Assembly: GCA_030841085.1 (NCBI GenBank)
Contig: JAVEDP010000036.1
Span: 62,001 to 126,000 of the forward strand
Origin: Pyrinomonadaceae bacterium
GTDB lineage: Bacteria; Acidobacteriota; Blastocatellia; Pyrinomonadales; Pyrinomonadaceae
Reading direction: 5' to 3'
DNA: 64,000 nt
A program made the position numbers and the translations under genes. The notes beneath the pieces were generated by a model. The model was not told where the DNA came from, ran no database searches, and worked only from the letters and a program-made list of their open reading frames with translations. Position 1 is the first letter of the stretch. Each line of letters starts with the position of its first letter. This document shows, piece by piece, positions 1-64,000 of the stretch.

Positions 1-1200
1 CGAGCGGCCCGGCCACGCGGCGAAAAAGATTTGCAGTGGCTCGTCCGCCAGTTTGATTTGCTAAATAGAACTGAGAAAGAGAAAGCGGAACTTTACGATT
101 CGCAGCAACTCTACGTGCGTTGGCAGCCGGCGTATAGTGCGACGCGGACCGGCATGCGCCTTCCTGCGCGCAAAGTTTTCTTTCATCGCGAGCCCTTACT
201 GCGCCGCAAAGATGTATCGCTGCGCGCTGAACTCGAGAAACAGTCGCCACCGTTGCAACTGCTGTCGCCGAAGCAGGGCGAAGCGATTCTGGACATGGCG
301 CGCGAAGCTTCAACGACGCGCTATCGCGAGCTCTATGGATTTACGCACGGCGATGCCAGGAGAGTTTTTAAGACAAACATCGGCCGCGGCGTAGATATTT
401 TTGTGACCGGCTTGCCCGCCGAGTGGCGTCTGCCTTTGCGCGCTTATCACGCGGCCCTGATTTTTAAGAATGGGGTGCCGGTTGGATATTTCGAGGGGCT
501 TTCGCTTTTTGAACGAATGGAAAGCGGCTTCAATCTTTACTACCAATTTCGCGACGGCGAAACGGCCTGGCTTTACGCGCGTCTGCTGAACATCTTTCGG
601 CATCTGCTGGGCGTGACTGCTTTTTCTCTCGATCCCTACCAGATCGGTCACGAAAACGAAGAAGGCATCGAATCGGGGGCGTTCTGGTTTTATCGCAAGC
701 TTGGTTTCCGTCCGACAGGACCCGACATCCGAAAACTCGTTGTGCGGGAAGAAGAAAAACTCGCCAGGCGATCCGCGTATCGAACGTCCGCGGCAACACT
801 GCGCAAGCTCGCCGCAGGCCCAATGATTTTCGAATTGGACCAAGAGCAAAGTGGTGATTGGGATCGGTTCCAGGTTCGCAATGTTGGTTTTGCGGCGCAA
901 CGACAAATGGCAGTTACGTTCAAAGGGGAGGCAGAAAGAATGCGCGATATTTCGGTCAGATCCCTGGCGGACGCCTTAGAGATTCGCACCAGGAGTTGGC
1001 GAGAGACAGAACTAACGGCGCTGCGCGATTTCGCTGTGCTCTCGACTGTGATTCGCGATCTTGGTAGATGGACCAGGGGAGAGAAACAGCAGCTTGTACA
1101 AATCATTCAGGCGAAGGCCGGCCGCGACGAAGCAAAATATCTAAAGCTAATGCAGAAGCATGAGCGGCTGCGAAAAGAAATCATTCGACTGGGATCTTGA
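1..1200 (+). CDS. GNAT-like hypothetical protein, 5' end cut by window
   Basis: The reading frame is open from the first base, so the true start lies upstream; 399 residues are visible. A TTG at 31 and later codons are possible internal starts, but nothing supports them. The middle part (about residues 110-240) resembles an N-acetyltransferase fold: a strand ending in a VGYFEG-like turn, then a late motif GAFWFYRKLGFRPTG, typical of the C-terminal half of GNAT domains. The C-terminal 150 residues are charged and helical with no recognised domain. The acyl acceptor cannot be told. The gene is followed at once by a palindromic repeat. Assignment to GNAT is by motif only. Confidence 0.6.
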   Translation, partial: RAARPRGEKDLQWLVRQFDLLNRTEKEKAELYDSQQLYVRWQPAYSATRTGMRLPARKVFFHREPLLRRKDVSLRAELEKQSPPLQLLSPKQGEAILDMAREASTTRYRELYGFTHGDARRVFKTNIGRGVDIFVTGLPAEWRLPLRAYHAALIFKNGVPVGYFEGLSLFERMESGFNLYYQFRDGETAWLYARLLNIFRHLLGVTAFSLDPYQIGHENEEGIESGAFWFYRKLGFRPTGPDIRKLVVREEEKLARRSAYRTSAATLRKLAAGPMIFELDQEQSGDWDRFQVRNVGFAAQRQMAVTFKGEAERMRDISVRSLADALEIRTRSWRETELTALRDFAVLSTVIRDLGRWTRGEKQQLVQIIQAKAGRDEAKYLKLMQKHERLRKEIIRLGS

Positions 1201-1210
1201 GCTGGGTAGT

Positions 1211-1266
1211 GGCATAGACTTTAGTCTGTGTCCTGTTACGAAAGCACAGACTGAAGTCTATGCTAC
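1211..1266. repeat. Inverted repeat, CACAGACT/AGTCTGTG family
   Basis: Two arms (about 1211-1231 and 1245-1265) are inverted copies of each other, and each arm is itself a small palindrome around AGACT-AGTCT. Related arms occur at 8599-8624, 16762-16823 and 36363-36416. It lies between the convergent ends of the GNAT-like gene and ftcD, where a hairpin could act as a bidirectional terminator (inference). Confidence 0.85.
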
Positions 1267-1272
1267 GTTGAT

Positions 1273-2241
1273 TCAGCTCGAGGTCGGGAAGGTGGGCATG
1301 CCCCCGCTCTTACAGGTGAGCAAGCGATGCTCGAGTATCTTGTTTTCGGAAAAGTTTTCCAGCTTTTGAAAATATTCAGCTGAGCGGTCAAGCGCCTTTT
1401 CCGGTACCAGTCCCACAATCTCCGTGCTGTCGATTTCGACGCCCAAGCGCACGGCTTCGTCGCGAACCGCGTTAAAAGCCGCGGTCATTCCGGTAGTTTC
1501 GTAGTTCACCAAATTCATCGACACCTGGACCAACCCGCGTGTTGAAAGCGTGAAACCCAGCGCCTTAACAAACGGCAGACCGCCGTGCCGCGCGCGAATG
1601 GTGCGCGCTATCAGTCTAGCGACAGCAACATCACGCGTCCTGAGATTCACGTTGAAGGCAATCAAAAAAGGCCGGGCGCCAATCGCAATCGCGCCTGCTG
1701 TCTCATGGACCACGAGTGGACCAACATCAGGTGCGCGCGCCGGCTCGACAGCGATTTGCTCGCGCAACAACTCCAACGCCCCGCGCCGTACGTCTTCCAA
1801 ATTGACGCGGTCAGGTCTTAACGCTGCCTGCTCGTAAAAGAACACTGGAATCGATAACTCGTTCGCAATGCGCTCGCCGGCTTGATGGGCCAGGCACACG
1901 CAATCTTCCATGGTTACGCCGCTGATAGGAATGAACGGGAGGACATCCGTGGCGCCGAGTCGTGGATGCTCGCCCTTATGCGCGCGCATATCGATCAACT
2001 CCGCGGCGCGGGCGACGACAGCCACTGCGGCGTCAACAATTTTTTCGGCCGCGGCGACGAAAGTTATGACCGAGCGATTGTGATCCGCGTCGATATGACG
2101 GTCGAGCACGCAGGCGGTCTCGACGGTTTCAATCGCGCGTGATAACGCCGCGACCGTGTTGCCATTGCGGCCCTCGCTGAAGTTTGGTACACACTCGACG
2201 AGGGCATTGCCGATTGCCGATTGCCGATGGTTGATTTGCAT
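1273..2241 (-). CDS. ftcD: Glutamate formimidoyltransferase
   Basis: Transfers the formimino group between N-formimino-L-glutamate and tetrahydrofolate, in histidine catabolism and one-carbon metabolism. The family signature CVPNFSEGR sits at about residues 17-25, followed by DHNRSVITF and KGEHPRLGATDVLPF, which carries the conserved active-site histidine. At 322 residues it matches the stand-alone transferase; no cyclodeaminase domain is fused. The ATG at 2241 adds about 12 residues (including HRQSAIGN) before the usual ALVECVPNFSEGR start, and these are encoded by an intergenic repeat. The last residues (SGGMPTFPTSS) come from another repeat that recurs at the end of the 34438 epimerase gene. 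The core is intact and probably functional. Confidence 0.93.
   Translation of the reverse strand: MQINHRQSAIGNALVECVPNFSEGRNGNTVAALSRAIETVETACVLDRHIDADHNRSVITFVAAAEKIVDAAVAVVARAAELIDMRAHKGEHPRLGATDVLPFIPISGVTMEDCVCLAHQAGERIANELSIPVFFYEQAALRPDRVNLEDVRRGALELLREQIAVEPARAPDVGPLVVHETAGAIAIGARPFLIAFNVNLRTRDVAVARLIARTIRARHGGLPFVKALGFTLSTRGLVQVSMNLVNYETTGMTAAFNAVRDEAVRLGVEIDSTEIVGLVPEKALDRSAEYFQKLENFSENKILEHRLLTCKSGGMPTFPTSS
1276..1312. repeat. GCATGC-centred repeat overlapping the ftcD 3' end
   Basis: The 19 bases at 1294-1312 are the exact reverse complement of 35385-35403, and similarity continues for roughly 15 more bases. In both places the element forms the last codons of a gene, giving the C-terminal residues K-S-G-G-M-P. 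Confidence 0.8.
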
Positions 2242-2632
2242 TTATTCTTTGAGAACTTTGAACTTGGCACTTTGTTCTCTATGCTTAGGCGTCTATCAAC
2301 GGTCGATTCAAATTTGAAATGCAACAGAACATTGTTTGTCACTTCGCCCCAGCGGGGCGAGATGTTTAAAGACAAGCGCTCCTCTTCTTTGCTCTTAGCT
2401 CCGGAGCAGCGCAACCGCTTTGCTCGCCCCGAAGATCGCTCTGCTGCTAGGTTTCGCTCCTAGCGGAGCGAGATCCTGTTGGGGGCGTTCGTATCTATAA
2501 ACATCTCGCTCCGCTGGAGCGAAAGCCAATTCCACTGTTGCACTTGGAAGTTGAATCCGCCAATTGTAAATAAACAAGTACTCACCACAAAGTACCAAGT
2601 ACCTAGTTAAATCGGCAATCGGCAATTGAAAA
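2207..2632. repeat. Nested inverted repeats between ftcD and the SpoIIM gene
   Basis: The outer arms carry iterated CGATTGC (about 2207-2227, inside the ftcD 5' end) and its complement ATCGGCA (about 2611-2626). An inner pair, 2345-2369 and 2498-2521, has CCCC-AGCGGGGCGAGATGTTTA opposite TAAACATCTCGCTCCGCTGG. Between these are more GCTCC/GGAGC hairpins. The spacer of about 400 bases holds no credible gene. The ATG of the downstream gene begins 12 bases beyond the outer arm. Confidence 0.75.
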
Positions 2633-2638
2633 CCGGAA

Positions 2639-3601
2639 ATGTCCAACGACCGTTTCATCGACCAACGTAAAAACGCCTGGCAGCGCCTTGAAGAACTGCT
2701 CAAGCTGGTGGACAGCAGTTCGCTGCGCCGTTTGCATCGCGAAGAGGTGCGCGAGTTGGGTCGCATTTACCGGCGCACCGCCTCGGACCTGGCCATCGCG
2801 CGCGCTGAATCGCGCGACCCGCGTCTAATAAACTATCTGAACAACCTGGTCATACGCGCCCACGGCCGCATCTATCAGGCCGATGCGGAGGCATCTTCGC
2901 GCATCGGCAAATTTTTCGCGCGCGACTTTCCGCAAACCTTTCGCCGCACCTGGCGCTACACGGCGCTGTCGTTCAGCGTATTTTTGGTGTTCGGTATTAT
3001 CGGTTTTGTAGGAACCCGCCATGATCCCGAATTTTCCGAACTGGTTGGCGTGTCGCCCGCGTTTCGCGAACTCTACATCGAAACGAAAACGCACTGGTGG
3101 GAAGATCTAAATGAAGCCAACCAGGTAGGCGCCAGTTCCATTTTTACTCACAACATCCAGGTCACCATCTACACGTTTGCATTCGGCGCGCTGTTTGGCG
3201 TAGGCACGCTGTTCTATCTCGCTTACAACGGGGCAACGATTGCGGCGGTGCTGGCGTTAACTTATCGAGCGGGTTTTGGTAACGACTTGTTGACGTTCAT
3301 GGTGGGCCACGGAGTGATTGAGCTGACCTGCATCTTTATTGCCGGCGGCGCCGGGCTGTTGATAGGCAGCGCGCTGCTGGTTCCGGGCGATCTGTCCCGT
3401 AGCGACGCGCTAAAAAGCCGCGGCCAGGAAGCGGGCCGTTTGATGATGGGCGTGGCGGTGTTGCTGGTGGTGGCGGGAATTATTGAAGGCTTTATTTCAC
3501 CTGCGCCGATTCCGGCGGCTATTAAATTCAGTGTGGCGGGCATCACCGGCCTTGCGCTGTATTCTTATTTGCTGTTAGCCGGCCGTGATGCTTCTGAGTA
3601 A
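2639..3601 (+). CDS. Stage II sporulation protein M-like (DUF95) membrane protein
   Basis: The 320-residue protein has a soluble helical N-terminus (about 1-95, with LHREEVRELGRIYRRTASDL, typical of the family) and then about five membrane segments: around 105-125, 175-200, 205-225, 230-250 and 270-315. DUF95/SpoIIM-like proteins outside Firmicutes are not evidence of sporulation; many sit beside RDD or MoxR/VWA genes, which are absent here. The function is therefore open. The start ATG has no clear Shine-Dalgarno sequence and lies just after a repeat. It is a single gene flanked by repeats on both sides. Confidence 0.85.
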   Translation: MSNDRFIDQRKNAWQRLEELLKLVDSSSLRRLHREEVRELGRIYRRTASDLAIARAESRDPRLINYLNNLVIRAHGRIYQADAEASSRIGKFFARDFPQTFRRTWRYTALSFSVFLVFGIIGFVGTRHDPEFSELVGVSPAFRELYIETKTHWWEDLNEANQVGASSIFTHNIQVTIYTFAFGALFGVGTLFYLAYNGATIAAVLALTYRAGFGNDLLTFMVGHGVIELTCIFIAGGAGLLIGSALLVPGDLSRSDALKSRGQEAGRLMMGVAVLLVVAGIIEGFISPAPIPAAIKFSVAGITGLALYSYLLLAGRDASE

Positions 3602-3674
3602 AGCAAACTGTTAGTTTGCGGTGGTTAGTTAGCGCTAATCTTGGCGACCACCGCAGACTAACAGTTCGCTTTAC
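3600..3674. repeat. Inverted repeat, GCAAACTGTTAGTTTGC family
   Basis: The left arm 3600-3624 and right arm 3648-3674 are near-perfect inverted copies; each arm contains the palindromic core CAAACTG-T-TAGTTTG. A second copy of the element lies at 39543-39647. It sits between convergent genes and begins on the last base of the SpoIIM stop codon. Confidence 0.85.
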
Positions 3675-3731
3675 GAAAAAGGGAACCCGCAAATTTAGCA
3701 GATTCCCTTGAATGCTCTCACCGAATGGTTC

Positions 3732-4727
3732 CTACTTGGGAGAAGGCGAAGTCTTGGGTGACGGTGAAGTCATCTCATGCTTCATTGGCGAAGACGAATT
3801 CATCGGCATGGCTGGCGAAGCTGAAGCCATCGCGTGCGTTGCCGGCGTCCCATGATGAAAGACCGCCAACCATTTTCCATTACGCAGAGCCCAGATGGTC
3901 GTGTGGCGTTCTTGCGGTGGTTTGGCTCCCGGTATTGTCACCGAATAAGTTACCAGCGCTGCGTCGCTATCGATATTGAGAGTCTTGAAGTCGCTAATAG
4001 TCGACTTTGAGAAATCCATACCGTTAACGCTGTTAATAATCCCTGCTCTATCCCAAACGCCGTTGGCTTCAACTTCGATCGCATCCGTCGCTATCAGGTT
4101 TCCGAAAGCATCGATCTGTCCAGCCTGAAGGAAACTCCAAATCAACTTTTCGTTAGCAACCGGATCGGAACTCGTTGTTGCTGGCGCGGGGGCGGTAGCA
4201 GGTGACGCCGCCAGTTTCTTCGTGGCAGCAGAAGGCGGCGGCATGTTCATGACTTCGCACTCCTGGTGATAGATCGCCAGCCACTTGCCGTCGCGATTGG
4301 CCCACGCCGAACTCGCGTGCACAGTAGCAGGCGGAAACTCTTTTCCTTTGTACTTACCCTTCGTGTTTGCGTCGTAGACGACGACGTACGCATCTTTATC
4401 TATGGAAAGAAACTTCCAGTTGCTAAAGCTGGTTTCAGTGGGCTCAAAATCTTTTACCGACGTGACTGATGCAGCTTTGTCCATGACCCCGTCAGGCATG
4501 ACTTCGAGTTGCGCGCTGTCCAGCATCGCGGCAAATCCGTCATAGTCTTTTTTCGTGATGGCGTCCCAGACTGCTTTCTCTTTGGCAATCGCATCCGTTT
4601 CCGTCATCGGCGGCGCAGACGGTTTCTCGGACGCGGTGCTGGTATTCACATTTCCTTGATTCGCAGGCGGCGCAGCGCACGCGGCCACGACGGACAATAG
4701 CGAAATCAATACGAACAACTTCTTCAT
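3732..4727 (-). CDS. Lipoprotein with two DUF4440 (NTF2-like) domains
   Basis: A lipoprotein signal opens the protein: a short basic start, a hydrophobic stretch and lipobox VAAC at about residue 17. Two tandem domains of about 120 residues follow (about 45-160 and 190-300), each with the DUF4440/SnoaL-like pattern: an N-terminal helix (EKAVWDAITKKDYDGF; EKLIWSFLQAGQIDAF) and a closing strand ending in GKWLA. The C-terminus is low-complexity Ser-Pro-Lys. Members of this fold bind small molecules or act as simple scaffolds; no ligand can be named. AGGAG seven bases before the ATG supports the start. Probably anchored to a membrane facing the periplasm. Confidence 0.85.
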   Translation of the reverse strand: MKKLFVLISLLSVVAACAAPPANQGNVNTSTASEKPSAPPMTETDAIAKEKAVWDAITKKDYDGFAAMLDSAQLEVMPDGVMDKAASVTSVKDFEPTETSFSNWKFLSIDKDAYVVVYDANTKGKYKGKEFPPATVHASSAWANRDGKWLAIYHQECEVMNMPPPSAATKKLAASPATAPAPATTSSDPVANEKLIWSFLQAGQIDAFGNLIATDAIEVEANGVWDRAGIINSVNGMDFSKSTISDFKTLNIDSDAALVTYSVTIPGAKPPQERHTTIWALRNGKWLAVFHHGTPATHAMASASPAMPMNSSSPMKHEMTSPSPKTSPSPK

Positions 4728-4852
4728 AAGTCGACTCCTCGGGTTTTATTAATCGAGCGCCGTGTTTCTATTCCATAGCGCTGAATTAGTCAAGGTTGAG
4801 GCCAAAAGGTTGGCGGGTTCTTTTTAAGTTAGTCCCGCGGCAAACAAAGATT

Positions 4853-4993
4853 CGGCCGCAGATTAACGCGGATGAGCGCGAATATGAAAGGAACGAACCA
4901 AACAACAAAACCAATTCGAAAACGCGCGGGGGTTGAGGATTTCGCACTTCGTCCTTTTCAGATCCTCGTTCATCCGCGTTAATCCGCGGCTAA
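4853..4993. repeat. Inverted repeat, CGCAGATTAACGCGGAT family
   Basis: The left arm (about 4853-4875) and right arm (about 4967-4993) are inverted copies built from GCGGATTAACGCGG-type words. The same family recurs at 39507-39690 and, more distantly, at 16826-16932. It fills most of the 280-base gap between the lipoprotein and tricorn-like genes; no gene is seen there. Confidence 0.8.
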
Positions 4994-5008
4994 TTCCAAC
5001 CTGCCGGC

Positions 5009-8000
5009 CTACGGCCGCCGGCCCCAGGTTGGAGACGCCGGTTCTTTCGTGGCTCGATCCACCGGATGTTCGCGCAGTTGGCGCATGGCTTCATCGATGG
5101 CGCGCTCCAATTGCGGATCGTGACCGGCGATCACATCTTTGGGCCAGTTCTCGACATCGATATCCGGCGCCACGCCTTCGTTCTCTACTGCCCACTTGTT
5201 GTCGCGCGCAAAAAATCCGCCGCGCGGCGCAATCATCGAACCGCCATCTACAAACGCCGGCGTATCGGCAGTATGGACCAGACCGCCCCAGGTGCGCTTC
5301 CCGATCAACATGCCAAGCTTGCGCCGCTTGAACATGTAGGGCATCAAATCGCCGCCTGACCCGGCCATCTCGTTAATGATCATCACTTTCGGTCCCCAGA
5401 TTCCGGCGGCGGGACTGGTAAAGGGATAACGATCGCCGGCGACGTTATTAAAGTAGCCGTCAAAGTCACGGCCCAGTACATCGATAATGTAATCGGCCGC
5501 TGAGCCGCCGCCGTTAAAGCGTTCGTCAACCACGACGCCTTTCTTATCCTGTTGCGAAAAGTAATAACGGTTAAAGCTGGTGTAGCCGGGTTGGGCCGTG
5601 TTCGGAAGATAAACGTAAGCGAGTTGTCCGTTGGAAAGTTTTTCCACCAGCCGCCGGTTCGATTCGACCCACGCACGCGTGCGCAGAGTTTGTTCGCTCG
5701 TCACCGGGACAACCGTGACATTGCGCGCGCCTTCCATCGTTGGTTTGCTGTTAACGGTTAACGAGGTCTGGCGATTTGCGGTGCCATCCAATAGGCGATG
5801 AATGTTGTCCGGCGCTTTTAGTTCAATACCGTTGATGGCGAGAATGTAATCGCCAACATTCACATTCGCCCCCGGCGCCGCCAGCGGAGCGCGGAGTTCA
5901 GGGTTCCAATTCTCGTTGTCGTAAATGCGGGTGATTTTGTAGCGCCCGTTCTCAATTGAAAAGTCAGTGCCCAACAATCCGCCCTGCGATTGCGGGACTT
6001 CAGGCATGTCGCCGCCGCGCACATATGAATGCCCGATCGCGATCTCCGCGCCCATCATGTCGAGCAGATAATTCAGATCGGCGCGGTGCATGACATAGGG
6101 CAGCAGTTGGCCATACATCTCTTTCATTTTTGGCCAGTCGGCGCCATGCATATTCGGGACGTAGAGATAATCGCGCTCGTTGCGCCATCCTTCATTGAAT
6201 ATCTGTTTGAATTCCTGTTTCGGATCGAGATACATCCGCAGTCTGACATTTAACTTGCCGGCGCCTGCCTGTGGCGGAGTCTTGTCTGCGTCAACGATGA
6301 AAAGTGATGGCGGCGTTGGCGCCGCGGCCGCAGCTGCTTGTGCGCCGCCGGCAACCGGTGTTCGATAAACCAACTTGCGTCCATCTGCACTGACGTCATA
6401 GCCGGCAACGCCGCTGACGAAGAGCGCCGCTTTGCGGTCCTTTAACTGATAACGCCACAAATCGTTTCCTCGAGCTCCGCCGGTCCCTTCCTGACCGCGT
6501 GGATTACTGCTCTCAAGAAAAAAGACAGTCCCGTCCGCACCCGCGCGCAACTCGTCGTATTGCCGCTCCGGTACGCCCGCTACCGAAACGATCCGCTGTT
6601 GCAATCCGCCAAAGTCGATTTGAACCGCGACCGGCGCTCGCGGTCGTCGCGGTGATGACGCGGGCGATTCAGTCTGTGCCGGCTCGGGTGTGCCTTCAGC
6701 CGCAGGCTCGGTACGGTTTCCGCGATCGCTATTTGCAGGCGTTGGGGTGGGTGAATTTAATCCTTTGTCTTCGTCGCTTTCCGGTAGTAACGGACTCGGG
6801 TCGGACTTTTTCAACACGGCCAGGTACAGTCCAAAGTTTTCATCGTGGTCGTACGAAGTCATGTCCAGCCATTGCGACGCCAGGCCAAAATCTGTTGACG
6901 CCAGGAACCACAGATACTTTCCACTCGCGTCCCACGCAGGCCAAACCGCGTCCGCCAAGCCATCGGTGACTTGCTTTGTTTCGCCCGTCTCGACGTTGCT
7001 GACAAAGATCGCGTGGTACAGAGAACGCAAACGGCTCGAGTAAGCAATCCACTTCGAATCCGGACTCCAGGTTGGATTCAATGTGCGGTTCGGCACCATC
7101 CAGGGGTCGTTGCCGACAATCTTTGCCTTTCCGCTAGCCACGTCGAGCACCCAAACGTGCAGGTTGGTGTCAGTGAAAACCAGCTTCTTTGAATCCGGCG
7201 ACCATGAAGGCGTGTAGTAGTGCGTCGGGTTTTGCAGAATGATTTCGCGTGGCGGCGTCAGGCCGTCCTGCGCTTCGATGTAAAGACGGTACTCGCCGGA
7301 TTTATCGCTGAAGTAGGAAACGTATTTCCCGTCAGGCGACCAGGCTGGATCGCGTTCAGCCGAGCCGCTGGAATTCGTAAGGTTGCGAACGTCGCCCTTC
7401 TCCGCGGGGATAGTAAAAATTTCGCCTCGAGCTTCGACGCTCACGCGCTTGCCGGTTGGCGAGATTGCCATGTTGCTCATGCGCGCGGTCACGTCTTTCC
7501 AGTTAGGCATCATCCAGGGAAAGTCGCCCGTCGCAGCGATGTCGACAATGTGTTCCGTGCCGTTGCCAGGATCGAGTTGATGCACATACCCCGCTTGTTC
7601 AAACACCAGCGAACCCGCTCCCGAATCAATGGCCTTCACATCAAAGTCGGTGAACCTGGTTAACTGCGTCAGTTTTTTTGACTTTGTATCGTAGGCCCAA
7701 ACGTTCGCAACGCCGTTGCGGTCTGAAATGAAGTAAACCATGTCGGCTATCCATACCGGATCGACATCCTTCGAATCGGTCCAGGGCGGCGAATCGAGAT
7801 CGTAAGTTTTAAGATCGACAATCCAGATCGGTCGATTCTGTCCGCCGCGGTAATTGCGCCGCTCTTCATCCCACGAGTTGTTCATGCGATAAGCGACACG
7901 CGTTCCGTCGGCCGAAATCTTGCCCTGGAAAGCGCGAGGCAAAACCATTGGCGCCTCAACGCCGCCTTCGATCGGTACGGTCCAAAAACGAGGCGCTGCG

Positions 8001-8434
8001 CCGGGCGTCCAGGACGCTCTTGCCGATGCGAAAACAATTGAACGGCCGTCCGGCATCCAACCCTGCACTTGATCGGCGCCGGGGTGCCACGTCAAACGTT
8101 TTGGCTCGCCGCCATCTGCCGGAACAACATACACGTCAAGATTCCCCGCGTACTCGCCGCTGAATGCGATCCACTTTCCGTCCGGTGAAAAGTGCGGGTT
8201 CAACGTCTGGCCCTGAAAGCTGGTGACGCGCCGGGCGCTGCCGCCGCTGCGCGCTACAGTCCAAATGTTGTTTGCATAAGCGAAGGCAATCTGCGTTGCG
8301 CTAACGGTCGGCGTTCGCAATAGCCGCGTCGCATGATCGGCAGATTGCGCGGTCAAAGACGGTGCGACTAGCAACAAAGCTATTAGTGCTGCAACACACA
8401 CAGCACAAGCACGAATAGAAGAAAGCTGGCTCAT
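5009..8434 (-). CDS. Tricorn-like S41 family protease
   Basis: The 1141-residue protein starts with a signal peptide (cut near LTAQSA). Two PD40/WD40-like propeller regions follow (about 35-330 and 340-700), with repeated FSPDGKWIAF and WSPDGKYVSY motifs. A Pro/Ser/Thr-rich linker lies near 555-600. A tricorn C1-like segment with YVMHRADLNYLLDMMGAE and GHSYV comes next, then a PDZ domain (about 850-930) and the S41 catalytic core with INEMAGSGGDLMP, the serine being near residue 1025. Tricorn proteases cut peptides to short fragments; a signal peptide here suggests a periplasmic role. The arrangement matches the tricorn family. It is a single gene, with a purine-rich leader before the ATG. 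Confidence 0.92.
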   Translation of the reverse strand: MSQLSSIRACAVCVAALIALLLVAPSLTAQSADHATRLLRTPTVSATQIAFAYANNIWTVARSGGSARRVTSFQGQTLNPHFSPDGKWIAFSGEYAGNLDVYVVPADGGEPKRLTWHPGADQVQGWMPDGRSIVFASARASWTPGAAPRFWTVPIEGGVEAPMVLPRAFQGKISADGTRVAYRMNNSWDEERRNYRGGQNRPIWIVDLKTYDLDSPPWTDSKDVDPVWIADMVYFISDRNGVANVWAYDTKSKKLTQLTRFTDFDVKAIDSGAGSLVFEQAGYVHQLDPGNGTEHIVDIAATGDFPWMMPNWKDVTARMSNMAISPTGKRVSVEARGEIFTIPAEKGDVRNLTNSSGSAERDPAWSPDGKYVSYFSDKSGEYRLYIEAQDGLTPPREIILQNPTHYYTPSWSPDSKKLVFTDTNLHVWVLDVASGKAKIVGNDPWMVPNRTLNPTWSPDSKWIAYSSRLRSLYHAIFVSNVETGETKQVTDGLADAVWPAWDASGKYLWFLASTDFGLASQWLDMTSYDHDENFGLYLAVLKKSDPSPLLPESDEDKGLNSPTPTPANSDRGNRTEPAAEGTPEPAQTESPASSPRRPRAPVAVQIDFGGLQQRIVSVAGVPERQYDELRAGADGTVFFLESSNPRGQEGTGGARGNDLWRYQLKDRKAALFVSGVAGYDVSADGRKLVYRTPVAGGAQAAAAAAPTPPSLFIVDADKTPPQAGAGKLNVRLRMYLDPKQEFKQIFNEGWRNERDYLYVPNMHGADWPKMKEMYGQLLPYVMHRADLNYLLDMMGAEIAIGHSYVRGGDMPEVPQSQGGLLGTDFSIENGRYKITRIYDNENWNPELRAPLAAPGANVNVGDYILAINGIELKAPDNIHRLLDGTANRQTSLTVNSKPTMEGARNVTVVPVTSEQTLRTRAWVESNRRLVEKLSNGQLAYVYLPNTAQPGYTSFNRYYFSQQDKKGVVVDERFNGGGSAADYIIDVLGRDFDGYFNNVAGDRYPFTSPAAGIWGPKVMIINEMAGSGGDLMPYMFKRRKLGMLIGKRTWGGLVHTADTPAFVDGGSMIAPRGGFFARDNKWAVENEGVAPDIDVENWPKDVIAGHDPQLERAIDEAMRQLREHPVDRATKEPASPTWGRRP

Positions 8435-8822
8435 ATTTTCTCTCTCTTTTAGGGAAACCTGGAATGAAGATCTTGCGTGCCCGTTTTAGCATGAAGCGAC
8501 ACAGGGCAGCAAAGTCGCGTGCAAACCGAAAGCGGAAATAGAAGCAGGGTGCTGATGAGAGCGCTCCACACGACCACAATCGTGCTTCTTGTGCAAAGGA
8601 CACAGGCTAAAGCCTATGCCACTAACTCAATCGAAACTAATTTTTCACGAGCCCCGTAGTATGCGAATAGCGCCTAAGTCGGTTCTGATCGTATACTTTC
8701 AAAACCCCGAATTTGCCGTGCATAGATTGCATTTTTTCTCATTAGTCTCCCTTTGGCTCAAGCGCCACCAACGCTTTCCTAACACTCAAAACGTACTTGC
8801 GTACGAAATTATGGAGCACCGT
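8435..8822. other. Spacer with a divergent promoter region and one repeat arm
   Basis: This 388-base gap separates two divergently transcribed secreted peptidases. It contains a single palindromic arm of the CACAGGCT/AGCCTATG family at 8599-8624. The open frame from 8589 into the M13 gene is not credible as coding, because the signal peptide begins at 8823. No confident promoter was picked out. Confidence 0.6.
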
Positions 8823-10856
8823 ATGACCAACTCGCAAAAATCTTTCACTGCCTTCGCTTTAATGATCGCGTTCGGCGTGCTGACAGTGTTCGGACAAAAC
8901 GGACACAACTTTGACGTGGCCGGGATCGACACCAACGCTTCCGCCTGCACCGATTTTTATCAATATGCCAACGGCAACTGGCTGGCGAAAAATCCGATAC
9001 CCGGAGCTTTCCCGAGCTGGGGCGTAGCAAATGTCCTGAGCGAAAAGAATCGCGACGTGTTGCGCGAGATTCTCGAGGCCGCCGCCAAGAATACGAAAGC
9101 GCCGAAAGGCAGCAGCGAACAAAAAGTAGGCGACTACTACGCGACCTGCATGGACGAAGCGACAATCGAAGCCGCAGGCCTGACGCCGCTCGCTCCCGAA
9201 TTTGCGCTCATCTCTAAAATCAAAGATCAAAAATCGCTGCAGCAGGAGATTGCGCATCTGCACTCGCTCGGTATCAACGTGCTGTTCGCTTCAGACTCAA
9301 CCCAGGATTTCAAGAACAGCGCCGAAGTGACTGCCGAAGTTTTTCAGGGTGGATTGGGTTTGCCTGATCGCGATTACTACACCAAGACCGATGACAAATC
9401 CAAATCCACCCGCGACGCGTACCTCAAGCATGTGGCAAAGATGTTTGAATTGATGGGCGACGATCCGGCGAAAGCGACAACCGAAGCACAGACTGTGATG
9501 GCGCTGGAAACTTCGCTGGCCCAGGCCTCGATGACTCGCGTCGAGTTGCGCGACCCGGAAAAGATTTACCATCGCATGACCGTGGCCCAGGTCAGCGCGT
9601 TGGCGCCGGGCTTTGACTGGCCGGCGTACTTAAGCAGTATGGGAGTGCCGGCTAAGGCTGACGTAAACGTGGCGACGCCCGATTTCTTTAAGGCGCTGAA
9701 TCAGCAATTGACGGCTGTGCCTGTCGCCGATTGGCAGACCTACCTGCGCTGGCATTTAATCAACAACACCGCAGCCGCTCTGTCGGCGAAGTTTGTTGAC
9801 GAAGATTTCAACTTCAAAGGCAAGGTCCTGCAAGGCTCGACTGAAAATCTGCCGCGCTGGAAACGTTGCGTCGGCGGCACCGATCGTGTCTTGGGCGAAG
9901 CGCTCGGCGAAGTTTACGTTAAGAAAGCGTTTCCGCCTGCCGCCAAGGCGCGCGCATTGGAAATGGTGCGCAATCTTGAGGCGGCACTGAAAAGCGACCT
10001 CAGCACGTTGAGTTGGATGGGAGACGCGACGCGCAAGCAGGCCATCGTCAAGCTCGAGGCGTTTCTGAATAAGATTGGTTACCCCGACAAATGGCGCGAC
10101 TACTCGTCGATGCAAATCGATCGCAGCTCATACGTCACCAACCGTTTTCATGCAAACACATTCGCTGTGCGGCGTGACTTTAACAAGATCGGTAAACCGG
10201 TTGATAAAACCGAGTGGGGCATGTCGCCGCCGACTGTGAATGCCTATTACAACCCGCAAATCAACGAGATCGTTTTTCCGGCGGGAATTTTGCAGCCGCC
10301 TTTCTTCGATGCCGAAGCTGATGACGCGCTCAACTATGGCGGCATGGGTTCGGTCATTGGGCACGAGATGACGCACGGATTCGACGACCAGGGCCGCCAG
10401 TTTGATTCGACGGGTAACCTTTTCAACTGGTGGACCGACGCCGACATGAAGGCGTTCCAGGAGCGCGCCCAGTGCGTCATCGATCAGTTCAGTGGTTTTG
10501 AAGTCGAAAAAGGACTGAACGAGAATGGCAAGCTGGTGGTTGGAGAATCGATTGCCGACCTGGGCGGACTGGTGGTCGCGTACGCGGCTTACCAAAAAGC
10601 GATGGAAGGCAAGCCGCGTGTGACGATCGATGGCTTTACGCCAGAGCAGCGGTTCTTCCTCGGCTATGCTCGTGGTTGGGCCACCAGCACACGGCCTGAG
10701 TTTGCACGTTTGCTGGTTAACGTCGATCCGCATCCGTTGCCGAAATTCCGCGTCAATGGACCACTTTCAAACCTGCCGCAATTTGCGGCCGCGTTCCAAT
10801 GCAAGACCGGGGACGCCATGGTACGTGCGGAAAAAGATCGCTGCCAGATTTGGTAA
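8823..10856 (+). CDS. Secreted M13 family metallopeptidase (neprilysin-like)
   Basis: A zinc endopeptidase of 677 residues. The start at 8823 is chosen over earlier in-frame codons because GGAG lies six bases upstream and a signal peptide begins there (FALMIAFGVLTVFGQ). The N-terminal M13 domain has ACTDFYQYANGNWL. The catalytic domain has NAYYNPQINEIVFPAGILQ, the zinc motif HEMTH (H514-H518) and GESIADLGGL with the third ligand E575. The C-terminal CXXW-like end, DRCQIW, is typical of the family. All catalytic residues seen are present. Expected in the periplasm or outside the cell. It is divergent from the tricorn-like gene, which suggests a shared role in peptide breakdown. Confidence 0.95.
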   Translation: MTNSQKSFTAFALMIAFGVLTVFGQNGHNFDVAGIDTNASACTDFYQYANGNWLAKNPIPGAFPSWGVANVLSEKNRDVLREILEAAAKNTKAPKGSSEQKVGDYYATCMDEATIEAAGLTPLAPEFALISKIKDQKSLQQEIAHLHSLGINVLFASDSTQDFKNSAEVTAEVFQGGLGLPDRDYYTKTDDKSKSTRDAYLKHVAKMFELMGDDPAKATTEAQTVMALETSLAQASMTRVELRDPEKIYHRMTVAQVSALAPGFDWPAYLSSMGVPAKADVNVATPDFFKALNQQLTAVPVADWQTYLRWHLINNTAAALSAKFVDEDFNFKGKVLQGSTENLPRWKRCVGGTDRVLGEALGEVYVKKAFPPAAKARALEMVRNLEAALKSDLSTLSWMGDATRKQAIVKLEAFLNKIGYPDKWRDYSSMQIDRSSYVTNRFHANTFAVRRDFNKIGKPVDKTEWGMSPPTVNAYYNPQINEIVFPAGILQPPFFDAEADDALNYGGMGSVIGHEMTHGFDDQGRQFDSTGNLFNWWTDADMKAFQERAQCVIDQFSGFEVEKGLNENGKLVVGESIADLGGLVVAYAAYQKAMEGKPRVTIDGFTPEQRFFLGYARGWATSTRPEFARLLVNVDPHPLPKFRVNGPLSNLPQFAAAFQCKTGDAMVRAEKDRCQIW

Positions 10857-10886
10857 GACTGCGAAAGTCTCTGTGAGTACTCGTCT

Positions 10887-11043
10887 TGCGGCTTTGCCGC
10901 CCTCTGTGCGGAAAGGCTCTGCCTTTCCGTAGTTATTAATTAAATTGGAGGCTACGCCTCCTGCCATGTCGGAGGCATAGCCTCAAATCAGAAAAGCTGT
11001 CCGGAAAGGCAGAGCCTTTCCGCACGGAAGACGGCAAAGCCGA
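10887..11043. repeat. Composite 155-base palindromic element, copy 1
   Basis: The outer arms contain CGGCTTTGCCG and its complement. Inside these, GCGGAAAGGCTCTGCCTTTCC is mirrored by GGAAAGGCAGAGCCTTTCCGC, and the centre has GGAGGCTACGCCTCC and GGAGGCATAGCCTC. It could fold as one long stem or four small hairpins. A diverged second copy lies at 34261-34412. Confidence 0.85.
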
Positions 11044-11070
11044 AAAGCAAGTACTTGCGATGCTTAACTT

Positions 11071-11124
11071 CTCTATTTCTCTGTGGTTGAGTTTTCAAAA
11101 GGTTCACCACATAGACACAGAGGA
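11071..11124. repeat. Imperfect inverted repeat, CACAGAGGAC family
   Basis: CTCTATTTCTCTGTGGTT at about 11071 is opposed by TTCACCACATAGACACAGAG at about 11103. It shares words with the longer element at 31205-31342. Together with the composite element it fills the 364-base gap before the DUF2911 gene; no gene is seen there. Confidence 0.65.
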
Positions 11125-11208
11125 CGCAAGTAACCGCAGGTTCCAATCGCACTACGCAAAACTTAAAGCGCGTCAACGCACAATCGATAATGCCTAATCA
11201 TTTCTAAC

Positions 11209-11213
11209 AGGAG
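11209..11213 (+). promoter_or_regulatory. Ribosome binding site for the DUF2911 gene
   Basis: AGGAG lies seven bases before the ATG at 11221 and fixes that start. Confidence 0.8.
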
Positions 11214-11220
11214 ACCCGCC

Positions 11221-12168
11221 ATGACTTTCCATAAACGTTTAGTTAATTTTTTGTTCGCAGCAACTTTCGTTTTGCTTGCAACGCAGTTTGCGTTCGCGCA
11301 GGCACCGGCGGTGCGCTTGCCGCAGCCTAGTCAAAAGGCGACCGTGATGCAGAGCATCGGCGTCACGGATGTGACTATTACTTACCACCGCCCCGGCGTG
11401 AAGGGCCGCAGAATCTGGGGCGACCCGGTCGCGTCGCAGGCAAGTACCAAAGGCGAGGCCACGCTCGACGATCAAAATGTACGCCCAAAAGATGCGGCGA
11501 TTGTGCCCTGGGGACACGTCTGGCGCACCGGCGCGAACGAAGCAACTCAGTTTGTAGTCACAGACGACGTTTTGATTAACGGGCAAAAACTTGCGGCGGG
11601 TAGTTACAGCCTGCATACCATTCCCACCAAAGACGAATGGACCATCGTCTTCAACGGCACGGCGAATCAGTGGGGCAGCTTCAACTATGATCCGGCCAAA
11701 GACACTTTGCGCGTCAAGGTAAAGCCGCAATGGGTCAACGACAATCAAGAGTGGCTGGAGTTTTCGTTTCCAGTAGTCACGCCAAGCTCAGCGCAGGTTC
11801 TGATCCGCTGGGAAAAAGCGGCAGTGCCTTTCACTGTCGAGGTGCCGAATGTGGAAGCGGTATGGCGTGCCAAGGTTGATGCCGCCATCGCCGCAAACCC
11901 AAACGACGAGGTCATTCCGCTGCAGGTGGCGAACGCCTATGCTGGCGAGGATAAATGGGACGAGGCCTTGAAGTGGGTCGACCAGTCGATCAAGGTGAAG
12001 GAAACCTTCCGCAATCTTTCAGGCAAGGCGCAATTGCTTTACCTGGCCGGCCGCAAAGAAGAGGCGTTTGCAATGGCGGACCGAGCACTCGCCAAAGGCA
12101 AAGCGGACAAAGTTGATACGACTAATTTTGAAAAACGTTTGGCGGCAATGAGAGCCGGGAAGATGTGA
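11221..12168 (+). CDS. Secreted DUF2911 domain protein with TPR-like tail
   Basis: The 315-residue protein has a signal peptide ending at AFAQA. The DUF2911 domain (about 30-190) shows the family pattern VTITYHRPGVKGRRIWG, VWRTGANEATQF and AGSYSLHTIP. The last 90 residues carry helical TPR-like repeats (NPNDEVIPLQVANAYAGEDKWDEAL). DUF2911 proteins are common in Bacteroidota and Acidobacteriota; their molecular function is unknown. It appears to be a single gene with a strong ribosome binding site. Confidence 0.9.
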   Translation: MTFHKRLVNFLFAATFVLLATQFAFAQAPAVRLPQPSQKATVMQSIGVTDVTITYHRPGVKGRRIWGDPVASQASTKGEATLDDQNVRPKDAAIVPWGHVWRTGANEATQFVVTDDVLINGQKLAAGSYSLHTIPTKDEWTIVFNGTANQWGSFNYDPAKDTLRVKVKPQWVNDNQEWLEFSFPVVTPSSAQVLIRWEKAAVPFTVEVPNVEAVWRAKVDAAIAANPNDEVIPLQVANAYAGEDKWDEALKWVDQSIKVKETFRNLSGKAQLLYLAGRKEEAFAMADRALAKGKADKVDTTNFEKRLAAMRAGKM

Positions 12169-12189
12169 CACTGTTCGTCGCTTATTTCC

Positions 12190-12484
12190 AGCCTGCGGAG
12201 CAGGTAATAGCGTAAAGCCTGGGGTGAAGCGCAGCGGAACCCCAGGTTGGTAGCCAAAGATGACGCCAGCCCGCGGAGCGGGCGACAGGCTTTGTCGCGA
12301 TGAGTCTGTCGCCCGCTCCGCGGGCTTTGCTATTTTCAATTCACGGTTCCTGGGGTTACGCTTCGCTCCACCCCAGGCTTTATGCTCTCGCCCGCTCCGC
12401 GGGCTTTGCTATTTTCAATTCGTGGTTCCTGGGGTTACGCTTCGCTCCACCCCAGGCTTTATGCTCTCGCCCGCTCCGCGGGCT
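12190..12484. repeat. 79-base tandem repeat with an inverted counterpart
   Basis: Two full 79-base units, 12309-12387 and 12388-12466, differ at about two positions, and a partial third runs 12467-12484. Each unit has a GCCCGCTCCGCGGGC palindrome and CTGGGGTTACGCTTCGCTCC. The segment 12190-12292 carries the same words in the opposite orientation. It fills the 375-base gap between two plus-strand genes. Confidence 0.9.
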
Positions 12485-12543
12485 GAATTGCTCATCCAAA
12501 AGCTCTCGGCTCTGACAAGATTTCTAGGCTAGAATCATCCATC

Positions 12544-14010
12544 ATGAAAAACTCAATCCCCTTAATGCTGACACGCGCGTTAACGCTTCTATTAATTACC
12601 GTCTTCGTCGGTTCTCCGGTGTGGGCCACCTGCGGAGGCGGTGGTGGCGGCGGAGTTGGCGGCATGTCGGGCGGCGGTGGCGGCTCGACGCCGACGGTCT
12701 ATTACGTGCCGTGGAAAGTCAGGGCAGCAAAAGATCCAGCCCCAATGGGATTGGTCCTTTACTGGTTCCCCGCGTCGAGGGACGAGTTGCAAAAGTCGAG
12801 TTTGCGGGCTTCGCGTCCGCTTTCTCTCTACGCGACTCAGTGCATTTCCATGGAAGTCGCGGACACACAAGTTCCGAACGCCCAAAAATTGATTGGCAAT
12901 TCCAAATTACCCGTGGCGGTGCTGGCGAATGCTGACGGCACGCCTGTTACCAAACTCGAGAACACCGACGGCAAGCTGAAGGTCGAGCAATTAGAAAAGC
13001 TCGTCGAGGCGGAAATGAAGCAGCGTGAAGCAGCGCTCGATGAGCAACTGAAAGACGCCAAATCCAAGACCACCTCCGGCGACAAAGAGACGGCAATCAA
13101 ACTTTTTCGATCCGTAGCCGCACAGAAATGCATGTTTCCCAAGAAGGCTAAAGACGCAGCCAAAGAACTCAAGAAACTTGGGCTGGACGACATTGCTGCG
13201 ATTCCACCCGCTCCCATTTTCGACCGGCAGCTAAGCGCATTGATCGAACGAACCATGCAGCGCGGCCTGGTGGCGGAAATGAACTCGCAATACACGCGTG
13301 CAGAAAAGTTTTATCTGAAGGCGAACGCAATGGACGCTGCGGATCCGGCGCCGCTGCGTTATCTGGGCGAACTCTATCGTCATCACATCGGCGACTGGGC
13401 CAAAGCGCGCACGACTTTTGAAACGATTCTCAACATGCCCGCCGATCCCCTTTCGCGCGCGGTGGCGCTGCACGGCCTCGGCAAGATGACGATCCACGAA
13501 GGCGAGTTCAAGAAAGGGTTGGGCCTGATGGAACAATCGGTCGCCGAGTTTCCGCTGGCGCTCGCCTTTCGCAACCTGGCAGTTTATTGGAACTCCGAAG
13601 GCGATTTCGCGAAGGGCAACCAGTACACGCAAAAAGCGCTGGTGCTTGATCCCAAAGATCCCTACAACCTCGTTTTCGCTGCTGTCTTCATGGCCGCCGG
13701 CGGCAAACGCGACGAAGCGCTGAAGATTGCGCGCGCCAACGTCCACCTGCTGCCGGCGTCGTACAACCTCGCCGCTATCTACGCGCAAAATGGTCAACGC
13801 GAAAAAGCGTTGGCGTTTCTGAAACGTCACTTCTATCAATACGAGCGTTATCAATCGGTGCGCTCGAAGGAAATGATGGAAGCGCGCGTCGATGCGGTAT
13901 TTGATTCGCTGCGCGCCGATCCGGGTTTCATCGCGCTAACGCGCGATGCCGACGGACGGCTGCAAATGCCGATGAAGCCGATGGGTACACGGCAAGAAAC
14001 GAATAGATGA
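12544..14010 (+). CDS. Secreted TPR protein with glycine-rich N-terminus
   Basis: The 488-residue protein has a signal peptide ending near VWATC, then a Gly-rich stretch (residues 30-50, about 16 Gly) and a region of about 100 residues that may be thioredoxin-like (GLVLYWFPASRDELQKSS, then LPVAVLANADGTPVTKLE). A charged helix follows, then TPR repeats from about 225 to 450 (YTRAEKFYLKANAMDAADPAPLRYLGELYRHHIGDWAKARTTFE pattern). Cys31, just after the signal, raises the possibility of a lipoprotein, but the preceding residues fit a lipobox poorly. The function is unknown; TPRs suggest a periplasmic scaffold. It is alone in its unit. Confidence 0.8.
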   Translation: MKNSIPLMLTRALTLLLITVFVGSPVWATCGGGGGGGVGGMSGGGGGSTPTVYYVPWKVRAAKDPAPMGLVLYWFPASRDELQKSSLRASRPLSLYATQCISMEVADTQVPNAQKLIGNSKLPVAVLANADGTPVTKLENTDGKLKVEQLEKLVEAEMKQREAALDEQLKDAKSKTTSGDKETAIKLFRSVAAQKCMFPKKAKDAAKELKKLGLDDIAAIPPAPIFDRQLSALIERTMQRGLVAEMNSQYTRAEKFYLKANAMDAADPAPLRYLGELYRHHIGDWAKARTTFETILNMPADPLSRAVALHGLGKMTIHEGEFKKGLGLMEQSVAEFPLALAFRNLAVYWNSEGDFAKGNQYTQKALVLDPKDPYNLVFAAVFMAAGGKRDEALKIARANVHLLPASYNLAAIYAQNGQREKALAFLKRHFYQYERYQSVRSKEMMEARVDAVFDSLRADPGFIALTRDADGRLQMPMKPMGTRQETNR

Positions 14011-14037
14011 GCCTTCCTGCGGAATTATCTAGAGCAG

Positions 14038-14415
14038 TTACGAGGAGCGTAGCGCCAACTGATCGTCAGAATTCATGTTAAGGACGCGTACTGTAGTTCT
14101 CCCAATCGCGGTTTTACCAGTTAAATAGATCCCCAACCACTCGAAGTGCTCATCCCACCGATGCCTTCTCGGGTGAAACAATTCGGTAACGATACCTGTT
14201 TTCGGATCGATTCCGGTTAAGTTTGTTCCTTTGTGCAGATTGCAGTCAATACAGGCAAGGGCCAGATTGTCGGTATGATTCTCACCGCCATGGACCTTCG
14301 GAATGATATGTTCGAGGTGAAGCGCAGCTAGCGGCGAGTCGTCCTGGTGGAGGTGGCAATACTCACAAGCGTTGCCGGCGCGTTCGCGGACTTCAGCCTT
14401 GGTTCTCGGTTCCAT
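14038..14415 (-). CDS. HNH endonuclease
   Basis: The 125-residue protein is a compact HNH nuclease: CEYCHLH, then HLEHIIPKVHGGENHTDNLALACIDCNLHKG. Two CXXC pairs hold a structural zinc, and the HXEH histidines and the later Asn form the nuclease site; all are present. Such small HNH proteins occur in many free-living bacteria and their target is usually unknown. Its start is three bases after the stop of the 14682 gene, so the two are probably co-transcribed and translationally coupled. Confidence 0.9.
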   Translation of the reverse strand: MEPRTKAEVRERAGNACEYCHLHQDDSPLAALHLEHIIPKVHGGENHTDNLALACIDCNLHKGTNLTGIDPKTGIVTELFHPRRHRWDEHFEWLGIYLTGKTAIGRTTVRVLNMNSDDQLALRSS

Positions 14416-14418
14416 CTC

Positions 14419-14682
14419 TCAGGATTGAGAGTCGATCAATTGCCGCGCTTGTCGCTGAAGAACGGCAACGAATTTGTTAGCGCGCACGTAACCCGCGTAT
14501 TCCGCGCTCTCAGTTTCGCTGAGTTGGCCCTCCGTCGACTTGGCTGCGAGTTCTTCGATCCGCGCTTGTAGTTCAGGATCGGCCCTGAACTCCACAACCT
14601 CCTCGGCCTTCTCCGGTAATACAATTTGCATCACGGGTCGAACTCCGCGCTCGAACGCCGTCGTTTCTGGTGTCGCTTGCAT
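14419..14682 (-). CDS. Small HNH-associated protein
   Basis: The 87-residue soluble protein has a helical, acidic middle (RADPELQARIEELAAKSTEGQLSE pattern) and a YVRANKFVAVLQRQARQ ending. From general familiarity this family is often found directly upstream of HNH genes; no function is known to me. The tight spacing to the HNH gene suggests a two-gene module, perhaps a regulator or a subunit (inference). It has no membrane segment or signal. Confidence 0.75.
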   Translation of the reverse strand: MQATPETTAFERGVRPVMQIVLPEKAEEVVEFRADPELQARIEELAAKSTEGQLSETESAEYAGYVRANKFVAVLQRQARQLIDSQS

Positions 14683-14942
14683 GACCTGAAATTATCACGC
14701 ACGCGAGCGCGTGGCAATGAGTGAGAATAGCTGGCGACGCACGTTTAAGGGAGCTGGACTGTGAGACAGGCAATTTGTTTGCACAGAAGAAACTATTAGG
14801 TGAGGTGATATGATTATGCGACTGGCAAGTTGAAAATTAGGCAGAAGAAACTTGGCGCGACAAATTCAAGAAGGGCCACAAGAAGCCTCATGCATGCGTT
14901 TATGCCAGTTCAATATCCGGCTAGTTTCATGGTGACTTGCAA

Positions 14943-15539
14943 ATGGGTGTTGCCAAACTAACAGACCAGAACACAATCGTTCCTGCCGAAAGCAAGTACT
15001 CGCGGGTCGAGCGCGAGCGGCGCTATCTGCTGCAGGATTTGCCGGAAGGGTTGACGCGCGCTGATCCGCATCTGCAAATCACCGACAACTACATTTCCGG
15101 GACCCGTCTACGCATTCGCAAGGTGCGCGATCCGCGCAGCAACAAGTGGACGGTTAAGTTCACGCAAAAGTTTGCGCCAGACCCTGCCGATTTCTCGCGC
15201 ACGATAATCACGAACATTTATCTGAACGCTTTGGAAGCGGAAACGCTGGCGATGTTTGATGCCAACGAAATTCGCAAGAATCGTTATCAGTTTGAATTCG
15301 AAGAGCGCAGGTTTTCAGTCGATATGTTTTTGGGAGATTTGTTTGGCCTGGTGTTGGCCGAAGTGAGTTTTGAAAATGATGACGAGCTTGAGAGTTTCGC
15401 GAAACCGACATTTGCCATCGCCGAGGTGACCGACAACAAGCTCTTCACCGGCGGCGAACTTTGCCAGTTGACCTTTTCAGACATTCGCGAAGAGATAGTG
15501 AAAAGTGGAATGGCGCGCTCCCATTCGGCAACAGATTGA
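14943..15539 (+). CDS. CYTH domain protein (triphosphate tunnel enzyme fold)
   Basis: The 198-residue protein opens with the CYTH signature as VERERRYLL (an EXEXR form of EXEXK), then TRLRIRKVRDPRSNKWTVKFTQK, a pattern of basic residues lining the tunnel, and late acidic residues (FSVDMFLGDLFGLVLAEVSFENDDE). This superfamily includes thiamine and inorganic triphosphatases and class IV adenylate cyclases; motifs alone do not separate these here. ATG 14943 is preferred over a TTG six bases earlier because GGTGA sits seven bases before it. It is followed by a lipoprotein gene on the same strand 62 bases on. Confidence 0.82.
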   Translation: MGVAKLTDQNTIVPAESKYSRVERERRYLLQDLPEGLTRADPHLQITDNYISGTRLRIRKVRDPRSNKWTVKFTQKFAPDPADFSRTIITNIYLNALEAETLAMFDANEIRKNRYQFEFEERRFSVDMFLGDLFGLVLAEVSFENDDELESFAKPTFAIAEVTDNKLFTGGELCQLTFSDIREEIVKSGMARSHSATD

Positions 15540-15601
15540 GACCAGCAACCCGGCCAAAAAAAATCCGCAAAGAACCGCGTCGCAGTTGGACCATAAAATT
15601 T

Positions 15602-16759
15602 ATGTTCTTTCGTAAGCAACTTCTGATCTTGTTGCTACTGATTTCAGCCTATGGCTTTGCTGCGTGCCGCAAAGCTTCCGCTCCGGCAGAACAAAAGACG
15701 GCAAGTCCGGGGTCAAACAGCGAACAGCTTCAGCATCCGCAGGGCGGGATTACGCCAACTAAACCATGGTATTTCAAAGGCTCGATTGGCAGCGCGCTCG
15801 GTTTGCAGATGAAGCTGGTGCGCGAATCAGACAAACTCGCGGGCACTTATTTTTACCAAAAGGTCGGAACTAAAATCGACGTCCGCGGAACTATCGACAG
15901 CGCAAACAATCTCGTGCTCGAAGAGTTTGACGCAAATGGTAAACAGACCGGGGTGTTCAAAGGCATTTGGAAAACTGGAGACAATGGACTGATTGAGATT
16001 GCCGGCAATTGGACCAAGCCGGACGGCAGCAAAGCCGCCGCCTTTTCGCTGCAGCAGGAACCGATCGAATTTAACAATGCTGTTGAGATCATCGCTCGGC
16101 AAATCAAGGAAAAGAATAAGAAGCTGAAATATGAAATCGATGTCGAGTATCCGCAGTTAAGCGGTTCGACCGATCCAAATGCGGAAAAATTTAACCAGGC
16201 AGCCCGTGGCCTGGTTACAAAACAGGTTAACGCGTTTCGCGCGCAAATGACGGAAATGGCTGGTGAAGAAAACCCAACAGGAAGCGAAACCGGCAGCGAC
16301 CTCGGCGCCGGTTACACGATAGCACTGGCGCAAGACGATTTGATCAGCGTCCAGTTTGATATCGGCGGTTATTCAGCGGGAGCGGCGCATCCAAATTCCT
16401 ACACCGACGTCATCAATTTTGATTTGCGGAATGGGAGGCAGCTAAAGCTCGCCGACTTGTTCAAGCCCGGCGCGAAATACCTGCAGGCGCTGTCTGCTTA
16501 CTGCATTCAGGATTTGAAAAAACAGTCCAAGGCAAAAGGCGAGGATGGAATGCTGGACGACGATTGGATTCAGCGTGGCGCCGGCTCGCAGGCAAACAAC
16601 TTTCGCAGTTGGACCATTACTAAGAATGGTCTGGGCATCAACTTTGACTCTTACCAGGTTGCACCATATGCCGCCGGGCCCCAGTTTGTGCTGGTGCCTT
16701 ACTCGGCGCTCAAGGACCTTATCAAGCCGGATGGGCCAGTAGCGCAGTTTGCAAAGTAA
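15602..16759 (+). CDS. Lipoprotein with DUF3298/RsiV-like domain
   Basis: Translation is placed at ATG 15602 because a lipoprotein signal begins there (LLILLLLISAYGFAAC), giving 385 residues. A beta-rich N-terminal region (about 50-155) looks like a lipocalin-type barrel (GSIGSALGLQMKLVRESDKLAGTYFY). The C-terminal part (about 160-385) fits the PdaC/RsiV family: IDVEYPQLSGS, SVQFDIGGYSAGAAHPNSYT, INFDLRNGRQLKLADLF and a final VLVPYSALKD. Such domains bind or sense envelope components; the ligand here is unknown. Confidence 0.82.
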   Translation: MFFRKQLLILLLLISAYGFAACRKASAPAEQKTASPGSNSEQLQHPQGGITPTKPWYFKGSIGSALGLQMKLVRESDKLAGTYFYQKVGTKIDVRGTIDSANNLVLEEFDANGKQTGVFKGIWKTGDNGLIEIAGNWTKPDGSKAAAFSLQQEPIEFNNAVEIIARQIKEKNKKLKYEIDVEYPQLSGSTDPNAEKFNQAARGLVTKQVNAFRAQMTEMAGEENPTGSETGSDLGAGYTIALAQDDLISVQFDIGGYSAGAAHPNSYTDVINFDLRNGRQLKLADLFKPGAKYLQALSAYCIQDLKKQSKAKGEDGMLDDDWIQRGAGSQANNFRSWTITKNGLGINFDSYQVAPYAAGPQFVLVPYSALKDLIKPDGPVAQFAK

Positions 16760-16761
16760 GT

Positions 16762-16823
16762 TAGTGGCATAGAGTTCAGTCTGTGCTGTCGGGGCCAGAC
16801 ACAGGCTGAAGCCTATGCCACTA
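16762..16823. repeat. Inverted repeat, CACAGGCT/GGCATAG family
   Basis: The left arm 16762-16785 (TAGTGGCATAGAGTTCAGTC...) and right arm 16800-16823 are inverted copies with the same words as 1211-1266 and 8599-8624. It lies just downstream of the lipoprotein stop. Confidence 0.85.
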
Positions 16824-16825
16824 CT

Positions 16826-16932
16826 AATCCGCAGATTACACAGATTCCGCAGATTTAGAATTCAAACTGACTTGGCTTTGAGGCTAATGCATGCCTTTTC
16901 AATCGGTGTAATCTGCGTAATCTGCGGATAAC
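16826..16932. repeat. Inverted repeat, CGCAGATTACACAGATT family
   Basis: AATCCGCAGATTACACAGATT (from about 16826) is opposed by GTGTAATCTGCGTAATCTGC (from about 16906). It abuts the previous element, so two different inverted repeats stand side by side between convergent genes. Confidence 0.75.
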
Positions 16933-16934
16933 AC

Positions 16935-18203
16935 TTAAGCCGCTTCGGCAACGCTCTCTTCCGAGTAGTCCGACGAGTGAACGCGAGTAAAATACACCGC
17001 GAGCAGAAACGCTAAAAACATTATCCCCGCCCCAGTCCAAAAAGTTAAGAACAACGAGCGATCGCTCATGAAGTGCGATTTGCCGTCCGCGCCCTGGTAT
17101 GCAATGGTGCTGTGGATGAGGAATGCCGCGAGTGCCGGACCGACCGCTCTTGCCAGGCTCGCGACCGATTGAGTAACGCCGAGGACGCCTCCTTGTTCGC
17201 CGCGCCCGGCAGTCTTCGAGGCCAGGCTGGTTAGCGAAGGCGTTGCCAGGGAATTTCCCGCTGAAAAAATTCCGCCGCCAATTAACAGCGCCAAGAGTCC
17301 CCCCGCGTTTGGCCCAACGAAGGGAATAGCAAACAGACTTGCAGCAAAGAAAAGCGCACCGACGATCACCAGCGGCAGTTCACCAAAGCGTTTTACCAAC
17401 CGGCCAATCAGGCCTCCCTGAATAATGACGGCGAGGACGCCAACATAGGCGAACAGATATCCATTGTGTTTTGCGTCATACCCAAAGCGAAACATTGTGT
17501 ATAACGAAAAAGTCGTGGTCATGATTGAGAACGCGACGATGAACATGAAATAAACTATTAGCACGAACCCCAGCCGCGGTTGTCGCAACGACTGGATCAA
17601 TTGCGATAGGCCGCGTCCTCCTGCTGCCGACGTGCGTGCCGGGTGATCGGCTGTAACCGTTTCCGGCAAAGTGAAATAGAGGAGAGTCGCGTTCGCAAAG
17701 CACAAGCCGGCCGCAAACAAGAAGGGCACGGCCACGCCCCACTGGCTGAGTATTCCTCCGATTGCCGGGCCAAAAATAAATCCCAAGCCAAACGCAGCTC
17801 CCAACAATCCCATACCTTTGGCCCGCTCTTCTTTTGTCGTGATATCCGCAATGTAAGCTTGCGCTGTCGAGATGTTTCCGCCCGTAATGCCATCGAGAAT
17901 GCGACCCACGAACAACATCCAGAGCGTGGTTGCAAAACCGAGAATCAAAAAGCCGATGCCGGTTCCAATAATTGAAATCAGAAGCACCGGCCGGCGGCCG
18001 TGTTTGTCGGACAAGCGGCCGAGGATCGGCGAGAAGATCAATTGCATGATCGAATAAGACGCAAACAGAAATCCGACAGTACGCGGCGTGGCATTAAAGC
18101 GCGTTCCTTCGGCGTAGAAAGGAAGCACTGGAATTACAATGCCGAAGCCAACCAGATCGATGAATACGGTCGTGAAGATTACGACGAGTGGAGAGCGCTT
18201 CAT
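16935..18203 (-). CDS. MFS transporter, TetA-like
   Basis: A 422-residue permease with about 12 membrane segments. N-terminal residues VFIDLVGFGIVIPVLPFYA and the loop motif GRLSDKHGRRPVLL (MFS motif A) place it in the drug:H+ antiporter group close to TetA; GLLGAAFGLGFIFGPAIGG is the motif C region. The family exports drugs or metabolites by proton exchange; the substrate here cannot be told and resistance should not be assumed. It is probably a single gene: the minus-strand DoxX gene starts 168 bases upstream of it. Confidence 0.9.
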   Translation of the reverse strand: MKRSPLVVIFTTVFIDLVGFGIVIPVLPFYAEGTRFNATPRTVGFLFASYSIMQLIFSPILGRLSDKHGRRPVLLISIIGTGIGFLILGFATTLWMLFVGRILDGITGGNISTAQAYIADITTKEERAKGMGLLGAAFGLGFIFGPAIGGILSQWGVAVPFLFAAGLCFANATLLYFTLPETVTADHPARTSAAGGRGLSQLIQSLRQPRLGFVLIVYFMFIVAFSIMTTTFSLYTMFRFGYDAKHNGYLFAYVGVLAVIIQGGLIGRLVKRFGELPLVIVGALFFAASLFAIPFVGPNAGGLLALLIGGGIFSAGNSLATPSLTSLASKTAGRGEQGGVLGVTQSVASLARAVGPALAAFLIHSTIAYQGADGKSHFMSDRSLFLTFWTGAGIMFLAFLLAVYFTRVHSSDYSEESVAEAA

Positions 18204-18371
18204 AGAGATTGTGAAAAATAAAAAGTGAAACGAGAAGAGTAGCGTAAAAGTAGAGCGATAAACACGAGTCTCAATTCAAAGTCGCGAAATTGGTATTAGG
18301 CAGAAGCGAAACGAATTACTCTAACGCATAATACTAATTGCCCGCTCTTCACTATTTACTCTTCAATGTGG

Positions 18372-18806
18372 TTATCGTCTCCGGCCTCCGGACATTGCAA
18401 GATCGACCGAAGCCATTCCGCCACCCGAAATCAGCAGTGCCAGACAAATTGCCGAAAGAGCGAGTGGATACTCGATACCCTGCGGAACAAAAAAGCTCGG
18501 CCAGTGAACTGCGGCTATTGCGGTAACCATCGTGCAGGCAATAAGGAATGCGCCCACTCGGGTTAACAACCCGAGAAAAATCAGGACGCCGCCAATCAAC
18601 TCGGAAAAGGCAGCGACAGCCAACCACAACCACGTAGGCTTCATGAAACTAAAAGGAAGCGGGATAGATGTCCATTTTTGAAAGCCTGGTCCATTAAAAC
18701 TGCCGAACACTTTTTGTGCTCCATGGGCAACGAATATCGTGGACATCGTCAGGCGCAGCGGCAGTGGGACCCAGGTGGCGGAGCTGGAGATCAATCTTCT
18801 AAACAT
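18372..18806 (-). CDS. DoxX family membrane protein
   Basis: The 144-residue protein has four membrane segments and the family features: LRLTMSTIFVAHGAQKVFG near the start and a central ELIGGVLIFLGLLTRVGAFLIA. DoxX-like proteins are often tied to oxidative or thiol stress, but many have no proven role. A thioredoxin gene lies upstream on the same strand, separated by a low-complexity repeat, so joint function is only suggestive. Confidence 0.9.
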   Translation of the reverse strand: MFRRLISSSATWVPLPLRLTMSTIFVAHGAQKVFGSFNGPGFQKWTSIPLPFSFMKPTWLWLAVAAFSELIGGVLIFLGLLTRVGAFLIACTMVTAIAAVHWPSFFVPQGIEYPLALSAICLALLISGGGMASVDLAMSGGRRR

Positions 18807-18853
18807 GCTAAGGGACCTCTCAATGAAACTGGGAAAGCGCTGCAGATATTAAC

Positions 18854-18976
18854 GGGCAAAGCGCAAAGCGCAAAGAGCAAAGAGCGAAGAGCAAAGGGCG
18901 AAGGCGAAGGGCGAAGAGCAAAGCGCAAAGAGCAAAGGCCGAAGCGTGAGGAGCGAAGAGCGGAAAGCGAAGTCTG
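18854..18976. repeat. Purine-rich low-complexity repeat (AAAGCGC/GAGCAAAG words)
   Basis: Over 120 bases the plus strand is a run of short, irregular 6-9 base units such as GCAAAGC, GCGAAGA and GCAAAGG, with almost no T. A short complement (GGCCCTTTGCTCTTGGCCC) follows at about 18980. No gene is seen. It separates the doxX-like and thioredoxin genes. Confidence 0.85.
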
Positions 18977-18999
18977 ACCTGGCCCTTTGCTCTTGGCCC

Positions 19000-19458
19000 T
19001 TACCTCTTTGCCGCTAGTTGCGCTGAGAGTCGCGACGCGATTGCCGGTTTTGGCTGAGCGCCGATCAGCCGGTCGACGAGCTTTCCATCCTTGAAGATGA
19101 GCATGGTGGGAATACTCTGAATCTGAAATTGGCCGGCGGTGCGCTGATTATCGTCGACATTTAACTTGGCGACGCGATAACGACCGTGGGCCTCGGCGGC
19201 AAGCTGCTCCATGATTGGGCCGACCATGCGGCATGGCCCACACCAGGGAGCCCAACAATCCAACAAGACGACACCCGGAGTGTTTAGGATCTCCTGCGAA
19301 AAAGTTTGGTCGGTTACAGTTAGTGGCTTATCGGAAGTTGGGGCGGTCGCGCTGCTCAGCGGGGCGCCACACTTTCCGCAGGTTGCGATGCGGTCGACTG
19401 GAGCATTCTCTTCGACCCGGTTTTTAGTGCCACACTTTTCACATTTTACAATCGGCAT
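19000..19458 (-). CDS. trxC: Zinc-ribbon thioredoxin (thioredoxin 2 type)
   Basis: The 152-residue protein has an N-terminal zinc ribbon (CEKCG and CGKCG) and then a thioredoxin domain with the active site WAPWCGPCRM and the cis-proline loop SIPTMLIFKDG. This is the layout of TrxC, which reduces protein disulfides in the cytoplasm and is often linked to oxidative stress. ATG 19458 (MPIVKCEKC) is preferred to a codon 27 bases upstream because the ribbon starts there. The gene ends in sequence mirroring the low-complexity repeat. Confidence 0.92.
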   Translation of the reverse strand: MPIVKCEKCGTKNRVEENAPVDRIATCGKCGAPLSSATAPTSDKPLTVTDQTFSQEILNTPGVVLLDCWAPWCGPCRMVGPIMEQLAAEAHGRYRVAKLNVDDNQRTAGQFQIQSIPTMLIFKDGKLVDRLIGAQPKPAIASRLSAQLAAKR

Positions 19459-19529
19459 GTTCCAGATCCTGCAATCAGTCCGCAATGCGAAAGAATAACA
19501 ATAGCGCAGCCGCTACAATTCGGAGCCCG

Positions 19530-19755
19530 TGTCAAAACTCACGGTTCCCAGCGCCAAAGGCGCGAAATGTGAAAGCCTGGGCCACCGGCCCAGGTCGGCG
19601 AATTGAATTCTCCCGAGCGCTGAAGGCGCGAAATACTGATCATGCGGACTATGCCGCGCTTTCAGCGCTTCAAAGTTTAACTTCTCTTTACCTGGGGCGT
19701 TGCCCCAGGCTTTCACATTTCGCGCCTTTGGCGCTGGGAGACTGAGTTTTGACAC
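19530..19755. repeat. Long inverted repeat with ~50-base arms
   Basis: The left arm (about 19530-19578) and right arm (about 19706-19755) pair over roughly 50 bases with few mismatches: GTGTCAAAACTCA, CCCAGCGCCAAAGGCGCGAA and ATGTGAAAGCCTGGG are all mirrored. Inner hairpins GAGCGCTGAAGGCGC and GCGCTTTCAGCGCTTC lie between. It occupies the gap between the divergent thioredoxin and enoyl-CoA hydratase genes. Confidence 0.9.
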
Positions 19756-19950
19756 AGGCTCTTCCGGGCTGGGCTATTTTCAACCGTCCGCTAACGTGGA
19801 CTGACAGGTTCACCTGAAGTCTAAACTTTGAACTGCCTACATGAAACACGGTACTAGTGGCGAAAGTTTTGCGAAAGTCGCTTCTTATTGCAAGTTGGCT
19901 TAGACGGACAGGAAACACGTACAATCGCGGCGGGTCGAATTCACCAGACA

Positions 19951-20730
19951 ATGCCAGGCACTTTCAACCACATCAATTTCGCTCTCGAGGACCGCGTCGG
20001 CCGCATCACGCTGGCTAGTCCGCCGCTCAACGTCCTGAACATCGCAATGATGCAGGAGATAAATAAAGCGCTGGACGAATGTTCGCAACAGCGCGATCTG
20101 GCAGCGATTGTATTCGCCGCCGCGCCTGATTGCCGCGCCTTTAGCGCCGGCGTTAGCGTAGAAGAGCACGCGCACGAAACCATCTTTCAAATGCTCGACT
20201 CGTTTCATGGCATCTTTCGCAGCCTCGAGCAGATCAGCCGGCCCAGCATCGCGGTGGTTAATGGACCAGCGCTGGGTGGCGGATGCGAGTTGATAACATT
20301 CTGCGACTTCGTTATTGCCAGTGACCAGGCGCGTTTTGGGCAACCGGAGATCAAGCTCGGCGTATTTCCACCGGTCGCCGCAATCTTATTGCCGCGCGTT
20401 ATTGGCGACCGGCGCGCGCGCGAACTGATGCTGACCGGTGAGATAATCGAAGCTCGAGAGGCGCTGGCGCTGGGATTAGTCAGCCGAGTGGTTCCGGCTG
20501 GCGAGCTTGAAGCGGAAACAGCGCACTTGCTGACACAGCTGCGCGGGCTTTCGGCGCTGGCCCTGGAACATGCCAAGCGGGCGATTGATTTAGGTCATGG
20601 GCGCTCGCTGGATGACGCGTTGAAAGAGATTGAAGACATGTATCTTCACGAGTTGATGAAAACCCGGGACGCAGTTGAAGGCATCAATGCTTTTGGCGAA
20701 AAGCGCAAGGCCGCCTGGCAGCATCGCTGA
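19951..20730 (+). CDS. Enoyl-CoA hydratase/isomerase family protein
   Basis: A 259-residue crotonase-fold enzyme acting on acyl-CoA thioesters. It shows LASPPLNVLNIAMMQEINKAL, the oxyanion segments FSAGVSVEEH and VNGPALGGGCELITFCDFVIAS, and FGQPEIKLGVFPPVAA. The two Glu positions used by classical hydratases are not both obvious: the second lies at P-E-I-K-L-G-V-F-P, where the usual E/D before G is changed, so another crotonase reaction is possible. ATG 19951 is chosen because family homology begins there. The following gene on the same strand starts 23 bases after the stop and may be co-transcribed. Confidence 0.88.
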   Translation: MPGTFNHINFALEDRVGRITLASPPLNVLNIAMMQEINKALDECSQQRDLAAIVFAAAPDCRAFSAGVSVEEHAHETIFQMLDSFHGIFRSLEQISRPSIAVVNGPALGGGCELITFCDFVIASDQARFGQPEIKLGVFPPVAAILLPRVIGDRRARELMLTGEIIEAREALALGLVSRVVPAGELEAETAHLLTQLRGLSALALEHAKRAIDLGHGRSLDDALKEIEDMYLHELMKTRDAVEGINAFGEKRKAAWQHR

Positions 20731-20753
20731 TGCAACTTTAAAGAAGTAAGACG

Positions 20754-21674
20754 ATGAGATTTTATCGCAGACATATTGTTCCGCTTCGTTTGCTGTCGGG
20801 CACCGCGCTGTCACTGCTGCTGATGGGCGCGACTGTTGTGCCTCGCATCAGCGCGAAAGTTCTGGCCCAGAAGCGACCGTCGCGGGGAATGCTGACGAGC
20901 CATTCGAGCGATCGCGTCTCAACAGAAGCGCGTGAGATGGTTGAAGTTGCCGGCGAAACAGTTTGCAATGAGCGCGTTCGCGATCCAAAAGGCAGCGTGC
21001 CAATCGATGACATGCAGTCCCGGCCTTCCCTGCCCGTGGATAGTCCCGAAGCAGTGGCCGGCGCCCGGCGTGCCCAGCGTTTGCTGCCGTTAGCGCAGCG
21101 GCTGGTCGTGGCGTCGTTAAGGCAGTTGACCAGGGATTACAACCTAACTGGAACGAAGGGCCAGGATCTTAAAATTCAGCGGGCCGTTGCGCGTGTCGAG
21201 GCGGTGAGAGACGTTCGTCCGGATGTCGACTCGCGCGATAACGCGTCCGTGTTGATGCGAAATCCGCGCACCATAATATTTGGCACCATCTTCCTGGCGG
21301 GTCTGCCCTCGGACGAAGGAATTATCAGCGTGCTGTCCCACGAGTTGGTCCACATTGCCGACGGCAGTCAGGACAACTTGAAACTTTTGTTTCGAGCGGT
21401 TGGCAATCGCGCTTCTTTTTTGACGGGCTTGAAGATTAGGGACCAAAGAGCAGAAGAGTTAACGTGCGATCTGCTGGGCACTCTGGCCACGCGCTCTTAC
21501 GTGACTGCAACACCGAGTTATGAAGCTTTGCCACAAAGGATCTCGCGGTCGCTGGAACACAACTGTGTGGATAGTGACGAAGGTGACGAGGATCATCTTT
21601 CGCCCCGCGACACAATTCGCGCGATTCTATTTTTAAGACCGGCGTTATCGCGCGAGCTTGTTTACGGCCGTTAG
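20754..21674 (+). CDS. Secreted HEXXH metallopeptidase-like protein
   Basis: The 306-residue protein has an N-terminal hydrophobic signal (LRLLSGTALSLLLMGATVV). A zinc motif HELVH lies at 196-200 (VLSHELVHIADG), and downstream RAEELTCDLLG could supply the third ligand, as in M48-type gluzincins. No closer family was recognised. The Glu of HEXXH is present, so a peptidase is plausible. It follows the enoyl-CoA hydratase gene by 23 bases, and the function of that pairing is not clear. Confidence 0.7.
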   Translation: MRFYRRHIVPLRLLSGTALSLLLMGATVVPRISAKVLAQKRPSRGMLTSHSSDRVSTEAREMVEVAGETVCNERVRDPKGSVPIDDMQSRPSLPVDSPEAVAGARRAQRLLPLAQRLVVASLRQLTRDYNLTGTKGQDLKIQRAVARVEAVRDVRPDVDSRDNASVLMRNPRTIIFGTIFLAGLPSDEGIISVLSHELVHIADGSQDNLKLLFRAVGNRASFLTGLKIRDQRAEELTCDLLGTLATRSYVTATPSYEALPQRISRSLEHNCVDSDEGDEDHLSPRDTIRAILFLRPALSRELVYGR

Positions 21675-21798
21675 TCCAAAGACATTAAAGAAGAATCCAG
21701 AGAGCCGAATAGAGTTGATTAAATCCCCTTCAGCCAAACAGCCGAGCGAATCCAGAAAACACTTCCAGAGACGCCTTTCGCGCAGCCCTCGTTTTATT

Positions 21799-22983
21799 GT
21801 GACTAAAGAACGTAATGCGGCGTTTGCGATCTTCGTCCTGCTCACTGCTTCATGTTCAACGATTATGGATCGCCGGGAAGCGCGCCCGCTGGTCCTACGA
21901 GATGTTCCCGCGCAACGGCTGGCTTATCGTTTTGAAGCCGACGTCAAAGTGCCTGACGACATTAAGAATGACGACGCTGCCGAAAAGATCGAGGCCATCC
22001 AACTTGATTTCAACACGCGGCGCGAGAATGACGCGCTGCTGCGAACCATTCGTTCGCCTGACGGACAGCGGGCACTCGTTCTTTACGGCACTGAGGACCA
22101 GCCCGGCCCGGCGTTTAGTATCGACATCTATTCGTCAGATGGTCACTTTCTGCGCAACCTAACGCCACCGGATCTTTCATGCGTGTTTCCCGAAACGGTC
22201 GCCTGGTCGCCTGATGGTAACTCCATCACTTTTATCGCTCATCGCGGCGTCAAACCCACGCCGACGCCGACACCGCCGGGCGCGATTCTGCCTGAAGAGA
22301 CGGACGCTTCGCCGCTGCCATCGATAGCTCCTGCTTTTCCTACGATCGCAATGTTTAGCACCGAGCAGATTTATATCTGCAATCGCGATGGCTATGACTT
22401 GAAACCTCTGACAACGCGCGAAGGTCTCATCTATTTTTATTCTTCATGGGCGCCGGACAATCACGCACTGGTGGCGCTGGCTTGCAGGGAGAGCGAGTGG
22501 GATGCGCGCGAAAAGGAATACAAATTGCCGGCGGGCCGGCCGCGCCTGATCAGCGTCGATGGATCGGAGCGGTTGCTTGACGACAATCTCATCGACGCTT
22601 TGCCGGCCTGGTCATCCGACTCTGCAAAAGTGGCCGCAGCGTTCGATACGGACGTGATGATTTACGACGCGGCGACAACTAAACCGACACAAGCGCGGAT
22701 TCGTTTGCGGGATGCGTTGACTTCTGCCTCGAGAATTTACGAACAGAAGAGTTCGGCGAGCAATAAAACGGGCGAAGCGAACGCGAACAAGCCGGAACCT
22801 GCGGCTACATCCGCGTCTGCAATTCCTGCCTCATTCAATCCTATCGTGCGGCTGGAATGGCCCACGCCCGACAAGCTTTTCCTGCAAACCGCGTACGTTC
22901 GGGTCTTGCCGAGCGAAACAATCAACACGTTTCAGCGCTGGCATTTGTTACTCATCAGCCCGCAAGCAGCCGTGCTGAAATAA
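21799..22983 (+). CDS. PD40 beta-propeller lipoprotein
   Basis: Translation is placed at GTG 21799, giving 394 residues, because a lipoprotein signal begins there (FAIFVLLTASC). An earlier TTG at 21658 would add a long charged leader and overlap the previous gene. TolB-like propeller motifs follow: VAWSPDGNSITFIAHR, FYSSWAPDNHALVALAC and PAWSSDSAKVAAAFDTD. A Pro-Thr repeat (about 150-160) and an Asn/Ala-rich insert near 330 look like loops. Likely a periplasmic sensor or binding module; partner unknown. No clear ribosome binding site was seen. Confidence 0.78.
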   Translation: MTKERNAAFAIFVLLTASCSTIMDRREARPLVLRDVPAQRLAYRFEADVKVPDDIKNDDAAEKIEAIQLDFNTRRENDALLRTIRSPDGQRALVLYGTEDQPGPAFSIDIYSSDGHFLRNLTPPDLSCVFPETVAWSPDGNSITFIAHRGVKPTPTPTPPGAILPEETDASPLPSIAPAFPTIAMFSTEQIYICNRDGYDLKPLTTREGLIYFYSSWAPDNHALVALACRESEWDAREKEYKLPAGRPRLISVDGSERLLDDNLIDALPAWSSDSAKVAAAFDTDVMIYDAATTKPTQARIRLRDALTSASRIYEQKSSASNKTGEANANKPEPAATSASAIPASFNPIVRLEWPTPDKLFLQTAYVRVLPSETINTFQRWHLLLISPQAAVLK

Positions 22984-23153
22984 CCTCTCCCGACCTCGAG
23001 TTGTATCCAGATAGACAATGGAAAACGGCGACATTAGCCTGAAGCTGATGCTCCCTTACCTTAGTCATAAGACCGGCAAGGCACGGCGAAAGTTTTCTAA
23101 GAGAGTGCTCAGGAAAACGGATACAACCTTCGGAGGGGCGAGCTAAATGGCCG

Positions 23154-23756
23154 CTAGTTCAAAGGCCGCTGCCAGGAAGAGCCGTCGTCATACTCAATGC
23201 GATTTATTACTACTCGCTCGGTATAAGCGCCTTTTATTTCCTTACCCGACTTGGATACATCAATAACTCCAATCGGAGATTGGCTTGAAGTTCCCACCAG
23301 ATCCACCGTCTTACCGGGATGCAGGTTTACTTTACTCGTGCACGAAGTGCGACCGACTTCTTCGTGCTTGTCGGTATCGAACATCGCGTACTGCCACACA
23401 ACGGTTCGCACGGTTTTGGTTCCGGTGTTCCTGATCTTTGCTTCATAGATATAGGTGACGGAAGAATTGCCCATCCTGATTCCGGACGAACTACGCGTAG
23501 GTGGGGGAATCGGATCTCGCCCCAAATCGCGCAGAACCTGGTTCACCCGAACCGCATCCCGCTTTGCCTGCTCATATTCGATTGTTTCGCGGCCGGCACG
23601 AAGCGGATCATCATCGAGCGCAGGATTTCGGATCACTTTACGCCAACCATTCTCGACAACTTCTATATTAGGAGCTGCAGCGGGGAATGTAGGGGCCTGT
23701 GCCATGGCGACACCGATCAGTGAAAGCATCAGAATCGCATGCGATAAAAACTTCAT
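23154..23756 (-). CDS. Secreted protein of unknown function
   Basis: The 200-residue protein has a signal peptide (ILMLSLIGVAMAQA) and a C-terminal beta-sandwich-like half: VTYIYEAKIRNTGTKTVRTV, then a segment of the type used for comparing neutral and charged surface strands, ending VVINRIEYDDGSSWQ. The pattern suggests a FxLYD-like immunoglobulin fold, but the family is not certain. GAGG six bases before the ATG supports the start. It is a single gene divergent from the 23956 gene. Confidence 0.7.
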   Translation of the reverse strand: MKFLSHAILMLSLIGVAMAQAPTFPAAAPNIEVVENGWRKVIRNPALDDDPLRAGRETIEYEQAKRDAVRVNQVLRDLGRDPIPPPTRSSSGIRMGNSSVTYIYEAKIRNTGTKTVRTVVWQYAMFDTDKHEEVGRTSCTSKVNLHPGKTVDLVGTSSQSPIGVIDVSKSGKEIKGAYTERVVINRIEYDDGSSWQRPLN

Positions 23757-23942
23757 AGGAAACCTCGTCCTGGGTGAATGGAGGTGTTAGGTTGACACTG
23801 TAATTCGAAGACCGGCATAAATCAATGTTTCACCGGATCTCTAAGCGCTGCCGATATAATCACCTTACCTTGCGTGATTGCATCCACTTTTCCTAAGATA
23901 CCCCGTCATTGCACTCTCCAGCCCCAAGTGCCAGAACTGCTA

Positions 23943-23947
23943 AGGAG
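23943..23947 (+). promoter_or_regulatory. Ribosome binding site fixing a TTG start
   Basis: AGGAG (within TAAGGAGAAC) lies about eight bases before TTG 23956. No ATG or GTG start in this frame precedes the hydrophobic signal, so TTG is the likely start. Confidence 0.7.
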
Positions 23948-23955
23948 AACTCAAG

Positions 23956-24837
23956 TTGAAACACAATCGCATCGGCGTAACCCTTAAGACAACAATTTAC
24001 TTCGTTCTCATATTTTCGGCTGCCGTTGGTTTTGGTCCTACGGTGTCGAGTGAACAGAAGTTGAAGGCTGAGGACGTGGTTGCTAAACACCTCGAGTCCG
24101 TGGGTACTGCAGAAGCGCGCGCGACGATCAAGAGCCGCATTGCGGTGGGCACCGTGGTGGTCTCGTTCCGAACTCCATCGATTGGGCAGGCGCCCGGGCG
24201 AATCGTAATGGCGTCTGATGGTGAAAAACATTTGGTTGGGATGATGTTTGATAACGTGCCGAACTACCCGCAGGAGAAGCTTGGGTACGATGGTAAGAAT
24301 GTGACGGTTAGTTACGTGCGGCCCGGAGCGCGCTCATCGCTCGGCGATTTTCTGCAGATGCACAAATTGATCATTAAGCAAGGGTTGGTAGGTGGTGCGA
24401 TCTCTCAAGCGTGGCCGTTGTTTGATCTGGCCACGACCAAACCGAAACTCGAAAGTGCGGGGACGAAAAAGATCGGTGAACGCAACGCCTACGCATTGAA
24501 ATATCTGCCGCGCGGTGGTTCCGACCTGGATGTGACTCTTTTCTTTGACGCGGAGACCTTTCAGCACGTTCGCACCGAATACAAACGCACCCTTGCCGCC
24601 CAAATGGGCGCGACCGTAAATGACTCGGCGCGCCAGCGCGAGAGCCGCTACCGTCTGGTCGAGGACTTTTCGGATTTTCGTAAAGAGGGCGAGCTGACAC
24701 TGCCGCACAAATACATAATCAGTTTGGAAATAACGCTGCCAGGCGGCTCCTACAAAGCGGATTGGGAGGCGAACCTTACTGAGTTTGGCTTCAACCAGAA
24801 CATCGACCCAAAATCTTTTGACGTAGAAGCAAATTAA
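23956..24837 (+). CDS. Secreted protein of unknown function, possibly LolA-like fold
   Basis: The 293-residue protein starts at TTG with a good ribosome binding site. A signal sequence (YFVLIFSAAVGFGPTVSS) precedes KAEDVVAKHLESVGTAEA, a helix typical of LolA/outer-membrane sorting-like proteins. Alternating strands follow (GRIVMASDGEKHLVG; TLFFDAETFQHVRTEYKRT) and a final FGFNQNIDPKSFDV, all consistent with an unclosed beta-barrel. No catalytic residues are evident. It ends just before a strong terminator shared with the TonB receptor gene on the other strand. Confidence 0.7.
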   Translation: MKHNRIGVTLKTTIYFVLIFSAAVGFGPTVSSEQKLKAEDVVAKHLESVGTAEARATIKSRIAVGTVVVSFRTPSIGQAPGRIVMASDGEKHLVGMMFDNVPNYPQEKLGYDGKNVTVSYVRPGARSSLGDFLQMHKLIIKQGLVGGAISQAWPLFDLATTKPKLESAGTKKIGERNAYALKYLPRGGSDLDVTLFFDAETFQHVRTEYKRTLAAQMGATVNDSARQRESRYRLVEDFSDFRKEGELTLPHKYIISLEITLPGGSYKADWEANLTEFGFNQNIDPKSFDVEAN

Positions 24838-24873
24838 GCTGAGCGTGGCTTGGGCTACCGGCGAGTGTAAAAA

Positions 24874-24906
24874 AAAGGGCGTCACCCCGTCGGGGTGACG
24901 CCCTTT
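24874..24906. terminator. Bidirectional intrinsic terminator
   Basis: A 15-base perfect stem (AAAGGGCGTCACCCC and its complement) with a three-base loop is flanked by an A-run on the left; the right arm closes in CCCTTTC. It lies between the convergent 23956 gene and the TonB receptor gene and can serve both. Confidence 0.92.
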
Positions 24907-24941
24907 CAATTTCAGCGACTTTAAAAGGCGCTGGTTAAGAG

Positions 24942-27900
24942 TTAAAACTCGAAGCGACCGGCAAACTGGATAACGCGGGCTCCAGTAGTCTGCGTAAGAC
25001 GACCGAAACTGCTGCTCGTGATGTCCAGAATCTGGCCAGCCGGGAAGAAGTTAGTGTTGTTCAGAGCGTTGAATGCTTCGGCCCGTATTTGGAACCTCAT
25101 GCCTTCCCTGATCCGAATGTTCTTAATGAGTGAAGCATCCAAATTAAAGTAGCTGGGTCCGTCGATCACGGCCCGGGCCATGTTCCCCGTTTGTCCAGGA
25201 TTGACGTTGAAGAAGACCTGGCCCGTGAAAGGCGTCGAGCCAAAGCCGTTCGCTCCACGTCCAGTCGTGGCGTCAATCACTGACGGGTTGATGAAGTAAA
25301 TACCGTTCGGCGTTTCGAAGCGGCCGATTAAGGCTTTAATCTGTGCGTTGCTCAGACTGGTATTAACCGTCTGACGAGCAGAACGGCCGGTGCGGTTCAA
25401 AGTCCCGCGAGTGTCGACAAAAGTCAGCGGGGAACCGGAAGTCAAAGCTGTGATCCCCGAGATTTGCCAGCCGCCGATGATGCGGTCCACAAGGCCATTG
25501 GCGCCGCCGAAGAACGTCTTACCGCGTCCGAACGGCAACTCGTAAATCGCGTTGACGTTGAAGACGTGGGTCACGTCGTAATCAGCACGCGACTTGTCGA
25601 GCGCCTTATTGTTGTTATCCAGGAAGGGCTCGACGAGTGTCTGCGAAGTGCCGATGGCGTTCGTCAGGTTCTTCGAGAACGTGTAATTAGCCTGGAAGTA
25701 AAGGCCCTTCGAGAAGCGGCGACGGACTTCAAGCTGCAGCGAATTGTAGTTGTAGAAACCACCATTCTGGAACAGGTTGGCGACGCCAGTGGCTGGGTTT
25801 GGGATCAGGTTTATGAAAGGCGTAGCGGTTGGATTGGCTACCGTCGGGTGATTGTTCAGTCCGTTCTGAATGAACGAAATCGCCAGATCCGCCGGGGTGC
25901 CGTTGGTTAGGTTGCTGCTAAAGGTGGCCGCAGAGAGCCCACCCGTTCCTACGCCCAAGTGTCCAGCGCTGCCGGCACCGCTTTGGAAGATTGTCAGAGC
26001 CTGACAACCTGCGGTTACACAGAAAGCGTTACCGCTGAGCGCGAGGTTCGCGCGCGCGCGTTCGAAATCGGCGAGAAATCCGTTGTTGAAGATGTTCACC
26101 TGGTTATAGTCGATACTACGGGCCAGGTTGTTGCTTCGCGTGCCGACATAGCGCACTTCAACTGCGGTCTGGAAACCGATCTCGCGTTGAATGCCGAAGC
26201 TATACTGATCGACCCTTGGGATCTGAATGTTCGGGTCGACGGCGAAGACCGTACCGAAGTTAGATCCAACCGATGGCGCATTATTTTGCAGATAGGTGCG
26301 CGGTGGTGTGATAAAGGTCGGTGGCGTAATGGCGGTTACACCACCTTGCAACCGATCATTGATCGATGCGGAAGTACCTGCAGCATTGAGCGCGTTCCCG
26401 CCTGTTCTACCAAGCCCGACGTTGCCCACGGCGGCGTTGTTGATTGACGTCACGATGGAGTCGTTACCGTAAACCGAACTAAAGCCGCCACGGATCGTTG
26501 TCCGGCCTTCGCCGAATAGCGCACCGAGCAGGTTGTTTTTGTAGTTTGGCGACCAGGCGAAGCCGAACGACGGCGCAAAATTGTTCTTGTCCGTCTTGTA
26601 GTAGGCATTTTCCCTGCCCGCATTGGTACCGACAAAACTGTAGGTTCCATTGCGATCCATAATAGCGGCCAGGGGATCGGCACCATTAGGAATCGTGGGC
26701 TCGAGCGCGAGGCCGTTAGCCAGCCGCAACGCAGGGAATAGTTCGTAACGGAGGCCCAGCGTCAAGCTGAGTGACGGTTTAATGCGCCATCGATCCTGAG
26801 CGTAGAGCGCGTGGTTATCGTAACGGAAAGGTTGCAACAGTCGGGTCGGCAAGAAGCCAGATGTACGGCTCGAAGTGTTGAAGCCTTGCGAACCGCCATT
26901 TACGATGCCGCCAAGTAGGGCCATCAGGCCATTGGCCGTGCCTAGTTGTGCGGTGCTGATACCGCCCAGCGAAGTAAAGTTCCCTGTAACGAACTGCGGT
27001 GTCGCCGCGCCAACGCCGATTGTATATGTCGGCACGATTAACGCATCGTTGTAGGAGTCAACCTGGAAGAACTGGAAGATCCCGCCAAACTTTAATGCGT
27101 GGTTGCCAGAGATAAAGTCGGCGTTGTCCTGAAAGTTGTATCCGGCTGTCTTACGCCCCTGATTCATAAACTGCGTCTCAGGTGAGTTGATCAGAGTCGG
27201 GGTAATGAAGAACGAAGGTAAAGGGGATAGCCGGTTGAATGGCACATCGCTCTTGAAGAAACCCCCGCGAACTTCATTAATAAAGTTTGAACTGAACGAG
27301 GTTCTATAGGCGCCTGTCAGCTGTTTGTTCTCTGACGACTGATCCGAGAACGGAACCACGGTGTAACCGGTAGTGATCGGATTGTTGTCAGCGTCGGGAC
27401 GAAGATTAGTTTCCTTGTTCCAACTCCATATGCCGGTGATCTGGTTGCTCTGATTCACGTCATAGTCGAATCGCGTCGAATACTGCTTGCGAAACTGGCT
27501 TGACTGACGGTTGATAGCGAAACCCGTAGTGTTGAGCTGGTCGCCGATGTCAGTGCGGTTACCGACCGCTGGTAAACCATCAAGGATGCGACTCTGCACG
27601 ACGGTATCTATTGTTGCCGGAACCGTAAGAAAGGTTCCACCCAGTGAACGGGCGAAACTTAGAATATTGGGAACTGTACAAACCGACCCGGCTGCTGTTC
27701 CCGGGCAGATTGAGTTTGCGGTTCCTGCGGTCGCACGGTTGAACTGGAACTGCCCGGTGCGCGCGGTAGGCGTGAGAATGGTGCGAGTAGACAACGTGGA
27801 GACAGGATCTCTCAACTCTTCATAGCTGAAGAAGAAAAAGGATTTTTTCTTCACGGTCGAGGCGCCGCCTTCACCAAAATTCGGCAATATCGCTGGTCCG

Positions 27901-28802
27901 CTAATTGTACCGCCAAACTGGTTACGGTTGCGGAACGGGCGCGGGATTCTGGGATCCCCCGCTTTGGCGCGACCCTGAAGTACGGTCGCATCATTTGGTC
28001 CAAAACTGCCGGCGCGGTTGTTGAAGAACGTGTTGGCTGCTACCGCTGAATTGCGGTTGTATTCAAACAGCGCACCGTGAAACTTACTTTCGCCGCGGGG
28101 CGTCACTAGTGTCACTTGCGCGCCGCCATAACCGGCGTCGGCGTCTGAGTTGCCAGTGGAGATGGTGAACTCGCCTGTGTCGTCAACCGAGGGTCGGCCT
28201 GGTGCGAAATCCGTGGCGTTCGTGCGGATGAATGCATCCTGTATGTTGATGCCATCGCGCGTGATGTTGGTCATCGTCGTGCGCATGCCGTTAATCGACG
28301 TTAGTTGGAACCCCGCGCTAGGAGTCGCCCCAGCTTGCAGGTTAATCAAATTGAGCGGGTTGCGCGCGATGAGCGGCAATTCCCGAATCTGCTTGGGGCT
28401 GACCGTGGTGGTGATTTGCGCTGAGGTGGCGTTGATGATATCCGCACCGGCCACTACCGTAACCGATTCAGCGAGACCGCCCACTTCGAGCGTTGGGTTG
28501 AGTGAATATTCACGGCCAACGTCGATTTTGAGGGCAGTAGCGACATACGTCTTGAAGTTTGGCGCCGTGATCGTCACTGTATAAGTACCGACCTCGAGTT
28601 GGGGAAACGCAAATGCGCCGTTATCATTGGCCGTCTGCGTCTGTTCCTTACGACTCTGATTATCTGTGATAACGATAGTGGCCCCGGGCAAAACGCCGTC
28701 GGGCCCCGAAACCGTGCCGACAAGTCGGCCGGCGGTGGACTGCGCTAACGCCCCTGTAACAAATAGCAGGAGTGTCAGCAAACTAAAAACAAATCTCTTC
28801 AT
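24942..28802 (-). CDS. TonB-dependent receptor, Oar-like
   Basis: A 1286-residue outer-membrane protein. The signal peptide ends at GALAQ. A carboxypeptidase-regulatory-like (CarboxypepD_reg) domain follows (about 25-110: LVGTVSGPDGVLPGATIVI, ANDNGAFAFPQLEVGTYTVTI). The plug domain is about 115-230 (TTTVSPKQIRELPLIARNPL), and a long beta-barrel runs to the C-terminus, which ends in aromatic F-A-G-R-F-E-F as barrels do. This architecture is highly expanded in Acidobacteriota and is usually tied to uptake of large substrates such as glycans or siderophores; the ligand is unknown. No SusD-like partner is nearby. AAGGAG six bases before the ATG supports the start. Confidence 0.94.
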   Translation of the reverse strand: MKRFVFSLLTLLLFVTGALAQSTAGRLVGTVSGPDGVLPGATIVITDNQSRKEQTQTANDNGAFAFPQLEVGTYTVTITAPNFKTYVATALKIDVGREYSLNPTLEVGGLAESVTVVAGADIINATSAQITTTVSPKQIRELPLIARNPLNLINLQAGATPSAGFQLTSINGMRTTMTNITRDGINIQDAFIRTNATDFAPGRPSVDDTGEFTISTGNSDADAGYGGAQVTLVTPRGESKFHGALFEYNRNSAVAANTFFNNRAGSFGPNDATVLQGRAKAGDPRIPRPFRNRNQFGGTISGPAILPNFGEGGASTVKKKSFFFFSYEELRDPVSTLSTRTILTPTARTGQFQFNRATAGTANSICPGTAAGSVCTVPNILSFARSLGGTFLTVPATIDTVVQSRILDGLPAVGNRTDIGDQLNTTGFAINRQSSQFRKQYSTRFDYDVNQSNQITGIWSWNKETNLRPDADNNPITTGYTVVPFSDQSSENKQLTGAYRTSFSSNFINEVRGGFFKSDVPFNRLSPLPSFFITPTLINSPETQFMNQGRKTAGYNFQDNADFISGNHALKFGGIFQFFQVDSYNDALIVPTYTIGVGAATPQFVTGNFTSLGGISTAQLGTANGLMALLGGIVNGGSQGFNTSSRTSGFLPTRLLQPFRYDNHALYAQDRWRIKPSLSLTLGLRYELFPALRLANGLALEPTIPNGADPLAAIMDRNGTYSFVGTNAGRENAYYKTDKNNFAPSFGFAWSPNYKNNLLGALFGEGRTTIRGGFSSVYGNDSIVTSINNAAVGNVGLGRTGGNALNAAGTSASINDRLQGGVTAITPPTFITPPRTYLQNNAPSVGSNFGTVFAVDPNIQIPRVDQYSFGIQREIGFQTAVEVRYVGTRSNNLARSIDYNQVNIFNNGFLADFERARANLALSGNAFCVTAGCQALTIFQSGAGSAGHLGVGTGGLSAATFSSNLTNGTPADLAISFIQNGLNNHPTVANPTATPFINLIPNPATGVANLFQNGGFYNYNSLQLEVRRRFSKGLYFQANYTFSKNLTNAIGTSQTLVEPFLDNNNKALDKSRADYDVTHVFNVNAIYELPFGRGKTFFGGANGLVDRIIGGWQISGITALTSGSPLTFVDTRGTLNRTGRSARQTVNTSLSNAQIKALIGRFETPNGIYFINPSVIDATTGRGANGFGSTPFTGQVFFNVNPGQTGNMARAVIDGPSYFNLDASLIKNIRIREGMRFQIRAEAFNALNNTNFFPAGQILDITSSSFGRLTQTTGARVIQFAGRFEF

Positions 28803-29130
28803 AGGAGGCTCCTTAGTAAATTGATTTAGCTGAGATTCTCGTCCGTGGCTCAGATTTCAGGCCACTGAGATCGTTAAGAATTCGGACTTGTTGTTGTAAC
28901 TTCCCTTGCAGGCTTGCAAACGTTACCAAAAATTCTGCAATCAGTGTGCCCCAAGATGATGCGTCAGCTAGGGCTTACAAAAGTAGTGTTAATGCGAGAG
29001 TTAGACCCTTTTTAGGTCACATCAAGCGGAGCTGGATATTGAGATTTTTGGATTCTTCTACGAATCACTAAATGCCTTTGCTGGGCAGAGGGTTCAATCT
29101 GAATTCTTGAATGGAAGCTGGAGCCGACAG
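28803..29130. other. Leader region of the TonB receptor gene
   Basis: This 328-base gap between two minus-strand genes contains the ribosome binding site AAGGAG at about 28809-28814. It is AT-richer than its surroundings and likely holds the receptor promoter, but no -35/-10 pair was convincing. No gene or repeat family was seen in it. Confidence 0.5.
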
Positions 29131-29721
29131 TTATTCCGTCGGTTTCACTACCTCGAATTCAAAATGCAGTTCCTTGCCGCGGCAAATCGCTGACAGGTAG
29201 AACTCCCAAAACTTTCGCGTGAAGCGAAATGAGGCAGCGTGCTGATCGAGGTTGGTTATCCACTCCAGTCCCAGGGCGCGCCACAGATTCGCCAGCGAAA
29301 CATAAGTGCTGATTGGCCGCAGCTCAACCGTCGTGTAGAACGGAAACGGCGTGCGGTCGGGCATGAAGCAGGTAAACGTATAACTGTTGAAGTGGTTGCG
29401 ATGCGTTGGATCAGTTGCCCAGTCGGGATTTGTACAGTGCGGCGTAACGATCTTAATGCGGCCGCCTGGTTTAGTAATGCGATGGAGCTCGCTAACAAAT
29501 GACATCACATCGGGAACGTGCTCAATCACATGGCGGCAGATGATCTCGTCAAATTCGTTGTCGGCGAATGGATAAGGCAGCACGCCAAGATCGTGGATGA
29601 CGTCGGCGTCGGCGCGCGGGTTTGAGTCAATGCCGATGGCGCCGGGATACTTGTTCTGTCCGCAGCCGACATCAAGAATCTTAGGCGAGTTGGCAGGTGT
29701 TTGATTGACTGAGGCAGTCAT
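29131..29721 (-). CDS. Class I SAM-dependent methyltransferase
   Basis: The 196-residue protein has the SAM-binding motif I ILDVGCGQNKYPGAIGID, then an acidic DADVIHDL and motif IV-like FDEIICRHVIEHVPD, with KPGGRIKIVTPH after it. This is the Methyltransf_11 type. The substrate is unknown. ATG 29721 is used; a TTG at 29745 that overlaps the stop of the upstream DUF512 gene is possible and would imply translational coupling. The two genes form a likely operon. Confidence 0.88.
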   Translation of the reverse strand: MTASVNQTPANSPKILDVGCGQNKYPGAIGIDSNPRADADVIHDLGVLPYPFADNEFDEIICRHVIEHVPDVMSFVSELHRITKPGGRIKIVTPHCTNPDWATDPTHRNHFNSYTFTCFMPDRTPFPFYTTVELRPISTYVSLANLWRALGLEWITNLDQHAASFRFTRKFWEFYLSAICRGKELHFEFEVVKPTE

Positions 29722-29741
29722 CAGTGGCTTTGGCCTATGCG

Positions 29742-31088
29742 TCAATTCTTTTCGAAAACGAACTGGCTGAATGATTTCAAATCCAGCGGATAAACGGGAA
29801 CACCGAGGTTCATGGTTAACTGGGCCAGCGTCGTGCCATCGAGCATGATGTCCTCGTCGCTCTTCAACGTGGTTTTCGGAATGATGGCAAAATCGCCGCT
29901 GAGTCGCGGCTTTGCGCCCAGGAAATCTCCGCCGGTCAGCAACCCGGCGACTGAAACATCCCCGCCAAAGTAATTGTTAGCGACGCTTTCTACTTTAAGT
30001 CGGGTGGCGAAACGCGCGTTGAAATCTGCAATAGTTTTTTGCAACTCCGGCGCGAAAAGCATTCCGGTCAAAATTGTCCCGTTGAGTTTTTCTGGCGCCG
30101 GTAATGACTGGCGCGTTGCCCTTTTAACCAGCGAAGCAAAACTGTTATTGAACGACCGCACCATCCCAACGCCATCTTCGATTTGAGGAAGGTCGCCATA
30201 GTGTGCGCGCGAAGGGACAGGTGCGCCGGCGCGCAAATAGATCTCGTCACCGAGAAACGCGAAGTTAGTTCCCAGCCGCTTTCGCAACTCCCGTTGCAGC
30301 TTGGTGACTTGAGCAATCGTTTGCCGGCAAAACTCCGGCGTGACCGCCGTTAGTCTCGAATCGATGTTGTAACGCGTCAGGCCGAGGGGAACGATCGCGA
30401 CGCTTGATATGCGTGGATATTCAGCCGCCAAATCGCGAATAGTTTGTTCCAGCACCACGCCGTCATTGATTCCCGGACAAAGCACAACCTGCGCATGAAT
30501 CTCGATGCCGGCATCAAGCAACGCTTTCAGCTTGCTGCGAATGTCGGCGCGCTTTTCATCGACACCCAGCAAATAGGCGCGAACTTTAAGATCGGTAGCA
30601 TGAACAGAAACGTATTGCGGCGTCAGACGCTGCTCAATGATGCGCTGCAGTTCATCATCAGTTAAAGAAGTCAGCGTGGTGTAATTGCCATAGAGGAACG
30701 AGAGTCTGACGTCTTCGTCGCGGATGAAAAGCGACGGTCGAGCGTCTTCAGGATTGCCTTTGCAAAAACAGAAAATGCATTCGTTGGCACACTGTCGCGG
30801 CACAATCTGCTCAAAATTAAGACCAAAGTCTTCGCCTTCGCCTCTTTCGATTTGCAGTTCCCAATCCTCGCCGCTAGCCTTGCGTACTTCGATCATCAAT
30901 TCTGTTTCGCCGGCAGTTTGAAAACGAAAATCGAGATAGTCGCGAACGGTGCGGCCGTTGACCTTGATGATTCGGTCACCAGACTCGAGTTCCAATTCAA
31001 AGCCAAGGCTTTCGGGCGTTACGTCCGCTATCTCGACGCCCCGGCGGCGAATGCTGGTAACCGCTGGTGTGACCGCAAATTCGTACAT
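29742..31088 (-). CDS. DUF512 family Fe-S protein with N-terminal PDZ domain
   Basis: The 448-residue protein has an N-terminal PDZ-like domain (about 1-70: VTSIRRRGVEIADVTPES, GDRIIKVNGRTVRDYLDF). A cysteine cluster CANECIFCFCKGNP of radical-SAM form (CXXXCXXC) follows, then a TIM-barrel-like region with IHAQVVLCPGINDG. The C-terminal DUF512 part has FLGDEIYLRAG and GDVSVAGLLTGGDF. The family is conserved in many bacteria; its reaction is not established. ATG 31088 is chosen over a TTG at 31109; neither has a strong ribosome binding site. Confidence 0.9.
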   Translation of the reverse strand: MYEFAVTPAVTSIRRRGVEIADVTPESLGFELELESGDRIIKVNGRTVRDYLDFRFQTAGETELMIEVRKASGEDWELQIERGEGEDFGLNFEQIVPRQCANECIFCFCKGNPEDARPSLFIRDEDVRLSFLYGNYTTLTSLTDDELQRIIEQRLTPQYVSVHATDLKVRAYLLGVDEKRADIRSKLKALLDAGIEIHAQVVLCPGINDGVVLEQTIRDLAAEYPRISSVAIVPLGLTRYNIDSRLTAVTPEFCRQTIAQVTKLQRELRKRLGTNFAFLGDEIYLRAGAPVPSRAHYGDLPQIEDGVGMVRSFNNSFASLVKRATRQSLPAPEKLNGTILTGMLFAPELQKTIADFNARFATRLKVESVANNYFGGDVSVAGLLTGGDFLGAKPRLSGDFAIIPKTTLKSDEDIMLDGTTLAQLTMNLGVPVYPLDLKSFSQFVFEKN

Positions 31089-31204
31089 GGCAAGAATAAT
31101 GTCCGACAAAGGTTAGTTTGTCGAGCGGACGGGCATTTAGCGGGGCGGCAAACCGTGGGGAGCGGTTTTGCGTTCGCTTAAGTCAATCTAGAACTAATCA
31201 TTTA

Positions 31205-31342
31205 GTAGTCTCAATTTCAGTTTTCTTTGTGCGTCCTTTGTGTTCTCTGTGCCTTTGTGGTGAGCAATCCGCTAATAAAGATTCACCACGGAGGCACAGA
31301 GGACACAAAGCACGCACAAAGAAGATCTCAAACTAAGGCACT
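31205..31342. repeat. Inverted repeat, CACCACGGAGGCACAGAGG family
   Basis: The left arm (about 31205-31263) and right arm (about 31283-31342) mirror each other over about 58 bases with mismatches: TTTGTGTTCTCTGTGCCTTTG against GAGGCACAGAGGACACAAAG. Similar words appear at 11071-11124. It fills much of the 380-base gap before the membrane-protein cluster; no gene is seen there. Confidence 0.85.
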
Positions 31343-31470
31343 ACCAATCATTCAATTTTATTGACAATCCCGGTCTGCTTTGTTAGTTATTCAGCTCGAT
31401 TTTCCAGACCATCCCATTTTATTTTTAGTTTGTCCGGCTTTCTCCAGCCTGAATCTCTGAGCTACTACTA

Positions 31471-31944
31471 ATGAACAACAAACTTAAGCCAGCACTTCTC
31501 GGTGGATTGATTGTAGGCGTGTTCTCGGCAATCCATTCCTTGATTCCCATAATCAGCCTCTGCTGTTGTATCTGGAGCATAATCGGCGGCGTGCTGGCGG
31601 CGCTCATTTATGCAAAGAGTTCCCCCACGCCTGTGCCAATGGGTGATGGCGCCATGGTGGGCGCTCTGGCTGGAGTTGTCGGTGGAATAATTTACGTCGT
31701 CATCTATTTGCCCATTGCGCTGTTGTGGGGAATGGCAACAATGCAAGAGCAGTTAGATCGCAGTGGCCTGCATCTGCCTTTTTCGGGCTCAATTTTGATG
31801 GTCGTCGGCAGCCTTATCGGCGCGGTAGCGCTTGTCGTTTTGTCGACGCTCGGCGGCGTAATTGGTACGGCCATTTTTGGCAAGGGCAAAGGAAGCACCG
31901 TCGCACCACCACCGCCACAGAACTTTGGCGGGCCCGGCATTTAG
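31471..31944 (+). CDS. Small membrane protein of unknown function
   Basis: The 157-residue protein has about four membrane segments (8-30 with a CCC cluster, 33-50, 60-85, 105-135) and a Pro-rich cytoplasmic tail ending in APPPPQNFGGPGI. No family was assigned; the Gly-rich helices resemble DUF5518-type proteins. It is first in a run of four small membrane-protein genes on the same strand. The leader lacks a clear ribosome binding site. Confidence 0.65.
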   Translation: MNNKLKPALLGGLIVGVFSAIHSLIPIISLCCCIWSIIGGVLAALIYAKSSPTPVPMGDGAMVGALAGVVGGIIYVVIYLPIALLWGMATMQEQLDRSGLHLPFSGSILMVVGSLIGAVALVVLSTLGGVIGTAIFGKGKGSTVAPPPPQNFGGPGI

Positions 31945-32010
31945 GGTCGGTGAATTCAAACGCTCAGCTTAAACAGCTTCGTCTGAAAAGTATTCAGGAG
32001 AAACTACTAA

Positions 32011-32310
32011 ATGTCTCAACAGTGGATGCCGCCGCCTCCGCCAACGGATGTGCCGGCGAACGTGCCCAACTATTTGGTGCCGGCGATTATTTCGTTGTTC
32101 TGTTGCTGCCCGCTGGGAATTGTCGCGGTTATTTTCGCCGCGCAGGTAAACGGGAAAGTCGCGTCCGGAGATATTGCGGGCGCCGTTGACTCTTCCAAGA
32201 AAGCCAAACTCTTCAGTTTTATTTCAATAGGACTTGGGTTAGCGATGATTTTGTTCTACGTGATATTCATGGTGTTTCTGGGCGGCGTGGCAGCCTTGGG
32301 CTCCAGATAA
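32011..32310 (+). CDS. CD225/dispanin family membrane protein
   Basis: The 99-residue protein has a Pro-rich N-terminus (WMPPPPP), then the CD225 signature NYLVPAIISLFCCCPLGIVA and AVIFAAQVNGKVASGDIAGA with a conserved Cys-rich turn, and a second membrane helix. Bacterial members are common, often next to TM2 proteins as here, with unknown roles. AGGAG about nine bases before the ATG supports the start. Confidence 0.9.
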   Translation: MSQQWMPPPPPTDVPANVPNYLVPAIISLFCCCPLGIVAVIFAAQVNGKVASGDIAGAVDSSKKAKLFSFISIGLGLAMILFYVIFMVFLGGVAALGSR

Positions 32311-32428
32311 CGGAGAACCTTGACCTTGCAGTGTTAGCAAAGGAAGTTAACTGATACTTGTTAGATTGGCGATTGCGGTGATTTGAAACGTTATCCTGAA
32401 TTACGAAACTTGTCGGAGCAAAAAACTA

Positions 32429-32815
32429 ATGACGAAATATTGCACAAAATGCGGCGCTGTAAACGACGAAAATGCTCAATACTGCGCGAGCTGTAATGCG
32501 CCCATGAGTTCGGCCGGGGGATATCAACCGATGCAGTCAGTTAATCAGGGTCCGTCAGGCGCAATGACCGATTGGAAAGCGATGGGCGCCGACAAAAAAC
32601 TTGTTGCCGGCATCTGCGGCATACTGCTCGGCGGTTTTGGCGTTCATAAATTCGTCCTCGGTTACACCACCGAAGGAATCATTCAGATAGTCATCACGCT
32701 GGTCACCTGCGGCGCCGGCTCAATCGTGGGCCTGGTCGAAGGGATTATCTACCTGACGAAGTCTGATGAAGATTTTGTCAGAACCTACATTCAAAATAAG
32801 AAGGCCTGGTTTTAA
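32429..32815 (+). CDS. Zinc-ribbon TM2 domain protein
   Basis: The 128-residue protein starts with a zinc ribbon (CTKCGAVNDENAQYCASC) and, after a flexible linker, has the TM2 domain: KKLVAGICGILLGGFGVHKF, an FXXG turn (FVLGYTTEG) and a second helix IIQIVITLVTCGAG. Two membrane segments are joined by a short loop carrying the family's G-X-X-G-X-H-K-F motif. The function is unknown. GGAG upstream supports the start. Confidence 0.92.
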   Translation: MTKYCTKCGAVNDENAQYCASCNAPMSSAGGYQPMQSVNQGPSGAMTDWKAMGADKKLVAGICGILLGGFGVHKFVLGYTTEGIIQIVITLVTCGAGSIVGLVEGIIYLTKSDEDFVRTYIQNKKAWF

Positions 32816-32834
32816 GACTCGAGCTTTTCCAGCC

Positions 32835-32870
32835 GCGTTGTGCCGCAGGGTTTTCCCTTCGGCGCAACGC
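32835..32870. repeat. Imperfect hairpin after the TM2 gene
   Basis: GCGTTGTGCCGCAGGG and CCCTTCGGCGCAACGC pair in 13 of 16 positions with a four-T loop. There is no T-run after it, so it is not a classical terminator, although it lies 20 bases past a stop codon. Confidence 0.6.
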
Positions 32871-32935
32871 GAAGCTGATAGTTGTCACGCCGCATTTCCC
32901 GCCAAACATTCCACATGATAGTTTAACTTCTCGTG

Positions 32936-33340
32936 ATGTTCGCTGAGACGTTAAATCCTCGTCTGCTGGCTGCGTTTAGCTGGTTAACCCTGGCCGTTGC
33001 CGCGGTCTATCTGTTTATTTTTGAGCCCGGCAAAACGGGCTTATTCCCCACCTGCCCATTTCGCGCGTTGACTGGATTTGCCTGTCCCGGTTGCGGCAGC
33101 ACGCGCGCGATGCATGCGCTGGTCCATGGCGACGTCGTCGCCGCATTCAAATTCAATCCGTTGTTGATGCTGTCGTTGCCGTTTCTGTTTTATGCGTTCG
33201 TCCGTTTCACCAACGCCGCAATCCATGGCCGGCAGTTAAAAGGAAATCAGCTCGACGCCAAATACATCTGGACAATCTTTGCCGTCGTCTTGTTCTTTTG
33301 GATTTTCCGCAACACACCGTTTTATCCATTTGCCTCGTAG
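32936..33340 (+). CDS. DUF2752 membrane protein
   Basis: The 134-residue protein has three membrane segments and the DUF2752 signature FPTCPFRALTGFACPGCGST followed by RAMHALVHGDVVAAFKFNPL, with the two Cys pairs. The family accompanies CD225 and TM2 proteins in many genomes; its role is unknown. The ATG at 32936 is preferred to a GTG three bases earlier. It stands 18 bases ahead of the first methyltransferase of the polysaccharide cluster. Confidence 0.92.
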   Translation: MFAETLNPRLLAAFSWLTLAVAAVYLFIFEPGKTGLFPTCPFRALTGFACPGCGSTRAMHALVHGDVVAAFKFNPLLMLSLPFLFYAFVRFTNAAIHGRQLKGNQLDAKYIWTIFAVVLFFWIFRNTPFYPFAS

Positions 33341-33357
33341 GTTTTCCAAGTCTTTTC

Positions 33358-34251
33358 ATGTCAAACTCAAATGAAAACCTCAAGGAACGAGTGCGTGCTT
33401 TCTGGCAAGCAAATCCGTGCGGTGTAAAGTTTGCGGATGCCGAACCGGGAAGCCGGCGCTTTTATGAACTCGTCGAAGCGCACCGGTACGCGAAGGAGTG
33501 GCATATTCCCGCGGCCGCTGATTTTGCCGGCGCGCGCGGCTTGAAGGTTTTGGAAATTGGTTGCGGATTGGGAACTGACGGCGCGCAGTTTTCCAAGGCA
33601 GGCGCGGACTACACCGGAGTCGACCTGACAGAGGCTGCGGTTGAGTTCGCTCGCAAGCGCTTCGCGTTATTCGATCTTCCGGGTAAGTTTCAAACTGCTG
33701 ACGCCGAGAACCTCGAGTTTGCTGACGAGAGTTTTGACGTGGTGTATTCGCACGGCGTGTTGCATCACACGCCCGACACGGTCCGGGCGATTCGCGAAAT
33801 CCATCGCGTGCTTCGCCCCGGTGGGCGCGCGATTGTTATGCTGTACCATCGCGATTCGTACAACTATCGCGTAAACATTTCCCTGCTGCGACGCGCGGGC
33901 GCGCAGTTGCTCAGGTGGGACAGCGGCGTGCGCCTGGTCCATAAACTTACCGGCGAGCCGCTCGACAATTTGCAGGAACATGCCAGACTATTGAAGACCC
34001 AAAAGAAAACGTATCTGGGCGATGAAGAGTTTTTGAGTCAGAACACCGACGGCGCCGGCAATCCGCTGGCGCGAGTTTATTCAAGAGCGGAAGCGGGAAG
34101 GCTCTTCCAGAATTTTTCTGAAGTGACGTTGAAGGCTTATTTCTTTAACAAGCGCTGGCTGCCGTTATTGGGGAAATTGTTGCCGCGCTGGTTGGAATCC
34201 CAGCTCGCCGCGCGCTGGGGCTGGCACTTGTGGATTTACGCGACCAAATAG
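33358..34251 (+). CDS. Class I SAM-dependent methyltransferase
   Basis: The 297-residue protein has motif I VLEIGCGLGTDG, then YTGVDLTEAAVEFARKRF, FDVVYSHGVLHHTPD and LRPGGRAIVMLYH, all of the Methyltransf_11/25 type. The N-terminal RVRAFWQANPCGVKFA and C-terminal RYFFNKRWLP-like regions are extensions of the kind seen in surface-glycan methyltransferases. ATG 33358 is chosen because the domain begins there; longer open frames upstream overlap the DUF2752 gene. It starts the polysaccharide cluster. Confidence 0.9.
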   Translation: MSNSNENLKERVRAFWQANPCGVKFADAEPGSRRFYELVEAHRYAKEWHIPAAADFAGARGLKVLEIGCGLGTDGAQFSKAGADYTGVDLTEAAVEFARKRFALFDLPGKFQTADAENLEFADESFDVVYSHGVLHHTPDTVRAIREIHRVLRPGGRAIVMLYHRDSYNYRVNISLLRRAGAQLLRWDSGVRLVHKLTGEPLDNLQEHARLLKTQKKTYLGDEEFLSQNTDGAGNPLARVYSRAEAGRLFQNFSEVTLKAYFFNKRWLPLLGKLLPRWLESQLAARWGWHLWIYATK

Positions 34252-34260
34252 ATTGGTTTT

Positions 34261-34412
34261 GCGGCTTTGCCGCAACCCGTGCGGAAAGGCTGTGCCTTTC
34301 TGACGGCGCTCTTAAATAAAGGAAGCTATGCCTCACGCCGAGGCGTAGCCTCAGATTCGATAGACCAACCGGAAAGGCAGAGCCTTTCCGCAAGGAGTGC
34401 GGCGGAGCCGCC
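34261..34412. repeat. Composite palindromic element, copy 2
   Basis: The order of words matches the copy at 10887-11043: GCGGCTTTGCCGC, GTGCGGAAAGGCTGTGCCTTT, then a central GAAGCTATGCCTC and GAGGCGTAGCCTC, then CGGAAAGGCAGAGCCTTTCC and GCGGCGGAGCCGCC. The arms have diverged, so base pairing is weaker than in copy 1. Confidence 0.85.
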
Positions 34413-34437
34413 GTTCTTCTCAATTGATCATTTCAGT

Positions 34438-35418
34438 ATGAAGAACATTCTAATTACCGGCGGCGCGGGGTTCATCGGTTCGCATCTCGTCGATCGTTTT
34501 CTGGCGACGGGCGAATGGCGCGTCACTGTCGTCGATGACTTCAACGATTTTTATGATCCGGCAATCAAAAGCGAGAACGTCCGGCTGCAATTAGAGAATC
34601 CCAATTACAATTTATTCAGGCTCGATATTCGCCACAACCCGGAACTGGAAACAGTTTTTGAAAGCGCCAGTTTCGATTGCATCGTTCATTTGGCGGCACG
34701 CGCCGGCGTTCGACCATCGTTGGAACAACCGCTGCTTTATGCCGAAACAAATATCAGGGGCACGCTGAACCTGCTGGAACTGGCCCACGAGCACGACATT
34801 AAACAGTTTGTGTTTGGCTCGTCTTCGTCAGTTTACGGAATAAATGCAAAAGTCCCATTTAGCGAAGACGATCCCATTCGTCAGCCAATCTCACCGTACG
34901 CCGCGACAAAAGCCGCTGGTGAATTGCTGTGTCACACCTATTCGCATCTATACGGAATTCGTTGCGTCTGTCTGCGCTTCTTCACGGTGTATGGACCACG
35001 CCAACGTCCCGACCTCGCGATTCACAAGTTTGCGCGATTGATGACTGAAGGCAAAGCGATTCCGGTTTTTGGGGACGGCACGACGCGCCGCGACTACACC
35101 TACATCGACGACATCATTGGCGGTGTTCGTGCGGCCATCGACTATGAAGCGAGCGATTATGAGGTAATCAATTTGGGCGAGTCGCGCACGGTCGAGTTGC
35201 GCGAACTAATTGAATTGCTGGAAAAAGAATTAGGCATCAAGGCGAAACTCGATCGGCAACCGCTGCAACCTGGAGATGTGCCGCAAACTTTTGCTGATGT
35301 GACGAAAGCGAGACAGTTACTTGCGTACAACCCTCAGACGCAGATTGAAGATGGGATTAAGAAGTTTGTCGAATGGTTTCGGCATAAGAGCGGGGGCATG
35401 CCCCCTTCCCAACCCTGA
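34438..35418 (+). CDS. NAD-dependent sugar-nucleotide epimerase (UDP-glucuronate 4-epimerase-like)
   Basis: A 326-residue extended SDR. It has the nucleotide motif [14 protein letters not shown], the SPYAATK active-site [16 protein letters not shown], and [20 protein letters not shown], which fits UDP-glucuronate 4-epimerases. It would convert UDP-GlcA to UDP-GalA for the surface polysaccharide. ATG 34438 starts the Rossmann fold directly. The last residues ([10 protein letters not shown]) come from a repeat shared with the ftcD 3' end, so the natural C-terminus was altered. Confidence 0.92.
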
Positions 35419-35420
35419 GT
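35385..35420. repeat. GCATGC-centred repeat overlapping the epimerase 3' end
   Basis: Bases 35385-35403 are the exact reverse complement of 1294-1312. The element supplies the last ten codons of the epimerase gene and its stop. Confidence 0.8.
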
Positions 35421-35500
35421 TTCCTGCCTGAGTTGTTCTACAATGCGAAGCCACGGCTGACGTCGGCGTAGTTAACTGAGCCGAAGGCGCTGATCAGGAA

Positions 35501-36295
35501 ATGTCTACAAACACAAACATCATCGACAAAGCACTGCCGCGCGAGATGCAGCAGCACACCTACTCGATCATGCATCGAGTCGAGGAGACGCATTGGTGGT
35601 TCGTCGGGCGCCGCAGGATTATCGAAAGTTTTCTCAAACGCGTTTGCGCAGAACTCAAATCGACTTCACGCAAAGGGTCGCTGAACATTCTGGACGTCGG
35701 CTGCGGCACGGGCGCGAACCTGGAAATGCTTTCGCAGTTTGGCCAGGCCGAGGGCGTAGATGTCTCGGCTGAGGCGCTCGAATTTTGTCGCGAGCGTGGC
35801 TTGCAGCAGGTGAAACAGGGCGCGGCTGAAGCGCTGCCTTACGAGAACGATTCGTTTGACCTGGTCACGGGGCTTGATGTGGTTGAGCATCTTGACGACG
35901 ATGTTGCCGGTTTGAAAGAAATGCGGCGAGTGTTGCGTGCCGGCGGCCGGGCGGTTCTGTTTGTTCCGGCGTTCATGTTTTTGTGGGGCGTGCAGGACGA
36001 CATCAGCAATCATCGTCGCCGCTACACTATGGACAACTTGAAAGAGGCGGTAAGAAAAGCAGGCTTTGAAATTGAGCGCGCGAGTTATGTAAATCTCAGT
36101 TTCTTTGCGCCGATATTTTTTGGACGGTTGCTAATGCGTGTCACCGGCTTGCGTCCTGCTTCTGAAAACAACATCACAATTGGCGCGCTCAACGGTGTAA
36201 TGGGAAAAATGTTTGGGGCGGAACGATTTCTTTTGCGGCATTTGAATTTTCCTTTTGGCGTTTCCATTATTTGCGTGGCGCGCCGGCTTGAGTAG
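35501..36295 (+). CDS. Class I SAM-dependent methyltransferase
   Basis: The 264-residue protein has an N-terminal region EETHWWFVGRRRIIESFLK that is typical of glycan-cluster methyltransferases. Motif I is ILDVGCGTGANLEML, then AEGVDVSAEALEFC, FDLVTGLDVVEHLDDD and LRAGGRAVLFVPAFMFLW. The C-terminal hydrophobic segment FAPIFFGRLLM may associate with the membrane. The stop codon TAG is part of the following palindrome. It probably modifies a lipid-linked sugar, but the substrate is not known. Confidence 0.9.
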   Translation: MSTNTNIIDKALPREMQQHTYSIMHRVEETHWWFVGRRRIIESFLKRVCAELKSTSRKGSLNILDVGCGTGANLEMLSQFGQAEGVDVSAEALEFCRERGLQQVKQGAAEALPYENDSFDLVTGLDVVEHLDDDVAGLKEMRRVLRAGGRAVLFVPAFMFLWGVQDDISNHRRRYTMDNLKEAVRKAGFEIERASYVNLSFFAPIFFGRLLMRVTGLRPASENNITIGALNGVMGKMFGAERFLLRHLNFPFGVSIICVARRLE

Positions 36296-36416
36296 GACAG
36301 ACATTCCTGTCTGTCCACCTGCCGAAAGTAGCATAGCCTTTAAATATGTGCCGGCGGGACACCACAGACTGAAATGTATGCTGGCGAGACCGACACAGAC
36401 TGAAGTCTGTGCCACT
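36292..36416. repeat. Two palindromes: GGACAGACATTCC and CACAGACTGAAGTCTGTG
   Basis: The first, 36295-36316, is GGACAGACA-TTCC-TGTCTGTCC and directly follows or overlaps a stop codon (AGTAGGACAG). The second part, 36363-36416, has two copies of CACAGACTGAA-type words, related to 1211-1266. They fill the 130 bases before the glycosyltransferase gene. Confidence 0.8.
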
Positions 36417-36425
36417 TAAAAGAAA

Positions 36426-37451
36426 ATGAAAATCTACGACGAACAGGAAGAAACGTTAGTTACGAATGCCGCGCCAACAGAAGCCGGCGCAAAGCCCGAG
36501 GTTTCTGTTTTTCTTCCTGTCTACAACGAAGAGCCAAATCTTTTGCCGCTGCACGCCAAGCTCGACGAAGCATTAAAGGCATTGGGCCGTTCGGCTGAAA
36601 TTATTTACGTTGATGATGGCTCAAGCGACGGCAGCCTGAGTGTGCTGCGTCAAATTGCCCGTCTGGACGATCGTGTTCGCGTGGTCGCGCTGAAACGCAA
36701 TTACGGTCAGACTGCCGCGATGGCCGCCGGCATCGATGCCGCTCAAGGCGACGTGCTGATTCCGATGGACGCGGATTTGCAAAACGATCCGGCGGACATC
36801 ATCCGGCTGCTCAACAAGATGGACGAGGGCTATGACGTGGTTTCCGGTTGGCGCAAAAACCGGCAGGACACGCTCGTCACCCGCAAGATTCCGTCGATGA
36901 TCGCCAACCGTCTCATCTCGTGGATTGGCGGCGTACCGCTTCACGATTACGGCTGCTCCTTGAAAGCATATCGGCGCGAATCGCTGGAGGACGTCAAACT
37001 TTACGGCGAGATGCATCGCTTCATTCCCATTTACGCTGCCTGGGCCGGCGCGCGCGTTACTGAAATTCCGGTGGCCCACCATCCGCGCACGATGGGACAA
37101 TCGAAATACGGTCTGTCGCGAACCATTAAAGTAGTGTTCGATTTGATCACCATCAAGTTCATGGCTTCCTATCAAACCAAGCCGCTTTATCTTTTTGGTT
37201 TTGCCGGATTGCTTACGTTTGGTGTGTCGCTGCTCTCGGCTTTGCTGGCCTGCCTGATGAAGTTTGCCGACTGGCCCCATCACGCCGACTTTATTCAGAC
37301 GCCTTTGCCGGTGATGGCGATGGTGATGCTGGTGTTGGGCATTCAACTTTTCCTGATGGGCCTGCTGGCGGAAATGCTCGTGCGCACTTATCACGAGTCG
37401 CAGTCGAAACGGATCTATGCTGTGCGCGAACGTATTGGCTTCGAAAACTAA
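36426..37451 (+). CDS. Family 2 glycosyltransferase (dolichyl-phosphate mannose synthase-like)
   Basis: The 341-residue enzyme has the GT-A domain with VFLPVYNEEPNLLPL, YVDDGSSDGS, the metal motif MDADLQNDP and SGWRKNRQD. Two C-terminal membrane segments (about 255-285 and 295-325) follow. This layout matches ArnC/GtrB-like enzymes that load a sugar onto undecaprenyl phosphate. It probably provides a lipid-linked sugar for side-chain addition, though the sugar is unknown. It lies in the polysaccharide cluster. Confidence 0.92.
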   Translation: MKIYDEQEETLVTNAAPTEAGAKPEVSVFLPVYNEEPNLLPLHAKLDEALKALGRSAEIIYVDDGSSDGSLSVLRQIARLDDRVRVVALKRNYGQTAAMAAGIDAAQGDVLIPMDADLQNDPADIIRLLNKMDEGYDVVSGWRKNRQDTLVTRKIPSMIANRLISWIGGVPLHDYGCSLKAYRRESLEDVKLYGEMHRFIPIYAAWAGARVTEIPVAHHPRTMGQSKYGLSRTIKVVFDLITIKFMASYQTKPLYLFGFAGLLTFGVSLLSALLACLMKFADWPHHADFIQTPLPVMAMVMLVLGIQLFLMGLLAEMLVRTYHESQSKRIYAVRERIGFEN

Positions 37452-37549
37452 AGTGCTGAGTGCTGAGTACTGAGTACTGAGTATGAAGAGGATGCCAGGG
37501 ATGATGCTTTTGCTTTTACTCAGTACTCAGCACTCAGTACTCAGCACTA
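37452..37549. repeat. Inverted repeat of CTGAGTA units
   Basis: The left arm 37452-37483 is a run of GTGCTGAG/TACTGAG words; the right arm 37518-37549 is its complement (CTCAGTA/CTCAGCA). The element ends eight bases before the asnB ATG. Confidence 0.9.
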
Positions 37550-37556
37550 AAACCCT

Positions 37557-39491
37557 ATGTGCGGAATAACCGGTTGGGCCAATCTCGATTCACGCACACC
37601 GCCTGCGGCAGGCGCTGAGGACCTGCTGCACGCAATGTGCAACCGCATGGTCCATCGCGGCCCTGACGGCGAAGGCTTGCTCGTCTCTACCGGCGTCGCG
37701 TTGGGAATGCGACGGCTGGCGATTATCGATCTCATCACCGGCGACCAACCCACCTTCAATGAAGACAAAAGCGTCGCTGTAATTCTGAACGGCGAAATCT
37801 ATAACTACCGGGAACTGCGTCGCCGGCTGGAACAGCGCGGCCATTCGTTTCGCAGTGAATCGGATACGGAAGTATTGCCGCATCTTTACGAAGAACACGG
37901 CGCGGCGATGCTTGAACATCTGAATGGCATGTTCGCCTTTGCGCTCTGGGACGCAAAGCACAAAAGACTCTTGCTGGCGCGCGATCGTTTCGGAGAGAAG
38001 CCGCTCTACTGGGGCGTCTTTGAAAACACCTTGTTGTTCGCTTCTGAGCCCAAAGTCTTACTCGCGCACCCGGCCGTCGAGAGTTCTCTTAACCTCCAGG
38101 CCTTGCGCCAATACCTTTCATTTGACTATGTGCCCGCGCCGCTTTCGATCTACGAGGGCATCAATAAACTTCCCGCCGCGCACACGCTGACGCTCGAAGA
38201 CGGCGAAATAAAAACTGCGCCGTATTGGCGGCTCTGCTACGAGACTAAACAGCCGGTGCCGAGCGAAGCCGACGCGGCTGAACATTTGCGCGAATTGCTG
38301 GCCGATTCTGTTCGCATGCGCCTGGTTTCGGACGTGCCGCTTGGAGTTCTGCTTTCGGGCGGAGTCGATTCGTCCGCCGTTACGGCGCTCGCGGTGCTCG
38401 CGTCTTCCGAGCCGGTGAAAACGTTTTCGATTTCTTTTGCCGAGTCGTCGTTTGACGAATCACAATATGCGCGCGCGGTGGCAAAGTTTCTCGGCACAGA
38501 CCATCACGAAGAACGTTTGAGCGCGAACCTGGCGGCGAATCTCGTCGGCGAGATCGGTTCGTGGATGGACGAGCCATTCAGCGATCCTTCGCTGGTGCCG
38601 ACTTATCTCTTGTCCCGTTTTACTCGTAAGCATGTGACGGTCGCGCTCGGCGGCGACGGTGGCGACGAGTTGTTCGCCGGTTACCCGATGTACAGCGGCC
38701 ATCGCTGGGCGGAGATCTATGGCCGCATTCCGCGCCTGGTGCGATCGGGAATGATCGAGCCGTTGATTGGATTGCTTCCGGTGAAGACCAAGAACCTGTC
38801 GCTTGACTACAAGGCGTCACGCTTTGTCGCCGGCACGAAGTATGACCCGGTTGCGCGTCACCACGTTTGGTTTGGTTCGTTTACTCCCGAAGAGCAGCAA
38901 GCGCTGCTGACTCCGGAAGTTTTGCAGGGAACCGATGGAGATATTTACGGGGACGCGCGGCGCATGTTGCTCGAATGCGAATCGTCGAATGTTGTCGAAC
39001 AAATGCAGAGCCTGGACACGCGGCTCTATTTGGCGGAAGACATATTGACGAAAGTTGATCGCGCGAGCATGGCTGTTTCGCTCGAAGTGCGCGCGCCTTT
39101 TCTCGATCCGCGTGTGGCTGAGTTTGCTGCGTCATTGCCCGCAAGCTACAAGCTGCACGGCAGCAAAACGAAATACATTTTGAAGCGCGCTGTTTCCGAT
39201 CTGCTGCCGCCATTCGTCGCTCGACGAGGAAAGAAAGGGTTTGGAGTGCCGGTGGCGAAATGGCTAAAAGAAAATCTGCGGCCATTGGCCCGCGATCTGT
39301 TGTCGCCGGAACGCGTGCGACGCGCGGGTGTTTTCAATTCCGATTACGTAACCAAACTGCAGGACGAACATGAACGCGGAGTGGCGAATCACCGCAAGCT
39401 GCTCTGGACGTTGCTGATGTTTGAGTTGTGGCATGAAAGCTTTGTTGAAACTCCGCGGCGAATTGAGACTTCGGTTGCAAGTAGAAACTAG
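37557..39491 (+). CDS. asnB: Asparagine synthetase-type glutamine amidotransferase
   Basis: The 644-residue protein begins MCGITGW, so Cys2 is the amide-transfer nucleophile after Met removal. The N-terminal class II glutaminase (1-200) is followed by a synthetase domain with the PP-loop LSGGVDSSAVTALAV (about 265) and SLEVRAPFLDPRVAEFAASLP. In sugar clusters such enzymes often amidate uronic acids or related carboxylates instead of making asparagine. The neighbours here (epimerase, dehydrogenase, acetyltransferase) favour that, but it is inference. No ribosome binding site is seen; a hairpin repeat ends eight bases before the ATG. Confidence 0.93.
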   Translation: MCGITGWANLDSRTPPAAGAEDLLHAMCNRMVHRGPDGEGLLVSTGVALGMRRLAIIDLITGDQPTFNEDKSVAVILNGEIYNYRELRRRLEQRGHSFRSESDTEVLPHLYEEHGAAMLEHLNGMFAFALWDAKHKRLLLARDRFGEKPLYWGVFENTLLFASEPKVLLAHPAVESSLNLQALRQYLSFDYVPAPLSIYEGINKLPAAHTLTLEDGEIKTAPYWRLCYETKQPVPSEADAAEHLRELLADSVRMRLVSDVPLGVLLSGGVDSSAVTALAVLASSEPVKTFSISFAESSFDESQYARAVAKFLGTDHHEERLSANLAANLVGEIGSWMDEPFSDPSLVPTYLLSRFTRKHVTVALGGDGGDELFAGYPMYSGHRWAEIYGRIPRLVRSGMIEPLIGLLPVKTKNLSLDYKASRFVAGTKYDPVARHHVWFGSFTPEEQQALLTPEVLQGTDGDIYGDARRMLLECESSNVVEQMQSLDTRLYLAEDILTKVDRASMAVSLEVRAPFLDPRVAEFAASLPASYKLHGSKTKYILKRAVSDLLPPFVARRGKKGFGVPVAKWLKENLRPLARDLLSPERVRRAGVFNSDYVTKLQDEHERGVANHRKLLWTLLMFELWHESFVETPRRIETSVASRN

Positions 39492-39506
39492 GCGAGGATG
39501 AATTGG

Positions 39507-39690
39507 CCGCAGATGAACGCGGATTAACGCGGATCAGATCATGTAAAGCAAACTGTTAGTTTGCGTTCGTCCGGGAAAATTCAACAGGCAGCTCTGATCC
39601 GGTCATGAATCTTTTGCACCAACGCAAACTGACAGTTTGCTTTACATAAAATTTTCCGACTCGCGGCATCCGCGTTAATCCGCGGCTAAT
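39507..39690. repeat. Nested inverted repeats of two families
   Basis: The outer arms, about 39507-39534 and 39667-39690, are GCAGATGAACGCGGATTAACGC opposite CATCCGCGTTAATCCGCGGC, the family of 4853-4993. Within it, arms at about 39543-39567 and 39620-39646 are AAGCAAACTGTTAGTTTGCG and its complement, the family of 3600-3674. The second looks like an insertion in the loop of the first. The next gene's ATG is five bases beyond. Confidence 0.9.
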
Positions 39691-39695
39691 GCTTC

Positions 39696-40862
39696 ATGCA
39701 CAATTCAATTGACCAGGCTCTCAGCGATCTCTTCGAATGGTGCCGCGCGCATGACTTTGCCGGCGAGGATCCTTTCGACGCCCTCAACAGCCGAATTTTT
39801 CAGGCCACTCCGTTCGCAAAATCCGAAACATCACGATTGGTTTGGACACAACTCGTCAAACGCTCGCCGCTAAACCTGCGCGGGCTTGCGCTTGTTCCGG
39901 CACAAAAGAATGCTAAAGGCATCGCTCTATTCGCGCTGGCAGCCCTGGCGAATTACCGGCGGCTGAAGACAGCTGAGGTGGAAAGCGAAGCTCGAGACCT
40001 AATCGATGAGTTGCTCGATCTGCAGATTAGCGGATACAGCGGCGCGGCCTGGGGGTACAATTTCGATTGGCAAAGCCGACACTTCTTTGCGCCGCGTGGC
40101 ACGCCCATGATCGTACCAACCGCGATTGCTGCACGCGCCTTGCTGCAGGCTGCAGACGCATTCCAGGATCAAAGTTATTTGCAAGTCGCGCGCACGAGTT
40201 GTGAGTTTATTCTTCGCGACCTGAAACGCACCGTCGACACAGAAGATGAGCTCTGTTTCAGTTACTCACCAATCGATCAAACATGCGTTTTCAATGCCAG
40301 TCTCCTGGCTGCCGAAACGCTTGCCGCCGTAGGCGCCATGACCGGCGAGCCTGAGCTTTGTGATTTCGCTGTGCGCGCCGCTCGGTATGTTGTGAAAAGT
40401 CAGCGCGACGATGGCGCTTGGACTTACGGTGCGGCGGCGAACCAAGCTTGGGTCGACAACTTTCACACTGCTTACGTGTTGCAATCGCTTTCGCTCATCA
40501 CAAAAACTTGTGCCGTCGCCGACGAGCGCATGTTTGCCGACGCCCTTCAGCGCGGGTACAAATTTTGGCGCGAGCGGTTCTTTCTTGCGGACGGGTGGCC
40601 GAAATACTACGATGACGCGCTTTATCCTGCCGACACGCACTCGGGGGCCGCAGCGATTGTGACGCTTCTGGAATTGCGATATCTGGACCAGGGAGCGCAG
40701 TTGCTGGCCGAAAAGATTGCGGTCTGGCTTTTAAACAACATGCGCGATAGGCGCGGCTTTTTTTACTATCAGCGCCGACGTTTTTATACGCTGAAGACAC
40801 CTTTCATGCGCTGGTCGCAAGCGTGGACCGCCTACGCGCTGGCGCGATTGTTGGAAAAGTAG
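39696..40862 (+). CDS. Alpha/alpha-toroid protein of a polysaccharide cluster
   Basis: The 388-residue soluble protein lacks a signal peptide. Repeating helical pairs suggest an (alpha/alpha)6 toroid: GYSGAAWGYNFDWQSRH, IAARALLQAADAF, NASLLAAETLAAVG, DDGAWTYGAAANQAWVDNFH and FYYQRRRFYTLKTPFMRW. Similar proteins in exopolysaccharide clusters are sometimes mislabelled as aminolevulinate dehydratase; I see no support for that. It could be a glycan-processing enzyme. The stop codon TAG belongs to the following palindrome (AGTAGGACAGG). Confidence 0.75.
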   Translation: MHNSIDQALSDLFEWCRAHDFAGEDPFDALNSRIFQATPFAKSETSRLVWTQLVKRSPLNLRGLALVPAQKNAKGIALFALAALANYRRLKTAEVESEARDLIDELLDLQISGYSGAAWGYNFDWQSRHFFAPRGTPMIVPTAIAARALLQAADAFQDQSYLQVARTSCEFILRDLKRTVDTEDELCFSYSPIDQTCVFNASLLAAETLAAVGAMTGEPELCDFAVRAARYVVKSQRDDGAWTYGAAANQAWVDNFHTAYVLQSLSLITKTCAVADERMFADALQRGYKFWRERFFLADGWPKYYDDALYPADTHSGAAAIVTLLELRYLDQGAQLLAEKIAVWLLNNMRDRRGFFYYQRRRFYTLKTPFMRWSQAWTAYALARLLEK

Positions 40863-40966
40863 GACAGGCATTCCTGCCTGTCCCTGGGTTGAAAGAAGGA
40901 AGGACAGACAGGAATGTCTATCCTACTAAGAAGCAGCGGACAGACAGGAATGTCTATCCTACTAAG
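40860..40966. repeat. GGACAGGCATTCC palindrome and 29-base direct repeat
   Basis: A palindrome GGACAGGCA-TTCC-TGCCTGTCC (40862-40883) is followed by two copies of a 29-base unit (40902-40930 and 40938-40966), identical by eye, starting GGACAGACAGGAATGTCTAT. The start ATG of the next gene is four bases after the second copy. Confidence 0.9.
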
Positions 40967-40969
40967 ATT

Positions 40970-41473
40970 ATGCCGATCGCTCCTGACGTAACTCTCGGAA
41001 AAGACGTTCGTATCTTTCAGCCGGAACTGGTCAACCTGTACGGTTGTTCCATCGCCGCCGAAACAAAAATCGGCGCGTTTGTCGAGATTCAAAAAAACGC
41101 TTCCATCGGCACTCGTTGCAAAATTTCATCACATACATTTATCTGCGAAGGCGTAACCATCGAAGATCATGTCTTCGTCGGCCATGGTGTAATGTTCACC
41201 AACGATCCTTATCCGAGCGCGGTCAATGACGATGGCAGCTTGCAGACTGAGGCGGACTGGACAGTCGTTGCGACGCGTGTGAAGACGCGCGCAGCCATCG
41301 GCAGTAATGTCACGATTATGGCCGGCGTCACAATTGGAGAGAATTCGTTGATTGGCGCCGGTGCGGTGGTGACGCGCGACGTGCCTGATTTTGCCATCGT
41401 GGCAGGCGTGCCGGCACGAGTGATTGGCGACATGCGGAAACGCCGCGGCAAGATCGAGCAGGACTACAAATGA
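40970..41473 (+). CDS. WbpD-like left-handed beta-helix N-acetyltransferase
   Basis: The 167-residue protein has hexapeptide repeats throughout (VTLGKDVRIFQPELVNLYGC, IGAFVEIQKNASIGTRC, VTIEDHVFVGHG, VTIGENSLIGAGAVVTRDVP). GVMFTNDPYPSA and a basic C-terminus fit the UDP-3-amino-sugar N-acetyltransferases (WbpD/PglD group). It would acetylate a 3-amino-uronate nucleotide; the donor is acetyl-CoA by family. The ATG at 40970 follows a repeat, with no ribosome binding site. It overlaps the next gene by four bases (ATGA), so they are coupled. Confidence 0.9.
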   Translation: MPIAPDVTLGKDVRIFQPELVNLYGCSIAAETKIGAFVEIQKNASIGTRCKISSHTFICEGVTIEDHVFVGHGVMFTNDPYPSAVNDDGSLQTEADWTVVATRVKTRAAIGSNVTIMAGVTIGENSLIGAGAVVTRDVPDFAIVAGVPARVIGDMRKRRGKIEQDYK

Positions 41474-42480
41474 TAAAAGTCGGAGTCATCGGTTATGGCT
41501 ACTGGGGTCCCAACCTGGTGCGAAATTTCATGGACGCGCCTGGCTCGACTGTAGTTGCCGTCTGCGATTTGCGGACCGAGCGATTGGCCCAGTTGCGAAT
41601 TCGTTACCCGACTATTCATACGGTCAACGATCCCAACCTCCTCTTTAACGACTCCTCGCTTGACGCGATTGTGATTGCCACGCCCGTATCATCTCACTTC
41701 GAGCTGGCAATGGCGGCCTTGCGTGCCGGCAAACACGTGCTGGTCGAAAAACCTTTGGCCGCAAACTCCGAACAGGCCACGCAGTTGATCGATGAGGCGG
41801 CGCGGCGCAAGCGTGTTTTGATGGTGGACCACACTTTTGTTTACACGGCTGCCGTCAGAAAAATTCGCGAGCTGCTTAACGCTAATGCTTTAGGCGACAT
41901 TTATTACTACGACGCGGTGCGCGTTAACCTGGGGTTGTTTCAGCACGACGTAAACGTAATCTGGGACTTGGCGATTCATGACCTGTCGATCATGGATTAC
42001 GTGCTGCCGGCGAAAGCGACCGCAGTCTCAGCGACCGGCATTAGTCATATTCCCGGCCAACCTGAAAACGTCGCTTACATGACATTGTTTTTCGACAACC
42101 GCATGATCGCACACGTTCACGTCAACTGGTTGACGCCGGTCAAGGTGCGGCACACGCTTATCGGCGGCAGTGAAAAAATGATTCTCTATGACGACCTTGA
42201 ACCCAGCGAGAAGGTGAAAATCTACGACAAGGGCGTCACCATTTCGCAAAGTGCGGAAGCCGTCTACGAGATGCTGGTTAGTTATCGTTCGGGCGACATG
42301 TGGGCGCCGCGGCTTGATGCGACCGAAGCGCTGCAAACAGAAGCGCTTCATTTTATTGACTGCCTTGAAAACGGTGAGCAGCCGGCAACCGATGGCCAGG
42401 CCGGCTTGCGGCTGGTGCGCACCGTCGAGGCGGCTGAAAAATCCTTGCGCGCAAAAGGCCAGCTCGTGGAAATTCAGTGA
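41470..42480 (+). CDS. Gfo/Idh/MocA family NAD-dependent sugar dehydrogenase
   Basis: The 336-residue oxidoreductase has the Rossmann motif VIGYGYWGPNLVRNF, then VEKPLAANSEQA (the conserved EKP) and VDHTFVYTAAVRKI. It is likely to oxidise a sugar nucleotide. Next to a WbpD-like acetyltransferase, a role like WbpB, oxidising a UDP-HexNAc-uronate at C3, is plausible. The start overlaps the previous stop by four bases, so translation is coupled. The C-terminal domain is intact. Confidence 0.92.
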   Translation: MIKVGVIGYGYWGPNLVRNFMDAPGSTVVAVCDLRTERLAQLRIRYPTIHTVNDPNLLFNDSSLDAIVIATPVSSHFELAMAALRAGKHVLVEKPLAANSEQATQLIDEAARRKRVLMVDHTFVYTAAVRKIRELLNANALGDIYYYDAVRVNLGLFQHDVNVIWDLAIHDLSIMDYVLPAKATAVSATGISHIPGQPENVAYMTLFFDNRMIAHVHVNWLTPVKVRHTLIGGSEKMILYDDLEPSEKVKIYDKGVTISQSAEAVYEMLVSYRSGDMWAPRLDATEALQTEALHFIDCLENGEQPATDGQAGLRLVRTVEAAEKSLRAKGQLVEIQ

Positions 42481-42523
42481 AGCTCGCTTGCCAAGCTGAT
42501 AAGTTTGAATGTACCTGCCATTT

Positions 42524-42562
42524 AGTTTTAGACAGCCAATGCAGTTTTAGATAGCCAAATGC
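42524..42562 (+). repeat. Tandem 19-20 base repeat over a start codon
   Basis: AGTTTTAGACAGCCAATGC is followed at once by AGTTTTAGATAGCCAAATGC. The second copy ends in the ATG at 42559 of the DUF354 gene, so the upstream copy has a near-start out of frame. Confidence 0.75.
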
Positions 42563-43569
42563 GAATCTGGATCGATCTCGCAAACTCTCCGCACGTTCCT
42601 TTCTTTCGTCCACTCGCAAATGAGTTCACGCGGCGCGGTCATGAAGTAATCGTGACCGCGCGGCAGTTTGCCGAGACGGTGCCGCTGGCCGAAGCTGCCG
42701 GATTTGCGGCGCAAGTGATAGGCGGGCATGGTGGCGCCAGGCTCTCCGGCAAAGCCGGCAATCTTGTGGGTCGAGGCCTGGACCTGGCGCGGTGGGCGCG
42801 GGGAAAACATATCGACCTGGCGGTCAGCCACAACTCTTACTCGCAAATTCTGGCGGCGCGCGCATTGTCGCTGCGTGCGGTGACGCTGATGGACTACGAG
42901 CATCAGCCCGCAAACCATCTCGCGTTCCGGCTTGCCTCGCGAGTAATTGTGCCGCGTGCTTTTCCCGAAGCGGCGTTGACACGCTTCGGCGTCGCGCCCG
43001 CAAAAGTGAAACGATATGACGGCATCAAGGAAAATGTTTACCTGGCAAGCTTCGTTGCGGATCAGAATTTTGCAGTGGAGATTCAGAAGTTAGGAATTGA
43101 TCCAGGTGACATTTTGATCACGGCGCGTCCGCCGGCCAGCGAAGCGCTCTATCATCGCTTCGAAAATCAGTTGTTCGACCAATTGATCGATCGTCCTTTG
43201 CAAACGCCGGCCGTGAAGTTGGTGCTACTGCCGCGAAACGAAGCACAACGCCAACATTATGCTCGCGACAGAATTATTATTCCCGCGCAACCGCTCGACG
43301 GTGCGAATCTGATTGCCCGCAGCGACCTGGTGGTTAGTGCGGGCGGCACAATGAATCGCGAGGCGGCAGCGCTCGGCGTGCCGGCAGCATCAATCTACCA
43401 GGGTGAATGGGCCGCGATAGACCAGCAACTTGTGGCCGAAGGCCGATTACAACGAATTGCGACAGAAGCAGACGTCCACGCGCTGCGGATCGAGAAGAAG
43501 ACCATAACCCCGACACACTCCGGCGGCGGTGTGTTGCAGCAAGTGGCAAATCTAATACTTGAAGATTGA
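42559..43569 (+). CDS. DUF354 family protein, GT-B fold
   Basis: The 336-residue soluble protein begins RIWIDLANSPHVPFFRPLAN, the DUF354 signature. Its later parts are VSHNSYSQILAARAL, DYEHQPANHLAFRLASRVIVP and SAGGTMNREAAALGVPAASI, the last resembling the nucleotide-sugar-binding half of GT-B enzymes such as UDP-GlcNAc 2-epimerase. Proposed roles are as a glycosyltransferase or epimerase; none is proven. The start sits in a tandem repeat. Confidence 0.85.
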   Translation: MRIWIDLANSPHVPFFRPLANEFTRRGHEVIVTARQFAETVPLAEAAGFAAQVIGGHGGARLSGKAGNLVGRGLDLARWARGKHIDLAVSHNSYSQILAARALSLRAVTLMDYEHQPANHLAFRLASRVIVPRAFPEAALTRFGVAPAKVKRYDGIKENVYLASFVADQNFAVEIQKLGIDPGDILITARPPASEALYHRFENQLFDQLIDRPLQTPAVKLVLLPRNEAQRQHYARDRIIIPAQPLDGANLIARSDLVVSAGGTMNREAAALGVPAASIYQGEWAAIDQQLVAEGRLQRIATEADVHALRIEKKTITPTHSGGGVLQQVANLILED

Positions 43570-43624
43570 ACTTTTGTTATTCTGTGCTGGCAAACAAGTC
43601 TCTTTACCGCTTGCGGATTTCTGA

Positions 43625-45196
43625 ATGGCACAAACCACATTAAGAGCAGATCGGATTGGGAAAGCCAGGGCCGGCGCCAGTGTGGTGCAGGCTTCGGCGC
43701 GAGCCCCGCATTGGGTGCTGCCCTTAATCAAGGCTGCGCTCGTGATCGTAGATCTTGCAATCGCGACAGCCGCTTTTCCGCTGGCATTTTACTGGCGCGA
43801 AGGCCTGCCACTTATTGCTCCCGGCGGTGGCGCTTTTAGCTGGAGTACTCGGTTTGCACCGTACGGCGCGTTGTTGTTGTTTGTAGTTCTCATTCGCGTG
43901 GTGTTGCTGCGGTATTACGATCTCTACCGGCTGCGCGGCGAATTCTCATTTGTGGACGACGGCATACGCGTTTTCAAAGCGACCGCAATCGGATCCCTGC
44001 TCATAGTTGCCGCGGCATTTCTTTATCGCGGTGGATTCCACTACCGAGCATTTTCTTACGCGCGCAGCGTATTCGTGCTCGACTTTCTGTTGGCCTTCGC
44101 CGGGTTCGGATTATTGCGTTTGTTTCTGCGCACTGCACAAACATTTTTTCGCCAGCGCGGGATCAATTTGATTCCCACGCTCGTCGTCGGCCGCGGCCCG
44201 GAAGCAGCATTTTGCATCAAGGAGATGAGCGAGCGGCCGTCGCTCGGGTACCGCGTGATTGGCGTTGTCGAAAGCCGCGGCACTTTTCAACTCGAAGCCC
44301 CCACAACTTACGAAGGCGTTCCGGTGATTAGCGATCTGGCGGGATTGCCGGATGCGATCCGCGAATCGAAAGCGAATGAAGTGATCATCGCCGATGCGAA
44401 TGTCGATGGGGACACGCTATTTGAAGTGATGATGCGTTGCGGGCGCCGGCACGGAATTGAGTTCCGCATTGCACCGAGCCTCTTCAATTGTCTGCCGAGC
44501 AAAACGGAAGTCGATCAAATCGGCGCTTTACCAATGATCCGCTTGTTTCGCGAGCCGCTTTCGAATTTCGCGCGCGGCACGAAACGCACGTCTGATTTGA
44601 TAATTGCATTCCTGGCACTCGCGCTGCTTTCGCCGTTCTGGCTGTTCATTGCCCTCCTAATCAAGCTGGATTCCAAAGGGCCTATTTATTACGCGCAGGA
44701 ACGCGTTGGCATGGACGGCCGCATTTTCATAGTTTACAAATTTCGCACGATGCACCTGAACGCGGACAGCGAAATCCATCGCGAGTACCAGCGCAAGTTC
44801 ATAGCCGGATATGCGGAAGCGAACGTTGGCGATGCCCAAACACCGGCTTACAAACTGCGCGATGATCCGCGCATCACGCGCGTGGGTCGAATGCTGCGCC
44901 GTTTTAGTTTGGATGAAGTGCCGCAGCTTCTAAATGTTTTGCGCGGCGACATGAGCATCGTTGGACCACGCCCGCCGATTCCGTATGAGGTGGAAGCTTA
45001 CGAGCTGCGCCATCGCCGGCGGCTGGATATGAAGCCCGGGCTGACGGGACTGTGGCAAGTGTCGGGCAGAAACCGTTTGCCGTTTGAAGAGATGGTCAAA
45101 CTGGATTTGTTCTATATAGAAAACTGGTCGCTGCTTTTTGATTTGAAAATAATGTTGCGCACCGTGATGGTCATGCTGCGCGGCGATGGGTACTAA
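43625..45196 (+). CDS. Undecaprenyl-phosphate glycosyl-phosphotransferase (priming enzyme)
   Basis: The 523-residue membrane protein has four or five N-terminal helices (about 35-180), a CoA-binding-like Rossmann region (LIPTLVVGRGPEAAFCIKE) and the bacterial sugar-transferase domain near the end. That domain carries YKFRTMHLNADS, DPRITRVGRMLRRFSLDEVP, GDMSIVGPRPP and KPGLTGLWQVSGRN. It transfers a sugar phosphate to undecaprenyl phosphate, the first step of the repeat unit. All core motifs are present. Confidence 0.95.
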   Translation: MAQTTLRADRIGKARAGASVVQASARAPHWVLPLIKAALVIVDLAIATAAFPLAFYWREGLPLIAPGGGAFSWSTRFAPYGALLLFVVLIRVVLLRYYDLYRLRGEFSFVDDGIRVFKATAIGSLLIVAAAFLYRGGFHYRAFSYARSVFVLDFLLAFAGFGLLRLFLRTAQTFFRQRGINLIPTLVVGRGPEAAFCIKEMSERPSLGYRVIGVVESRGTFQLEAPTTYEGVPVISDLAGLPDAIRESKANEVIIADANVDGDTLFEVMMRCGRRHGIEFRIAPSLFNCLPSKTEVDQIGALPMIRLFREPLSNFARGTKRTSDLIIAFLALALLSPFWLFIALLIKLDSKGPIYYAQERVGMDGRIFIVYKFRTMHLNADSEIHREYQRKFIAGYAEANVGDAQTPAYKLRDDPRITRVGRMLRRFSLDEVPQLLNVLRGDMSIVGPRPPIPYEVEAYELRHRRRLDMKPGLTGLWQVSGRNRLPFEEMVKLDLFYIENWSLLFDLKIMLRTVMVMLRGDGY

Positions 45197-45218
45197 GAGC
45201 GCCAGCTATACAAGAACA

Positions 45219-45959
45219 ATGATTATATCCCCAGAATTCTCCCGGAGTCAGATTGATCGCCTCGGCGACCGCCTCCGAAAAGATGCCTATTCCGACGAAG
45301 ACCTTCGGCTACTCGATAGCTACAGACGGGCTTTTGCTGAGGCATCCGAACATGTCGTAAAAGAAATTCGCAATCGACTGGGTTTGGAGCCAACCGCGAG
45401 GCCTGCCAAATCTAAAACGTCTATAGCAGATAAGCTACGACGCGAAAGTATCCGCTTAAGCCAAATTCAGGACATAGCAGGTTGCAGGTTGACTGTCGAA
45501 GACATCTTTACCCAGGATGAAGTAGTCGGACAGCTAAAGGCACTGTTTGAAGACTGCACAGTAGTCGATCGTCGCGAGCATTCCAGTCACGGCTATAGAG
45601 CTGTTCACATAATTATCCCTTATTCAGGTAAGCTCATTGAGGTGCAGGTTCGTACTCAACTTCAGCATCGCTGGGCCGAATTATCGGAGAAGCTGTCGGA
45701 TGTTATTGACCCCTCGATAAAATATGGAGAAGGTGACAAAGACGTTCTTTTGATTCTCGCTGGGATGTCTGACAGAATAAAGGAACATGAAAAAAAGGAA
45801 GCGGTACTCGCCCAGCTCGTCCAGACAGAGGGCGGTGAGGATGTCATCGAATTGGCTTTGGACGTTTACGACATGAAGGAAGACATAAGCCGCGTGCTAA
45901 ACGCGATCGACGAAGACATTGCGCCAGCGAAAGGACGCGAAGATGATCTTTCTGATTGA
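45219..45959 (+). CDS. RelA/SpoT-domain protein (small alarmone synthetase-like)
   Basis: The 246-residue protein holds a RelA/SpoT nucleotidyltransferase domain without HD hydrolase or TGS parts. Motifs: KSKTSIADKLRRES, IQDIAGCRLTVEDI, the HSSHGYRAVHIIIP segment with the substrate-stacking Tyr, and IEVQVRTQLQHRWAELSEKL with the catalytic Glu. The helical C-terminus is acidic. A role as (p)ppGpp synthetase or as a toxic small alarmone synthetase is possible. The start is placed at 45219 rather than at ATG 45186 inside the previous gene. GC looks lower than in the flanks. The next ORF overlaps by 17 bases. Confidence 0.85.
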   Translation: MIISPEFSRSQIDRLGDRLRKDAYSDEDLRLLDSYRRAFAEASEHVVKEIRNRLGLEPTARPAKSKTSIADKLRRESIRLSQIQDIAGCRLTVEDIFTQDEVVGQLKALFEDCTVVDRREHSSHGYRAVHIIIPYSGKLIEVQVRTQLQHRWAELSEKLSDVIDPSIKYGEGDKDVLLILAGMSDRIKEHEKKEAVLAQLVQTEGGEDVIELALDVYDMKEDISRVLNAIDEDIAPAKGREDDLSD

Positions 45960-46179
45960 ATACGATCGAAAACAGGGCCGTCTTGTAACCTTTGAATCTT
46001 TCAGTGATTCCGATAGAAAGAACGCCGAGGAGTCGCGGCTACGACTAGAACTGGATCTTAATCTGAAGGGCATTGACAATGAAGTTGTACTTCTCGAAGC
46101 CGCAACTGAGGAGGCCGTGAGGCGAAGCCACCGCCGGTATTTTGAAACTCTTAGCGAATTAACAACAGCTCCAGCTTAG
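45943..46179 (+). CDS. Small protein overlapping the RelA/SpoT gene
   Basis: The 78-residue soluble protein begins MIFLIEYDRKQGRLVTFESF, then a charged helix (RKNAEESRLRLELDLNLKG) and EVVLLEAATEEAVRRSHRRY. It starts 17 bases inside the RelA/SpoT gene, with AAGGA seven bases upstream of its ATG. No family was recognised. The overlap suggests that both are translated together; an antitoxin role is possible and not shown. Confidence 0.7.
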   Translation: MIFLIEYDRKQGRLVTFESFSDSDRKNAEESRLRLELDLNLKGIDNEVVLLEAATEEAVRRSHRRYFETLSELTTAPA

Positions 46180-46248
46180 CTCCCACGCTTTCAACGCTTT
46201 TGTTGCTCTCACCCGTACTGGCACCCCCTACGAGTATTGTTTGAAACG

Positions 46249-47763
46249 ATGACTCATAATACCTCTCCGGGAAAAAACAGGACCATAGTTGATGGAAGTC
46301 AGGCGGCGAAAGTGCTTGACGGCGCGGTCATCGCCTGTCTTTTTTTATTCGCGGTTGCGGCACCCAATTCTATTGCGGCAACACAGACGGCGTGGTTGCT
46401 GGGTATGGCGTTTTGGCTGCTGCGTTTTGCTTTTTATCCGCGACCGAAGCTCGAGCGTACGCCGCTTGATTACCTGCTGCTTGGCTTCTTCATTCTCAGC
46501 GGCCTTTCTTGTCTCTTCTCATACGAACCGCTGGTTTCGCTCGGGAAGATGCGCGCCGCCAGCCTCTTCACCATTGTCTATTTGTTTTCGCAGAACGTGC
46601 CTTCGCGCCGTATGATCCGGCTGCTTGCGCTGGCGCTCATCAGTGCCTGCATGATCAACGTGATCTTTACCGGTGGCCAAAGACTATTGGGATTGGGAGT
46701 CAAAGTTTACAACCTGTCTGAAGCCAGCCCGCTCTACAAAGGCGGTGTTCGCGACGGCGATACGCTGCTGACAGTTGACGCCGTAAAACTTCACGACCCG
46801 CAGGAACTCGTAAACGAATTGTCCAAGCCGGACAAAAAGGTCGTGACGCTTACAGCCTATCGGCACGAATGGATGATTCCCGTTAAGCTGCCGCGCGGTG
46901 TCCTGCTGCCTGGCAATAATGCGCTCGAGCAACTTGGTATCGGCAGTTGGTCGAAAGGAAGAGATTGGCGCGCGAGTGGTCTTTTCGGAAACTTCGTGAC
47001 CTATGCTGAAGCGCTGCAGTTGATCCTGGCGTTGACTGTAGGTTTACTCGTAGCGCTACCACGGAAGCGCAGCCTGTTCGGTGTCGCCCTGCTAGTGGCG
47101 CTGGCGGGAATGGTTGGAGCGTTAGTGCTGACCGTGACGCGCGCCTCTTGGTTGGCGTTCGCGATTTCCACCGCGTTGATTCTGCTTGTTAGCTTGAGCC
47201 GCCGCGCAGTTTTGGTTGCCGGCGTGTTCGCCATTCCACTGATTCTGGCCGGACTATTTGTACTTCAGCAAAAACGTAACGTTGGCTTTATAGACCAGCA
47301 GGATCAATCAACGAGTTGGCGCGAAACTGTTTGGCGCGAGGGCTTTCACCTGCTGGTTAGCAAGCCGCGACATTTGCTGGTAGGCATCGGCATGGATTCG
47401 ATAAAAGCGCACTGGCGCGAATGGGGCATGTTTGATAAAGGCCGTTTGCCCTGGGGACACATGCATTCAAATCTTTTGCAGATTGCATTAGAACGCGGCG
47501 TGCCCGCCTTACTCGTGTGGCTTGCTCTGCTGTTTGTTTACGCGCGCACAATCTGGCGGATGTTGCGCGACAGAAGCAGGCTTGATTGGATAGAACACGG
47601 CATATTACTGGGAGCACTGGGTGGTCTTGTCGGCTTCTTTATTTCCGGATTGGTGCATTACAACTGGGGCGACTCGGAAGTAGTGATGATTTTCTATTTC
47701 GTTATGGGACTCGTCCTGGCACTCCGGAGGATTGAGTTTTCCGGACAAGCCGCAGCCGGTTAG
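46249..47763 (+). CDS. O-antigen ligase family protein with inserted PDZ-like domain
   Basis: The 504-residue multi-pass protein has membrane helices from about 28 to 140, a soluble segment of about 147-229, and more helices from about 250 to 495. The Wzy_C-type part shows VLTVTRASWLAFAIS and WGHMHSNLLQIALERGVPALL with the conserved His. The inserted segment reads SPLYKGGVRDGDTLLTVDAV and HDPQELVNELSKPDKKVVTL, as in PDZ domains. It ligates or polymerises glycan on lipid carriers at the periplasmic face. ATG 46249 is preferred over TTG 46237. Its stop overlaps by three bases the stop of the convergent VWA gene. Confidence 0.9.
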   Translation: MTHNTSPGKNRTIVDGSQAAKVLDGAVIACLFLFAVAAPNSIAATQTAWLLGMAFWLLRFAFYPRPKLERTPLDYLLLGFFILSGLSCLFSYEPLVSLGKMRAASLFTIVYLFSQNVPSRRMIRLLALALISACMINVIFTGGQRLLGLGVKVYNLSEASPLYKGGVRDGDTLLTVDAVKLHDPQELVNELSKPDKKVVTLTAYRHEWMIPVKLPRGVLLPGNNALEQLGIGSWSKGRDWRASGLFGNFVTYAEALQLILALTVGLLVALPRKRSLFGVALLVALAGMVGALVLTVTRASWLAFAISTALILLVSLSRRAVLVAGVFAIPLILAGLFVLQQKRNVGFIDQQDQSTSWRETVWREGFHLLVSKPRHLLVGIGMDSIKAHWREWGMFDKGRLPWGHMHSNLLQIALERGVPALLVWLALLFVYARTIWRMLRDRSRLDWIEHGILLGALGGLVGFFISGLVHYNWGDSEVVMIFYFVMGLVLALRRIEFSGQAAAG

Positions 47764-48950
47764 TTCTTTACTCTGCGAGGACGGCCCAGGACTTGGACCG
47801 TTTCTCTTGCTGGGACCACGTACAGGCGGCGCGAAACCAAACTCAATCCCACCCTGCGCGAAGCTACATCGATCACGCGCACTTCACCTGGCGTGGAAGA
47901 AACCAGCGCTCGTCTGGGCTTATAACTGACTACATATTGCGAGTCGATCAGCTTTGCGGCTTCGCTACCGTCATCGATCATCTCCTCGAAGGATTCGGGT
48001 AACCAGATGCGACCACCTGTCTCGAGCGTGAGATCTGTCAGCTGCTTTTCACTTGCGCGCATCGCTGCTTCGTAAGCTCTTACTTGCTGCTGTCGTTCGG
48101 GATCGATATCAGCGATAACTCCACCCGGCTTGTGCGCCTGGCGCAACGGATCCCAGAGATGGTCCGAGGGCAATGTGTCTACAGCTTCATCGGAAACAAT
48201 GCTCTTGTCGCGGTTTCGCGTTATACGGCGACTGTGTGCGGTGGCTGCTCGCGATACCGTCGTATAACTGATCACATGGACCACCACATTGCTTGCTTCC
48301 AACTTTTTGAAAACTGCTGCGCGATCGACCCTTTCGCCGGCGCCTTGCACGCCATCGGTGATCATAACCAGATGACGATTGCCTTGCGGTCGATCAGTCC
48401 AGCGGCCCGCGGCCGCGATTAGTGCATCCAGTAACCGGGCGCGTTTACCCGAAATCATTTTCGTGTCCAGAATTTGCGAGGTCGCCTTCTTATCGTGAGT
48501 CCAATCCTGAAGCACTTCAATATTATTGTTGAATTGCATCACAGAAAACTCATCCTGCGGGGCCAGCGCTGTTATCAGGCGGTGAGCAATTTCGCGGGTT
48601 AGCATGACGCGTTTGGCCGAGTTGATTTCACCGCCAGTGTCAAGCAGCAGGAGTACGTGTGCCGGTACACGGCGAGCGCTTCGTAACTCCTGAGAAACAC
48701 CATTCTCAAGAACCAGAATGTCCGGCAGCTCGAGAGTTGGATCGAGGTGGCCCCGGCTGTCCAATGCAGTGACTGTGAGCTGGACCTCCTCAGTCACGGT
48801 ACGAATAGGTTGCTGCTCGTTTTGCTGAGTAATTGGAGTCAACGATTCCCCAGGCGTTACGACTTGTTGGGCACAACCGTCAACGGCCACTGCGCCTAAG
48901 AAGGCCAGCAAAGCCGTTGCGAAGCAGATGAATTTGTACGTTGGCCTCAT
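47760..48950 (-). CDS. VWFA domain lipoprotein-like protein
   Basis: The 396-residue protein has a signal with a possible lipobox (VAVDGC). A short N-terminal beta region is followed by a VWA domain from about 100 to 300 (VPAHVLLLLDTGGEINSAKR, where the MIDAS DXSXS is degenerate: D-T-G-G-E). HLVMITDGVQG and VVVHVISYTTVS follow. It is the type seen across Acidobacteriota as VWFA-related proteins. The start ATG 48950 is chosen at the hydrophobic signal. The incomplete MIDAS may weaken metal binding. Confidence 0.85.
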   Translation of the reverse strand: MRPTYKFICFATALLAFLGAVAVDGCAQQVVTPGESLTPITQQNEQQPIRTVTEEVQLTVTALDSRGHLDPTLELPDILVLENGVSQELRSARRVPAHVLLLLDTGGEINSAKRVMLTREIAHRLITALAPQDEFSVMQFNNNIEVLQDWTHDKKATSQILDTKMISGKRARLLDALIAAAGRWTDRPQGNRHLVMITDGVQGAGERVDRAAVFKKLEASNVVVHVISYTTVSRAATAHSRRITRNRDKSIVSDEAVDTLPSDHLWDPLRQAHKPGGVIADIDPERQQQVRAYEAAMRASEKQLTDLTLETGGRIWLPESFEEMIDDGSEAAKLIDSQYVVSYKPRRALVSSTPGEVRVIDVASRRVGLSLVSRRLYVVPARETVQVLGRPRRVKN

Positions 48951-49098
48951 CACGGTACTTATGAGCATCTTTCATTCTGAACCGGTGCGCCAGGGTCAAA
49001 AAGCAGGAGAACTTGGGCCGGTACACGGCGCGCACCTTGTTCTAAAAAACGCAGGTGTTAGGAGTTTGACTGTTGTTACTCTCTTTGTTCGCCTGAGG

Positions 49099-49473
49099 TC
49101 ACGGGAAAGTGTTCCGAGATAAGACGAGCGTCACTATCGCCAACGCAGCCGGCGTTAACCCAGGCAGTGCTTTTGACCAGCCGGCGTGGTATGCATCTGA
49201 GAGAAAAACAAGCGGCGATAGAATCACATAGAAAATTCCCGCGATCCAAAGCAAGACACGTCCCCACGACTTTTGCATTACTGCATGCATATAAGCGCCG
49301 AGTGCTACGACTAAGCCAGGACATATTGAAAATATGAGGGTATCTTCCAAAAGGGATGGGAATGATCTAAACAGATCGAAAGTGTGCATCCCATTAACTC
49401 TGAAAGGAAGGATCAGGCCTAGAACGGCGGTTGCAGCTCCGCAGCCCAACTCAAGTTTTCTTATCGAAGTCAT
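49099..49473 (-). CDS. Small membrane protein of unknown function
   Basis: The 124-residue protein has four membrane segments (about 12-28, 44-64, 73-93, 103-120). No family was recognised. Its ATG at 49473 is 19 bases after the stop of the giant Ig-domain gene, so it may be the last gene of that unit. The ribosome binding site is weak. Confidence 0.6.
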   Translation of the reverse strand: MTSIRKLELGCGAATAVLGLILPFRVNGMHTFDLFRSFPSLLEDTLIFSICPGLVVALGAYMHAVMQKSWGRVLLWIAGIFYVILSPLVFLSDAYHAGWSKALPGLTPAALAIVTLVLSRNTFP

Positions 49474-49492
49474 CCTGTAGCTATGTAACTGC

Positions 49493-52400
49493 CTAAATAC
49501 GGCCCGTCGCCCATTTGATGGCCGCATCAAATAACACGCCGCCGTTTGTTGTGAAGCCTGTAGCTGTCGTGTCGAACATGAACAGTCCCACACGCCTGGC
49601 TGGCGCAGTCAAACCTGGCATCACGGCTCCTGTAGCATAGCCGAAGATCACGGTTTTGGTCGCATCGCTAGCTGCTGTTGCGACCGCAGCCGCATTGGCA
49701 TTGGGCTTTCCCCAGCCGAAAGTTCCGGAGGTGGTAACAACTGAAACAGTCCCTGACAACCCGGCGGCCATCGGATGCGCAGCATTCAGTATCTTAACCT
49801 GTGTCTGTTTTGTAAGCGTGCCGAAGTCTTTATTCGTGCTGCCGGTCATTCCCATATTCGTAAAGAGCCCAGACTCCCAGGTAACAACGGGTACGTTGAC
49901 GGCGCGAAACTTTGTGCCCACCGACGCTGGCGTCACCGTTGAAGAAATTACTACCACTGCTTTGCCGGTGGCATCAGCGGTAGTAACGCTGGTTCCATCT
50001 TTGACCGTCACGACGTAATTCAAGGCTTCCAACCTGGCTTTGATGGCGGCGTCGCTGGTATTTAATGTTGTAGAACCCGCAACTAACAGCGCCGGTGAAG
50101 TAACTTTTATCGTCACTCCAGCCGTTTGCATTGTTCCGCCGCTATTGTCGGTAGCCAGGGCTGTGACTGTGTAATTGCCAATCGGTACGTTGCTCCAGGT
50201 GAAGCTGTATTGATTCGTACCTGCCAATGTGCCCAATCCCACGAATGCTCCGTTTGCAAAGTATTCCACTTTAGCAATGGTGCCATCGGAGTCAGATGCG
50301 TTAGCCGTCAAAGTCACGCTAGCCGGCGTGTTGTAATTGCTTCCATTTGTTGGGCTGGTCAAAGTCACCGAAGGCGGTGAGGTTACGGTTAGGTTCATCG
50401 GGAGCGATGTTGTCGTGGCTCCGTAGTTATCCGTGGCTACCGCTGTGAGTACATAGTTTCCTGATGCCACATTCGCCCACTGCGCGCTGTATTGGTAGGC
50501 ACCGGTAGCCGAGCCGCGAATCAATTGGGTTCCATTAATATAAAAGTCTACTTCATTAATATACCCATCGCGGTCACTGGCATTCGCGAAGAGAGTTACG
50601 GGATTAGATACGACAGTCGGGGTCGTAAGAAACACGCCAGGCGGATCGTTAACGGTGATAGTCACCGTTGGGGAAGTGGTCGTCACCCCTGAATTATCAG
50701 TAGCAACTGCGATCAAGGCATAACGTCCCGCGGGTGGATCATTCCAGTTCATGCTGTATTGGTCGACCCCTGATACGGCTCCCGTTCCGATCAGGGCCCC
50801 ATTGGCGTAGAAATCCGTTTTGATAATGGTGCCTCCATTTTCACTGGCGTTGGCAATGATGGGGATATTAGCCGGCTTCTTGAAGGGCGCTCGAAAATCG
50901 AGGTTGGTGATACTGACCAACGCCGAACCATTTACGACGATGCTAATCGGCGAAGAGCTGGTCTTCTTATCCATATTGTCGGTGGCCACGGCAACCAGTG
51001 AATGCTGCCCGAATGGAACATTGTTCCAGCTAAAACTAAACAAGTTGGCTCCCGATACGGTGCCCGTACCAAGTAACGTTCCAGCGTCATAGAACTCAAC
51101 CTTACTGATGGCCCCGCCACCATCACTGGCGTTCGCTGTAACGGAAATGTTCGCTGGCCCCACAAAGAGTGAGCCAATTGTTGGATTCGTAATACTGACA
51201 ACCGGCGCGATGTTTCCGTCAGAGCTAATAGTTGTATTCTCAGTTACCGAGTTATTGCTTGAAATAGGATCGGGCTGCTTTGCCCTCACCAGTGCGGTGT
51301 CGGTAATCGTCTGTGGTCCTGACGAGGTGCGTAGCGTTATCTCTGCCGGTTTAACAATAAGAGTGACGGTAGCAGTCGCATTCAAAAGAAGCGAATTGAG
51401 TTTACAAGCTACGTTCCCTTCGCTGTGGTTACAAGTTCCTTGCGTGCTCGCCGCTGAAACAAAGTCAACATCAGGGGACAGACCGTCAATCAAAACAATT
51501 TCGCTCGCGGCTTGCGGCCCCTTATTAGTTACCTTGATCGTATATGTCAGATTGTTGCCGACCACAATTGGATCTGAAGAATCGGTTACAGTGACCGCCA
51601 AGTCAGCCGTGGCCGTGCTCGGAGGCTGAGGCTGCGCGGTCGCTATTACGAAACCACCGAGAGTATTGCTTCTGGAGTAGATTTTCCGCGAAGCAAAATC
51701 CGAGACTGGCGTGTCAGGTGAAAGAATTGTTCGATCTACCCAAATACTCCTGGCCGGATCACCTACATCCTTCTCCGCATGAAGCACGCGTAAAGTATTA
51801 AAGATAGTTTGATCGTTGACCGACGACACATCGAAGGTGACGGTATGAGGCCCAGACACCAAGGCACTCGTTTCGACATCGTAAGAAGCGTTATTGTAGG
51901 TAGCATACCCGATTGGGAGTGGGCTTACCGTGGTCGGATCAAGATCAGTGAAGGTCGTTGGTCCATCCTGATAGCGTTCGGGAAAATGGATTGAAATGGG
52001 TTCATTCTGTCCAGCCGTTGCCACCGAGAACGCCTGGCTATCTTTGACTAAAGACTCTGGACGGCCAGTAAGTGGGCTTGAAGTATTTCTCGTTATCGTC
52101 GCATCTAAATCTGCCTCCGAAGGATTAAAGAATTCAGGGTGAATAAAGAAAGTGTCTTCCGATTGGTGACCGGTAGCTGAATACCACAGAACCACATCAT
52201 CCGGTGCTGTGTAGTCATAACTTTGTTCGCGCAGATCGAAGCCTGTGGTTGGATGACGGATCGGCTCCTGATTGGAGAGGGTCGAATAATCAGTCGGATC
52301 CTCCTCCCCGGCGTGATTCCTCACAATGGCGAAGTCCAGATCTTGATTCGAGCCCACAGGTATATAAACTTGGAAATTGTTGTAGCGTTGGGCGTCGGTA

Positions 52401-53762
52401 AGGGTACTAGCGCCCCAGCGCCAATGCATATGCAGGCACTCCGGACAGCCCGCAAATGCAAGACGGCTCAGGTCGAGAGGCTCATCGACCACACCTTGAT
52501 ACGTCTGGTGAAGATTGTCCCAGGTGCCGGTGTTTTTGCCGTCTTTAATCACTCGCGCTTTATGCTCGGTGAACAGCGGGTTTTGCTTGTCCTTAAATAA
52601 TAAACCCCCGGTCGAAAGACAGTTGATAAGCCCATCGCAGTCTCTAAACAGACCAACCGTGTCCTTAGCGTACCCTTTGACTGGAGATCTATTGCGCTGA
52701 GGGATGTTAATACTGGTTAGAGTTTCGCCTCCCGAGCCAACGAATTTGTAGCTAACGAGCGCTCTATAATTCGAACAGACCAACTCGCCGCTGGGCTCGC
52801 AGGGAAGCACACCCTCTCTGTAGAACTCGTAGCGCTGAGTTATGTGCAGGCAGCTTTGTGAGGTTGCCGGAATGCGATCTACGATGTAGGTGGCCTCAAC
52901 CACCAACTTATCTCCATCGGCATAAGTGTTGTAGTTAACGATTCGGCTTCGCATTGATGGCGGATCACCAGAGGGTGACAACTGCCCGCGACCCAAGGAA
53001 AAAGCGCTGGTTTGAAGCGTGTAGTAAGGAACGCTGATTTTTTCAGTCATGTATCGCTCGCCCAGCTTGATGTTCGTCACCACCAAGCCGTCGTTGTCGG
53101 TAACGTCGGTTTGCATCGACCAATTCTTGACCGGCGCTGGCCAATTGCTTGCGAGAGGTTGCGAAGCCGGCTTGGAAATCGCACTTGCTGAACACGATTC
53201 GCACGCCCATGGTTCTAAGCGAAAGCTCACTCCAGTGAATGCCATATACCAACTGCCGTCTGCGTTGAAATCATTATTTGTAAGGGTGATGTCGGTTATG
53301 CCATAGCTCACAAAATCGAAACCCGACCGGGTATTATTTGTTACTGTTACAGACTCGCCTTTATTATTTGTGGCCGTGAAGCCGGTCCCCAACACGCCGA
53401 CGCTTACAGTTCTAACTGGTTTAGACAAGTGAATCTTCAAAACTGGTGAAAAGTTTTGTGAGGAACAATTGGGGGATCCCTGGGTTGTGTAGCCACCGTC
53501 AAGATTCCCGATCCAATATCCACCGCTCAAGGTTACTAATACATTTAGTTCCGGGAACCCAGGCACATACGCGGCGATATCTCCAACTGAATCTCTAGGA
53601 GCCAAACCGCATGAAAAACTATAGGCGACAGGTTCATCAGACCAGAACGCACTGTTATTAAGATTGCAGTCATGGACCTGGGCATATATTAGCGGCTCGA
53701 CCATGCAAATGATGGCCACGGCAATCGCAATACACTTAAGTTTTGAGAGGTAAGTTTGACAT
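49493..53762 (-). CDS. Giant secreted Ig-domain protein with frameshifted start
   Basis: About 1,420 residues. The best start is ATG 53762, six bases after GGAGG, but that frame stops after eight codons. Skipping one base of the AAAA run at 53744-53741 joins it to the long frame and yields a good signal peptide (CIAIAVAIICMVEPLIYAQ). After a unique N-terminal region (about 30-800) come a DUF11 domain (PADLAVTVTDSSD-like start, VTNKGPQAASEIVLIDGLS), four bacterial Ig-like domains (each with ANASD..G.I..V.F and YAATD-type closing), and a C-terminal amidotransferase-like segment (VLLVAGSTT..., GFTTNGGVLFDAAIKW). Without the shift, the reading frame has no normal start. Likely a cell-surface protein; expression is in doubt until the frameshift is checked. 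Confidence 0.75.
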
Positions 53763-53852
53763 TTGACGCCTCCGGATGGGGATATCTGGAAATGAGGAAA
53801 ATGATCTTTAGCAACGCCAGGAAGGTATAGTGGTTTCTCTAGTCTATATTCA

Positions 53853-54038
53853 TTACGCCGGCGCTGGCTGTGAATCCGACACCAAGCCAACCACCATCGC
53901 CGGGCCCTTCCAGTCTTCTTTTTCGGCCAGCATGAAGCCGGTTGAAGCACTCGAGAGATTGCCGTAAGTTTTCAAAACGTCGTACCGAACCCTGGACTTT
54001 GTTGGAATCAGTTTCCAGGTGGGAGGTGTGAATACGCT
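53853..54038 (-). other. Orphan reading frame, possible gene remnant
   Basis: A 61-codon frame without a usual start runs from a TAG at 54041-54039 to a TAA at 53853. The translation looks like real protein (RYDVLKTYGNLSSASTGFML, EKEDWKGPAMVVGLVSDSQP) and ends QPAPA. It lies in the gap between the protease and the Ig-domain gene. It may be the end of a broken gene, or a short unrecognised one. Another frame is open across the region but looks less protein-like. Confidence 0.35.
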
Positions 54039-54070
54039 CTAGCTGGCTTTTGCTACTCGTGCGAACTTGA

Positions 54071-56308
54071 TTAATCGCTGAGCATGATGCCATCGCTCAA
54101 CATGATGCCGTCGCTGAGCATAATGCCGTCGCTGAGCATGATGCCGTCGCTCAACATGATGCCATCGCTAAGCATGATGCCGTCGCTGAGCATGATGCCG
54201 TCGCTGAGCATGATGCCGTCGCTCAGCATGATTCCGTCGCTGAGCATGATGCCGTCGCTCAGCATGATTCCGTCGCTCAACATGATGCCGTCGCTCAACA
54301 TGATGCCATCTTTGTAGAGATGACCATCGCTAAGCATGATGCCGTCGCTAAGCATAATGCCATCGCTAAGCATGATGCCGTCGCTAAGCATGATGCCATC
54401 GCTGAGCATGATGCCGTCGCTCAACATGATGCCGTCGCTGAGCATGATGCCATCGCTAAGCATAATGCCGTCGCTGAGCATGATGCCGTCGCTCAACATG
54501 ATGCCATCGCTTAGGACTGCGCGGCCGCCGTGCATTACCGAATCGCCAACCAGCACGCCGTCACTAAGCATGATGCCATCGCTCAACATGATGCCGTCGC
54601 TGAGCATGATGCCATCGCTCAACATAATGCCGTCGCCCAGGATGACGCCGTCGCTGAGCATGATGCCGTCGCTAAGCATGATGCCGTCGCTAAGCATGAT
54701 GCCGTCGGTCAGCACCGGCTGGTTCTTGAAGAAAACGCCGTCGGCATAGATAACGCGGCTGCTTAACTTCACGTTTTCGCCGCCGATGTTCATCGCTCCA
54801 AAAGACTTCAGCGTGTTATTGGCGCGCAGGATGTTGCTGCCGGCAACCAGGTGGTCCGCGTTGGGAACAACTGCGCGGGCGAAGTTAACTGCGGCGCCGG
54901 CGTTTACCAGTCCTGCGCCTTGAGAAAACAAAGACTGCGCCTTGCTGCCGGAGTTCGGTAACGCCTGCGCAGTCTTTACGAGGATCGCCTTAACCAGCGA
55001 CGGGGTGAGAGATTTATTGGCATCTAGCATCAGCGCCACAGTGCCGGCGATGACGGGGGCCGAAAAAGACGTTCCGGAATAATTGAAGTAAACACTGCGT
55101 GCGGCAGTCGAAGAAACCGGCTGCACTATTCTCGCTGGATATTCGTTGGCCAACGTCGTGTTCACTTCCTGCGACATGGCGGCAACGATGCGGCGTCCGG
55201 GGGCAACGATGTCGGGCTTGACGAGATGATCAAAGCGGGTCGGCCCTTTGGACGAGAACGAAGCAATCGTGTCGTCCGAACGACGCACTGTCTCGTGACT
55301 GTCAGTGGCTCCAACGGTAATGACGTACGGGCTGTTGCCGGGGCTGCCGACCGTGCCATAGGCCATCTGGTAAATCGCCGAGCCGTCAGCGTTGTAGCCG
55401 GTGATAACGTCTGTGCGGCCGAGGTTGCCCGAGCTGCAAACAACTACGATGCCGGACCGGACTGCTACTTCAACTGCTTTGCAAAGAGGATCAGTGTGAA
55501 AGGATTCGCGCACCGGCATGCTCAAGCTCAGGTTCGCAACGCGGATGTTATAGCGCGCGCGGTTTTGAATCATCCAGTTGATTGCCGCAAGAACATTGCT
55601 CGTGCGACCAACGCCGTTCTCATCGAGAACGCGAACATCAATCAGGTTAGCGCCGGAAGCAACACCGGCGTAGTTTGCTGCATAACCGCCGGAGGTTGCG
55701 CCACTCCCTGCTGCTACGCCGGCTACGCCGGTTCCGTGGCCATCAGCATCGCCGCTGCGTTTGCTGCCGCTAAAGTCGACGGACGCGATGACGCGAGACT
55801 TATTATTCGTTACGAAGTCAGGATGATTTGCGCTGATGCCGCTGTCCAGAATCGCGATTCCTACGCCTTTACCGTTGACGCCCGACGCGCCTGGCTGTTC
55901 CGACTGCACTTGCGTGACGCCCGTCGTATCGTTAGTCAAATTCATTTGCGCTTTCACTGGTCGGTCAGGAGCGACATAGAGAACGTCGGTGCGAGCGGCA
56001 AGACCTGCAACCTCGTTCAGGGGAACGTCGGCAACGATGGTGTTCAGCGCATCGTAACTTGCGCGCTTGCTGCCATGTGCACGAGTTAACGCGCTGTCAT
56101 GATTCGCGTTCGGTGCGCCTTTAGTTTGAATTAGCACGCGAACAGTCGCCGTCGAGCCGTTGGTTTTTGAGAATTCCGGGGCAGCCTTCTTTTCGACGTG
56201 TCGCTGTTGATTGCCATTGCGGGGGGCCGCAGACACGGACATCGCCGGGGCGAGAGTTACTGCCACCAGGCTGATAAGGCTGAGATAAGCTGAGGTTTTG
56301 CGCAACAT
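54071..56308 (-). CDS. S8 (subtilisin-like) protease with hexapeptide repeat tail
   Basis: The 745-residue protein has a signal peptide (LISLVAVTLAPAMSVSAA), an I9-like propeptide (about 50-115) and an S8 catalytic domain. The triad is Asp155 (AILDSGIS), His191 (DGHGTGVAG) and Ser414 (YSGTSFSAP), all present, with Asn-containing CSSGNLG for the oxyanion site. From about 535 to the end lie 35 hexapeptides: 30 are exactly DGIMLS and five are variants (DGVILG, DGVLVG, DSVMHG, GRAVLS, DGHLYK). ATG 56308, after AAGGAA, is preferred over a TTG 18 bases upstream. Probably a secreted protease with a beta-solenoid or adhesive tail; the fold is inferred. Confidence 0.93.
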   Translation of the reverse strand: MLRKTSAYLSLISLVAVTLAPAMSVSAAPRNGNQQRHVEKKAAPEFSKTNGSTATVRVLIQTKGAPNANHDSALTRAHGSKRASYDALNTIVADVPLNEVAGLAARTDVLYVAPDRPVKAQMNLTNDTTGVTQVQSEQPGASGVNGKGVGIAILDSGISANHPDFVTNNKSRVIASVDFSGSKRSGDADGHGTGVAGVAAGSGATSGGYAANYAGVASGANLIDVRVLDENGVGRTSNVLAAINWMIQNRARYNIRVANLSLSMPVRESFHTDPLCKAVEVAVRSGIVVVCSSGNLGRTDVITGYNADGSAIYQMAYGTVGSPGNSPYVITVGATDSHETVRRSDDTIASFSSKGPTRFDHLVKPDIVAPGRRIVAAMSQEVNTTLANEYPARIVQPVSSTAARSVYFNYSGTSFSAPVIAGTVALMLDANKSLTPSLVKAILVKTAQALPNSGSKAQSLFSQGAGLVNAGAAVNFARAVVPNADHLVAGSNILRANNTLKSFGAMNIGGENVKLSSRVIYADGVFFKNQPVLTDGIMLSDGIMLSDGIMLSDGVILGDGIMLSDGIMLSDGIMLSDGIMLSDGVLVGDSVMHGGRAVLSDGIMLSDGIMLSDGIMLSDGIMLSDGIMLSDGIMLSDGIMLSDGIMLSDGIMLSDGIMLSDGHLYKDGIMLSDGIMLSDGIMLSDGIMLSDGIMLSDGIMLSDGIMLSDGIMLSDGIMLSDGIMLSDGIMLSDGIMLSDGIMLSD
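54074..54703 (-). repeat. 18-base tandem repeat encoding DGIMLS
   Basis: About 35 in-frame 18-base units encode the protease tail. Units differ mainly at third positions (GAC/GAT, ATC/ATT, CTC/CTT/TTA-type Leu codons), which points to selection for the peptide. Two interruptions lie near 54309-54324 and 54500-54560. Confidence 0.95.
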
Positions 56309-56979
56309 TTTAGTAGTTCCTTTCAAGTGGTTCGTCCTGCCAAGTGGCTTTCTCTATTTCAACAGTTGTGCCACTTCCTGGAATTACTTTTTAGGGCTTC
56401 CAAGTTGAAGAATAATTAGACTTAAGGGCGATGTAAGGTAGTCGCCTAGATTCGCGGCCAAGAGCTCAAAATTTGGATACGCGGTATCCAAGAAGCTGTC
56501 TCAATCACGGCTGGCGCAAGGAAAGTCTCAGAAACTCTAAGCTTTTCGCAGATTTGTGGGTGGGGCAAGAAGGTTGGAACTAGTTGGCAACGAAATATAC
56601 AGTGGCTACTGAGTATCCACTAATTTTTGGGCCATCACTTTTGGCGCTTTGGAAGGGATTCTCTGACATGTTCCGAGGAGACCGGCGTAGGGGTGGTTGG
56701 CCGTTAAGGTGTCATTCTCAGAAAAACTAACGGCGCAGTGCCGGAGGGGATCACCCCACAGCATTACGCCGTCGTTTTTAACTCGATGTCTCACGTCGGT
56801 ACCAACGCGCAACAGTCGAGTCTATGGAACACATTGTTAAGGACGAAAATATTTACGTCAATCGCGCGCCAGAAAATAAAACAAGAATTGTTTTTTGCGG
56901 AGCGTTCGTGCCGGCTCTCATCGGCACATATGCAAGGCCGCGGCATTCGACAATCGCGAGGGGTGAAGGAGGAAAGTTT
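56309..56979. other. Spacer without recognised genes
   Basis: The 670-base gap between two minus-strand genes has only short overlapping frames that lack protein-like composition. Near 56877-56898, AAAACAAGAATTGTTTTTT is a weak A/T hairpin that could end transcription of the activator gene. The protease promoter should be in the left part; no clear boxes were found. Confidence 0.5.
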
Positions 56980-59900
56980 TTAGGCGCTGGCGCTGAGTTG
57001 ATAGCGCTCAAGTTTGAGGTAGAGGCCGCGACGGGTCAGGCCGAGTTCACGAGCTGCGCGCGAGATGTTGCCGCCGTGCTTCCGCAAGGCGTCGGAAATC
57101 ATGCGACGCTCCACTTCCTCGAGGGCATCCGCAAGCGTCAAGCTTTGCGAGGAAGCGCCGCTCATCGAGCTCAGCGAAGAAACGGAAGCGCTCGGTGTGG
57201 TTGGCGAAGAAGTGCGTTTCAGTTCGGGAGAAAGTTGATCGGGTGTGATTATTGCCGAGTCTTCCGCGCGGGCCACAACGCGTTGCACTTCGTTACAAAG
57301 TTGGCGCACATTTCCCGGCCAATCGCTGACCATGAGCAGGTCCACGGCCTGTGGCGTCATTTGAATGTTGTTGCGGCCAAATCTTGCCGAGTAGTGATTG
57401 ATGTAGTAATTGACGATGGTGGGAATCTCCGAACGTCGTTCACGCAGCGGAGGCACGCGCAACCTGATCACATTAAGGCGGTAATAGAGGTCTTCGCGAA
57501 ATCTCCCCTGTGCGACCATCTCCTCGAGATCGGTGTTGGTCGCGGCGATGATGCGAACGTCCACTTTGATTGGACGCTGTTCGCCCAGCGGTTGAATCTC
57601 GCCCTCCTGCAAGAAACGCAGCAGTTTGGGTTGAACGTCGAGCGGCAGATCGCCAATCTCATCGAGAAAAAGCGTGCCGCCTCCGGCCGTGCGAATGACG
57701 CCGGCAGAATCCGTGACCGCGCCGGTGAACGCGCCGCGCCGGTATCCAAAAAGGTAACCTTCCGAAAGTTCTTTGGGCACCGCGGTGCAGTTGAACGGGA
57801 CGAAGACTTTGGTGCGGCGCGACGAAAGCGCATGGATTGCGCGCGCGACCAACTCTTTGCCGGTGCCTGATTCTCCGGTTACCAAGACGGTCACATCAGA
57901 CGATCGGATCTTGTGAACTTCCTCAACCAGCTTGGTCATTGCCGGACTTGAATGAATGAAACCGGGCATCAAACTGGCTCCCGTCAGTTCTGCGGGCTGC
58001 TGTACGCGCGAGCCTTTTTGCGAACCGCTGCGCAGGGCACAAACATCCATGCCCAGTTCGGCAACGCGCATCAAGGGATCGAGGGAAAGGCCGCCGGGGA
58101 GTTTTGCACGACTGCGTGGCGAAAGATAAAGCGTGGCCGGTTGTGCATGCGAAGGACGAAGCTGCAACAGCACCGCGTCATTTTTTTTTGCAAAAGCCGC
58201 TTGCGATTCCTCGTCTGTGTTCTGGTCCATCTGACTCGCAAGCGTTGCACTTTCGGCCGGCGTGCAACCCTGGGCAATGACCACCCGTCGTTCGTTATGG
58301 TCGCCGGGTTCTGTAATCAGGACGCACTTGGCACTGGTTTCCTGGCGCATAATCGCCGCCAACTCGCGCAGTAGAAGTTCGCGGGACGTGACTGCCTCAG
58401 CAAGGCGCAGGGTGAGCAGTTGCGTCAACGCCGACTGCTCGTCGTTTCTTTCCGGAGTACTGCGGTCCAGGTTTGCAAGTGCGGCTTCCGCGCGCGCCTG
58501 ATCCAGCTTTGCTCCCAGTTCACGAAAAGCGTTGACTGCGCGGGATAGATGTTCAATCGCGCGACTAGGCTGGCTTACCGCGTAGGCGCGGCCCAATTCG
58601 CTGTGGGCGCGCGCCGCGCGATAGCGATCTCCCAGCATGTCAAAGATGGAAACGCTGCTGCCGAAGTGTTGGGCCGCTGAAGAAAAATCCGCTTTCATCA
58701 TTGCCAGCATGCCGGACAACCGCTGAGCTTCCCCGGCAAATCCCATGTCGGTTGCGGACTCGCTCGTTTCTTCATCCAGCTTGGCGAGTTCTTGTGCACA
58801 CTTTTCCGATTCGCCATTCCGAAGATGCGCCTCCGCGAGTATCAAACGCGAATCTGCAGCGGCCTGTCGATCGCCGATTGCCTCGGCCATGGCCAACGCT
58901 TCCTCGGCTTTTGCGAGCGCCTTCGCGTGATTTTCCATGGCGAGGTAGCACCGGGCCAGGGTCCTAAACGCTTGGCACGCGTACCACTTATTTCCATACT
59001 CAGTCGCCAGCGCGACAGCACGCTGCAAGTAATCCTTGGCGTCGTCCAGTTCGCCGCGCAGCATCAGCAATTCGCCGAGCGAGTCCAAAATCATCGGTAC
59101 CTTTTCGGCACATTCATCGGCTTCGGTTGCCAACTCGAGCGCGCGTTGCAGCGCCTCCTGGGCCTTCGCCCACTGCCCAATCAGAATGAGGTTGATACCG
59201 AGATTGTTATAACCGTCGGCGGCAGTGGCTTTGTGGTCCGTGCGTTCGTAATAAGCGATGCCCTTTTCGAGATAGCGAATTCCTTCCTGCGGCCGTTTCA
59301 GGAACCAGCAAACCCCAGCCATGTTCGAGTAGATTCGGCCGAGGGTATAACTTGCCGGATGATCGCCGACGAGCTTCAGTGCCTGCTGCAAATTCTCGAG
59401 CGCAGTTTCGTAATCGCCTTCCTGAACCTGGGCCAGCGAAATGCCGAAATACGCTTCGGCCAGGCCGCGCCATTCGCCTGACTGCCGGAAATGCTCCAGC
59501 GCCCGTTGCGCATAATCAAGCGCGATGGGGTATTCACTTATGCTTCGGTAGACTCGCGCGAGCGCCGAGTAAATGGGACCAACATTCTGTTCCGGAGTGC
59601 TTTCAAACTCGCGCAGCGATCCCTTGAGGATTGAGATCGCTTTCGGATGATCGCCGTTGTAGTTGTACGAAAGACCAATCTGTACCTTAAGCGACTGCAC
59701 GGCCAGTTGATCGAGTTTCTCTCTGGACTCCGGCGATTCGTACATCGCGACTGCTGCTAACGAGTCGCGATACTGTCCCTGCATTTCCAGCGCGGTCGAT
59801 AAGGCGCAGCGTGCCAGGGCAAGGACCGAAGGACTGTTGCGAGCGGCGGTGATAAGGGAAGCGAGACGTGTTTTTGCTTCAGCGGACAAACCCTGATCCA

Positions 59901-60066
59901 GCAAGGATCGAATCTGGTCCAACTCTTCAAGCAGGTTTTGGCTTGGGGCTTGGGATGAACGGGAACTTAAACGCACCCGGGCGTCGGCGAGATCGACCAC
60001 ACCTTTTCCGCTTGAGGATTGTTTTGGCGCCGAACCCCCGGTTCCGGTGCCTGCTTTTTTGGCCAT
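56980..60066 (-). CDS. TPR-GAF-like sigma-54-type transcriptional activator
   Basis: The 1028-residue regulator has a low-complexity start, TPR repeats from about 45 to 470 (for example SVLALARCALSTALEMQGQY, AEAYFGISLAQVQEGDYETA), a GAF-like region of about 500-640, and an AAA+ domain from about 710. Walker A is GESGTGKE, the sigma-54 contact loop is GAFTGA, and Walker B is GTLFLDEIGDL. The Fis-type HTH at the end reads GGNISRAARELGLTRRGLYL. It would activate RpoN-dependent promoters by ATP hydrolysis; TPR and GAF regions are probable sensory inputs. It lacks a receiver domain, so phosphorylation control is not expected. Targets are unknown. Confidence 0.93.
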   Translation of the reverse strand: MAKKAGTGTGGSAPKQSSSGKGVVDLADARVRLSSRSSQAPSQNLLEELDQIRSLLDQGLSAEAKTRLASLITAARNSPSVLALARCALSTALEMQGQYRDSLAAVAMYESPESREKLDQLAVQSLKVQIGLSYNYNGDHPKAISILKGSLREFESTPEQNVGPIYSALARVYRSISEYPIALDYAQRALEHFRQSGEWRGLAEAYFGISLAQVQEGDYETALENLQQALKLVGDHPASYTLGRIYSNMAGVCWFLKRPQEGIRYLEKGIAYYERTDHKATAADGYNNLGINLILIGQWAKAQEALQRALELATEADECAEKVPMILDSLGELLMLRGELDDAKDYLQRAVALATEYGNKWYACQAFRTLARCYLAMENHAKALAKAEEALAMAEAIGDRQAAADSRLILAEAHLRNGESEKCAQELAKLDEETSESATDMGFAGEAQRLSGMLAMMKADFSSAAQHFGSSVSIFDMLGDRYRAARAHSELGRAYAVSQPSRAIEHLSRAVNAFRELGAKLDQARAEAALANLDRSTPERNDEQSALTQLLTLRLAEAVTSRELLLRELAAIMRQETSAKCVLITEPGDHNERRVVIAQGCTPAESATLASQMDQNTDEESQAAFAKKNDAVLLQLRPSHAQPATLYLSPRSRAKLPGGLSLDPLMRVAELGMDVCALRSGSQKGSRVQQPAELTGASLMPGFIHSSPAMTKLVEEVHKIRSSDVTVLVTGESGTGKELVARAIHALSSRRTKVFVPFNCTAVPKELSEGYLFGYRRGAFTGAVTDSAGVIRTAGGGTLFLDEIGDLPLDVQPKLLRFLQEGEIQPLGEQRPIKVDVRIIAATNTDLEEMVAQGRFREDLYYRLNVIRLRVPPLRERRSEIPTIVNYYINHYSARFGRNNIQMTPQAVDLLMVSDWPGNVRQLCNEVQRVVARAEDSAIITPDQLSPELKRTSSPTTPSASVSSLSSMSGASSQSLTLADALEEVERRMISDALRKHGGNISRAARELGLTRRGLYLKLERYQLSASA

Positions 60067-60534
60067 TCTTCTTCTAAGACGCTCAATTCATAGAGCTTTT
60101 CATGCCGAACTGCGATTTAGCGGCGGAAGGTTTCCAGCGTGATCGCAATTCCCCACAAAATCGCGCATCACTTAGGTTGCAAACAACGTAGAATTTAGCA
60201 CATGCAAACATTAAGCGTCCATGCTCTTTCCCTCCGTTTTGTTTGGGGAAAAAGCAGAAATCGCCGGCAATCAGCGCGTGCTTTCCTGTCTATGCTGACT
60301 GGAATGAACGTTCGACTGAATGTTAAAGGCGCGATTTCTCGATTTCCGCAAGGACAAATGCGCCCGAGAAGGAACTGAGGGTTCAAAGATCGCCTGCAGT
60401 TGCTCTCGGTACCTTCAAACGCGCGAGAAGTGTCATTATCACAGTGAATTAAGGCCCCTTTCCTTGACACCCTTTTGGGCTGGCCGCTATCATCTCCGTT
60501 TCCGTCGTGGGCCGAAACTTCGCCCGAGTGATCT
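60067..60534. other. Divergent intergenic region, ffh and activator promoters
   Basis: The 468-base gap separates the activator from ffh. Apart from the ffh promoter no element was recognised, and no SRP RNA gene could be found in it. Confidence 0.5.
60464..60493 (+). promoter_or_regulatory. Sigma-70-type promoter of the ffh operon
   Basis: TTGACA at 60464-60469 and TATCAT at 60488-60493 are separated by 18 bases; the former is perfect, the latter matches five of six positions. Transcription would start about 40 bases before the ffh ATG. Confidence 0.75.
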
Positions 60535-62010
60535 ATGTTTGAGTCCTTATCGGACAAGCTAAAAAGGACACTCAAGAATCTGCGCGGCGAAGGCGTGCTG
60601 ACGCAGAGCCATGTTGACGCGGCCTTGCGCGAGATTCGTCTGGCGCTGCTTGAGGCCGACGTTAACTATAAAGTCGCCAAAGACTTTATTGCCTCGGTCA
60701 AGGAAAAAGCCGAAGGACAACAGGTTTGGCAGGAACTTAAGCCTTCCGAACAAGTCGTCAAAATAGTTTACGACGAACTGGTCGACTTGCTTGGTGGCCA
60801 GTCTTCGCGTCTGGTCTTTACCAAACAGATCCCCAACGTCGTCATGATCGTGGGCCTGCAGGGTTCAGGCAAGACGACCTCTACCGGGAAAATTGCGCGC
60901 TGGCTTACGGCCAATCAGGATCGCAAACCACTGTTGTTGTCAGTTGACGTTTACCGTCCGGCAGCGCGCGAGCAACTTAGGGTTATCGCCAAGGCCACTG
61001 GCCAACAGATCTTTGAACAAGCTGAGACGAACGATCCGCTGACGCTGGTGCGCGGAGCTTTAAAGCACGCACAGCAGACCGGCTTCGACACGCTGCTGAT
61101 CGATACGGCGGGACGCCTGCACATCGACGAAGAGTTGATGACCGAGCTCGTCAACATCAAAAGCGAAACGCATCCGGTGGAAATTCTTTTTGTCGCAGAT
61201 GCGATGACGGGCCAGGATGCGGTTCGGTCTGCTGAAGAGTTTCATCGACGCATCGGTATCACCGGCGTTGTGCTGACAAAGATGGATGGTGACGCGCGCG
61301 GCGGCGCGGCGCTTTCCATCAAGCAGGTCATCGGTCAGCCCGTCAAATTCGTCGGCGTAGGCGAGAAGTACGATGCGCTTGAACCGTTTTATCCGGATCG
61401 GGTGGCGCAGCGAATCCTCGGCATGGGCGATGTCTTGTCGCTGATCGAAGAGGTCCAGTCGAAAGTCGATCAGTCTGAAGCCGAAGAGCAACTAAAGAAG
61501 CTTCAGAAAAATGAGTTCACGCTCGACGACTTTCGTTCGCAGCTGCGGCAAGTAAAAAAGCTCGGTTCTTTCTCAAAAATCATGAAGCTGCTTCCCGACC
61601 AGCTTCTGGGCGGCATGGGTATGCCGCAGTTGGATGAAGAGCAATCGAAGCAGATGGAAGCGGAGCTGAAGAGAACCGAGTCAATCATCGACTCGATGAC
61701 GCGCACCGAGCGGACGGACCATAAGATATTGAACGCCAATCGGCGGCGGCGCATTGCGCGAGGTTCGGGAACGTCAGTCGCCGAAGTGAATAAGCTCATC
61801 AAGCAATATGTCGAGATGCGACAGATGATGAGGCAGTTGAGCAGCTCGGGAATGTTCGGAGGCGGCGGTCTCAAAGGCAAGATGATGCGCCGCATGGCGG
61901 GCGTGCCAGAGCTTGGCGGATTGGGCGATAACGGTGACGACCTTAAATCGCTGCCGGCAGCGCCATCGAGAAAGAAAATTAAGAAGAAACGAAAAAAGCG
62001 CAAGCGGTAG
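60535..62010 (+). CDS. ffh: Signal recognition particle protein Ffh
   Basis: The 491-residue GTPase has the N domain (1-90), the G domain with GLQGSGKTTSTGKIA (G1), DVYRPAAREQL, DTAGRLHIDEEL (G3) and TKMDGDARGGAALS (G4 and the following insertion), and the methionine-rich M domain from about 325 (GGMGMPQLDEEQ, MRQMMRQLSSSGMFGGGG). Ffh binds 4.5S RNA and signal sequences at the ribosome and targets proteins to the membrane with FtsY. The Lys/Arg-rich C-terminus is slightly longer than in Escherichia coli (453). It begins the ffh-rpsP-khpA-rimM-trmD-rplS unit. Confidence 0.97.
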   Translation: MFESLSDKLKRTLKNLRGEGVLTQSHVDAALREIRLALLEADVNYKVAKDFIASVKEKAEGQQVWQELKPSEQVVKIVYDELVDLLGGQSSRLVFTKQIPNVVMIVGLQGSGKTTSTGKIARWLTANQDRKPLLLSVDVYRPAAREQLRVIAKATGQQIFEQAETNDPLTLVRGALKHAQQTGFDTLLIDTAGRLHIDEELMTELVNIKSETHPVEILFVADAMTGQDAVRSAEEFHRRIGITGVVLTKMDGDARGGAALSIKQVIGQPVKFVGVGEKYDALEPFYPDRVAQRILGMGDVLSLIEEVQSKVDQSEAEEQLKKLQKNEFTLDDFRSQLRQVKKLGSFSKIMKLLPDQLLGGMGMPQLDEEQSKQMEAELKRTESIIDSMTRTERTDHKILNANRRRRIARGSGTSVAEVNKLIKQYVEMRQMMRQLSSSGMFGGGGLKGKMMRRMAGVPELGGLGDNGDDLKSLPAAPSRKKIKKKRKKRKR

Positions 62011-62087
62011 AAACAGTGAATTGGTGACGGCTACGCGTCGCCGGCCCTTAAAAATATTTAGTTGATATAAGAAGCGGAGGAAAAGTT

Positions 62088-62351
62088 TTGTTAGCAATTC
62101 AGTTAATGCGCACCGGCGCCAAGAAACGCCCTTCTTACCGAGTGGTAGTGAAGGAAAAACAATCAAAGCGGGACGGCGCCTATCTTGAGAACGTGGGCAC
62201 CTATAACCCAACGCAGCAGCCCGCCGAGATTAAACTAAAAATGGATCGTGTCCTTTACTGGCTCGGCAAAGGCGCGCAGCCGACGGATACCGTTGGTCGT
62301 TTGATCAAAGCCAGCGACAAGCAACAGGCGCAAGCACAGCCTGAAGCTTAG
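62088..62351 (+). CDS. rpsP: 30S ribosomal protein S16
   Basis: The 87-residue protein starts at TTG 62088, seven bases after GGAGG at 62076-62080, so the start is firm. The family sequence LAIQLMRTGAKKRPSYRVVV follows, with GTYNPTQ-type and YWLGKGAQPTDTV segments, as in S16 (about 82 residues). It binds 16S rRNA in assembly of the small subunit. It is 77 bases after ffh and 23 before khpA. Confidence 0.97.
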   Translation: MLAIQLMRTGAKKRPSYRVVVKEKQSKRDGAYLENVGTYNPTQQPAEIKLKMDRVLYWLGKGAQPTDTVGRLIKASDKQQAQAQPEA

Positions 62352-62374
62352 GGTCGAACGACCCGACAAAGAAT

Positions 62375-62605
62375 ATGAAAGAAGCCGTCGAGATGATTGT
62401 CAGGGCGTTGGTTGACGACGTTGAGGCGGTTGACGTGCGCGAAGTGAAGCGCGAAGGGGCAACGTTGATCGAAGTTCGCGTGGCTCCCGGGGACATGGGC
62501 AAGATCATTGGCAGGCAAGGCCGCACAGTTCGCGCGTTGCGAGCGTTGGCCCACGCCGTAAGTTTGAAGAGACGGCATCGCTTCGTTCTTGAAATTGTGG
62601 AATGA
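62375..62605 (+). CDS. khpA: KH-domain RNA-binding protein KhpA
   Basis: The 76-residue protein is a single KH domain with the GXXG loop IIGRQGRT, between EVRVAPGDMGK and AHAVSLKRRHRF. It fits KhpA (YlqC), a small RNA-binding protein that partners with KhpB in some bacteria and is always found between rpsP and rimM in this operon type. It overlaps rimM by four bases (ATGA). Confidence 0.94.
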   Translation: MKEAVEMIVRALVDDVEAVDVREVKREGATLIEVRVAPGDMGKIIGRQGRTVRALRALAHAVSLKRRHRFVLEIVE

Positions 62606-63138
62606 AATTGGCACGCGAGCAGACTGATGCTGACCTGATCGTCGTGGCGCGCGCCGTTCGGACGCGAGGACTGAAGGGCGAGATTGTTGCCGAACTTTTG
62701 TCCGATTTTCCTGAAAGATTCGAGCGCATCTCCGCAGTATTTGCAGTTGGTTCCGGAGAAAAGAAGGCGCTCCAACTTGAAAATCATTGGTTTCAAAATA
62801 ATCGGATAGTTTTGAAGTTTGCAGGATACGACGACGTCGAAGCTGCAAAGTCGCTGATCGGATTTGATTTTGCGCTGCCGGAATCGGAACGCATGAAGCT
62901 CTCTGAAAATGAGTATTACGACTGGGAACTCGAGGGTTGTTCAGTCGTAATCAAAGATGGTCCAACCCTGGGCATCGTGCGTGGAGTGCTGCGGACTGGC
63001 GGAGTCGAGTTGCTTGCGATCGAAGACGACAGCGCGCGGGAACACCTGGTGCCGATGGTCGAGTCGTTCGTGATCAAGATCGATATCTCGCGCCGTGAGA
63101 TTTTGATCGATCCGCCCGAAGGATTGTTGGAGCTTTAG
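62602..63138 (+). CDS. rimM: Ribosome maturation factor RimM
   Basis: The 178-residue protein has the N-terminal RimM domain (VARAVRTRGLKGEIVAELLS) and a PRC-barrel C-terminal domain (YYDWELEGCSVVIKDG, LVPMVESFVIKIDISRREIL). It binds S19 and helps 30S head maturation. The start is coupled to khpA by overlap. Length and order match other bacteria. Confidence 0.95.
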   Translation: MKLAREQTDADLIVVARAVRTRGLKGEIVAELLSDFPERFERISAVFAVGSGEKKALQLENHWFQNNRIVLKFAGYDDVEAAKSLIGFDFALPESERMKLSENEYYDWELEGCSVVIKDGPTLGIVRGVLRTGGVELLAIEDDSAREHLVPMVESFVIKIDISRREILIDPPEGLLEL

Positions 63139-63157
63139 CTAGTCTTGAAAGTCTAAC

Positions 63158-63856
63158 GTGCTGCGTTGCGACATCATCACCATCTTCCCGGATTTCTTTC
63201 GCGAGACGTTTGCTTACGGGATTATTCGCAGAGCGCGCGCGGCTGGACTGGTTGAACTGGAGGCGCACGATCTGCGCCGCTGGACCAGCGACAAGCACCG
63301 CATCGTCGACGATCGGCCATTTGGCGGCGGCGAAGGAATGGTACTAAAGCCGGAACCGATCTTTGCAGCAGTGAGGGAATTAACAGGCGCTGCCAGCCGC
63401 AAAGATTATGCGTCGCAAACGCGCGTAATTCTTTTGTCGCCGCAAGGGCGAGTGTTTACTCAGGCGATGGCCCAGGATCTTTCCCAGCAAACGTCGCACA
63501 TTGTTTTGATTTGCGGTCGTTACGAAGGTGTCGACGAACGAGTTGCCGACGAGTTGGTAACTGACGAAGTCTCAATTGGAGATTATGTGCTATCGGGTGG
63601 CGAGCCGGCCGCTTTGGTCGTCATTGATGCCTTGATTCGTTTGTTGCCGGGTGCGGTCGGGAACGAGAGTTCGACAACCAACGAATCATTTACCGAGAGT
63701 TTGTTGGATTGTCCGCAATACACTCGGCCGCCGGAGTTCTCAGGATTGAAAGTTCCGGAAGTGTTATTAAACGGGCATCATGCAGAAATTGCGCGTTGGC
63801 GGCGTGAGGCGGCATTAAAGAAAACAGAACGCAACCGCCCGGATCTATTGAAATAA
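63158..63856 (+). CDS. trmD: tRNA (guanine37-N1)-methyltransferase
   Basis: The 232-residue SPOUT enzyme methylates G37 of tRNAs with SAM. It starts at GTG 63158 with [11 protein letters not shown]. Key segments are [17 protein letters not shown], the knot's [13 protein letters not shown] and [14 protein letters not shown], and [15 protein letters not shown] plus GHHAEI near the C-terminus. All expected motifs are present, so it is probably active. It lies 19 bases after rimM. Confidence 0.96.
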
Positions 63857-63880
63857 GTTTCGCGAAAATGGAGTGATGAG

Positions 63881-64000
63881 ATGAACCGACTAGACAGCAT
63901 TGAACAAACACAGTTGCGCAGCAACATTCCTGATTTTCAAGCGGGTGACACGGTCCGCGTGCATGTGCGCATTAAAGAGTCGGAAACGAAAGAGCGTTTG
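63881..64000 (+). CDS. rplS: 50S ribosomal protein L19, 3' end cut by window
   Basis: The first 40 codons read MNRLDSIEQTQL, then IPDFQAGDTVRVHVRIKE, the conserved L19 start. The ATG follows GGAG by seven bases. The gene continues past the window. Its place after trmD matches the standard operon order. Confidence 0.93.
   Translation, partial: MNRLDSIEQTQLRSNIPDFQAGDTVRVHVRIKESETKERL

Follow-up and report, generated by a model that had tools for sequence, protein, structure and literature searches.

The window, a 64,000-nt stretch of a Pyrinomonadaceae draft genome, encodes on its reverse strand a subtilisin-like protease that ends in a long array of six-residue repeats (Table 1). The mechanical open reading frame (54071-56326, reverse strand) opens at a TTG codon at 56326 and spans 751 residues, but translation more likely begins at the ATG at 56308, which is preceded by an AAGGA Shine-Dalgarno sequence. 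In the resulting numbering, D155, H191, N295 and S414 sit in intact catalytic motifs, and the Asp-His-Ser triad (D155, H191 and S414) together with the PF00082 match places the protein in peptidase family S8, bearing out the preliminary description of it as subtilisin-like. It shares the S8 core with subtilisins of known structure, the closest by sequence being 3afg, but differs from them by its hexad-array tail, which is acidic (net charge -33, against +10 for the body of the protein). The protein, which has a signal-peptide-like N-terminus, is best explained as an exported subtilisin-like protease, an enzyme of digestive type. Hexapeptide repeats are nowhere mentioned in a 2008 survey of the domains joined to prokaryotic subtilisins (PMC2605481).

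Table 1. Features of the tailed protease locus, in window coordinates
Feature	Position	Strand	Basis or remark
Downstream neighbour gene	49493-53950	-	1485 aa; Big_7 and DUF11 domains
Tailed S8 protease coding sequence	54071-56308	-	745 aa from ATG
Array: 35 hexads (30 DGIMLS) and terminal Asp	54074-54706	-	Translation; Tandem Repeats Finder
Landmark 2: DGHLYK	54311-54328	-	Identical in the sister species and L166
Landmark 1: DGVLVG-DSVMHG-GRAVLS	54509-54562	-	Same unit position in the sister species; diverged form in L166
Linker, protease to array	54707-54910	-	Alignment: kept in closest relatives
Peptidase_S8 catalytic domain	54911-55873	-	PF00082, E = 9.4e-50
Signal-peptide-like N-terminus, MLRKTSAYLSLISLVAVTLAPAMSVSA	56228-56308	-	Judged by eye, not by a predictor
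Candidate sigma-54 promoter, TGGCACAACTGTTGAA	56358-56373	-	65 nt before ATG; TGGCACAAGGGTTGAA in the sister species
Upstream neighbour gene: TPR, sigma-54 activator (AAA+) and Fis-type HTH	56980-60066	-	Pfam

The hexad array and its predicted fold

The tail consists of 35 in-register hexads that start at residue 541 (TTG numbering) and are followed by an aspartate and the stop codon, the unit count being that of a draft assembly. Translation confirmed exactly the preliminary count of 35 hexapeptides, 30 of them DGIMLS, and the coordinates first given (54074-54703) were right to within three bases; the five remaining units are DGVILG, DGVLVG, DSVMHG, GRAVLS and DGHLYK. Tandem Repeats Finder delimits the array as 54075-54707, with a period of 18 and 35.2 copies, and reports other tandem DNA repeats in the window, of 79 bp at 12309-12484 and of ~55/7 bp at 18854-18958. 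There are 12 distinct 18-nt spellings among the 30 DGIMLS units, in which methionine is always ATG, serine always AGC or AGT, and glycine almost always GGC.

In a sequence comparison with the PDB, the window tail matched maltose O-acetyltransferase, LpxD, LpxA, DapD, gamma carbonic anhydrase and eIF2B epsilon, and all its matches were left-handed beta-helix proteins, with the exception of RNA polymerase beta. The tail of a congener retrieved the same folds, with E-values down to 1.6e-9, and passes the cut-off of the Hexapep profile PF00132 (27 bits), for which the relatives L148, with its DGVLIG tail, L146 and L115 score 54.7, 36.4 and 30.7 bits; this profile was matched at E <= 0.01 by 21 of 33 tails. 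The window's own tail falls below every Pfam cut-off, with PF00132 unreported and LbH_EIF2B at 39.7 bits against a cut-off of 54. Across all tails, 36% of units fit the strict pattern [LIV]-[GAED]-x2-[STAV]-x, and 87% a loosened version. Judged by sequence, the tails are hexapeptide repeats of the left-handed beta-helix type, and the DGIMLS version is a diverged form of that repeat. They share with the Hexapep proteins (PF00132; LpxA, LpxD and maltose O-acetyltransferase) a six-residue period, a D-G/N turn and, loosely, a [LIV]-[G/S] strand pattern, with several relatives passing the cut-off. Unlike those proteins, the tails are not transferases but are fused to an exported protease, and they have near-identical units, a hydrophobic residue at position 4, and a hexad private to each protein; the triangular 18-residue coil is only putative in the tails.

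AlphaFold2 modelled the window tail (pLDDT 61, pTM 0.33) and the L093 tail (pLDDT 53) with low confidence. Because of this, and because the weak models gave no Foldseek match at E <= 0.001 and no VIA-align match with Z >= 8, we claim no fold from structure; the low-scoring matches were a mixture of pentapeptide-repeat, right-handed and left-handed helices. The preliminary suggestion that the tail is compatible with a beta-solenoid stands in so far as hexapeptide and left-handed beta-helix profiles resemble it, but gained no confirmation from structure prediction. The tail is likely to be a beta-solenoid, the cross-section of which we leave unspecified. Some features would suit another kind of solenoid in the same role, such as a two-sided 12-residue coil or an amyloid-like stack. 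Firstly, hexad autocorrelation detected no period of three hexads (18 residues), as a triangular helix would give, and was slightly raised at a lag of two (12 residues). Secondly, interruptions mostly substitute one unit, with 135 of the 280 spacings other than six being 12 residues. Thirdly, the three consecutive hydrophobics of each hexad would place hydrophobic residues on both faces of a strand. Fourthly, the top VIA-align rows were pentapeptide-repeat helices. However, the sequence profiles indicate left-handed helices only, and the quality of the structure model is too low for it to count either way; we consider this alternative unlikely.

The preliminary description had also suggested calcium binding, and a tail so acidic and rich in D-G might be read as a calcium-binding, RTX-like beta-roll for type I secretion. 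Yet nothing indicates RTX repeats: the period is six rather than nine, the Pfam scan found no hemolysin-type repeat profile, and the protein has a signal-peptide-like N-terminus, making this reading very improbable. The protein also lacks the marks of a type V autotransporter, with no barrel profile found by Pfam and nothing C-terminal to the window array.

Distribution of the tailed proteases

The source genome (4.69 Mb in 43 contigs) encodes twelve S8 domains, four of which carry hexad tails: that of the window gene, C3 (DGIMLS x 8), C43 (DGVIIT/DGVIIS) and C30 (DGVLLS). Searching the genome for DGIMLS outside the window, as the preliminary description had proposed, hence yielded a second array, in the C3 paralogue; the search also retrieved the organism's LpxD. 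A match at C12 (L013) is a short frame. When counted with a profile of the linker and tail, the S8 and hexapeptide-tail family is present in 106 of 119 Pyrinomonadaceae genomes, representing 27 of 29 genera. It is also found in one further family of the class, the other genomes of the class that were listed being without it, while a search at the level of the order added no carriers, as the order comprises Pyrinomonadaceae alone. When 85,000 named genomes were scanned for the pattern, the matches listed were almost all from Acidobacteriota; those from elsewhere (L081, L128, L133 and L153) look like chance frames, three of them having been scanned against Pfam without a match. A uniform tail was initially thought unusual for an S8 enzyme, but is instead typical of this protease family, and the preliminary reading, which stood to fall if relatives did not conserve the tail, does not do so on that count, because the tail is very strongly conserved among them. 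No description of the family was found in the literature searched, which covered subtilases of Acidobacteria, hexapeptide tails, the peptide and the evolution of repeats. Its parts, an S8 domain and hexapeptide-type repeats, are ordinary, and their combination is widespread, yet apparently undescribed.

These relatives also make it hardly credible that the tail is functionless low-complexity sequence or an assembly artefact. Such a reading could appeal to the draft state of the genome, from which the unit number of this tandem repeat was taken, but is opposed by the conservation of the tail across genera, the purifying selection acting on it, and the retention of its landmarks across species.

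The family varies in its architecture. Most relatives (for example, L009, L048 and L105) have a conserved GD-x-[TSP]-x-x-M ending after the array, which may be a cap. The window protein lacks this ending, as do its close kin, and all of them terminate in the repeat. Two to three tailed proteases, with different private hexads, lie side by side at L109:2432-6602, L091, L182 and L190. Two to four hexad words per array occur in the window protein's relatives L118, L166 and L196, the last of which has EGIAFG and DGILMA, and IMLA and VVLG alternate in the array of Pyrinomonas methylaliphatogenes. In L145 (MAG45, JAIVJI010000103.1), the protease domain itself contains three hexads of the kind that make up the protein's tail, GIILT-DGILFG-DGILLG (917-970, forward strand; residues ~197-215). 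They lie in the loop ahead of the catalytic His motif, which gives the impression that units were copied into it.

Private hexads, codon divergence and unit turnover

Each protein tends to repeat a hexad of its own. The probability that two units share the same four-residue core is 0.574 within a protein and 0.036 between proteins (137 tailed proteins, ignoring kinship), and agreement persists between blocks of one protein that have conserved non-repeat stretches between them (0.557 against 0.032). Even isolated single units carry the hexad of the main array 60% of the time, compared with 5% under a permutation of modes that ignores phylogeny. At least 53 changes of the modal hexad are needed on a quick S8-domain tree, and therefore the hexad switches often. 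That each protein has its own private hexad suggests that proper stacking depends on units matching one another.

The obvious alternative is that uniformity is a mere by-product of frequent 18-nt duplication or gene conversion, with no selection for matching. Codon identity was compared with independent draws from each gene's own codon usage, the arrays being phylogenetically related and their kinship ignored: of 97 arrays with at least six units, 63 were indistinguishable from random, 32 were higher and two lower, with L166 having codons more diverse than its own usage predicts. Hence the uniformity of those 63 arrays is not accounted for by recent copying of DNA, although the mean identity over arrays (0.495, against 0.417 expected) is somewhat above expectation, such that some gene conversion is likely. 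The window array is itself one of the higher set, as is its orthologue in the sister species: its codon identity of 0.67, against 0.40 expected, means variation is well below random, and part of its uniformity reflects recent unit duplication. DNA copying contributes to the uniformity of this array. The same alternative is favoured by the six units of L109 that are identical in DNA, by the tail-type hexads within the L145 protease domain, and by the difference in unit number between sister species. As the preliminary description anticipated, this number varies, with 35 units in the window and 27 in the sister-species orthologue (93% amino acid identity outside the tail); the differences all fall inside DGIMLS runs, and the landmarks are fixed.

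Other observations do not fit duplication alone. Firstly, TCN and AGY serine codons are mixed in 21 of the 47 serine-bearing arrays, and in C30-type arrays, where both boxes occur together, the serine codon at a given position is mostly the same in different species. Secondly, the C30 orthologues in G000, G004 and G008 differ by serine or alanine in seven of nine units, with G008 carrying the alanine, while the odd interleaved units stay in place. Thirdly, the private hexad is kept in isolated units beyond conserved non-repeat segments. We therefore regard duplication without matching selection as improbable. The preliminary claim that selection acts on the peptide while third codon positions vary holds in the ungapped tail block shared with the sister species, where pS is 0.31 and pN 0.02 (0.39 and 0.03 in the body), but third positions vary less than it implied, given the codon identity of 0.67. 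Purifying selection holds the tail peptide. In our reading, units are occasionally duplicated, after which selection holds the peptide while codons drift. Since different proteins hold different sequences, we infer that this selection must be defined relative to the rest of the array. The most far-reaching version of this idea is that the tails evolve in concert at the level of the protein without DNA homogenisation, with hexads selected to match the others of their own protein, so that the whole array, isolated units included, shifts its hexad while codons evolve independently; this we advance only tentatively, as a possibility somewhat short of even.

A close analogy is polyubiquitin, where purifying selection likewise keeps the repeated peptide identical although its synonymous codons have diverged. 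The tails share the uniform peptide and the diverged codons under such selection, but whereas the ubiquitin sequence is fixed across species, the tail hexad varies from protein to protein.

Sigma-54-type sites and the proposed role of the tail

The candidate promoter of the window gene reads TGGCAC-N5-TTGAA, with a -12 element of TTGAA in place of TTGC (GC to GA). Of 106 tailed-protease genes, 54% have a site resembling TGGCAC-N5-TTGCW, called at nine or more of 11 positions, within 200 nt of the start; the corresponding figures are 2% for the antisense strand, 4% for shuffled sequence and 8% upstream of other ORFs. The median distance from the beginning of the -24 element to the start codon is 86 nt. 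The genome encodes rpoN, and sigma-54 probably drives expression of the tailed proteases. The adjacent activator gene may possibly control the window protease; tblastn found this adjacency kept in G004 (96%) and L196 (63%), and did not find the activator at the L118 or L166 loci. A -24/-12 site also precedes exported PEP-CTERM proteins, at a mean of 71 nt from motif end to start codon (PMC1569441). The tailed proteases resemble them in often having such a site at a similar distance, but belong to another protein family in which no PEP-CTERM anchor was seen.

On balance, we lean modestly towards an exported S8 protease with a left-handed-beta-helix-like solenoid tail for anchoring or oligomerisation, in which selection would favour units that match those next to them. 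The tail would be a beta-solenoid built of hexapeptide repeats, with the left-handed beta-helix as its nearest counterpart, in which the D-G pair of each hexad would form a turn, and the three hydrophobics and the serine or glycine a short strand. It would thereby present a stiff acidic rod with hydrophobic stripes, which, to judge from the domain architecture, may tether or oligomerise the protease at the cell surface or on an insoluble substrate, leaving the catalytic domain free. If hexads stack only on their own kind, selection would keep each array self-consistent rather than preserving one fixed sequence. Gain or loss of units would now and then alter the length of the array and re-homogenise its DNA, after which codons would drift apart while the peptide is held. 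Sigma-54 would drive expression, at the window locus possibly through the neighbouring activator.

This mode of repeat evolution is unusual and deserves a proper test. More than 100 natural, near-perfect hexad arrays, with different private sequences on one scaffold, are now available for examining whether identical neighbours are a requirement of beta-solenoids, and by what means repeat proteins remain uniform. They indicate a large, apparently undescribed, sigma-54-linked family of extracellular proteases in soil Acidobacteria.
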